Source of the DNA: Planctomycetaceae bacterium
Lineage (GTDB): Bacteria > Planctomycetota > Planctomycetia > Pirellulales > Pirellulaceae
Assembly (NCBI GenBank): GCA_007127095.1
Contig: SKZY01000443.1
Coordinates: 1 to 36,464, forward strand
Direction: 5' to 3'
Length of the DNA: 36,464 nucleotides
Shown here piece by piece: positions 1 to 36,464 of the stretch (positions are counted from its first letter, which is position 1; every line of letters begins with the position of its first letter). The notes under the pieces were generated by a model that had not been told where the DNA came from, made no database searches, and worked only from the letters and a program-made list of their open reading frames with translations. A program made the position numbers and the translations under genes.

Positions 1-881
1 ACGGTGTAACCACGCTTCATCCGTTTAAGGACGTCATCGTGGCCGCTCTGCGCCGGGACGTGGAGGTAGGGCGAGCATTTTGGCAGGTCATGGATCGTCT
101 GCAGCAGCTCGGCCGTCATGTCCTTGGGATAGCTGGTGACGAACTTGAGTCGTTCGAGCCCTTCGATGTCGTGAAGTTGTTCGAGCAGGTCGGCGAGTCG
201 CACCGTCCGCTCGCCATCGGAATAGCGGTAACTGTTGACGGTCTGGCCGAGCAGCGTGATTTCTTTGCAGCCTTGATCGGCAAGGATTTGCGCTTCGGCA
301 AGGATTTCGGCTGGGGAGCGTCCCTGTTCGGGGCCGCGGGTCATCGGGACGATGCAATAAGTACAGAACTTGTCGCAACCGATCTGGATCCGCAGGTAGG
401 CTTGGAACGGCGTCGGCCGCATCGTCGGATCGCGGAGCGGGTCGAAGGTTTCGTGGCTGCGGCGGATCGAATCCTGGCTGCCGTCGCTGCGTGCGAGCGA
501 CACCGCCAATTGCCGCCCTTCGCCGCCGCGGACCTTGTCGAGCAGAGTCGGGATCTGGTGGAGTTGGCCCGGCCCGACGACTAGGTCGACATAGGGAGCG
601 CGGTTGAAAACGATCTGTTGGTCCTTTTGGGCCATGCAGCCCATCACCCCGATCGTCATCCCTGGCGTCCGTTCCTTGATCTGCCGGACCTTGCCGAGCG
701 CGCTGTAGATTTTCTCCTCAGCGTGCTCCCGCACGCTGCAGGTGTTGTACAGAACCGTGTCGGCCGAGCGGGGCGAATCGACGACCTCATAGCCATGGCG
801 TCGCAGGTCAGCGATCACCATTTCGCTGTCAAGCACATTCATCTGACAGCCGACCGTTTCGATATAAACCCGTTTTGTCAT
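1..881 (-). CDS. miaB: tRNA-2-methylthio-N6-dimethylallyladenosine synthase (MiaB), 3' part runs off the left edge
   Basis: Reverse-strand reading from ATG at 881: MTKRVYIETVGCQMNVLDSEMVIADLRRHGYEVVDSPRSADTVLYNTCSVREHAEE..., then a radical-SAM CxxxCxxC motif (IGCDKFCTYCIVP) near 353-381. Not in the ORF track because it is open at the window edge. Confidence 0.93.
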   Translation of the reverse strand, partial: MTKRVYIETVGCQMNVLDSEMVIADLRRHGYEVVDSPRSADTVLYNTCSVREHAEEKIYSALGKVRQIKERTPGMTIGVMGCMAQKDQQIVFNRAPYVDLVVGPGQLHQIPTLLDKVRGGEGRQLAVSLARSDGSQDSIRRSHETFDPLRDPTMRPTPFQAYLRIQIGCDKFCTYCIVPMTRGPEQGRSPAEILAEAQILADQGCKEITLLGQTVNSYRYSDGERTVRLADLLEQLHDIEGLERLKFVTSYPKDMTAELLQTIHDLPKCSPYLHVPAQSGHDDVLKRMKRGYT

Positions 882-983
882 GGTCCCTTGCTGGCTCGAT
901 GATACGACAACGGCAGAGGTCACCCGACGCTCACCGCAGTGCAACGATAACGGCCTTGGCCGAAAAATGCCATGGTCCCGCCG

Positions 984-2147
984 TCACTCGGTCCGCCCTC
1001 GCCAGGCGACTTGCCGGCCGAGCGAGCGGTTGACCAACGCGATCCACTGGAGGGCGACGAACAGCGTCAACGCGGCCGGGTGGAAGACGACACCGAGCCA
1101 CGATTGGTCGAACCGAGCCGCGGCGAGTACGCGAGGCAGGTAGGAGATGGCGATCGCTAGCGTGGCGATCACGGCAGCGAGCCACTGAGCGGTTCCGACG
1201 GCGGCCAGCAGCGTGATCCAGGGCAAGCAGGCTCCACCCAGCAAAATCGTCGTGAAGGGGATGATCAACCGTGGCGACGCGATCCCCTCGGTAGCGTTTT
1301 TCAGCAGTCCGCGAATCACCTCGCCGGCCCGCTGATACATCCGACAAGACGCGATCGGCGTACCATCGACGACGTCGGTCGCCAACCCCGCAGCTCGGTA
1401 GGCGGCGGGCAACTTGAGCCCGTCATGCCGCGAACCACGGATCGCCCGATGGGTGCCGGCGGCGTCGTAATCGGGCCGCCGAGTCAGGAACAGCTGGCCA
1501 CAACCGGCGGCGTAGGCCGGCAACCGGCTGGCACGCATCCGGTCAATCGGCAAAAAACCGAGCAGGATAAAGTGCATCAACGGAATCAACCAGCATTCCA
1601 GCCAGCTGCCAGTCAGCTGTTTCGGAAAGGCACTCAACAACGCCACATCAACCGTATCTTGATAAGCGACCAGCCGTACCAGCGCGTCCGGTTGCAATCG
1701 GACGTCGGCATCGATGAACGCGAAGCGATCGTAGCGGGCGGCAGCGGCGAGTTGATAGCAAGCAAACTGCTTACCGTTCCAGCCTTCCGGTAACGCTTCG
1801 CCGGCGATTCGACGGACACGGCGGTCTCGAGCAGCGATCTCGTCGACGATCGCCGCGGTGGCATCAACGCTGTGATCATCCAACACGACCACTTCGATCT
1901 CGACCCCGCGGCTGGCCAACGCCGCCGCCACCGAAGCGGCGATCCCGGCCGCTTCGTCCCGCGCCGGGATCAGCAGCGAGACCGCCTGCCGCTGATCGGT
2001 CGTATCACCAGAATCGTCTGCGGAGTGGGTGAGTTCCCGGATCGGGACTTCGGGCGGCGGCAAGAACCGGCCGAGGTTGCGGAGAAACATTGCGGCGGGG
2101 ATCGCGGCCGACACCAATGCAGCCCAGGCCAGAGTCGTGACGAGCAT
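984..2147 (-). CDS. Family 2 glycosyltransferase, membrane-associated (CrtQ/CruC-like)
   Basis: SLLIPARDEAAGIAASVAAAL...EVVVLDDHSVDATAAIV...FAFIDADVRLQPDAL, plus C-terminal hydrophobic segments. ORF is open to 2204; ATG at 2147 overlaps the upstream stop (TAATG). Confidence 0.82.
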   Translation of the reverse strand: MLVTTLAWAALVSAAIPAAMFLRNLGRFLPPPEVPIRELTHSADDSGDTTDQRQAVSLLIPARDEAAGIAASVAAALASRGVEIEVVVLDDHSVDATAAIVDEIAARDRRVRRIAGEALPEGWNGKQFACYQLAAAARYDRFAFIDADVRLQPDALVRLVAYQDTVDVALLSAFPKQLTGSWLECWLIPLMHFILLGFLPIDRMRASRLPAYAAGCGQLFLTRRPDYDAAGTHRAIRGSRHDGLKLPAAYRAAGLATDVVDGTPIASCRMYQRAGEVIRGLLKNATEGIASPRLIIPFTTILLGGACLPWITLLAAVGTAQWLAAVIATLAIAISYLPRVLAAARFDQSWLGVVFHPAALTLFVALQWIALVNRSLGRQVAWRGRTE

Positions 2148-3049
2148 TAAAATCGCTGCCCATGTTCGGGTCGGAAGGACTGCCGAGTGATCCAACTCTT
2201 GCAACGCCGCATCGAATCATACAAGCCACCGGCACCGACCCGGCCGAGCAGCAGTGATTCGAGACTCGCTGGGTCACGGGCGATCACCGTAGCAGCCAAC
2301 TCGCCCTGGTTATCACGAAGCCGCTGTGTCAGCAGTCGGTTCCACTCCGCTTTACTATCGCGACGCGTGCCACGGTCGGCGGCTTGAACATCGTCGCTGC
2401 TGACAGCAGGTGAAATCGACGTATCGAGCGGTTGGCCAAACCGGACCGCACAGATCGGCAACCTTTCGTCCCAAAAAGCGTACTCCAGTGACATCGGGAT
2501 CACGCGGGCCGAACCGAGTTTGGCACAGAGATGCGCAAGGCCTGGCATCAGCACCGCCGACTGATCGCGAACGTCACAGAACCGACCTTCGGGAGTCACC
2601 CACAGCGCCGTCGCGGGGGCTGTCACGATCGCCGTACTGGTCTTCAGAAAGGCGGCGGCACCGGAGGTTGAAGTTAAGTCGATCCCATAGAAGCCGAGCT
2701 TTTCGAAGACGCCGTATTGCTTGAGAGCCACAGCATCGATCGGGGCATAAAACTGGCGCGGAGAAAAAAGTTGCAGGTTTAAGAAATGGGCGATCAGCGG
2801 GTCCCACCACGACGGATGATTCGCATACACAATCACCGGCGAGTCGGACGAAAGTTGTCTCGGATCGAAGCCGTCGCGGTCGAGTCCGATGCAGTGGAAA
2901 TGACGTCGTAAATAAGGCCGCAGAAACGAATGGAACCCACCTTGCATGAATCGCGACACCGGAGGCGGAGAGACCGTCAACGCGGACGGCAACGGTGCGG
3001 CCGGCGAGCTTCCAGTCGGACTCGGATCGGAACTGACAGAACGATTCAT
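2147..3049 (-). CDS. PlsC/LPLAT-type acyltransferase
   Basis: VIVYANHPSWWDPLIAHFL (NHxxxxD variant) and a WVTPEGRF segment. Confidence 0.75.
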   Translation of the reverse strand: MNRSVSSDPSPTGSSPAAPLPSALTVSPPPVSRFMQGGFHSFLRPYLRRHFHCIGLDRDGFDPRQLSSDSPVIVYANHPSWWDPLIAHFLNLQLFSPRQFYAPIDAVALKQYGVFEKLGFYGIDLTSTSGAAAFLKTSTAIVTAPATALWVTPEGRFCDVRDQSAVLMPGLAHLCAKLGSARVIPMSLEYAFWDERLPICAVRFGQPLDTSISPAVSSDDVQAADRGTRRDSKAEWNRLLTQRLRDNQGELAATVIARDPASLESLLLGRVGAGGLYDSMRRCKSWITRQSFRPEHGQRF

Positions 3050-3051
3050 GG

Positions 3052-4683
3052 TCAGCCGGCGACCACCGCTGCGGTAGCGGTCAATTTCCCGTCTCGGGCG
3101 TCCTGATCGAGTGAATCCGCGGCGATCCAGCCGCTCATCATCACCATCGGCATGCCCGGACCGGGGTGGGCGGCGCCGCCGGCGAGGTAGAGTCCGGAGA
3201 TGTCCTTTCGGCGGTTTCCCGGTTTGAACGCCCCCAGGAATTTACCATGGCTGGCGAGACCGTAAATCGCACCGTTGAGGACCCGGTAGCGGTCATGAAT
3301 CCCTTGTGGGGTCAACGACGCTTCGTATCGGATCGCGCTGCGGATTCCATCGAGTCCGGCCGCCCGCTCGAGCTTGTCGAGGATCACTTCGCGATACTTG
3401 GGCAACAGGGTGGTCCAATCGTGGTGCGGCCGCAGGTACGGCACATGGACCAAAATGTAGAGTGCTTCACAGCCGTCCGGGGCGACCGCCGGTTCGCTGA
3501 TCGACGGTGCGCAAACGTAGGCCGAAGGGTCGGGAGCCGGTTCACCACGCCGATAGATGTGATCGAACTCCTCTTTGTGGTCTTGGGAGAAGACAAAGTT
3601 GTGATGCAGAAGTTGTTCGTAGCGGCGATTCAGACCGAGATAAAGGACGACACCACTGCAGGCCGGTTCACGGTTGGGGTTTTGCTTCGCGAAGCGAGCC
3701 GATTGTGGCGTCCCGGAGAGCAATTCGCGGTAAGTGCGGACTGAATCGCAATTGCTGATCACCGCGTCACATTCGATCCGCTCGTCGCCGACGGTTTGGA
3801 CAGCCACCACGCGGGTCTGCCCACTGTGAGACTCGGTCTCGATCCGTCGCACGTCACAACCGGTGCGGACATCGACGCCGAGTTCGATCGCCAATGAATG
3901 CAGCGCTTCGGGAACGGCCCGGGTACCGCCGATCGGATACCAAATGCCTTCCTCGGTTTGCATGTGGGCGATCCCGCAGAGGACAGCGGGCGATGCCAGC
4001 GGTGATGAGCCGACATATTGGGTGAAGTGATCCATCATTTGGGCCACACGATGGTCGGGCACATGCGAGCGAACGACCGAGGCGACGCTACGGCCCATCC
4101 GCAGCGACAGCACATCCTTGAGGACCGCGGCGGAGAAGGCACCGCCAAGTTCCATCGTGTCGGCCAAGCCGCCAATCGATCGCCAGAAAAAGAAGCGGTC
4201 CGAGACGCCGTGCAGCTGTTCGCTCAGCTTGATGAAGCGTTCGTAACCGGCCCCTGCGGTGGGCGACCCGGTGAAGGCGTCGAGGTTCTTCCGCATCGCC
4301 GGGACGTCGGCGACCAGGTCCAAAACGGCGTTATCCGCTGGCGTCTTCCCTTCGAAAAAGCACCGCCACTGCGGATCGAGCGGGACCATTTGCAGGTAAT
4401 CGTCGAGCGAACGATCGGCCTCGGCGAAGATCCGCTTGAGGACGCTGGGCAAGGTCAGGATCGTCGGCCCCATGTCGAAACGATAGCCTTCGGCGGCATG
4501 TTCGGCAGCCTTCCCACCGACCCATTCGTTTTTATCGACCAGAGTCACCAAGTGTCCGCGGGCAGCCGCCGTACAGGCTGCACCGAGCCCGGCCAGGCCG
4601 CCGCCGACAACAACGATTCGCAGCGGGTGGGAAGCTTGATTGGCGATCACGACGGAGGTTCCTGGATGACCGAGGTGGAGCAA
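3052..4683 (-). CDS. Phytoene desaturase / carotenoid oxidoreductase family (CrtI/CrtN-like)
   Basis: N-terminal FAD-binding RIVVVGGGLAGLGAACTAAARGHLVTLVDKNEWVGGKA and C-terminal GLYLAGGAAHPGPGMPMVMMSGWIAAD, typical of CrtI-family enzymes. Start uncertain (TTG at 4683 or GTG at 4650). Confidence 0.88.
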   Translation of the reverse strand: MLHLGHPGTSVVIANQASHPLRIVVVGGGLAGLGAACTAAARGHLVTLVDKNEWVGGKAAEHAAEGYRFDMGPTILTLPSVLKRIFAEADRSLDDYLQMVPLDPQWRCFFEGKTPADNAVLDLVADVPAMRKNLDAFTGSPTAGAGYERFIKLSEQLHGVSDRFFFWRSIGGLADTMELGGAFSAAVLKDVLSLRMGRSVASVVRSHVPDHRVAQMMDHFTQYVGSSPLASPAVLCGIAHMQTEEGIWYPIGGTRAVPEALHSLAIELGVDVRTGCDVRRIETESHSGQTRVVAVQTVGDERIECDAVISNCDSVRTYRELLSGTPQSARFAKQNPNREPACSGVVLYLGLNRRYEQLLHHNFVFSQDHKEEFDHIYRRGEPAPDPSAYVCAPSISEPAVAPDGCEALYILVHVPYLRPHHDWTTLLPKYREVILDKLERAAGLDGIRSAIRYEASLTPQGIHDRYRVLNGAIYGLASHGKFLGAFKPGNRRKDISGLYLAGGAAHPGPGMPMVMMSGWIAADSLDQDARDGKLTATAAVVAG

Positions 4684-4799
4684 AAGTTGTGGTCAGTATC
4701 CGAGGCCGAAAAGGGCGATCTCGAACAAGCAGTGCAATCTGACGCTCAGCCCTCAGCGATGCAAGGGCGGCAGCGGCGTATCGATTTGCAATGGCGTAT

Positions 4800-6074
4800 T
4801 CAGAGCGACGCGTTGAAGCTGATTTTCTGACCGTCGACCAAACGGTCCGACTCGATCGTCAGCCGCGGCTGATCGCCACCGGCAGCGACCGAGAACGTGA
4901 TCGCCTCGCCGGGTAGTAGACCGCGGAGGCTTCCGGCGGCTCGTACGCCATCGACTGCGACAAAAGCATCATGATAAAGCGGTGCGATTCCCTCGTTGAG
5001 CACCGTCACCTCGCTACGGCCCGCGGTCGAACGGAATCGCGTCACACGGAAACGGTATCCGAGCGCCGTTCCGGCCGCGGCGATCCGAGCGGCCGATTGG
5101 TAGTGTGGCTGGCCGTCGGCGATCATATAGGTAACGTGAAAGCGAGCCGCCAAATCCTCGAATGCGATCCCATGAGGCCCATCGGCTGCCAACGCCAAAC
5201 GCTGGTCGTGGTCGGTGTAGTAGCTGATTTCGCCGCCGGCGGGCGACGTTTGCCAACGATTGGGACCGAATGCCCGCCAACTCTTTGCGTTGTATCCGCT
5301 GTGGTTCTGCGACAAAAACGAATCGTCGAAAAGCCCAAACCGTAGGCTGCAGAGCGACGCGTCGGAAGCCAACGGTGAGCGGGAGCGGTCGGCAGCATCG
5401 ATCGACACCGACCACGGCGTAGCGACAAAAGCGGCGTCCAGGTGACGGACGAAGCGAGCTTGAAAAGCCTTGTCGGGAAACGTTTTTCCCAAAGTCATCG
5501 GACCGTCGTAGATGTGGTACTCGGCCCACAAACCGAACCCGGTCTGCAAAAAGGCGAGTCTGCGGTCGTGGTCGTAACGCCGCGCGAAGGCGGAATAAAA
5601 GTCAAGCGTCGTCTGCTGAAGCAGTTCGCTGCCCCAATCACAGAACGTCGTCGGTTTCCCTTCGCTGGTTCCCGCCGTCTCCTCGTAGCCATCGCCCGCC
5701 TTGATGAATGCGGGTACCGATGACTCTTTCCCAGGATAGACAAAGTAAAATCGCAACACGGCTTGATGGCTTCGTGACGCGATCGAATCGAGCGTCGACT
5801 CGACGAATTGCCAATCAAAATCATCCGGACCACGTATGACGTCGTCGTAGCGCAGGTAAGCGTATTCGAGTTGGATCGGGAGATCGCGGTTGCGGTCGTT
5901 GGTCGACCAGAGAACTAAACCCGTCATCGGCTGCACTTCGGTGATCGATTGTCGCAGCGGGATATCGCGAAAAACCGTCTCATCTGCCGACAACGAAGCA
6001 GCGGTCGCCGTCAGAACGACAGCGATCGCGGCGAGTCGGACAGCACCGATTCGATCACCACAGCCGAGCGGCAT
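4800..6074 (-). CDS. Secreted DUF4832-like protein
   Basis: Signal peptide-like N terminus (VRLAAIAVVLTATAASLSA); body has LEYAYLRYDDVIRGPDDFDWQFVESTLDSIASRSHQAVLRFYFVYPG and FGLWAEYHIYDGP. Family assignment from memory. Confidence 0.6.
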   Translation of the reverse strand: MPLGCGDRIGAVRLAAIAVVLTATAASLSADETVFRDIPLRQSITEVQPMTGLVLWSTNDRNRDLPIQLEYAYLRYDDVIRGPDDFDWQFVESTLDSIASRSHQAVLRFYFVYPGKESSVPAFIKAGDGYEETAGTSEGKPTTFCDWGSELLQQTTLDFYSAFARRYDHDRRLAFLQTGFGLWAEYHIYDGPMTLGKTFPDKAFQARFVRHLDAAFVATPWSVSIDAADRSRSPLASDASLCSLRFGLFDDSFLSQNHSGYNAKSWRAFGPNRWQTSPAGGEISYYTDHDQRLALAADGPHGIAFEDLAARFHVTYMIADGQPHYQSAARIAAAGTALGYRFRVTRFRSTAGRSEVTVLNEGIAPLYHDAFVAVDGVRAAGSLRGLLPGEAITFSVAAGGDQPRLTIESDRLVDGQKISFNASL

Positions 6075-6124
6075 ACGATGTCCTGTTTAATCGCGACTCA
6101 CCAGTGATGCGCGAGGGTTCGCGA

Positions 6125-6145
6125 CCGGGTGCCTCCTGCACCCGG
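6125..6145. repeat. Perfect 8-bp inverted repeat (ccgggtgc-ctcct-gcacccgg)
   Basis: Read directly: CCGGGTGC CTCCT GCACCCGG in the 6075-6643 intergenic region. Confidence 0.7.
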
Positions 6146-6519
6146 CCCGTGAGTGACCCGAATAAGCCTTTCACGAAGAAAAACTGACTCGGATCATCGC
6201 CGGACCAGCCCGTGGCCGTAAGCTGGTTCCGCCTTGACTCACGCTAGGCGAACTCGCGGAAGATCGATCGATTGCCTGACAATGGAAAGCATACCCGTAA
6301 GAAAGTCTCAAACCAGGGCTTGACGCGGTTCGATCGATTAATTTTCGAAGAGCGACCGAGTGTTATCGCGCAAGTCGTTTACCAGAAAAAACTTGCGTCT
6401 TCTTGTGCTAGCAAACCACGCCTTGCATAACATCCCCAACGTGGCCGCTTCTGCTTACACCATCCGTGGTAGACACGGCATTGTCAGTTCTCCGTTCGCG
6501 GGCAAGGCATCGTGCTGCG

Positions 6520-6615
6520 CCCCCTTTCGGGGTCGGTTATCTGTCGGGCAATTCCCCTCCGGGGGTGGTCGCTGCGATCCAACCCCCGGCTAATGGCTTG
6601 TATCCCGAAGGGATG
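6520..6615. repeat. Multi-hairpin intergenic block, candidate REP-like dispersed element
   Basis: CCCC(6521-6524)/GGGG(6529-6532); CCGGGGGT(6559-6566)/ACCCCCGG(6582-6589); ATCCC(6602-6606)/GGGAT(6610-6614), all within about 95 bp. Confidence 0.5.
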
Positions 6616-6643
6616 CTCACCGTCGAATCGATTCCGATCTCAT

Positions 6644-7750
6644 TCAATCGGTGAACGAGCGATAGAGTTGGCGGTAGCGATCGATCATCGCCTCGAGATC
6701 ATGATTCTGCTCCGCCCGGCGTCGATTCTGGTCAGCCAGATCGGCCAGCCTTTGGCGGGGGGCCTTCCAGAGTGATTCGATCAGTGCCGCGAGGGCGACG
6801 GAATCATCGGGGCGACAGGTCTGGTGGTCGGTGGTGTCGCCGAGTAATTCGGACACCCCTTCGACCAGGCTGACGGCGACCACTTTGCCGGCCGCCATTG
6901 CCTCCAGCACCACGTTGGGCATCCCTTCATAGCGGCTGGGCAACACCAGCAGGCGGCTCGCCTTGAGGAATGAATCGGAATCGCTCCGCCAACCGACGGC
7001 GCAAACGCGTGCCGCGCCGAACCGTGATAAGGCTTGGCCAATCTGTGGTCGCAGCGGGCCTTCGCCGACGAAACAGCACCTCAGATCCGGCAATCGGGCG
7101 AACAATTCGGGCATCGCGTCGAGCAGCACATCGATTCCTTTTTGGTAATCGAGGCGGCCGATGAACAGCAAAACCTCCGCGTTGGCGGGCCAACCGAGAT
7201 CGGTCCAATCGATGGCTGACGCCGCAGCGATACGACCGCTATCGATCGAGTTGGGGATCACCAGCGTCGGCGGCAGCGGGGCGGAGAACGATCGCTCGGC
7301 AAACCTCGCTACCGAATCGCTGACACAGACCAAGGCATCCATCCGCGAGATCGCGGTCTGTTCGATCCAGAGCCGCCCACGGGAGGTATCGGCGACACGG
7401 ATTCCGCCGACACAGGTAGCGACACCGGCTGATCTCGCCGCCCAAGTGCCGAGGACATTGGCATGGAACAGCATCGTTTGGACCACATCGGGCCGATCGG
7501 TCGTCAGCCAGTGTCGCAACCGAGCGAAGGCTTGAACTGCCCGCAGTGGTGAATCGCACTCGGTGGTGACGACGTCGATGCCAGCGTCGCGCAATCGCCT
7601 CAGCAGTACCGCTTGGGGACCTTGCGGCAGGCTACCGATCGAGGCGACGCGAACCCGATCGCCGTGATGTTGTAGGCCGAGGGCGAGTTCGGTCAGGCAA
7701 CGTTCGGCGCCGCCGACGAACAATTCAGTGATGATCAGGTCGACCCGCAT
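6644..7750 (-). CDS. Family 4 glycosyltransferase
   Basis: VDLIITELFVGGAERCLTELALGL, LLFIGRLDYQKGIDVLLDAMPEL, CFVGEGPLRPQI, LPSRYEGMPNVVLEAMAAGK (GT4 motifs). Confidence 0.88.
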   Translation of the reverse strand: MRVDLIITELFVGGAERCLTELALGLQHHGDRVRVASIGSLPQGPQAVLLRRLRDAGIDVVTTECDSPLRAVQAFARLRHWLTTDRPDVVQTMLFHANVLGTWAARSAGVATCVGGIRVADTSRGRLWIEQTAISRMDALVCVSDSVARFAERSFSAPLPPTLVIPNSIDSGRIAAASAIDWTDLGWPANAEVLLFIGRLDYQKGIDVLLDAMPELFARLPDLRCCFVGEGPLRPQIGQALSRFGAARVCAVGWRSDSDSFLKASRLLVLPSRYEGMPNVVLEAMAAGKVVAVSLVEGVSELLGDTTDHQTCRPDDSVALAALIESLWKAPRQRLADLADQNRRRAEQNHDLEAMIDRYRQLYRSFTD

Positions 7751-7757
7751 CGCCGTA

Positions 7758-8756
7758 TCATCCTCGATTCCGAGCAAAACCGCCGGCGGCGGCGAACAGC
7801 CGCAGGGCGTCGACGGTCGGTTTGACCGCGTGGACTCGGATTATGTCGGCCCCGGCAGCGGCGACGGCGAGTGAAACGCCGATCGATCCGGCGTCCCGGT
7901 CAGCCTCTCGGTCACCGAGCAGTTTTGCGATGAAGCCTTTGCGGGAATGCCCGATCAAGATCGGGCGACCGATGTCCGCGAATCGGCGGGTCGCCCGGAG
8001 CAATTCGAGGTTGTGAGCATGGGTTTTGCCAAAGCCGATTCCCGGGTCGAGGCAGATCCGTTGGGCGTCAATGCCATGGCCGATGCACCAGTCGAGCCGT
8101 TGTCGGAGGTAATCCTCGATTTCGGCGACTACATCGGTGTAGCGAGGATCGTCTTGCATCGTTTGGGGGTTACCCCGCATGTGCATCACGCAGACACCGG
8201 CCCGAGTCGTGGCGGCGACTTCGACCATTGCGGGATCGCCTTCAAGTCCGGTCACGTCGTTGATGATTTCCGCGCCAGCCTCGATCGCGGCTCGGGCGAC
8301 ATTCGCCTTGCTGGTGTCGATGCTGATCGGCACATCGACCGATGTCGCGAGCGCTGCAATCACCGGGATGACGCGGCGGAGCTCTTCGGCTTCGTCGACG
8401 GGAGTGCTGTAGGGCCGAGTGCTTTCCCCGCCGACATCAAGGATATCCGCGCCGTCACGGGCCAGTTGAACTCCGGCTGCGATAGCGGCGATGGTTTCGA
8501 CATGCCGACCGCCGTCGGAAAAGCTATCGGGTGTGACGTTCAGAATCCCCATCACCAGCGGACCGGATACAGGCGGAGGCCCAAGTGATTCAGGCCAAGA
8601 CGATGTCGACCGACGAGCCGAACTCGCATCGCCAGTGGTAGACGAACGGTTCAGATCGGGACAGACCAAGGTCCGCCGGCACAATTCCCAAATTCGCTCG
8701 GGACATCGCTCGGGGGCGGGACTTGGCTCAGCTGGGCTCGACTCGGGGGCACTCAC
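7758..8756 (-). CDS. folP: Dihydropteroate synthase
   Basis: LVMGILNVTPDSFSDGGRH, DILDVGGESTRPYS, ILIGHSRKGF. GTG at 8756 overlaps the upstream stop (GTGA). Confidence 0.95.
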   Translation of the reverse strand: MSAPESSPAEPSPAPERCPERIWELCRRTLVCPDLNRSSTTGDASSARRSTSSWPESLGPPPVSGPLVMGILNVTPDSFSDGGRHVETIAAIAAGVQLARDGADILDVGGESTRPYSTPVDEAEELRRVIPVIAALATSVDVPISIDTSKANVARAAIEAGAEIINDVTGLEGDPAMVEVAATTRAGVCVMHMRGNPQTMQDDPRYTDVVAEIEDYLRQRLDWCIGHGIDAQRICLDPGIGFGKTHAHNLELLRATRRFADIGRPILIGHSRKGFIAKLLGDREADRDAGSIGVSLAVAAAGADIIRVHAVKPTVDALRLFAAAGGFARNRG

Positions 8757-9310
8757 CAACGCAATTCCATTTGGGCGACGATCCGATCGGCGAGATCATC
8801 GATCGACTCCTGCAGCGCCGTCTGCACCGATTGGCCGGCTTCGGGTACGTAACGGGTGCCCTGTTTCAGCATCGTGCCGAGTTGATCGGGGATCGCGACT
8901 TCGTTCTGCAACAGCGGCCCGCCGCCACGGTCGGACCAGCGAACGGTCGCCGTGATCACCGCATCGAGCGCCCGCGGATCATCGCTTTCCGATTCGGTCA
9001 GGACCCGTTTCCACTGATCGACGACACGGATCTGCAACATGCTATCGGCGGCAGGATCCCCCGTCACCTTGTAAGGGGTTCTCAGTTCTATCTGGCGGAT
9101 GACCGCTTCGGTCAGTCGTGGACCGAGATCATGCCGAAAGGTCTCGTTGCGGGCGACCGGCACGTAGATGGTGCGGATATCGTCACGGAACATCGACCGC
9201 GATCCGAACTGATAGGCGGCGCAGCCACCGGCGAACCACAGCGCCACCAATACAATCAGCCAGCCGTTAGCGGCACCATGGAAGGCAGCGGACGGGCGTG
9301 AATACGACAA
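8753..9310 (-). CDS. LptE-like LPS-assembly lipoprotein
   Basis: Lipobox-like LWFAGGCAAYQFGSRS, then IRTIYVPVARNETFRHDLGPRLTEAVIRQIELRTPYKV, typical of LptE/RlpB-like proteins. TTG start at 9310. Confidence 0.7.
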   Translation of the reverse strand: MSYSRPSAAFHGAANGWLIVLVALWFAGGCAAYQFGSRSMFRDDIRTIYVPVARNETFRHDLGPRLTEAVIRQIELRTPYKVTGDPAADSMLQIRVVDQWKRVLTESESDDPRALDAVITATVRWSDRGGGPLLQNEVAIPDQLGTMLKQGTRYVPEAGQSVQTALQESIDDLADRIVAQMELRW

Positions 9311-9316
9311 CGCCGG

Positions 9317-10543
9317 TCACCTCAGCAGCGTGGGGGAATCGTTCGTGATCAACGGCTTGGCCCGTCGGCCTTCAGGAAAGATCTTCGTCAACCACTGCAA
9401 GGGTCGTTGGGTCGTGTCGGGATAGGGTTCGATTGCGGTCAATCGATCACGGGCCTGATCGGCGTAGGGAGTTCGATCGTAGTTGGCCAGCAGTTGTTGG
9501 TAATAGACGCGAGCTGCCCCATATTCACGACGCTTTTCGCGGTACTGAGCACGTACAAAGAGCCGTTCGGCTTGCCGGAAGTCGACCTCGGCTGAAGCCC
9601 GAGCGACCATTTCGCTGACCTCCGGGTCGCGCATCTTATCGGGGAAGCGGGTGCGGGTTTGTCGGATCAACTTGTCGGCCTCCTCCAGCACCAATTGGCT
9701 GTATTTGGGCCCGGCGTACATCTCCAACTTGCAGCGGATGCCGAGCAGGTGAGCGTTGAACAGATGCTCGCTGTCGGAGAACGTCTCACGTAAGTCGGTC
9801 AAGAATTCATCGGCCGCCAGGAACCGCCGTTGGCGAAAGTGCTCAACCGCGGCGGCCATGGTGGCGTCATCGGCGAGGCGACCGGTCGGGTCGTCATAGC
9901 GGATTTGGTCAAGCATGCGGATGCCGTGGCCATCGGGGTCGAGCCAAGGCCGTTTTTCGTCGGTGAAGTTGACCGGGATCACGCCGCTGCCGCCGGCCCG
10001 TTCGGTTTCGATCCAATATTGAGCGATCGAGAACAGCCGGGCCGCCGCGCGGTCGCTGTGACGTGAATTGGGAAACTCCTTCTGCAACTTGCTGTACGCT
10101 TCGCCCGCCTTGGGTAGGCGATCGGCAAAGAACAGACTTTCGGCCTGCATGAACAACGCGTCCTGGGCGATCGCCGAGCCGGGATGGGCTTTGGCCGCCT
10201 TTTCGAATTCCTTGGCCGCTTTGGTGAAATCTTTGGCTGCCGCATCACGACGCTTTCTCGATCCGGCACGAAACGCTTCATCACCAGCCTGGTAGTGACC
10301 TTGGGCCTTGGCCAGCCGCTCTTCGCGTTCCTGGGCAGTCAGATTGGTGTTATCCGTCCCGTGCAGGACGCGGTGGGTCCGGTTCTGTGCCGACCGCATC
10401 CAGTTCGGTGTCTGCAGGCTTGAGCAGCCGCCGATCGTTATCGCGGCAGCGCAGAATAGCCCGACAAGCGCCAGTAAGCGGTGGCGGCCGGTCCGGGGGA
10501 CGGGCAAAAAGCGGTCGACGGCGGACGGATCGGGAAGCAACAT
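9317..10543 (-). CDS. BamD-like TPR outer-membrane lipoprotein
   Basis: Signal peptide with lipobox (ITIGGCSS) after ATG at 10543; TPR segments such as SAIAQDALFMQAESLFFADRLPKAGEAYSKLQKEFPNSRHSDRAAARL. Confidence 0.72.
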   Translation of the reverse strand: MLLPDPSAVDRFLPVPRTGRHRLLALVGLFCAAAITIGGCSSLQTPNWMRSAQNRTHRVLHGTDNTNLTAQEREERLAKAQGHYQAGDEAFRAGSRKRRDAAAKDFTKAAKEFEKAAKAHPGSAIAQDALFMQAESLFFADRLPKAGEAYSKLQKEFPNSRHSDRAAARLFSIAQYWIETERAGGSGVIPVNFTDEKRPWLDPDGHGIRMLDQIRYDDPTGRLADDATMAAAVEHFRQRRFLAADEFLTDLRETFSDSEHLFNAHLLGIRCKLEMYAGPKYSQLVLEEADKLIRQTRTRFPDKMRDPEVSEMVARASAEVDFRQAERLFVRAQYREKRREYGAARVYYQQLLANYDRTPYADQARDRLTAIEPYPDTTQRPLQWLTKIFPEGRRAKPLITNDSPTLLR

Positions 10544-10640
10544 CGTGCGGACATCCTGGTCGCGACTGGCGCAATGGCGACGGCAAGCGGTACCGGCGCG
10601 GACCCGAATCGGTGAGCCCGGAGCCATGGGAAACGCATAC

Positions 10641-11399
10641 TTAGTGCGCAACCCAGTTCGCTGGCAACAGCGATTGTGTCCGAGGCGCCATTCCCAGCGT
10701 GGTGCAGACGTAGCGACCGACGACGGCCCGCAAATCGCGGTAATCGCTGGCTGCAAGCGGCCCCGACAGTGGCTTTTGGGAACGTTGTCGCACGGCGATC
10801 TGGTCAATCACACCGCGGCGGACCGACGCCACCTCGCGTTGGCCACCGCGGCAGGCCGGACAAAGGACTCCGCCGAGTTGGTAGGCGAACGGTACTCGGG
10901 CACCGGCAGACTCGATCGCTCCACCACAACCGACACAGGCATCGGTCGCCGGAGCGTTCCCGAGCAGTCTCATCGCTCGCAGTTCGAAATCGAGTACCGC
11001 CGTCAAGGCGTCTCCATCGCCATCGATGGTTTCGATCGTCCGCGTCATCAAGTCGAACAATTCCTCACTGGCGACTCCGTTTTCGGTCCACATCCGCAGC
11101 AGTTCGGCGACGTAGTAGCCACAGTGCAGTCGGATCAGACTCGTCTGACCGGCCCGAAAGCGTCGTTGCAACTTGGCTTCGGTCAGCAAATCGAGGGCGT
11201 CGGATGATTTGCAAATGACCACGATCCGCGAGCAGGCCAACAGGTCGAGCGCCCCTTCGAACGGACCTTTGGGACGCCGCGCTCCTTTGGCGAGCGCCGA
11301 CAAGCGGCCGAAGTGTCGCGTGTAGAGCGTCACGATCAGACTCGTTTCGCTGAACTCGACGACCCGCAACACGATCGCCTCGGTCTGCTCGGTAGACAT
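10641..11399 (-). CDS. recO: DNA repair protein RecO
   Basis: EAIVLRVVEFSETSLIVTLYTRHFGRLSALAKGARRPKGPFEGALDLL; zinc-ribbon CVGCG...CPAC. Confidence 0.92.
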   Translation of the reverse strand: MSTEQTEAIVLRVVEFSETSLIVTLYTRHFGRLSALAKGARRPKGPFEGALDLLACSRIVVICKSSDALDLLTEAKLQRRFRAGQTSLIRLHCGYYVAELLRMWTENGVASEELFDLMTRTIETIDGDGDALTAVLDFELRAMRLLGNAPATDACVGCGGAIESAGARVPFAYQLGGVLCPACRGGQREVASVRRGVIDQIAVRQRSQKPLSGPLAASDYRDLRAVVGRYVCTTLGMAPRTQSLLPANWVAH

Positions 11400-11404
11400 C
11401 GTGA

Positions 11405-11741
11405 TCAGAGTTCGTCGTGATCGGCCTCGCCGTACTCGCCGAGCTGTGAGAGCAATTCGCTCATCTCGGCCGCCGCGTGCGAGTCGCCTTGCCGGCGGGC
11501 CTCCTCGATCCCGTCACGCAGAAACTGGCGGGCCCGATCGATCTGGTCGAGATCAGCCAATTGCTGAGCCGCCATGAAGAATGCCGGAACGTAGGGCGGC
11601 GAATCCCGGGTTAACGCTTCAAGTTTCGCAACGCTGGCGGCATGATCGCCTTCACCACGCAGTTCCATCGCCAAACTGTATCGCAAAAACGTGTCGCCGG
11701 GATCGTCGGCCAACATCGCTTCGATTTTTTCTCGCCGGTTC
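11405..11741 (-). CDS. Small TPR protein
   Basis: MNRREKIEAMLADDPGDTFLRYSLAMELRGEGDHAASVAKLEALTRDSPPYVPAFFMAAQQLADLDQIDRARQFLRDGI. ATG at 11741. Confidence 0.75.
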
Positions 11742-11975
11742 ATTGGGATAGTTCTCTTCCAAGGTGTGGCCATATCGACCCGCAGGAACTCTCGAGCCGG
11801 GCAGTTTAACCCGTTTCGGAAAACGCTTGAATCGACCGAATTGATTCAATTGATGCAACCCGCCCAGCCGATACCGAACGAGACCGCAGAGAGCTTTCAG
11901 CGGCCCCGACCTGGCCGGGCGTCCTTGGCTGACGTCCTAAGGTTTGTCCCTTCCGTTAAATACGAGCATCCATCG

Positions 11976-14492
11976 ATGGCTAACGGTTTGCCCCCCGCAC
12001 GAATTCGCAGCCGCCAAACGCCGGTCCAGCAACCGCCCGTCCAACCCACCACGTTCGACAGTGCGACGGTTCGCCTGTCCCGACGCCGCGTATTGTCCTG
12101 GGCCCTGATCGCCGCTTCGGGTTTTCCCATCAGCGGCTTGGCGATGGCGTCCGATCCGGGGCAACCCGCTGCGTCCCCGACCACCGCGACAACTCCCGCT
12201 TCCGATCAGGGAACGGTGGAACAAGCGGTCCTGCTCGACAATCCTCAGCCGGGCGACGTGATGCAGACCTCCGGCGGTCTACTCGGAACTCTGTTCTCTG
12301 GCGATTCGGATTCCAAAGACGACGGCCGTAAGGCCTACCCGTTGCCACCGCCCGATCCGTCATCAGTCGATTGGAGCGGCGTGCCGTACCACCGTGCGAA
12401 TCCGTCGTTGCCGCCGCAGTCAGGGCCGGCGAACGTACAACCGATCCGCGATCCCAACCGACGATCCGAACTGGCCGCGTCAGCCCCTTCCAAGCCGCTT
12501 TCGGCGAACGCGGGTGGAACCGTGTTGCGATCAGCGCCGTCGGCGACCGCGAAGCCGATTGCCGCGAAGCCGAGCGTTACCAAGCCGTCGGCTACGGAAC
12601 AGGCCGAATTGTCGTCGGTCAAGAGCAGCCGTCGCAGCGGGCGTCGACAATTGGAACCACTCGCCCCCGAGCAAGCGTTGCCATCCTTACCTCAGCGTTC
12701 GAGCGACTTGACCGCAGCGAGCGAGTCGAACGTGCCGCAGGTCGCTCGCCGAGTCTTGGCACCGCAAACGGTCCGCCCGCCCGCACGGGTCAGCGACTTG
12801 GCCGGGAAAGAAGAGGCGAAGTCCGGTGCGGCCGCGACGCTGCCCGAAATTCCGAGGTCGCTGGTGGACCAACCGGCGAAGGAGTCGAAAGCGACGGCGT
12901 CCGCCGTGGCTACGCCGTCGCCGGCTACGCCGAGGCCCGCTCGCGATGCGGTCGAATTACCGACGATCCCACAGATGTCGTTGGACAGTGCGGCCGAGCG
13001 GCTGGCGAAGAAGGCTCCGGTCGCTCCGGAAGTCGTCGGCGAGACCGAGTCGAAAATCGAACGAAACTCCGGGACGGAGGGTCAGCGACTCGCCGGATCG
13101 GAACAGCCCGGAATTCGGGTCGTCACCGAGGGGCCTGCGGAAGTATTGCTCCGCGAGACGACACGGTACGAAGTACGGGTCGAGAACCGCGGCTCGATCG
13201 ATGCTAGCGGCGTCGTCGTCCGCACCAGTTTGCCTCCTTGGGCTGAGATCGAAGGACACGACGCATCGCAAGGAGCGGTCAAAGCGATCGACGTTGAAAA
13301 AGACCGCCAACTCGAGTGGTCGCTGGACAAACTGCCGGCGGGCTCGGTGGAACGTCTGTTTGTCCGGATCAAGGCGGTCAAGCCGGGAACGTTCGACGTC
13401 GCCACGAACTGGACGACCCTGCCGCAGACGCAGACCGCGGAAGTCGTCGTCCGCGAACCGAAGCTGGTGGTGGAAATCGACGGTCCCGACGAAATCGTTT
13501 TCGGGAAGTCACAGTCGTACCGTGTACGAGTGCTCAATCCCGGTGATGGGACCGCGTCGAACGTCGTCTTCTCACTGACCAACGGTTCGGGTAAAGCCGT
13601 CCGTCAAGAACTCGGTAATCTGCCGCCTGGCAAGGAATCGAGCTTCGAGGTCGAGCTGACCGCTCGCGATGCGGCCGACTTGAAGATTTCGGGATCGGCC
13701 GCTGCCGATGCCGATTTGACCGCAACCGGCGAAAAGACGGTCAGCGTCGTCGCGGCCAAGCTCGAAGCGGTACTCTCGGGCCCGGCGGTCAAATTCCAAA
13801 ACACCGCCGCGACCTATCAGGTGCAGATCACGAACAGCGGCCGAGCGAGCAGCGAGTCGGTCGTCGCCGAAGTCCGCTTGCCGGCCGGCGTCCGCTACCT
13901 CGGCGGGATCGAGGGAGCCCGCATTGTCGACGATCGCTTGACCTGGAAAGTCGAAAACCTCCCAGCCGGCGATTCACGCGACTACGAATTCAGTTGCCAG
14001 ATGGAGCGGACCGGCGACCAACAACTCGTCTTCAACTGCTCCGGCGGTGCTGGAGGCCAGGCATCGGTCGGACTCGAAACGGTCGTTCAAGCGATCGTCG
14101 ATCTCAAATTGAGTGTGATGGATCCGCCCGCCCCGGCACCGGTCGGCTCTGAGGTGACCTATGAAGTGCTGATCAACAATCGTGGCAGCAAGGCGGCCGA
14201 GAACGTTCGCGTGGTCGCCCAGTTCGGTCATGGGATCGAACCGCTGCGGGTTGCGGGTCAGCCCGGCGAAGTCGTCACTGGCCAAGCGATCTTCAGCCCG
14301 ATCGCCCGTGTCGAAGCGGGACAGCAGGTGAAGTTGCAGGTGATCGCCAAAGCCGAAGTGGCCGGCGACCATCGGTTCCGGGTCGAGATTCGCAGTGGCG
14401 AATCGGTACTGGTCGCCGAAGAGGCGACCGTATTCGTCGACGTGCAGAACCAGCGGATCAGCCGCAGCAGCAGCGACCCGACAGCTCGCTAG
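11976..14492 (+). CDS. Large secreted protein with Pro/Ala/Ser-rich N-terminal half and about four C-terminal DUF11/CARDB-like domains
   Basis: LSRRRVLSWALIAASGFPISGLAMA signal segment. Repeated blocks such as TTRYEVRVENRGSIDASGVVVRTSLP, QSYRVRVLNPGDGTASNVVFSL, ATYQVQITNSGRASSESVVAEVRLP and VTYEVLINNRGSKAAENVRVVAQF. ORF is open from 11691. Confidence 0.8.
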   Translation: MANGLPPARIRSRQTPVQQPPVQPTTFDSATVRLSRRRVLSWALIAASGFPISGLAMASDPGQPAASPTTATTPASDQGTVEQAVLLDNPQPGDVMQTSGGLLGTLFSGDSDSKDDGRKAYPLPPPDPSSVDWSGVPYHRANPSLPPQSGPANVQPIRDPNRRSELAASAPSKPLSANAGGTVLRSAPSATAKPIAAKPSVTKPSATEQAELSSVKSSRRSGRRQLEPLAPEQALPSLPQRSSDLTAASESNVPQVARRVLAPQTVRPPARVSDLAGKEEAKSGAAATLPEIPRSLVDQPAKESKATASAVATPSPATPRPARDAVELPTIPQMSLDSAAERLAKKAPVAPEVVGETESKIERNSGTEGQRLAGSEQPGIRVVTEGPAEVLLRETTRYEVRVENRGSIDASGVVVRTSLPPWAEIEGHDASQGAVKAIDVEKDRQLEWSLDKLPAGSVERLFVRIKAVKPGTFDVATNWTTLPQTQTAEVVVREPKLVVEIDGPDEIVFGKSQSYRVRVLNPGDGTASNVVFSLTNGSGKAVRQELGNLPPGKESSFEVELTARDAADLKISGSAAADADLTATGEKTVSVVAAKLEAVLSGPAVKFQNTAATYQVQITNSGRASSESVVAEVRLPAGVRYLGGIEGARIVDDRLTWKVENLPAGDSRDYEFSCQMERTGDQQLVFNCSGGAGGQASVGLETVVQAIVDLKLSVMDPPAPAPVGSEVTYEVLINNRGSKAAENVRVVAQFGHGIEPLRVAGQPGEVVTGQAIFSPIARVEAGQQVKLQVIAKAEVAGDHRFRVEIRSGESVLVAEEATVFVDVQNQRISRSSSDPTAR

Positions 14493-14499
14493 TGGAGTA

Positions 14500-15522
14500 T
14501 CAGTTCGGCGGCAGGCCCGCGATCGGCATCGCCACACGGTAGAGGCCGGTCCGGGCCGTGATGTAGAGCGTCTTCAGGTCGGGACCGCCGAACGTCACAT
14601 TGGCGGGTTGTTCGGCGACTTCGATCAAGCCCCGATATTCACCCGCGGGCGAAAAGATCTGCACGCCCAGGTTCGACGTGATGTACAGGTTGCCCTGTTC
14701 GTCGACGACCATCCCGTCGCCACCGGTATCGGTCTGTCCTTCGGGCTGGACCAAACGGCAAAAGACCTCGGCTTCGCCCAACATGCCTGGCCCGTTGATG
14801 TCGTAAACGAGCATCTCGGCCTGCCGGCTGGGGATCAGATAGAGCCGTTGTCCGTCGGGTGAGAGGGCGACACCGTTGGGTGCAGCCAGCGGGCCGGTCA
14901 ACCGCGACACGGTCCCGTCGGCCGCGCGATAATAGACCGCCTGAAAACCTTGCGGCAGCGGATCAGGCGCGCGGAACAGCGGATCGGTGAAGTAGATCCC
15001 GCCGTGGGCGTCGACGACCAAGTCGTTCGGCGCATTGAACCGTTTGGCTTCGTAGGTGTCAGCCAAAACATCGACCTGACCACTGGTCGGGTCGTAAATC
15101 ACCACGCGGCCGTCCATCTGGCAGGCGACCAGTTTCCCGGCGAACTTCCCGGTGGGTGAATAGACGATCCCGTTCGTGTGGCCGGAATCGTCACTGAACA
15201 CGGAAAACTCACCGTCGCTATCGAAGGCGTAGATCTTGTTAGCGGGAATGTCACTGAAGTAGAGCACACCGGATGAGGAGTCGTAGGCAGGTCCCTCGGT
15301 GAATTCGAATCCGCCGCGGACCAACTCCACCGCGCCGAGCGGTTCAAGCGGTTCAGCCGCGAGAGCCGCACGAGGCGACGCGACGCTGCCGATCGCAGCG
15401 ACCGCAAGGGTGATCGAAAGCGGGAGAACGAACCGGCGGAGACCGCGACGGTGAGACCGGGTATCAACGGAGCGATCAAGGACGTCTCGACGTTGAAAGG
15501 CATGCAGGCTGGGCATCGGCAA
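14500..15522 (-). CDS. SMP-30/gluconolactonase family protein, secreted
   Basis: FTEGPAYDSSSGVLYFSDIPANKIYAFDSDG, RFNAPNDLVVDAHGGIYFTDP, PNGVALSPDGQRLYL. Confidence 0.88.
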   Translation of the reverse strand: MPMPSLHAFQRRDVLDRSVDTRSHRRGLRRFVLPLSITLAVAAIGSVASPRAALAAEPLEPLGAVELVRGGFEFTEGPAYDSSSGVLYFSDIPANKIYAFDSDGEFSVFSDDSGHTNGIVYSPTGKFAGKLVACQMDGRVVIYDPTSGQVDVLADTYEAKRFNAPNDLVVDAHGGIYFTDPLFRAPDPLPQGFQAVYYRAADGTVSRLTGPLAAPNGVALSPDGQRLYLIPSRQAEMLVYDINGPGMLGEAEVFCRLVQPEGQTDTGGDGMVVDEQGNLYITSNLGVQIFSPAGEYRGLIEVAEQPANVTFGGPDLKTLYITARTGLYRVAMPIAGLPPN

Positions 15523-15819
15523 GAAACTCCGGGGGGGAATCGGCGGGAAAATCGACCCCGCAGTTTAACCCAACGCCATCCAAGCCGCTGGCAACCGCCA
15601 CCGATATCGGCACGTTGGGGTGGTTCGTAGTGTAGTTCGCTTCTGTCCCTCGCCACTCGCCACGTACACCTCGGTTTCAGACCACTCGGGCCTGCATCAT
15701 TGCTCAAACGCTCGGTGCCTGCGGGTGATCCGGCGGCGAACCTGCTGACGATGGCGGGAAAACTTCGGCGGATGGTTTTTCCCCGTGGGATTCGGGTGAG
15801 ATCCGCTTAAATAAAGGTG

Positions 15820-16359
15820 ATGGATGAAATCAGTCGCCACGAACCGCCTACTTTGCGTTACCTGGAACTGGTAACGCAGTCGCAGCGGACGCTCTACAGC
15901 GTTCTCTGGTCGTTGTTGCGCGATCTGCACGATGTGGACGACGTGTTGCAAGAGACCAATGCGGTTCTGTGGCAGAAAGCCGCCGAATTCGATCCCTCAC
16001 GCGATTTTCTGCCCTGGGCGCTACGGATTGCTCAATTGCAGGTGATGGCCTTTCGCAAGCGACAACAGCGAAGCCGGCTGGTATTTGACGACGAGCTGGT
16101 CGCGGCGCTGGTTGATCAGAGCGTTGCCGAAGCCGGCAGCGTCGAGCCGCGGCGGCGGGCCTTGGCGGAGTGCCTGCAGAAGCTGAGCTTCGAGCAGCGG
16201 CGGTTGGTCGTACGGCGGTACGAGCCGGGCGGGTCGGTCAATGACTTGGCATCCCAGCAGGGGCGCTCGCCGAAGGCAGTCTCCGAGGCGCTACGCAGGA
16301 TTCGCGCAGCACTGCTGGACTGTATCGAGAAAACACTGGCGCGGGAGGCCCATGCATGA
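15820..16359 (+). CDS. ECF-type RNA polymerase sigma factor, Rhodopirellula/Verrucomicrobium family
   Basis: LRYLELVTQSQRTLYSVLWSLLRDLHDVDDVLQETNAVLWQKAAEFDPSRDFLPWALRIAQLQVMAFRKRQQRSRLVFDD, plus region-4-like LAECLQKLSFEQRRLVVRRY. Confidence 0.92.
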   Translation: MDEISRHEPPTLRYLELVTQSQRTLYSVLWSLLRDLHDVDDVLQETNAVLWQKAAEFDPSRDFLPWALRIAQLQVMAFRKRQQRSRLVFDDELVAALVDQSVAEAGSVEPRRRALAECLQKLSFEQRRLVVRRYEPGGSVNDLASQQGRSPKAVSEALRRIRAALLDCIEKTLAREAHA

Positions 16360-17765
16360 GTCGAACGTCCGATGGGGAACTGGAACGGCTGTTCAGCGCT
16401 AGCGTTGACGGGTTGCTAAGCGAGCCCGAAGAGTCGGCGCTGTCCGAGCGACTACGCAATGACGCCGCGGCTCGACGGCTGTATTTGCGGTTCATGCAGT
16501 TGCACGCGGAGCTTCACTGGGATCATGGTGTTTCGGCCGCCCTGCTGGTCGAATCATCGTTCGAGGCCGGTGCGACACCTGCAGATGGTCCTTCGCGGGA
16601 TGACGTGCGGAGGGCCAATCGTGCGACGTGGTACGTACTGGCCTTGATGAGCACGGCCGCGGGTGTGCTGTTGGCCATTACGATTTCCCTCCTGCGGGAC
16701 CGTGCGACGCCAGCGGTAGTGCCGTCGACGATTGCCACGGTCGAATCGGTACAGGGAGCGGTCATATTTCGATCGGCTCACGAAGAACAACTCTTGGTTG
16801 ATCGTGAGTCGCAGGCGTTGTCGGCCGGAACGCTGCTGCTGGAGGGCGAGGATTCGGCCGTGCAGTGCCGGTTGTTGGACGGGACGCTGATCATGCTGAC
16901 GGGCGATGCCGAGGCGCACATCGCGGACGACGGCCGGAAACGGATCCGGTTGTCGCGCGGCTTGCTGACGGCTGAAGTTCAGCCACAGTCGGCCGCCGCA
17001 CCGATGTTGGTCGAGACCCCGACCGCGAGGGTCGAGGTGTTGGGGACGGTGGTCACGCTATCGGCCGAGCCGGACCGAACCAGTGTGCGCGTCGATTCCG
17101 GCCGTGTGCGTATGGCTCGGCTGGTGGACGGCCGCGAGGTCGAAGTGGCCCGCGATCATGCCTGCGTCGCGTCGTTGGACGCCCGTGAAGAGCTGCGTCC
17201 GCATCGCACCTCGGCCGCCGCTAGCCACTGGCGGCAAACATTTGTCGAACCGCCTCCATCCCGCTGGAAGGGCCAATGGCAGGCTCCCGTGGGTGACGAG
17301 CCGGGCCGGATGCGAGCGGTTCCCTGCGTCGTAGGACGCAAGGATGAAGCGATGCCGGTGGTCCATTTCGGCGTCTCCGTCCGCCGTGTCGAGGGCGTCG
17401 ATTTGGGGCAACTGCCGGCCGACGGCACACTGTGGATCAAGTATCGCCTCGAGCGGCCGAGTCCACTGCGGATCATGCTGGGCGTCAACCGTGGCGACGG
17501 CCGCTTCGGAGGCAACTTCGAGGTCAAGCTGGGATCGAAGACGACGGTCGTGGCCGAGGACCGCTGGCAATGGCTCGAGATTCCTCTGTCCCGATTGAAG
17601 CCGCTGGTGTCGCGATTTCCGGAAATGGCCGAGGGTGACCGGCCGTACTTGATTCTGTTTACCACGTTTGAAGACGACGGCGGTCTGGAGATCGCCGAAC
17701 TCGGCATTACCGAAACGGGCATTACCGAGCTGGGCATTACCGAACCGGAGGACAACCGCCGATGA
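16356..17765 (+). CDS. FecR-domain protein (anti-sigma/transmembrane regulator)
   Basis: TM segment (TWYVLALMSTAAGVLLAITISLL); FecR-like AEVQPQSAAAPMLVETPTARVEVLGTVVTLSAEPDRTSVRVDSGRVRMARLVDGREVEV. ATGA overlap with the sigma gene. Confidence 0.88.
   Translation: MSRTSDGELERLFSASVDGLLSEPEESALSERLRNDAAARRLYLRFMQLHAELHWDHGVSAALLVESSFEAGATPADGPSRDDVRRANRATWYVLALMSTAAGVLLAITISLLRDRATPAVVPSTIATVESVQGAVIFRSAHEEQLLVDRESQALSAGTLLLEGEDSAVQCRLLDGTLIMLTGDAEAHIADDGRKRIRLSRGLLTAEVQPQSAAAPMLVETPTARVEVLGTVVTLSAEPDRTSVRVDSGRVRMARLVDGREVEVARDHACVASLDAREELRPHRTSAAASHWRQTFVEPPPSRWKGQWQAPVGDEPGRMRAVPCVVGRKDEAMPVVHFGVSVRRVEGVDLGQLPADGTLWIKYRLERPSPLRIMLGVNRGDGRFGGNFEVKLGSKTTVVAEDRWQWLEIPLSRLKPLVSRFPEMAEGDRPYLILFTTFEDDGGLEIAELGITETGITELGITEPEDNRR
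17697..17741 (+). repeat. Three tandem 15-nt units encoding E-L/T-G-I-T
   Basis: gaactcggcattacc / gaaacgggcattacc / gagctgggcattacc at the FecR C terminus. Confidence 0.9.
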
Positions 17766-19054
17766 TTCACTTTGACACGATCCGTCGCCGCAGTTTCTTT
17801 TACGGGGCCGGAGTGACGGTTGCGTTGCCGTTCCTCGAGTCGTTGGCCCCGTGCACCGGCCTGGCCACCGAGCCTTCGGCAGCGCCGCCGCGGCGGTTTG
17901 CCTTCATCTACACGCCCAATGGCTACTGGCAGGAAACGTTTCTTCCCGCACCGGTCGTCGGCGACTGGACCGCGACGCCGACGCTCGGGCCGCTGGCGCC
18001 GGTTCGCGAGCACGTCACGCTCGTCACCGGCCTGGATCGCCAGTTCGTCCCCGGCACCGGCGTGCATGCCCAGGCCGGTTGCTGCTGGCTGACCAGTTCA
18101 GCTCCTCAAGAGACGCTCGACGGCGGCTTCCCCACCAACATCACGCTGGATCAACTACTGGCGAAGGAACTGGGCCGGCAAACGCTGCTGCCGTCGCTGG
18201 AACTGAGCTGCAACGACTTCGTCGACAACCGAGAGACGAAGTATTTTGAATCGATCTCCTGGTACGGCCCCGGCTATGCGGCCAACACGGAGAAGGACCC
18301 GCGCGCGGTGTTCGAGCGGCTCTTCGGCAAGCCGCAGTCGGCGGCGACGCGAAGCGTCTTGGACGTCGTGCTCGCCGACGCCCAAGCGCTCCACCGGCGT
18401 CTGGGACGAGACGACCAGGCAAAGCTCGACGAGTTTCTCGGCAGCGTCCGCGAAGTCGAGCAGCGCATGGAACGGGCCGAGAAGCTGGCCGCTTCGCGTG
18501 AACAATCGCCTCTGACCCAACCGGCCGGAATTCCCGAGAAACGCGGCGATTACCTGCGGTTGATGGCCGACCTAACGATCCTCGCGTTTCAGCAGGATCT
18601 GACGCGTGTTGTCACGCTGGTCGTCGATCCGGAACGCTGGGACTCGCCCCGCATGTACCACGACCTGTTCGATTCGCCGCAGAACCACCACGTGCTGACG
18701 CACACCAAGGGGGACGAGGCGAAGGAGAAACTGGCCCGCATCGATCGCTTTCATGTCGAGTTTTACGCCGACGTCGTGAGGCGGCTGGCGGCGATCCCTG
18801 AAGGCGACGGCACGCTGCTCGATTCGTGCTGCGTCGCCATGGGCAGCGGTCTGAGCGACGGCGATTCGCACAACTACCGCGATTTGCAGGTGCTGCTGGC
18901 CGGCCGAGCCGCCGGAGCCGTCGCGCCGGGGCGGCATCTGCACTACGAGGGGCACCGCCCCCTGGCGGACCTTTGGCTGACGCTCGGCAAAATCGGCGGG
19001 ATGAAGCAAACACGGTTTGCGGACAGCACAGCGTTATTGGACGAATTGTCATGA
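17762..19054 (+). CDS. DUF1552 secreted protein
   Basis: RRRSFFYGAGVTVALPFLESLAP (Tat-like), RRFAFIYTPNGYWQETFLP, VLTHTKGDEAKEKLARIDRFHVEFYADVV, DSCCVAMGSGLSDGDSHNYRDLQVLLAGRA. ATGA overlap with the FecR gene. Confidence 0.88.
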   Translation: MIHFDTIRRRSFFYGAGVTVALPFLESLAPCTGLATEPSAAPPRRFAFIYTPNGYWQETFLPAPVVGDWTATPTLGPLAPVREHVTLVTGLDRQFVPGTGVHAQAGCCWLTSSAPQETLDGGFPTNITLDQLLAKELGRQTLLPSLELSCNDFVDNRETKYFESISWYGPGYAANTEKDPRAVFERLFGKPQSAATRSVLDVVLADAQALHRRLGRDDQAKLDEFLGSVREVEQRMERAEKLAASREQSPLTQPAGIPEKRGDYLRLMADLTILAFQQDLTRVVTLVVDPERWDSPRMYHDLFDSPQNHHVLTHTKGDEAKEKLARIDRFHVEFYADVVRRLAAIPEGDGTLLDSCCVAMGSGLSDGDSHNYRDLQVLLAGRAAGAVAPGRHLHYEGHRPLADLWLTLGKIGGMKQTRFADSTALLDELS

Positions 19055-19151
19055 ATCGTCGTGAGCGACGGCATCGTCAAGCCGCTGGTTTCCGTATGAA
19101 ATGTCAGCCGATCTGGGACAATCAGATAAACACCAAGTGCAACGCGAATAA

Positions 19152-19313
19152 ACGCACCTGGCGGCAATCATTGACCAATTTCACTCCGTGGAGCAGTTCG
19201 AGGAATACGGCTTGCGGCATCTGGTCAAGCTCAACCGCATTGGATTCGATCAAATGTTCCAACGTCTCGGCAGGCGTGGGCTTTCGCCGTGGAAAACTCG
19301 AAGTGTTTATCGC
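19152..19313 (+). pseudogene. Possible coding remnant (N-terminal extension in frame with the downstream esterase)
   Basis: Frame opens after a TAA at 19149-19151: THLAAIIDQFHSVEQFEEYGLRHLVKLNRIGFDQMFQRLGRRGLSPWKTRSVYR. Protein-like composition but no ATG, and it precedes a convincing signal-peptide start at 19314. Confidence 0.35.
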
Positions 19314-20300
19314 ATGTTAAAGCACATTTCATTCTTGCTTGTCTCGGTGAGTGTTTGGCCGTTGTACGCCGACGCGCTGCCGCCTGCGGAGCCGTTGGTT
19401 GTCGGACTTTGGCCGAAAGAACCGCCGGGTCCACCCGCCGTGACTAACGGACCGGAGCAGGATCTGACGAAGCCTGAAGATCGGCTGATCGCGGGACGGC
19501 GGATCATCAAGCTGGGCAACGTCAGCGACCCGGAGATGCACGTCTTCCTGCCGCCGGCCGAGCGAGCAAACGGCGGTGCGGTCGTTGTCTGTCCCGGCGG
19601 CGGGTTCAGTATCCTGGCTTGGGATTTGGAAGGGACAGAGGTGGCCGAGTGGCTCAACAGCATCGGTATGGCCGCGGTGGTCGTCAAATACCGCGTGCCG
19701 ACTCGGCAGCACGGGGTGCCCGGCAAATGGCAAGGTCCGGTGATGGATGCTCAGAGAGCACTGAGTCTCACGCGCCACCGAGCGGCCGAGTGGAACATCG
19801 ACCCGCAGCGTATCGGCATTCTCGGCTTTTCTGCGGGTGGCGAGACGGCGGCGCTAACGGCGGTAAAGAACGGCCGGCGGCTGTACGAGCCGACCGACGA
19901 GGCGGATCGGACGCCGTGCGTGGCGAACTTCGCGCTGCTGATCTATCCCGGCGGGATTGCCGAGAAAGACGGCGTTCTCAAGGAGGATTATCGTGTGGAC
20001 AAGCAGACGCCGCCGATGTTCTTCGTCCATGCAGCCGACGACAATGTCACTTGCCAAAGCAGCGTCGCATTGTTCTCGGCGCTGCAAAAGGCCGGAGTGC
20101 CGGCCGAGCTGCACATCCACACCAGCGGCGGCCACGGCTACGGACTGCGTGCCACAAACCTGCCGGTTACGCATTGGCCGCACCATGCCGAGACGTGGCT
20201 GAAGCAGTTGGGCTTGACGGCGTCATCCGCATCGGTCGCCAGTGAACCGCGGGACGGCAACCCCGTCGATCAGCTGCCGATCAAAGGAGAAAATCAGTGA
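19314..20300 (+). CDS. Secreted alpha/beta hydrolase (acetyl-xylan esterase / BD-FAE type)
   Basis: MLKHISFLLVSVSVWPLYADALP signal; GGAVVVCPGGGFSILAWDLEGTEVAEWLNSIGMAAVVVKYRVP; nucleophile elbow GFSAGG; late D and GGHGYG. Confidence 0.87.
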   Translation: MLKHISFLLVSVSVWPLYADALPPAEPLVVGLWPKEPPGPPAVTNGPEQDLTKPEDRLIAGRRIIKLGNVSDPEMHVFLPPAERANGGAVVVCPGGGFSILAWDLEGTEVAEWLNSIGMAAVVVKYRVPTRQHGVPGKWQGPVMDAQRALSLTRHRAAEWNIDPQRIGILGFSAGGETAALTAVKNGRRLYEPTDEADRTPCVANFALLIYPGGIAEKDGVLKEDYRVDKQTPPMFFVHAADDNVTCQSSVALFSALQKAGVPAELHIHTSGGHGYGLRATNLPVTHWPHHAETWLKQLGLTASSASVASEPRDGNPVDQLPIKGENQ

Positions 20301-22438
20301 AATCATCGCGGATTCGTTATCCTATCGCCGCCTGGCTGTGGCTGATGGTTGGTATCGCTGCCGCGGCGGATCGGGGTCAATACGCTCGCGACGTTCGACC
20401 AATTCTGCAAAATTACTGCTTCGACTGCCACTACGACGGCGACGATGCCGAAGGGGGCGTGAACCTGGAGCGGTTCGAATCCGAAGAGCAGGTGCTCAGC
20501 GACCGCGGGATCTGGAAATACGTTTTTGACAAAGTCGAGTCGCGGCAGATGCCGCCGCCGAAGGAATCGGCGTTGCCCACCGACGCCGAGCGGCGGCGGA
20601 TTCTCGACTGGATCGCAGGCATCGCTGCGGCCCCCGACCCGGCGCTCGGTGCGATCGATCCGGGTAAGCCGATTCTGCGTCGACTGACGCGGCTGGAGTA
20701 CAACAACACGGTCCGCGATCTGCTGGCACTTGATATCGACCTGTTCATGTTCCCGGAACGGCTTCCTTTGGCCAACAAGAACTACTTCCAGCCAGAAACG
20801 GGAAAACTCGAGTCGCCGCTGACCGTTCGCGTCCGGGAGTATGGCGGCAAATATCCGGTGCTGCTCCCTGCCAGCGGCCTGCCGGGTGACAACCGGGCCG
20901 AACACGGTTATCGCAATCGGGGCGATGCGATGAATGTCTCGCCGCTGTTGCTGGAGAAGTACGTAGCCCTGGCGAGCGAGATCGTCCATCATCCGGATTT
21001 GCCCCGGCACAGTGCGGTGTTTGCCTGGTTGCTGGGGATCGATGCGGAACCGGCACAGGCTGCCCCTGCAGTTGGACCGCGTGAACGTCTGATCGTCTTC
21101 TTAAGACACGCTTTTCGCCGACCGCTAACCGACGACGAAATTGTGCCGTACGTTGAATTGTTCGAATCCGCTCGGCAATCCGGCCGGTCGGAAGCCGACG
21201 CCATCCGCGTCGCCGTACAAGCCGTCTTGTCATCGCCCAGCTTTTTGTTCCTGGCCGAATCCGCCAATCCCAGCGGCACCGAGTTACCCCTTCCCGCGGC
21301 GAGCCACTCACCAACGGTTCGTCCGCTGACCGACCATGAACTGGCCAATCGTCTGAGTTACTTCCTCTGGTCGTCGATGCCCGACGAGGAACTGATGAAG
21401 TTGGCCGACAGTGGGGAGCTGAGTGACGAAGCGACACTGACCGCCCAGACGCTGCGGATGCTCCGCGATCCCAAGTCGCGCGAGCTGAGCGAATCGTTCG
21501 CGGTCCAGTGGCTCAGGCTCGATCAGTTGTACACCTCCCAGCCGGACCGGCGGCTGTTCAAGCAGTATTATTCGGGCCCGCAGGGGAAGAACACGCTGCA
21601 CGCCTCGCAGCTTGTCGAGGCCCTGCTGCTGTTTGAAACCGTGCAGGTTGAGAATCGCAGCATCCTCGATTTGATCGCAGCCGATTACACCTGGGTCAAT
21701 CCTCGGCTGGCCCGCCTGTACGAATTCGATCTGGACCAGCAACTCGATCCTCCAGAGGCTGGTAGAGCCGTAGGCAATCGCGAACAGCCCCCCTCCGACC
21801 GTAGCTCGAACAACCTCTGGTGGCGGCTGCCACTGGCCGACTCCTCGCGGGGCGGCTACCTGACCATGTCCGCCCCGCTGACGGTCACGTCGCTGCCGTT
21901 TCGCACCAGCCCGGTCAAACGCGGCGCGTGGATGTTGGAGACCATCTTCAACCGCCCGCCGACCGAGCCGAAGGTGGCATTCGCGTTTGATGACGACACT
22001 CAGGAATCTGCCGCGGCCGAGAGCATTCGTGCCCGTTTCGAGGCCCACCGCAGCCAGGCGGCCTGCTATTCGTGCCACATTCGGATCGACCCGCCCGGCT
22101 TCGCCCTAGAGCATTTCGACGCTATCGGCGCCTGGCGCGAGTTCGATGGCGGTCAGGCGGTGGACGCGCGGGGCGAGTGGAACGGCCGCGTCTTCGACGG
22201 TCCCGCCGAGTTCAAAAGCCTGCTCCGCCATGACCCACACGAGTTCACCCGCGGATTCATCGAGCACCTGCTCAGCTACGCCCTGGGCCGAAAATTGGAA
22301 CTGGCCGATCTGCCGATCGTCGAGCAGATTCAGCAAAAGGCTCAAGACTCCGATTATCGGCTACAACAGATCGTCTGTGAGGTCGTGGCTTCTTACCCGT
22401 TTCGTCATCTGCGGAGCGACATTGGACGACCGGATTGA
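20297..22438 (+). CDS. PSCyt1-DUF1587-DUF1592-DUF1588-type secreted cytochrome-like protein
   Basis: Signal peptide; PILQNYCFDCH (20417-20431); RLTRLEYNNTVRDLLALD; LSYFLWSSMPDEELMKLADSGEL; KRGAWMLETIFNRPP; CYSCHIRIDPPGFALEHFDAIGAWR (CYSCH at 22064-22078). Confidence 0.92.
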   Translation: MKSSRIRYPIAAWLWLMVGIAAAADRGQYARDVRPILQNYCFDCHYDGDDAEGGVNLERFESEEQVLSDRGIWKYVFDKVESRQMPPPKESALPTDAERRRILDWIAGIAAAPDPALGAIDPGKPILRRLTRLEYNNTVRDLLALDIDLFMFPERLPLANKNYFQPETGKLESPLTVRVREYGGKYPVLLPASGLPGDNRAEHGYRNRGDAMNVSPLLLEKYVALASEIVHHPDLPRHSAVFAWLLGIDAEPAQAAPAVGPRERLIVFLRHAFRRPLTDDEIVPYVELFESARQSGRSEADAIRVAVQAVLSSPSFLFLAESANPSGTELPLPAASHSPTVRPLTDHELANRLSYFLWSSMPDEELMKLADSGELSDEATLTAQTLRMLRDPKSRELSESFAVQWLRLDQLYTSQPDRRLFKQYYSGPQGKNTLHASQLVEALLLFETVQVENRSILDLIAADYTWVNPRLARLYEFDLDQQLDPPEAGRAVGNREQPPSDRSSNNLWWRLPLADSSRGGYLTMSAPLTVTSLPFRTSPVKRGAWMLETIFNRPPTEPKVAFAFDDDTQESAAAESIRARFEAHRSQAACYSCHIRIDPPGFALEHFDAIGAWREFDGGQAVDARGEWNGRVFDGPAEFKSLLRHDPHEFTRGFIEHLLSYALGRKLELADLPIVEQIQQKAQDSDYRLQQIVCEVVASYPFRHLRSDIGRPD

Positions 22439-22460
22439 ATTCGCGTCGAACCGGCTCCAA

Positions 22461-22586
22461 TCAACGATTCCCGACACTCAAAGCCGCCTGGGCGGAGAAG
22501 TGGTTCGAATCAAACTCACCGACGACCTGCCCCGAGGGCTCGCGTTTCAGGCAGTAAACCGTTTCGGCCAGTGACTGCGGGGCCAT
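22461..22586 (-). CDS. Putative small protein (41 aa), not in the supplied ORF track
   Basis: Reverse-strand reading: MAPQSLAETVYCLKREPSGQVVGEFDSNHFSAQAALSVGNR*. Starts 9 nt after the kinase stop (22596-22598), same strand. Confidence 0.4.
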   Translation of the reverse strand: MAPQSLAETVYCLKREPSGQVVGEFDSNHFSAQAALSVGNR

Positions 22587-22595
22587 TCGCGGTGC

Positions 22596-24968
22596 CTAAC
22601 GGACCGTGATCGTCGGTTCGTTTCCCGGATCGATCGGCGGCAACGCGTCATCGAAGCGGGTCGGGTCATTGATCCGGTTGACGTATCGCCACATCGCTAC
22701 GGTCAGGATGAAGATGATCGCCAATGTCACCGCGCCGTCGACCAATAGCCGGCGTTTGAGTTCACCGACCGGGGCGAACACCTTCGACAAGCGGTATTGC
22801 ACCAACACGAGCAACTCGGTCGTCGGTACCGTCGAGCGGTCTTTGGCGGCGACACGGTCATCTTCGGTGGTCGTCGGCGTGCCATCGGTCCCCGTGCGGG
22901 TAGCGTCGAGTGGGACGACCGATGAAAACGAGCCGCTGGGGGTGAATCGCCCGTTGGGGCCGACGATTTCTCTCGGCAGCGACACGGGCGCGACCGCGGC
23001 GAGCCATTTGCCGGCGAACAGTTCGCCACCCGGAGCGGCCGCCATCGGGTCGTGGTAGTCGACATCGCCGCCGGCGAGCAATTCATCGAGTACTCGAGGT
23101 TCGACCTGAAAGTGTTCTTCTCCTAACGGTGAAACGCTGTCGGCATGGCGATCCATCAACGGGTGCTGCAAGACCGTTCCTCTCAGTGGGCCTTCTCGAA
23201 CATCGACAACCACGGCCAATTGATCACTCAGTTTGCCATCGCTGGTCGATTCGAAATCGCCCAGGTTGGTCGTGATCACGAAGACGCCGTCGGGCGGTCG
23301 CAGTTCGGTTTCCGGGTCGCCGGCCGCCCGCTCGGGGGTGAGGTAAATCGGCATGCTGAAAGCCAATTTCCACAACCCGGTGGCGGTGCTTTGGAAGGCC
23401 CGTGAAACGTGCGGCCCGGTCAACGGGGTGATCGACCTAGGCGGCGTATCGCGAGGCAATTCGTTCCGTTCGCCGTGAAAGTAGGTACGGAAGGCAAAGT
23501 TCATACCGGTACTCAGCTGCGCCTCCTCGACATCGGTGTCGAACGCGATCGCTACGATCGTCCCTTGGGCGTCGGTGATGAACATCGTCGAAATATCGGG
23601 CAGCAAATTGTCGGGGTCATCGAGGTAGTCGGTTAAACGCAGGCTGAGTTGGGCATCGAGCGGGAGGCGATCGGCGTGCCGCAGGAAGTTTTCTCGATCG
23701 CCGGCCGCTTCTGCGGGGGCATCGATGATCCGTTGTCGCATTTGAGTCATTTCGTCCGACGCCAGTAGGTCACGAAAGACGGCACGAGTGGCGCCATCAG
23801 CCGCTTCACGGGCCAAGACGTGAAAGTAGCTCTGCAGTTCGTTTTCCAATGACCGGGCCGCAAACCGGGCGGCCATCTGGTTGCTGGCCCGCGCCTCGGT
23901 TCGCAACGCTTCGGTCGCGCGGCTGCTGGTTTCGAGAATGCTGTAGGCGGCGAAGCCGCCGCTGAACAGCATCAACAACAGCGGGCCGACGATGCCCAAC
24001 AGCATCAACGGACGCCGGGCCCGCGCTTGGTCTCTTTGGTCGAGCGCCGCCAACACCTGTTGAACGTTGGCGAAACGTTGCGCCGGATCGGGGGCGAGAC
24101 AGCGATCGACGATCGCCGCCAACGACCGGTCGACGCCACGACGACCGCGATGAGCGATCGGACGGACGTCATTCACGATCGCGGTGCGATAATGTTCGAG
24201 CCGCTTGGGCAGCGACCCGGCGGTGTCGATCCGACCGAGGAGCGATTCGTCACGGTGGGGAATTTTGCCGGTCAGCATTCGGTACAGGATCACGCCCAAG
24301 GCATAGACGTCCCACCGCGCATCCGGGGCTGCGTCGAGGTTCGCTTGCTCAGGAGCCATGTAAAACAAGGTGCCCAGCGAAGGCGATTGGTCGTGTGACA
24401 TCCGGCTCTGACCAAAATCGGCCAGGCGTGGCGAATTGTCGGAATCGAGCAGGATATTGCCCGGTTTGAGGTCACAGTGCAGCACCCCGCGACCGTGGCA
24501 ATGGTTCAAACCGACACAGATCTTGCGAAAGATATCGACCGATTGGCTGACCGGCAGTCGGCCGGTCGCCTGCAGCAAATCCTCCAGCGATCCGTTGGGT
24601 AGGAACTCCATCACGTAGAATGGCGGTTCGGCATCCCAGCCGACATCCAACACCTGCACGATCGACCGTTCGGCCGACAACTGCACCAGATTCTTCACCT
24701 CACGGGACAGCAGCGACCAATTGACGCCGCCACGGTGCAGGTAGAATTTGACGGCGACCGGGCGTCCCGTGTTCAAGTCATGGCCAAACCAGACCTGGCC
24801 GAACGTCCCAGCCCCCAAGAAACGATCGAGCCGATAACCCGGCAGCACCGCCGGTGGAGCCGTCGGCCGACGACTCAATTCCTCGGCTTGCAGCTGTTCC
24901 CCCAAGCTTTGCTGTTCTGTCTGATCGCCAATCACAAGTTCCGTATTCCTCTCAGCATGCTGCCCCAT
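22596..24968 (-). CDS. Transmembrane Ser/Thr protein kinase with extracytoplasmic sensor-like domain
   Basis: YRLDRFLGAGTFGQVWFGHDLNTGRPVAVKFYL, GVLHCDLKPGNILLDSDNSPRLADFG, APEQANLDAAPDARWDVYALGVILYRMLTG. TM1 LMLLGIVGPLLLMLFSGGFAAYSIL, TM2 LLVDGAVTLAIIFILTVAMW. ORF is open to 25055. Confidence 0.93.
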   Translation of the reverse strand: MGQHAERNTELVIGDQTEQQSLGEQLQAEELSRRPTAPPAVLPGYRLDRFLGAGTFGQVWFGHDLNTGRPVAVKFYLHRGGVNWSLLSREVKNLVQLSAERSIVQVLDVGWDAEPPFYVMEFLPNGSLEDLLQATGRLPVSQSVDIFRKICVGLNHCHGRGVLHCDLKPGNILLDSDNSPRLADFGQSRMSHDQSPSLGTLFYMAPEQANLDAAPDARWDVYALGVILYRMLTGKIPHRDESLLGRIDTAGSLPKRLEHYRTAIVNDVRPIAHRGRRGVDRSLAAIVDRCLAPDPAQRFANVQQVLAALDQRDQARARRPLMLLGIVGPLLLMLFSGGFAAYSILETSSRATEALRTEARASNQMAARFAARSLENELQSYFHVLAREAADGATRAVFRDLLASDEMTQMRQRIIDAPAEAAGDRENFLRHADRLPLDAQLSLRLTDYLDDPDNLLPDISTMFITDAQGTIVAIAFDTDVEEAQLSTGMNFAFRTYFHGERNELPRDTPPRSITPLTGPHVSRAFQSTATGLWKLAFSMPIYLTPERAAGDPETELRPPDGVFVITTNLGDFESTSDGKLSDQLAVVVDVREGPLRGTVLQHPLMDRHADSVSPLGEEHFQVEPRVLDELLAGGDVDYHDPMAAAPGGELFAGKWLAAVAPVSLPREIVGPNGRFTPSGSFSSVVPLDATRTGTDGTPTTTEDDRVAAKDRSTVPTTELLVLVQYRLSKVFAPVGELKRRLLVDGAVTLAIIFILTVAMWRYVNRINDPTRFDDALPPIDPGNEPTITVR

Positions 24969-26232
24969 GACACGTTCGTTTTCGTTCCTGTTGATTCTAT
25001 CGCTGATCGTCAACCGAGGAGTCATTCCGACCGCGGCAACCGCGGCTGACGACATCGCGGCCGACCGAAAAACCGACGATCAAGCTACCGACAACCAGGG
25101 CGCCGACGTGCCGCTCCCGCTCGACGGCGAAGCGGGGCGCGACCTGTCGGTTCGACTGTTCACCCCCCGCAGTCGGCTGGTCACGCCGCGGACCGAGATC
25201 AGCGGGGCGAAGTTTCCGGTCGTCGACGTGCATACCCATTTTTTCTACAAGTTACGACACAATGAGCAGGCGTTGGACGATTTTGTCAGGTTGATGGACC
25301 GTAACGACATTCGCGTCTGCGTCTCGCTCGACGGGCGGCTCGGCGGACAATTAGACAGTCACATCGATTTTTTACATCGGCGATATCGGGACCGATTCGT
25401 GATTTTCGCCAATATCGACTGGCAGGGTGATGGCGACCCTCAAGACCCGGCCACGTGGGACTGCCTCCGCCACGGATTCGCTGACCGCACCGCCGCCCGC
25501 TTGAGCGCCGCCGTCGACCGCGGGGTTGCCGGGTTGAAAGTCTTCAAGCGATTGGGCTTGGAATACAAGGATGCCGAGGGGGAGTTGCTGCGGATCGACG
25601 ACCCGAGGTGGGACCCGATCTGGGCGGCCTGCGGACGATTGGGAATCCCGGTATTGATCCACAGCGGCGATCCGGCGGCCTTCTTCGACCCGGTCGATCG
25701 CTTCAACGAACGCTGGGAGGAACTCAGCCGCAACCCGAGTTGGAGCTTTCACGGCCCTGAGTTTCCGGCGCTGGACGAACTGCTGCAGGCCCGCAACCGC
25801 GTGATCGCTCGCCACCCGCAAACCCGCTTCATCGCCGCTCACCTGGCCAGCAGTGAGCACGACCTAGAGACGCTCTCGGTTTGGCTGGACACCTATCCCA
25901 ATCTGTATCTCGACATCGCATCGCGGATCAGCGAATTGGGGCGGCAACCTTATTCGGCACGCAAGTTTCTGATCCGACACGCCGACCGCGTCCTCTTCGC
26001 CACGGATGGCCCGTGGCCCGAACAGCGGTTGCACGCCTATTGGCGATTCTTGGAAACACGGGACCAAGCCTTCGACTACAGCGAGAAAACGCCTCCTCCA
26101 CAGGGTTTGTGGCAGATTCACGGACTCGGTCTGCCCGATGATACGCTGCGAAAAATTTATTACCGCAACGCCGCCGAATTGATACCTGGCATCGCAGACA
26201 GGCTGGGCGACGTCGAGACGGAGGTCGATTGA
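24967..26232 (+). CDS. Secreted amidohydrolase (Amidohydro_2-like TIM barrel)
   Basis: Signal peptide MTRSFSFLLILSLIVNRGVIPTAATAA; FPVVDVHTHFFYKL; IPVLIHSGDP; FIAAHLASSEHDLETLSVWLDTYPNLYLDIASR; VLFATDGPWP. Confidence 0.88.
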   Translation: MTRSFSFLLILSLIVNRGVIPTAATAADDIAADRKTDDQATDNQGADVPLPLDGEAGRDLSVRLFTPRSRLVTPRTEISGAKFPVVDVHTHFFYKLRHNEQALDDFVRLMDRNDIRVCVSLDGRLGGQLDSHIDFLHRRYRDRFVIFANIDWQGDGDPQDPATWDCLRHGFADRTAARLSAAVDRGVAGLKVFKRLGLEYKDAEGELLRIDDPRWDPIWAACGRLGIPVLIHSGDPAAFFDPVDRFNERWEELSRNPSWSFHGPEFPALDELLQARNRVIARHPQTRFIAAHLASSEHDLETLSVWLDTYPNLYLDIASRISELGRQPYSARKFLIRHADRVLFATDGPWPEQRLHAYWRFLETRDQAFDYSEKTPPPQGLWQIHGLGLPDDTLRKIYYRNAAELIPGIADRLGDVETEVD

Positions 26233-26295
26233 TCCGAACGCGGCGGTTGGAGGAGTCTGACGGTTGTATCGATTATCTCGGCGTCGTCCCTGTCG

Positions 26296-27273
26296 ATGGC
26301 CGGACAATCGTTATTGGCCGATTCAACAGAACAGTCCCTTCCTCCGACGCATGAAGCCGTGTTTGTGAAACCGAGTTCAGGAAAGCCGCTACGGTTCCTC
26401 TGGTCCATCGGACTGGTCGTCTTGCTGACCGGATGCGGTGCGACGCGGTTGACCGATACTTCACGGAGCGCTTCGGAAGAATTGTTGCTCTCCCACGCGA
26501 TCGATCGGGCGGTCGGTCAGCTCAATCTGACGGTGCTTGCCGGACAAGACGTCTATCTCGACACGACCAACTTGGGCGACGTCACCTACAGCGGCTACCT
26601 GACCGGCGCGTTGCGCCAGCACCTGCTGGCCAGCGGGGCTCGGCTGGTTCCCGAACTTGAACAAGCCGCGGTCGTTGTCGAGGCCCGGGCCGGTTCGGTC
26701 GCGACGACGCGTCACGATTCGATGATCGGGATTCCCGAGACTCAGGTTCCGGCAGTTCTCGTCGGCGGTTCGGGGACGTTGCCCGAGATCGCGTTGATCA
26801 AAAAGGCGATCCACATCGGCGTCGCCAAGGTCGGCGTGTTCGCTTATCGGACGGTCGACGGTGTCGGGGTTTGGCAATCGGGGATGCGGGAAACCCAAAG
26901 TATCAGCGAAAGCAATTGGTACTTCGGCACGGGACCGTTTCAAACCGGTGACGTGGTCATCAACGGGACTCCCGACGTCCGACGCGGTTTGCGTCCGACA
27001 CGTCGTTCGCATCGTCGCAACAGCCCTTTGGAATACGAAAATTGGTTTGGCGAAATGCCGATCGACCAACCGCGGGACCGGGCGGCAGCGAGCGACTCGT
27101 CGGCGGGAATCTCGGACACCGAAGATGCCGACTCGGCAGGCCAGGCGGACGGTTCAGCGCCCGATGGCGACGAAACGCTCCCGGAGCCGATCGAACCGGG
27201 CACCCCCGAAGCAGCGCCGGGTGAGGAACCACTTTGGCACTGGGTCACGCCGGCGGCGTTTCGTCAGGATTGA
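26296..27273 (+). CDS. Lipoprotein of a planctomycete-type family (possibly DUF6655)
   Basis: Lipobox LVVLLTGCGATRLTDTSRSASEELLLSHAIDRAVGQLNL; acidic, low-complexity C terminus. Family name from memory. Confidence 0.6.
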   Translation: MAGQSLLADSTEQSLPPTHEAVFVKPSSGKPLRFLWSIGLVVLLTGCGATRLTDTSRSASEELLLSHAIDRAVGQLNLTVLAGQDVYLDTTNLGDVTYSGYLTGALRQHLLASGARLVPELEQAAVVVEARAGSVATTRHDSMIGIPETQVPAVLVGGSGTLPEIALIKKAIHIGVAKVGVFAYRTVDGVGVWQSGMRETQSISESNWYFGTGPFQTGDVVINGTPDVRRGLRPTRRSHRRNSPLEYENWFGEMPIDQPRDRAAASDSSAGISDTEDADSAGQADGSAPDGDETLPEPIEPGTPEAAPGEEPLWHWVTPAAFRQD

Positions 27274-27859
27274 TCAGGCTGGGCGGCAACGGCGCGGCCC
27301 GGTCGGCTCGAATCGCCGCCAACGTTTGCTGGGCGATCTCGTCGATTTCGCGACCGACGGTGTCGATTCGGTAGCGGGCGACCTGATCGTAGAGCGGTTG
27401 TCGCTCCGCCAATAGCTTTTCGATCTCTTCTCGCTGTGGCAGTCCGGTCAGTGCGGGTCTTCGTTCGGCGGTACTGGCGTCACGTTTCAATCGCTCCAAA
27501 ACGGTGGTGGCGTCGACTTGCAACCAGACGCAGACGCCGGTGTCAGCGATCAATCGGCGGTTGTTCGGCCGCAACACGGCACCGCCACCGAGCGAAATCA
27601 CGGCTGGCGGTTGGCTGGCGATCGCCGCCAGCGTCGCCTCCTCCCGATCGCGGAACTCGGCTTCACCGCCCGACGCAAAAATCTCTCGGATCGAACGGCC
27701 CACGCGTGACTCGATCGCATCATCGAGATCGATCCATGGCCGACGTAGCCGGGTCGCAAGCAGTTGACCGACGGAGCTTTTTCCCGAACCTCGGTAACCG
27801 GCCAGATAGAGATGGCATGCAGATCGGGAAATATCGGTGCGGTCGGGATCACGGTTCAT
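27245..27859 (-). CDS. aroK: Shikimate kinase
   Basis: LYLAGYRGSGKSSVGQLLATRLRRPWIDLDDAIESRVGRSIREIFASGGEAEFRDREEATL...VISLGGGAVL. ATG at 27859 overlaps the dus stop. Confidence 0.93.
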   Translation of the reverse strand: MNRDPDRTDISRSACHLYLAGYRGSGKSSVGQLLATRLRRPWIDLDDAIESRVGRSIREIFASGGEAEFRDREEATLAAIASQPPAVISLGGGAVLRPNNRRLIADTGVCVWLQVDATTVLERLKRDASTAERRPALTGLPQREEIEKLLAERQPLYDQVARYRIDTVGREIDEIAQQTLAAIRADRAAPLPPSLINPDETPPA

Positions 27860-28902
27860 GATCCACCTTCTTGTTGCGCCCCGTGGACTTCCGGACCGAC
27901 GTAGCATCCCGGGCGATCATCGGCGTAATGGGTTTGCAGAACCGACTCAACTTCGGCCATCGAGCCGACCCCGACCAAGGCCGCCCGGACGGTGGCATGA
28001 TCGGGATGACTGGCCGAGTACTTGATGCAGAACTTGCGCATCATCACGGTCGAGCGTTTTTCACCGTAGGTCTGCTGACAGAGTCGGTAGTGTTCACGGA
28101 TCACCTCGGCCTGTTCGGCGAGTGTCGGTGGCGGCGGCATCGGTTCGCCCCGCCAAAGTGCATCGACCTGACGAAAGATCCACGGATTGCCGATCGCACC
28201 GCGCGCGATCGTCACCCCGTCGACACCGGTTTGATCGATCATCCGCAAGCAATCATCGGCGGTGAACAGGTCGCCACTGCCGAAGATCAACCGCTGCGGG
28301 CCGACGTGGCGTTTGACTTCGGCCAAAAACGGCCAACTGCTGGGACCGACATAGCGTTGTTGGACGGTCCGGCCGTGAACCGTGACGGCGGCGACACCGA
28401 GAGAGAACGCGCCATCGAGGATCCGGAAAAAGTGGTCGAGAGCTTCGGCGGTATCGTCGATCCCGCGGCGCATCTTGACCGTCACCGGGCGGTCAGCCGG
28501 GACGGCATCGCGGGTCCGAGCGACGATTTCGAGCGCCACCTCGGGTTGAGAGAGATGAAAACCGCCACGGCACCGACCGAGCACCTTTTTCACGGGACAG
28601 CCGAAGTTGATGTCGATGACATTGAACCCGGCAGCGGCCAATTTGACCGCGCCGGCGGCGAATTGTTCGGGTTCACTGCCCATCAGTTGCCCACCTACCG
28701 GGCTTTCCTCTGGCGATATTTCCAAGAAATGTCGGGTCTTGGGGCGATCGGTCAACTGGACCAAAAACTGGTCCAGCATCACCTCACAGAGCGTGTAAGC
28801 GGCGCCGTGTCGACGGGCGAGTACCCGCATCGGCAGGTCGCTGTAACCACTCAATGCGGCTTGAAAAAACGGGCTGGCGATCGACACGTCACCGATTTTC
28901 AA
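27856..28902 (-). CDS. tRNA-dihydrouridine synthase (DusB-like)
   Basis: LKIGDVSIASPFFQAALSGYSDLPMRVLARRHGAAYTLCEVMLDQ; FNVIDINFGCPVKKVLGRCRGG; VTVHGRTVQQRY; GVDGVTIARGAIGNPWIF. ORF is open to 29166; TTG at 28902 is a guess for the start. Confidence 0.9.
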   Translation of the reverse strand: MKIGDVSIASPFFQAALSGYSDLPMRVLARRHGAAYTLCEVMLDQFLVQLTDRPKTRHFLEISPEESPVGGQLMGSEPEQFAAGAVKLAAAGFNVIDINFGCPVKKVLGRCRGGFHLSQPEVALEIVARTRDAVPADRPVTVKMRRGIDDTAEALDHFFRILDGAFSLGVAAVTVHGRTVQQRYVGPSSWPFLAEVKRHVGPQRLIFGSGDLFTADDCLRMIDQTGVDGVTIARGAIGNPWIFRQVDALWRGEPMPPPPTLAEQAEVIREHYRLCQQTYGEKRSTVMMRKFCIKYSASHPDHATVRAALVGVGSMAEVESVLQTHYADDRPGCYVGPEVHGAQQEGGS

Positions 28903-29082
28903 CGATCGCCCCCTGTCGGCGACGGCAACGCCATGGCACGATTTCGAGAAGGGGTCGTCCCCCCGAGCGAGCTTCGCCGGAAGCCGTCCGCTCTCGGTCG
29001 AATGACGGTCATCGTGTCGGTCGCCGCTCGTTACTTCCGCCTGATTCACGCGGACACTCCGAAATACAAGTCTGGAAAGGCC

Positions 29083-30120
29083 ATGCAGATTCAATCGGTC
29101 CCCTTCGGACAGACGCCCGACGGTGAACCCGTCGCCCTGTTCACGCTCACCAATCACCGCGGCCATTCGGTCCGGTTGACCAACTACGGCGCCGTCCTGA
29201 TGGACGTGAACGTCGCTGATGCCGCCGGCAAGATCGATAACGTCAATCTGTCGTTCGACTCACTGCCGCCCTATCTCGATCGCCATCCCCATTTCGGATC
29301 GACGATCGGCCGGTTCTGCAACCGGATCGGTCACGGCCAGTTTACGATCGACGGCGGATCGTACCAGGTGACCAAGAATCTCGGCAAACACCATCTGCAT
29401 GGCGGGACGATCGGTTTCGATCACCTGCTCTGGCAGGCCGAGATATACAACGACGGCGACGTCGCCGGGGTCCGGTTCGAATTGGTCAGCCCAGACGCAA
29501 TGGAAGGCTTTCCGGGAACGCTCAAGGCGACCGCCGATTACAGTTTCAGCAATGACGACGAGCTGTCGATGACGTTTTCCGCCACCACCGATGCGCCGAC
29601 TCACGTCAACCTCTGCAACCACAGCTACTGGAACCTCGGCGGCGCCGGCAGCGGTCTGGCTACCGATACGGTACTCACGATCGAAGCCGATGAGGTGTTG
29701 GATGTCGACGCCGACCTGATCCCGACCGGCCGGATTAACTCGGTCGATGGCAGCGGACTCGACTTCCGGCAAGCGACGCCGCTGGCCGAACGACTCGATC
29801 AGTTCGCGGCAACCAAAGGTTACGACCACTGTTTCGTGATCCGTGGGAATGCCGGTGAACTGCGTTTAGCGGCCCGGGCCGAACACCCGGGGTCGGGGCG
29901 AGTGATGGAAGTCTGGACCACTCAGCCGGCGATGCAGTTGTACACGGGCAATCACCTACCCGGAAACGCTCTGTCGGGCGGTTATGGAGCGCACGAAGCG
30001 TTCTGTTTGGAAACGCAACATCATCCCGATGCCCCGAACCATCCGCATTTTCCGTCGACTTTGTTGCGGCCTGGCGAGACGTATTCGCAGCGGACCGTGC
30101 ATCGCTTTCTAACCCGTTGA
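29083..30120 (+). CDS. galM: Aldose 1-epimerase
   Basis: MQIQSVPFGQTPDGEPVALFTLTNHRGHSVRLTNYGAVLMDVNV; GSTIGRFCNRIGHGQFTIDG; HLHGGTIGFDHLLW; HVNLCNHSYWNLGG; CLETQHHPDAPNHPHFPSTLLRPGETY. The 749-aa track ORF is over-extended. Confidence 0.94.
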   Translation: MQIQSVPFGQTPDGEPVALFTLTNHRGHSVRLTNYGAVLMDVNVADAAGKIDNVNLSFDSLPPYLDRHPHFGSTIGRFCNRIGHGQFTIDGGSYQVTKNLGKHHLHGGTIGFDHLLWQAEIYNDGDVAGVRFELVSPDAMEGFPGTLKATADYSFSNDDELSMTFSATTDAPTHVNLCNHSYWNLGGAGSGLATDTVLTIEADEVLDVDADLIPTGRINSVDGSGLDFRQATPLAERLDQFAATKGYDHCFVIRGNAGELRLAARAEHPGSGRVMEVWTTQPAMQLYTGNHLPGNALSGGYGAHEAFCLETQHHPDAPNHPHFPSTLLRPGETYSQRTVHRFLTR

Positions 30121-30171
30121 CGGAATTCGTCATCCCCGACCCACGTCATCAGCGGCACCCGTGATTCGGTG

Positions 30172-31356
30172 TCAGTGAACGAACTTGATGCACATCGGTT
30201 TGGCGACAGTAATGCTGTGGCCGGTCGGTTCGAGGTCGCCGTTGCGGGGGTCGACACGAAAGACGGCGATGTTGTCCGAATCTTGGTTGGCGACCAAGAG
30301 GAAGTTGCCATCGGGCGTCAACCGGAAGTTCCGCGGCGTCTTCCCGCCACACGGCAAGCCGCTCCGTCGAATCAGTTGCCCACTGCCGGGGTCGTAGTCA
30401 AAGATCGCCATTTCGTGAGGGCCTCGGTTACTGCAATAAACGACCGGAAGGCTCGGGTGAAACAGGATTTCGGCGCACCAGCGATTGGCATCGTCAGGGG
30501 TCCCCGGGGCCATCGTACTGACGGTCGACAGAGGTTCGATTCCCGCGGTTGGATCCTCCGCCGAGTCGGCGTCAGCGTCTACCGGTCCGAAGGCAAAGGT
30601 CGAAATCGTTCCCGAAAGTTCGCCCAATGAGAGCACGAAACGGTTATCGGGTGAGAACACAAAGTGGCGTGGTCCGCTGCCCGGAGGATTGATCAGACTC
30701 GGTGGCCGAGATGGGGTCAATTCGCCCGACTTCGAGACGTCGAAGACGAAGATGTCGTCGGTGCCGAGGTCGGCGGCCAGCAACCGGGAACCGCTGGCGT
30801 CGAAGCGAACGCTGTGGGCGTGCGGGCCGGCTTGCCGGTTGGCGACCGGGCCGCTCCCTTCATGCTGGACGGTCGCCGACGCCGGTGAAAGGCGTCCGTC
30901 GGCAGCGAGTGGATAGATCGTCGTGCTGCCGCTGCCATAGTTGGCGACTGCGGCGAAGCGGCCATCGTCGCGGACGGTAACGAAACAGGGACCGCTGCCG
31001 CCGGCGTGTTGGTAATTCAGCAGCGATAGCGTTCCGTCGGTCGGGTCGCGTTGCCAAGCGACGCAAGCGGGGTGCTTTTCTTCACCCGGTGGCTCGACTT
31101 CGGCAACGCTGTAGAGCACATCCAACGTCGGATGAAGCCAGATGAACGAAGTCCGCTTGGCCGGAGTGGCGAGTTGAGGCGGTGCGAGACTGCCATCGTC
31201 CAGATCGATTTGGCTGTAGTGAATCCCGCCCTCATCATCGCTGGTCGCGGTCCCGATATAGAAAGCGAGTTTTTCACCGGCAGATGCGGGAAGTGAATGA
31301 TTCGCGGAGGCGGCAAGCAGGGTGAGCAAGGCGAGGCGGGGGCTGAGCGGCCACAT
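30172..31356 (-). CDS. Secreted lactonase-family beta-propeller (6-phosphogluconolactonase-like)
   Basis: LAFYIGTATSDDEGGIHYSQIDLDDGSL; YQHAGGSGPCFVTVRDDGRFAAVANYGSGS; GPHAHSVRFDASGSRLLAADLGTDDIFVF; GKTPRNFRLTPDGNFLLVANQDSDNIAVFRVD. Confidence 0.9.
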   Translation of the reverse strand: MWPLSPRLALLTLLAASANHSLPASAGEKLAFYIGTATSDDEGGIHYSQIDLDDGSLAPPQLATPAKRTSFIWLHPTLDVLYSVAEVEPPGEEKHPACVAWQRDPTDGTLSLLNYQHAGGSGPCFVTVRDDGRFAAVANYGSGSTTIYPLAADGRLSPASATVQHEGSGPVANRQAGPHAHSVRFDASGSRLLAADLGTDDIFVFDVSKSGELTPSRPPSLINPPGSGPRHFVFSPDNRFVLSLGELSGTISTFAFGPVDADADSAEDPTAGIEPLSTVSTMAPGTPDDANRWCAEILFHPSLPVVYCSNRGPHEMAIFDYDPGSGQLIRRSGLPCGGKTPRNFRLTPDGNFLLVANQDSDNIAVFRVDPRNGDLEPTGHSITVAKPMCIKFVH

Positions 31357-31440
31357 AATCAATCTCGTCGGCGGGTGGTCGAAACAGGCCGCCGCCCGCG
31401 CTGGGCGATCGGCGACCGCCCAGCATACCAAAATCCTCGG

Positions 31441-31872
31441 TCACTCCTCGCTGATCGTGACCGTTTTCATCTGGTCACCCTGCCGGATCGCGTCGACGAC
31501 ATCTTGGCCTTCGATCACCTTGCCGAAGACACTGTGCTTACCGTCGAGCCAAGGCGTCGGCAGGTGGGTGATGAAGAACTGGCTGCCGTTGGTGTTCGGC
31601 CCCGCGTTGGCCATCGAGAGGACACCGGGGCTGTCATGTTTGAGATCAGGGTGGAACTCATCTTCGAACTTGTATCCCGGACCGCCGGTGCCCCGTCCCT
31701 CGGGGCAACCACCCTGGACCATGAAATCGGGGATAACGCGGTGAAAAATCAAGCCGTCATAGAAGTTCGACGAGACCAATTTCTCGAAATTAGCGACCGT
31801 CTTGGGCGTTTTGTCGGCAAACAATTCGATCCGGATCGTGCCCTTATCGGTGTCAAAGGTGGCAACCTTCAT
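31441..31872 (-). CDS. Peptidyl-prolyl cis-trans isomerase, cyclophilin type
   Basis: [73 protein letters not shown]. Confidence 0.95.
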
Positions 31873-31994
31873 CAATCAGATTCTCTGGAGTTTCGAGTCG
31901 GCGTTCGCTTCCAAGTCGTGAAGCGCAGGGGCTGAGACGACCGCCGCCTCGACCCTTCATGATCGCGTCAGGAGACGCGACAGGCTGGGCGTCG

Positions 31995-32618
31995 TCAAGC
32001 CACGTGGGTCAAGATCCGACCATTGTTAGCCTCATTCTCAGCAGGCGGGTCGATTTCCGACGGCGCCGCAGGCACCGGTGCGTCGGACGGCAGCGACGCG
32101 TCTGGCGGTGGTTCACTTTCGACCTCTCGAGCGGTTCCGCTCAGACCGGTCAGCGGGATTCGCTGGCCATCGGGGAGAATCAGTAGATAGGCCTCGGCCT
32201 GATCGGGGCGATCGAGACTGCTCATATCGACCGCCAGTTGGGCCGACCCGCGGCTACCTTGAACGTCGAAGACCATCTTTCCGGGCTCGTTCGACCGCTG
32301 CGTGGCCGTCAGATTAATCGCCACCGATTCGACGTCGCCGACGTGTTCCGCGATTTCCGGGGAGCCGGCGATCTGTTGACGGACCTGTTTGGCAAGTTCT
32401 TGGCGGGCAATTGTCCAAGCAAAATAGCCGGTTCCGCAGCAGACGGCGATCCCGGTAAAACCGATAGCCGCCAGGATGCCAATCACCCACAACAGTGTGC
32501 GCCCGCCCGATTTCGACCCCGACTGGTTGTCCAGTTCGTACTGACTCGGTGGGTAACTTTGGCCCGACTGTGGGGTTTCAGGCCGAGAACGGGGCTCCCA
32601 ATCGTTATCGTAAGACAT
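31995..32618 (-). CDS. Single-pass membrane protein of unknown function
   Basis: TM segment LLWVIGILAAIGFTGIAVCCGTGYFAWTIA after a polar N terminus; acidic, Pro-rich C terminus. Confidence 0.65.
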   Translation of the reverse strand: MSYDNDWEPRSRPETPQSGQSYPPSQYELDNQSGSKSGGRTLLWVIGILAAIGFTGIAVCCGTGYFAWTIARQELAKQVRQQIAGSPEIAEHVGDVESVAINLTATQRSNEPGKMVFDVQGSRGSAQLAVDMSSLDRPDQAEAYLLILPDGQRIPLTGLSGTAREVESEPPPDASLPSDAPVPAAPSEIDPPAENEANNGRILTHVA

Positions 32619-32677
32619 GATCTCTCCCCGGCGGTTCGCCAGGCGTGTGTAAGGATCGGTTGGAAAAAAATGTCCGT

Positions 32678-34063
32678 TCAGCCGAACAGATAACGGGCAC
32701 GGAGGCAGGCTTGGTGCGTCCGCGCCAGCGATGCGCGACCGAGTTGCCGAGCGGCTTCGGCAGCCTCAGCCAATTCGCCCAACAGCTGACAGTATCGCCG
32801 GATCGAATCGCAACCGACATCCCACCCGGCCCGATAAAGCGTCTGATAACGCTGGGCCGCAGCTAGCTCGGTCGACGCTTTGGGTGATGACCGGTCGGTG
32901 GTGGCGCTCGCGGCGTCGGCCGAACGGGCGTGCCTGAGCCAGTAATCAGAGACGCGATCACGCCAGCCCGGCGATTCCGACTCCATCGCGCCTTGGGCCA
33001 TCCGCAGGTGGGAAACGTATTCGGCGTCGAGTTGGTCGGCGGCGTTGAGTTGAACCAATCGAGCGACCGAAAACTTACAGACCCGATCACTCTCAAAGTG
33101 GGTTCGAAAACGGACCGCTTGATCGGAAAATACCGAAGTCAACGCGCCGTGGCGGTAATGGCTGATCGCGGTTGTAAGATCGCCATCGCGTTCGGCCGCC
33201 CAGCCGAGAATATCGTGGGCCCAGGCCAAGTCGTCTCGCCGATCGGCCACCTGGCGACAATGGACTCGCGCGGTCTCCCAATCCTGCGTTCGCCAATCGG
33301 CAGCCGGCAGGGCCCAAAGGACTGCTAGCCGCTGGGCGATCTCCGGCGGCAGGTTTCGCGTGTCAAACATCCAACGGACCACGTCGTGTTCCCAGCGAGC
33401 CTCCAATAACGCGGCGGTTTGCGGCGTCATCCGGCGCAGTAACTCGTTGTCGAGCGCCGCTAGCGTCAAGTCGCAGCAGAGTGGGACGACGGCGATTCCG
33501 AGCCCGAGCAAGTGGTGCGCGGTATCGGCGACAGGAAAATCGGCTCGCAACACTTCGCCGGCCTGGGGCGGCAAATGGTTGGTCGCCCAGCGTAGCGACG
33601 GCGTGGTTCTCAAGCTGTCGGTCGTCGGTTCGAGCTGATCGGTCGCCGGGACCGCCAACCGCCGCGCTTTGCCCGGGAACCGGGAAGCGAGAGCGTCGTA
33701 CAGGATCGCCTCGGCGATCGTGTCGCCATAGGGCAAACAATCGCCACCACCGTGGTACCAATGCACCACTTCGACAATCGTGTCGTCGGCACCGACACGA
33801 CCACAAAGCCAATCGCCCATCGAATTACCGATCAACGGGAGCAGGTCGGGCGGCATCAATCCCGGCCAAATCGGCTCAGGCGATTCCTCCAGCAATGACT
33901 TCGGGTCGACCACCGACGAAAACTCTCCGACCAATCCGCTATCCGCTGCCGGTCGATCGAACCAGTCGATCCACTGGGGCGTCAGACGCAACCGATATCG
34001 CTCCGCCAAAGCGGACGAATACCGCGGGTCGTGAACGTCGGAGCAGGTGACGGGTCGGTCCAA
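32678..34063 (-). CDS. Conserved-looking protein, possible SMI1/KNR4 (SUKH)-like N-terminal domain plus helical C-terminal part
   Basis: LLEESPEPIWPGLMPPDLLPLIGNSMGDWLCGRVGADDTIVEVVHWYHGGGDCLPYGDTIAEAILYDAL resembles the SUKH core; the rest is Ala/Leu-rich and TPR-like. Confidence 0.5.
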   Translation of the reverse strand: MDRPVTCSDVHDPRYSSALAERYRLRLTPQWIDWFDRPAADSGLVGEFSSVVDPKSLLEESPEPIWPGLMPPDLLPLIGNSMGDWLCGRVGADDTIVEVVHWYHGGGDCLPYGDTIAEAILYDALASRFPGKARRLAVPATDQLEPTTDSLRTTPSLRWATNHLPPQAGEVLRADFPVADTAHHLLGLGIAVVPLCCDLTLAALDNELLRRMTPQTAALLEARWEHDVVRWMFDTRNLPPEIAQRLAVLWALPAADWRTQDWETARVHCRQVADRRDDLAWAHDILGWAAERDGDLTTAISHYRHGALTSVFSDQAVRFRTHFESDRVCKFSVARLVQLNAADQLDAEYVSHLRMAQGAMESESPGWRDRVSDYWLRHARSADAASATTDRSSPKASTELAAAQRYQTLYRAGWDVGCDSIRRYCQLLGELAEAAEAARQLGRASLARTHQACLRARYLFG

Positions 34064-34094
34064 AGCGGTGCCGGATCAGAGTCGAGTTTACGGA

Positions 34095-34700
34095 TCAGAG
34101 GTCTTTTAAACGTTTGACCGCATTGCGGGCTCGGTTGAGAAACGCGGTTTTCGATTCCCCCGATTCCAACCAAATCGGGGGGCCGATCGTGATGCAACTC
34201 AACAACGGCACCGGCAATACCTCGCCTCGAGGCAAAATCCGATTGACGTTATCGATGTAGACCGGAACCAATTCCAAGTCCGGTCGCTTCTTACCCAAAT
34301 AGTACAATCCACTCTTGAAAGTTCCCATCTCGTCGCCGTCGGCGCGACCGCCCTCGGGAAATACGATCAACGAATAGACGTCACCCATTTGGCGAATCAT
34401 CAGGTCAATCGGACTCTGGTGGACCTTGATCTCTTGGCGATCGATCAACAGCGCATTGAACGATTTCGCGATGTGGGGACGGAGCCACCCGGTCGACCAA
34501 TAATCCTTCGCCGCGACCGGACGGGTCAGCGTACGGACACCTTTCGGCAAGGCAGACCAGAGCACGACCGCATCGAGATGGCTGGTGTGGTTGGCGAAGT
34601 AGATCCGCTGGCAGGTGTCCGGTGTACAGTCGATCCACCGCACCGTGAAGCCGCTGAACAGTTTGGCGAGCATCACGATCGCGTGGCTGGTCAACGTCAT
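34095..34700 (-). CDS. 1-acyl-sn-glycerol-3-phosphate acyltransferase (PlsC-like)
   Basis: RIYFANHTSHLDAVVLWSALP (NHxxxxD) and SLIVFPEGGRADGDEMGTFKSGLYYL (FPEG). Confidence 0.88.
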   Translation of the reverse strand: MTLTSHAIVMLAKLFSGFTVRWIDCTPDTCQRIYFANHTSHLDAVVLWSALPKGVRTLTRPVAAKDYWSTGWLRPHIAKSFNALLIDRQEIKVHQSPIDLMIRQMGDVYSLIVFPEGGRADGDEMGTFKSGLYYLGKKRPDLELVPVYIDNVNRILPRGEVLPVPLLSCITIGPPIWLESGESKTAFLNRARNAVKRLKDL

Positions 34701-35041
34701 GGATGTGTACAGAGAGGCACGACAAGTAGGTAGCGAGTGAAATCCGAACGATCGGCCCGCCCGCGAACGGGACTCGATCTAGTCTAACGCCCTCAACGAC
34801 GACGTCGAGCCTAAGTTCAACACCCTCCGAGCCGTTTTTTGCAACCGGCTCAAAAGGGTGGAACTGGTGGCACCAGCAATCGTTCGAGCCGATTCGACAT
34901 CGCTATCTCTTTGGTCCCAGCGACGTCGCTGCCGCCGTTCACGCTGCCGATGCCGCGCTTTTGGCATTGGGGTTGCACCTCAGAGCGTTTATGCCAGATA
35001 CCGAAATTGCCCGAAAAGTGTCACGCCCCCAGGGATTCGAA

Positions 35042-35983
35042 ATGGACAACCACATCAATCACGTTGCCGCGATCGTCGTCGCGCTGACCGGCGTCCTCGC
35101 CCCCATACCACGGTCGGCGTTTGCCGAATCGCCGACATCACCGGGTGTTGAGGACTGGGAAACGCCACAGACGCGGTTGCGACCGATCGGGGCAGCTTCA
35201 GCGGTCGACGCCTATCGGGACGACACTGCGGGGTCGGTCCGTCCATCTACCGCCGTGGGGGAAACGTCGTACGTGCGTCAAGCGGTGATGATGCAAGCCG
35301 ACAATTTTTCGATGCCTGCGCCGTCACAATCGCCGTCAGGACCGAACTCGTTGCCGCAACAACTCGACTCGTCACAATCGCTCGGTCCGATCACGACGCC
35401 TCCGCCGAGTAGTGATAACACGCCGCTGCCGCGTCCTGATCTGATGCCGTCACCGAGCGGGCCGACATCGCCGAGCGGACTATCGCCAAACGGGCCATCG
35501 TCGAATGGGTCAGGGCTGACGCCGGTGCCCCGGTCGGGAAGCTCAGCCGGGTCCTCACTGCCGGCCGGTCAAAGTGGCGACTATGCGCCGCTGGCCCAAC
35601 CACGGCTCGGTGACCGATTCGCCACCCTCGGCAATTGCCGGAATGTATCGGGACCCTCTTCGTATCGATCCGACCGGATCCGCTGTGCCCCGCCGACCGG
35701 CTACGTGACGACGGTCGGGGCGACATCGTCACCGCCAGTCTACGCTCCGCCCCCGGCGCAACTCGGGCCGCCGACGATTTTGCCGCCCACGTACGACCCC
35801 TCATTGGGGATGCCGATGACCGCAGGACCGACGGTGATTCCGGGCTCACCCGGCTATCGTCCGCTCGTTTCGTTCGGCCAAGACCGTTTCCCGGTGCAAG
35901 TCGGCCAGGGGATTCTCGGTCAACCGGTCGCCTACGTACCCGGGCAGCCGGTACGCAACGTGATCCGCTATCTGACCTGGTAG
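35042..35983 (+). CDS. Secreted Pro/Ser/Gly-rich low-complexity protein
   Basis: MDNHINHVAAIVVALTGVLAPIPRSAFAE signal; PSPSGPTSPSGLSPNGPSSNGSGLTPVPRSGSSAGSSLPAG. Confidence 0.65.
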   Translation: MDNHINHVAAIVVALTGVLAPIPRSAFAESPTSPGVEDWETPQTRLRPIGAASAVDAYRDDTAGSVRPSTAVGETSYVRQAVMMQADNFSMPAPSQSPSGPNSLPQQLDSSQSLGPITTPPPSSDNTPLPRPDLMPSPSGPTSPSGLSPNGPSSNGSGLTPVPRSGSSAGSSLPAGQSGDYAPLAQPRLGDRFATLGNCRNVSGPSSYRSDRIRCAPPTGYVTTVGATSSPPVYAPPPAQLGPPTILPPTYDPSLGMPMTAGPTVIPGSPGYRPLVSFGQDRFPVQVGQGILGQPVAYVPGQPVRNVIRYLTW

Positions 35984-36062
35984 TGATTACAACCGATTTG
36001 TCAGAATTGCAATCCTCCGTCGGCTGAATGCAATTCGTGGGGAAAAAATATCAGGCTCTTTT

Positions 36063-36111
36063 TGCGAAGCACTCGTCCTTCGCCGCTTCGCAGAAAAGGT
36101 TCCCAACCTTT
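36063..36111. terminator. Two adjacent hairpins between convergent genes, possible bidirectional terminator
   Basis: TGCGAAGC (36063-36070)/GCTTCGCA (36085-36092) and AAAGGTT (36095-36101)/AACCTTT (36105-36111). Confidence 0.4.
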
Positions 36112-36135
36112 CATTTCTCCGCTCGATCCTCAACA

Positions 36136-36464
36136 TCACCGGCAATCCTTCATCGTCAAATCTTCGGGGCGATTGACGTTCCGCGATGCCTCGGCAGGCA
36201 GTGCAACCGGGTCAAACGGTTGGCCGGCCAGCCAGCCACGGAGCCCGCGGTGGTCTGAAGCAGCCAGAATTTCGATCTCATCGGTATAGCCAGCCGGATA
36301 GATCGCCGGCATCGGCTCGGGGCGACCGGTGGTGAACTCGGCACAAACCACTCGCTGAGTCTGGGCCCAGCGAGCGATCAATCGGGCCAGGTGGTCGGTG
36401 GTCAAATCGGGCATGTCGATCGGCGTCACCAAGACCGCCTGATACCCCAATCTGATCGCCTGTC
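36136..36464 (-). CDS. MobA/MocA-like nucleotidyltransferase, N-terminal part off the right edge
   Basis: QAIRLGYQAVLVTPIDMPDLTTDHLARLIARW...GRPEPMPAIYPAGYTDEI; frame stays open to the window end. Confidence 0.72.
   Translation of the reverse strand, partial: QAIRLGYQAVLVTPIDMPDLTTDHLARLIARWAQTQRVVCAEFTTGRPEPMPAIYPAGYTDEIEILAASDHRGLRGWLAGQPFDPVALPAEASRNVNRPEDLTMKDCR

Follow-up and report, generated by a model that had tools for sequence, protein, structure and literature searches.

Do an ECF sigma factor and its FecR partner govern the exported proteins encoded directly behind them, and what would such a unit do? This question is raised by five genes on a contig from a Pirellulaceae-type planctomycete. 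Within the window (the whole stretch analysed, 36,464 bp), the sigma factor, FecR, DUF1552, esterase and DUF1592 genes follow one another on the plus strand from 15820 to 22438, as the first-pass annotation had reported; the features of this cassette and its surroundings are as follows.

14500–15522, minus strand: gluconolactonase/SMP-30-like neighbour (PF08450, 7e-47), divergent from the cassette
15784–15809, plus strand: candidate ECF promoter of the sigma clade, CGTGGGATT-N10-CCGCTTA, 10 nt before the sigma ATG
15820–16359, plus strand: ECF sigma factor, TIGR02989 (Rhodopirellula/Verrucomicrobium family), 155.9 bits against a cutoff of 124.55
16356–17765, plus strand: FecR-type anti-sigma factor (PF04773, 1e-12; AF2 pLDDT 84.6)
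17223–17720, plus strand: FecR C-terminal CBM11/CIA30-like domain, proposed ligand sensor (Foldseek probability 1.00)
17762–19054, plus strand: DUF1552 (HXXSHH) protein (PF07586, 6e-76, 256 bits against a cutoff of 30)
19055–19313, no strand: intergenic stretch from DUF1552 to the esterase, 259 bp, low GC
19314–20300, plus strand: exported alpha/beta-hydrolase esterase, PaeX/AxeA1-like (BD-FAE/Abhydrolase_3, GFSAG serine motif)
20297–22438, plus strand: DUF1592 planctomycete cytochrome (PSCyt1-PSD3-PSD5-PSD4-PSCyt3-PSD2)
22596–25055, minus strand: Ser/Thr kinase neighbour, flanking the cassette on the DUF1592 side

The sigma gene is translationally coupled to that of a one-pass FecR protein, which is followed by the DUF1552 gene. 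The sigma/FecR and FecR/DUF1552 junctions overlap as ATGA (16356–16359 and 17762–17765) and the esterase/DUF1592 junction as GTGA (20297–20300), with a good Shine-Dalgarno sequence (aaaggag) for the DUF1592 gene. The earlier description of an overlapping cassette holds for these three junctions but fails ahead of the esterase, which most likely starts at ATG 19314 with the signal peptide MLKHISFLLVSVSVWPLYA, leaving 259 bp after DUF1552 and no overlap there. This gap has a GC content of 52.5%, compared with 62–65%, and gave no match in Pfam and no relative among the fetched loci; an open stretch of 64 codons on its minus strand that resembled coding sequence had no match either and was discarded. 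Scanning for generic sigma-70 promoters and for terminators yielded nothing informative. Since both flanking genes (14500–15522 and 22596–25055) run the opposite way, the five genes make up one directon; the gluconolactonase/SMP-30-like neighbour is a possible partner.

Dedicated promoter control of the cassette is well supported by a sequence element in front of the sigma gene. The bipartite pattern CGTGGGATT-N10-CSGCTWA precedes all five sampled sigma genes of this clade, one of them with a single mismatch, and because it stands 8–10 nt from the sigma ATG in relatives we prefer ATG 15820 to GTG 15817 as the sigma start. Its 9-base and 7-base blocks are conserved across seven sites in five genomes, and the sequence between and around them varies almost randomly, with a mean top-base frequency of 0.53 in the 10-base spacer and 0.48–0.49 in the flanks against a random value of 0.47. 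The fetched loci, 3.27 Mb searched on both strands, gave seven exact matches, two of which represent the same locus (L065 = L069, fetched twice), and one match with a single mismatch, where none was expected; all lie at loci of this sigma clade. As the element was derived partly from loci on which it was scored, scans of the source genome and of the class form a more independent test. The source genome holds one exact match, at the cassette, and no other exact copy, while 398 genomes of the class hold nine, four before this sigma gene or its operon and five inside ORFs, compared with one match for the reversed pattern in the same genomes. The exact matches within ORFs, which occur in G513, G139 and three species of a single genus, were attributed to chance because of this position. 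The distance between the blocks falls at the lower end of the range for ECF promoters, and the element could therefore be an operator or leader element.

At locus L227, a sigma–FecR pair is divergent from an operon of a FecR remnant, DUF1552 (71%), a 328 aa protein, an esterase (57% identical to the esterase here) and DUF1592, and one copy of the element faces each side. Control of the module by sigma/FecR, as proposed in the first-pass annotation, is thus very probable, the spaced element standing before the sigma gene and also before this DUF1552-esterase-DUF1592 operon; the second copy at L227 may be a leftover of a duplicated sigma promoter, retained by chance.

The possibility that sigma–FecR forms one unit and the DUF1552, esterase and DUF1592 genes an independent planctomycete-cytochrome cluster that adjoins it by chance must be weighed against these observations. 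The source genome contains 16 DUF1552 and 16 DUF1592 matches, and its pairs of the two mostly lack sigma/FecR, the usual order being DUF1592 then DUF1552 with no dedicated sigma gene; on a tree, association with FecR needs seven changes, at least five of them forced, and the 259-bp gap ahead of the esterase also favours two units. Against this, FecR and DUF1552 are coupled by ATGA, the same DUF1552 clade lies near FecR in six other loci (L064, L068, L227, L232, L237 and L159), the L227 element faces the DUF1552 operon, and the clustering of FecR association on the tree exceeds that in 499 out of 500 label shuffles. We therefore regard chance adjacency as quite improbable.

The refuting condition named in the first-pass annotation, lack of co-occurrence, did not apply: several genomes repeat the combination of sigma/FecR with DUF1552, DUF1592 or both. 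Among sampled Pirellulaceae sigma loci, FecR is the next gene in 57 of 60 and a planctomycete-cytochrome gene lies downstream in 21 of 60. The sigma factor matches Sigma70_r2 and r4_2, consists of regions 2 and 4.2 only, and is the sole above-cutoff TIGR02989 member found in its genome; a protein scan of genome contigs recovered only two true relatives and a third, weak match in an Akkermansia MAG. The idea of an esterase-containing five-gene system needs correction: the exact set was seen nowhere but here and, in rearranged form, in L227, and elsewhere the middle slot holds SGNH/GH-like or other genes (the GH-like protein of L064 had no match in PDB or Pfam). Because this slot varies, the esterase is better seen as exchangeable cargo, and we rejected it as a defining part of the system. 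The cassette is apparently horizontally mobile.

What the pair might sense is suggested by the architecture of FecR, which comprises an N-terminal helical domain (residues 1–62), a transmembrane segment (about 90–116), a FecR/CSS domain (164–252) and a C-terminal CBM11-like beta-sandwich (about 290–455). The AF2 model has helices at 3–62 and 90–116 and a beta FecR domain that Foldseek matched to the PupR CSS domain (6ovk) and BDI_1681; with a helical cytoplasmic domain, one transmembrane segment, a periplasmic FecR domain and an adjoining ECF sigma gene, the protein is a FecR-type anti-sigma factor. Its C-terminal domain matched CBM11 structures 6r31 and 6r3m at a TMt of 0.48–0.50, with a query model built from only 22 sequences, and no Pfam match beyond FecR was found in any of 22 FecR homologues. 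From this predicted fold we infer that the CBM11-like C-terminus may serve as a glycan sensor.

FecI-FecR and PupI-PupR likewise pair an ECF sigma factor with a following one-pass FecR anti-sigma factor, and the PupR match of the model fits this likeness. In contrast to those systems, the additional C-terminal domain is present here, the targets are exported enzymes and a cytochrome within the same operon, and no TonB-dependent transducer adjoins the pair, so the cassette does not belong to FecIRA cell-surface signalling. The proteins of the window that were examined near the cassette include no TonB receptor, and TonB_dep_Rec had no match in the source genome, which is 95.6% complete. The earlier remark that the cassette has no transport gene is accurate, yet it applies genome-wide, and we rejected this absence as a special trait of the locus. 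ECF/FecR pairs also control glycan-degradation genes through glycan sensing in Bacteroidota polysaccharide utilisation loci. The cassette differs from these in lacking SusC/SusD-like genes in the locus, in its proposed sensing through the CBM-like domain of FecR itself, and in a proposed chemistry that is cytochrome-linked and oxidative instead of relying on glycoside hydrolases.

Sigma/FecR might instead respond to stress, either of the envelope or of a general kind (heat, salt, cold), the cytochrome/esterase module then being a stress or envelope-repair response and not a means of substrate use. Many ECF sigma factors are stress regulators. In Rhodopirellula baltica, shocks of heat, cold and salt induce the ECF sigma factor RB10049, the proposed regulator of the PSD1/PSC2 protein RB10051 (PMC2754498), a response that favours stress over substrate sensing. 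We nonetheless consider a stress role unlikely, as the FecR protein here carries a CBM11-like domain, sampled planctomycete FecRs carry Laminin_G_3 (29 of 52) or CBM96 (2 of 52), and the cargo of relatives is glycan-directed (sulfatases, esterases, CBMs and sugar dehydrogenases).

The DUF1552 protein carries HVLTHT, a variant of the HxxSHH motif, within its family match, and residues R9, R10, R45, H102, H310 and H314 are invariant across 40 sequences; R9 and R10 are the twin arginines of a Tat-like start. A search of its sequence against PDB gave nothing useful and the fold search alone was informative: the AF2 model (pLDDT 84) matched arylsulfatases in Foldseek with probability 1.00 and a TM of about 0.4, a superfamily-level match, and the fold is predicted to be of the sulfatase/alkaline-phosphatase superfamily. 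The esterase is a candidate carbohydrate esterase, with acetyl xylan esterases among its PDB relatives; among NCBIfam models it scored highest with PaeX (169 bits, cutoff 550) and AxeA1 (125 bits, cutoff 700), in both cases below cutoff. All six Pfam domains of the DUF1592 planctomycete cytochrome scored over cutoff and, by its CxxCH motifs at residues 41 and 590, it is a diheme c-type protein. The Tat-like and c-type cytochrome-like characters first assigned to DUF1552 and DUF1592 were thereby upheld.

A module serving mainly electron transfer, through use of an extracellular or periplasmic electron acceptor, with an incidental esterase and no polysaccharide oxidation, would accommodate the two hemes of DUF1592, and also the L065/L069 locus, where the gene for a diheme HZS_alpha-like protein comes after a sigma gene of the same clade and no recognised hydrolase is encoded directly within the operon. 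We find this reading doubtful, given that the neighbourhoods of the DUF1552 clade often contain hydrolase, CBM and sugar-acid genes and that published PSCyt context analysis in Verrucomicrobia points to carbohydrates (PMC5615132). Genes beside relatives encode sulfatases, a GSDH-cytochrome-CBM6-ThuA fusion, PdxA and sugar-acid kinase-like proteins, and SGNH and GH-like proteins. As in the PSCyt pairs of Planctomycetes and Verrucomicrobia, in which PSCyt3 stands beside an unknown family (PMC5615132), the DUF1592/PSCyt3 gene here adjoins DUF1552 in a glycan-related neighbourhood. The cassette departs from those pairs, and from the usual order in its own genome, in that DUF1552 comes first, the esterase lies between and sigma/FecR stands in front.

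We favour, as rather probable, the reading that all five genes belong to a single autoregulated ECF/FecR cassette that carries its own cargo, glycan-sensing and acting on polysaccharide; judged from sequence, one promoter appears to serve an exported set that probably oxidises or trims it. FecR would hold the sigma factor at the membrane until an oligosaccharide bound the outer FecR/CSS and CBM11-like part and released or activated it, probably through regulated proteolysis, the route taken in other FecR systems. Since no TonB receptor was detected in the genome, sugar binding would take the place of the TonB-receptor contact of FecA/FecR-type systems. The freed sigma factor would transcribe its own operon from the element, a positive loop, and DUF1552 would leave by Tat and the esterase and cytochrome by Sec. 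The substrate may be an acetylated polysaccharide that is perhaps also sulfated, or oligomers of it, from which the esterase would strip acyl groups, the sulfatase-fold DUF1552 protein acting as a metal-dependent hydrolase or a partner and the diheme DUF1592 protein taking electrons from sugar oxidation. Swaps of the middle-slot hydrolase among relatives would fit the module to different glycans. Polysaccharide oxidation by the cassette products is what we infer from this gene content; we know of no case in which sugar oxidation by DUF1592 proteins has been shown. More tentatively, and at rather less than even likelihood, we propose the whole as a TonB-independent switch, in which FecR binds sugar through its C-terminal domain and frees a sigma factor whose one-promoter regulon is a mobile, exchangeable oxidative polysaccharide-degradation operon of planctomycete cytochromes and sulfatase-fold DUF1552.

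To call the system undescribed, as was first suggested, is too strong. A link between ECF sigma factors and planctomycete cytochromes was suggested for Rhodopirellula by Studholme et al. (cited in PMC2754498). In RB10049/RB10051, too, a planctomycete ECF sigma factor is the proposed regulator of a planctomycete-specific cytochrome protein encoded next to it; in contrast, the cytochrome there is of the DUF1549/DUF1553 type and here DUF1592 with DUF1552 and an esterase, and neither a promoter element nor a lectin-type FecR sensor is described in the available part of PMC2754498. The cassette is a variant of the known planctomycete ECF/FecR-cytochrome arrangement, new in this form.

Planctomycete-specific cytochrome/DUF families are very abundant, R. 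baltica holding 41 copies of two related domains, and to our knowledge no function has been assigned to them since they were first described. The cassette unites one DUF1552/DUF1592 module with its own sigma factor, a sugar-binding-like sensor and one recognisable promoter, and so offers a direct handle on these families in which inducing glycan, promoter and enzymes are each testable. It also suggests that ECF/FecR signalling may operate without TonB-dependent receptors, with the ligand-binding domain sitting on the anti-sigma factor itself.

The five cassette genes all lie on the plus strand, flanked by a gluconolactonase-like gene on one side and a Ser/Thr kinase gene on the other, both on the minus strand. 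The overlaps described in the first-pass annotation were all present at the three junctions it named: ATGA at both sigma/FecR and FecR/DUF1552, and GTGA where the esterase stop overlaps the GTG start of the DUF1592 gene, there with a Shine-Dalgarno sequence (aaaggag). The most likely esterase start is ATG 19314, leaving a 259-bp lower-GC gap behind DUF1552; no relatives of this stretch or of its minus-strand frame were found.

Features of the window
14500-15522, minus strand, gluconolactonase/SMP-30-like protein, divergent from the cassette
15820-16359, plus strand, sigma factor
16356-17765, plus strand, FecR anti-sigma factor
17762-19054, plus strand, DUF1552 protein
19055-19313, lower-GC stretch in the DUF1552-esterase gap, containing a minus-strand open frame of 64 codons
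19314-20300, plus strand, esterase
20297-22438, plus strand, DUF1592 protein

The gluconolactonase-like neighbour would fit with a lactone product of sugar oxidation. The cassette sigma factor scored 155.9 bits on the ECF sigma model TIGR02989 and is the only match above its cutoff in the genome, versus 16 DUF1552 and 16 DUF1592 matches.

Five genomes whose sigma belongs to this clade (protein identity to that of the window 53-76%) share a bipartite element ahead of the sigma gene, CGTGGGATT-N10-CGGCTAA-like DNA, with the sigma ATG 8-10 nt past it; the G101 copy deviates at one position. Across seven sites the two blocks are conserved, with close to random sequence in the spacer and on the flanks. 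Scanning the fetched loci (3.27 Mb, both strands; L065 and L069 are one locus fetched twice) returned seven exact matches and one with 1 mismatch, every one at sigma-clade loci, where first-order simulation at 0-1 mismatch expected none. Because the pattern was built partly from these scored sites, scans of the window genome and of the class are more independent tests. The former contained one exact match only (15784-15809); the latter, over 398 genomes, gave nine, against one for the reversed control. Four of the nine precede a cassette-clade sigma gene or its operon and five lie within ORFs, three of them in the same gene of a single genus. On the simplest reading of these sequences, the element would be a dedicated ECF promoter giving a nearly leaderless transcript, with a regulon of one or two sites.

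G101 has a second element, an exact match close to the end of its contig (L067, 11365, plus strand); it is oriented opposite to the sigma gene, and its target gene lies beyond the contig. At L065/L069 (G104:C51) the element also precedes a sigma gene of this clade; FecR comes next, and then a diheme protein of 1075 aa matching the hydrazine-synthase-alpha middle domain (PF18582, 3e-19). Three loci of a different sigma clade (L071, L074 and L076), with sigma-FecR-DUF1549/1553-DUF1501-WD40 operons, carry their own conserved pattern, TGTCCAAA ... TAGCGGAGTA, directly before the sigma start, which raises the possibility of a separate promoter code for each sigma clade.

The regulators are a pair of the FecI/FecR type, but the TonB transducer of that system is missing here. 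In the FecR model (22 sequences, pLDDT 84.6), cytoplasmic helices and a single TM helix are followed by a FecR domain that resembles the signalling domain of PupR. The C-terminus is modelled as a beta-sandwich with fold matches to CBM11 and CIA30 and has no Pfam match. Among 52 other planctomycete FecRs, 29 carry Laminin_G_3 and two CBM96. Since no TonB-dependent receptor was detectable in the window genome, the signal cannot pass via a FecA-like transducer of the TonB-receptor family, leaving the predicted lectin-like domain of the anti-sigma factor itself as the best candidate sensor.

In 60 Pirellulaceae loci picked by their TIGR02989 sigma, FecR directly followed the sigma gene in 57. In the run of genes downstream on the same strand, 21 loci had a planctomycete-cytochrome gene (DUF1549/1553 or DUF1592), and 27 had at least one gene of the cytochrome, DUF1552, DUF1501 or sulfatase types. 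By a rough estimate, chance would place a cytochrome gene there in a few per cent of loci, taking as yardstick the 16 DUF1592 copies of the window genome and, for each DUF1549/1553 domain, the 41 copies of R. baltica (PMC2754498). A link between a planctomycete ECF and a planctomycete-cytochrome gene had been suggested before, for RB10049/RB10051, and RB10049 responded to heat, cold and salt shock by induction (PMC2754498); PSCyt genes have been linked to carbohydrates via gene context (PMC5615132). The label of a candidate undescribed system is thus too strong. No description of the element, of a CBM11-like FecR sensor or of the five-gene order was found in the open-access literature.

Co-occurrence of the five families, the check that the first-pass annotation asked for, was borne out in part. 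Sigma/FecR accompanies DUF1552 and DUF1592 in seven loci (L064, L075, L080, L089, L134, L159 and L227), and FecR does so in L068, L070, L232 and L237, where the sigma gene is off the fetched stretch or uncalled; an esterase between DUF1552 and DUF1592, however, occurs only in the window and L227 among the loci sampled. The content of this slot differs among relatives. In L064 (identity to the window: sigma 71%, DUF1552 71%, DUF1592 62%) it holds an SGNH-like and a GH-like gene; in L227 (DUF1552 71%, esterase 57%) a 328-aa protein precedes the esterase. Extra genes encode a sulfatase and a cytochrome-fused propeller protein (L080), sulfatases (L089), a glucose-dehydrogenase/cytochrome/CBM6/ThuA fusion (L229), a PdxA-like protein (L232), and PdxA-like and sugar-acid-kinase-like proteins (L237). 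SGNH-like and GH-like genes without Pfam matches stand beside DUF1592/DUF1552 in both L064 (12301-14895) and L159, from different families, possibly as an unnamed glycan-active pair.

Features of related loci
L227, 10529-10858, minus strand, 110-aa ORF, novel start plus FecR C-terminal segment (34% to FecR 362-449)
L229, 2492-7549, minus strand, 1686-aa fusion of glucose/sorbosone dehydrogenase, PKD, cytochrome c, CBM6, ThuA and LamG, adjoining DUF1592-DUF1552-GH-like genes

In L227 sigma-FecR is divergent from the 110-aa FecR remnant, which is followed by DUF1552, the 328-aa gene, esterase and DUF1592. Each side is faced by an intact copy of the element, and the remnant sits between one of these (10893, minus strand) and DUF1552. 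As the remnant suggests, sigma-FecR was probably duplicated in inverted orientation, after which one copy decayed and its promoter was retained.

Modelled from 40 sequences (pLDDT 84.2), the DUF1552 protein has a predicted fold of the sulfatase/alkaline-phosphatase superfamily, its matches being arylsulfatases and other enzymes of that superfamily; H102, H310 and H314 are invariant. For the esterase the nearest hydrolase types are pectin acetylesterases and acetylxylan esterases, although it stays below the cutoffs for both, and the DUF1592 protein has two heme-binding motifs.

The window DUF1552 falls within a 12-row tree clade (SH-aLRT 95) that includes none of the other copies from its genome. 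FecR association required 7 changes on the DUF1552 tree, versus about 11.3 with shuffled labels (one of 500 shuffles was as low); it is therefore clustered, yet with several gains or losses. The clade was present in 11 of the 398 genomes, the window counted in, the relatives being 53-72% identical and the next matches falling to 45%, and it spans at least six families (f1, f2, f36, f53, f55 and f68), a patchy spread that fits horizontal transfer.
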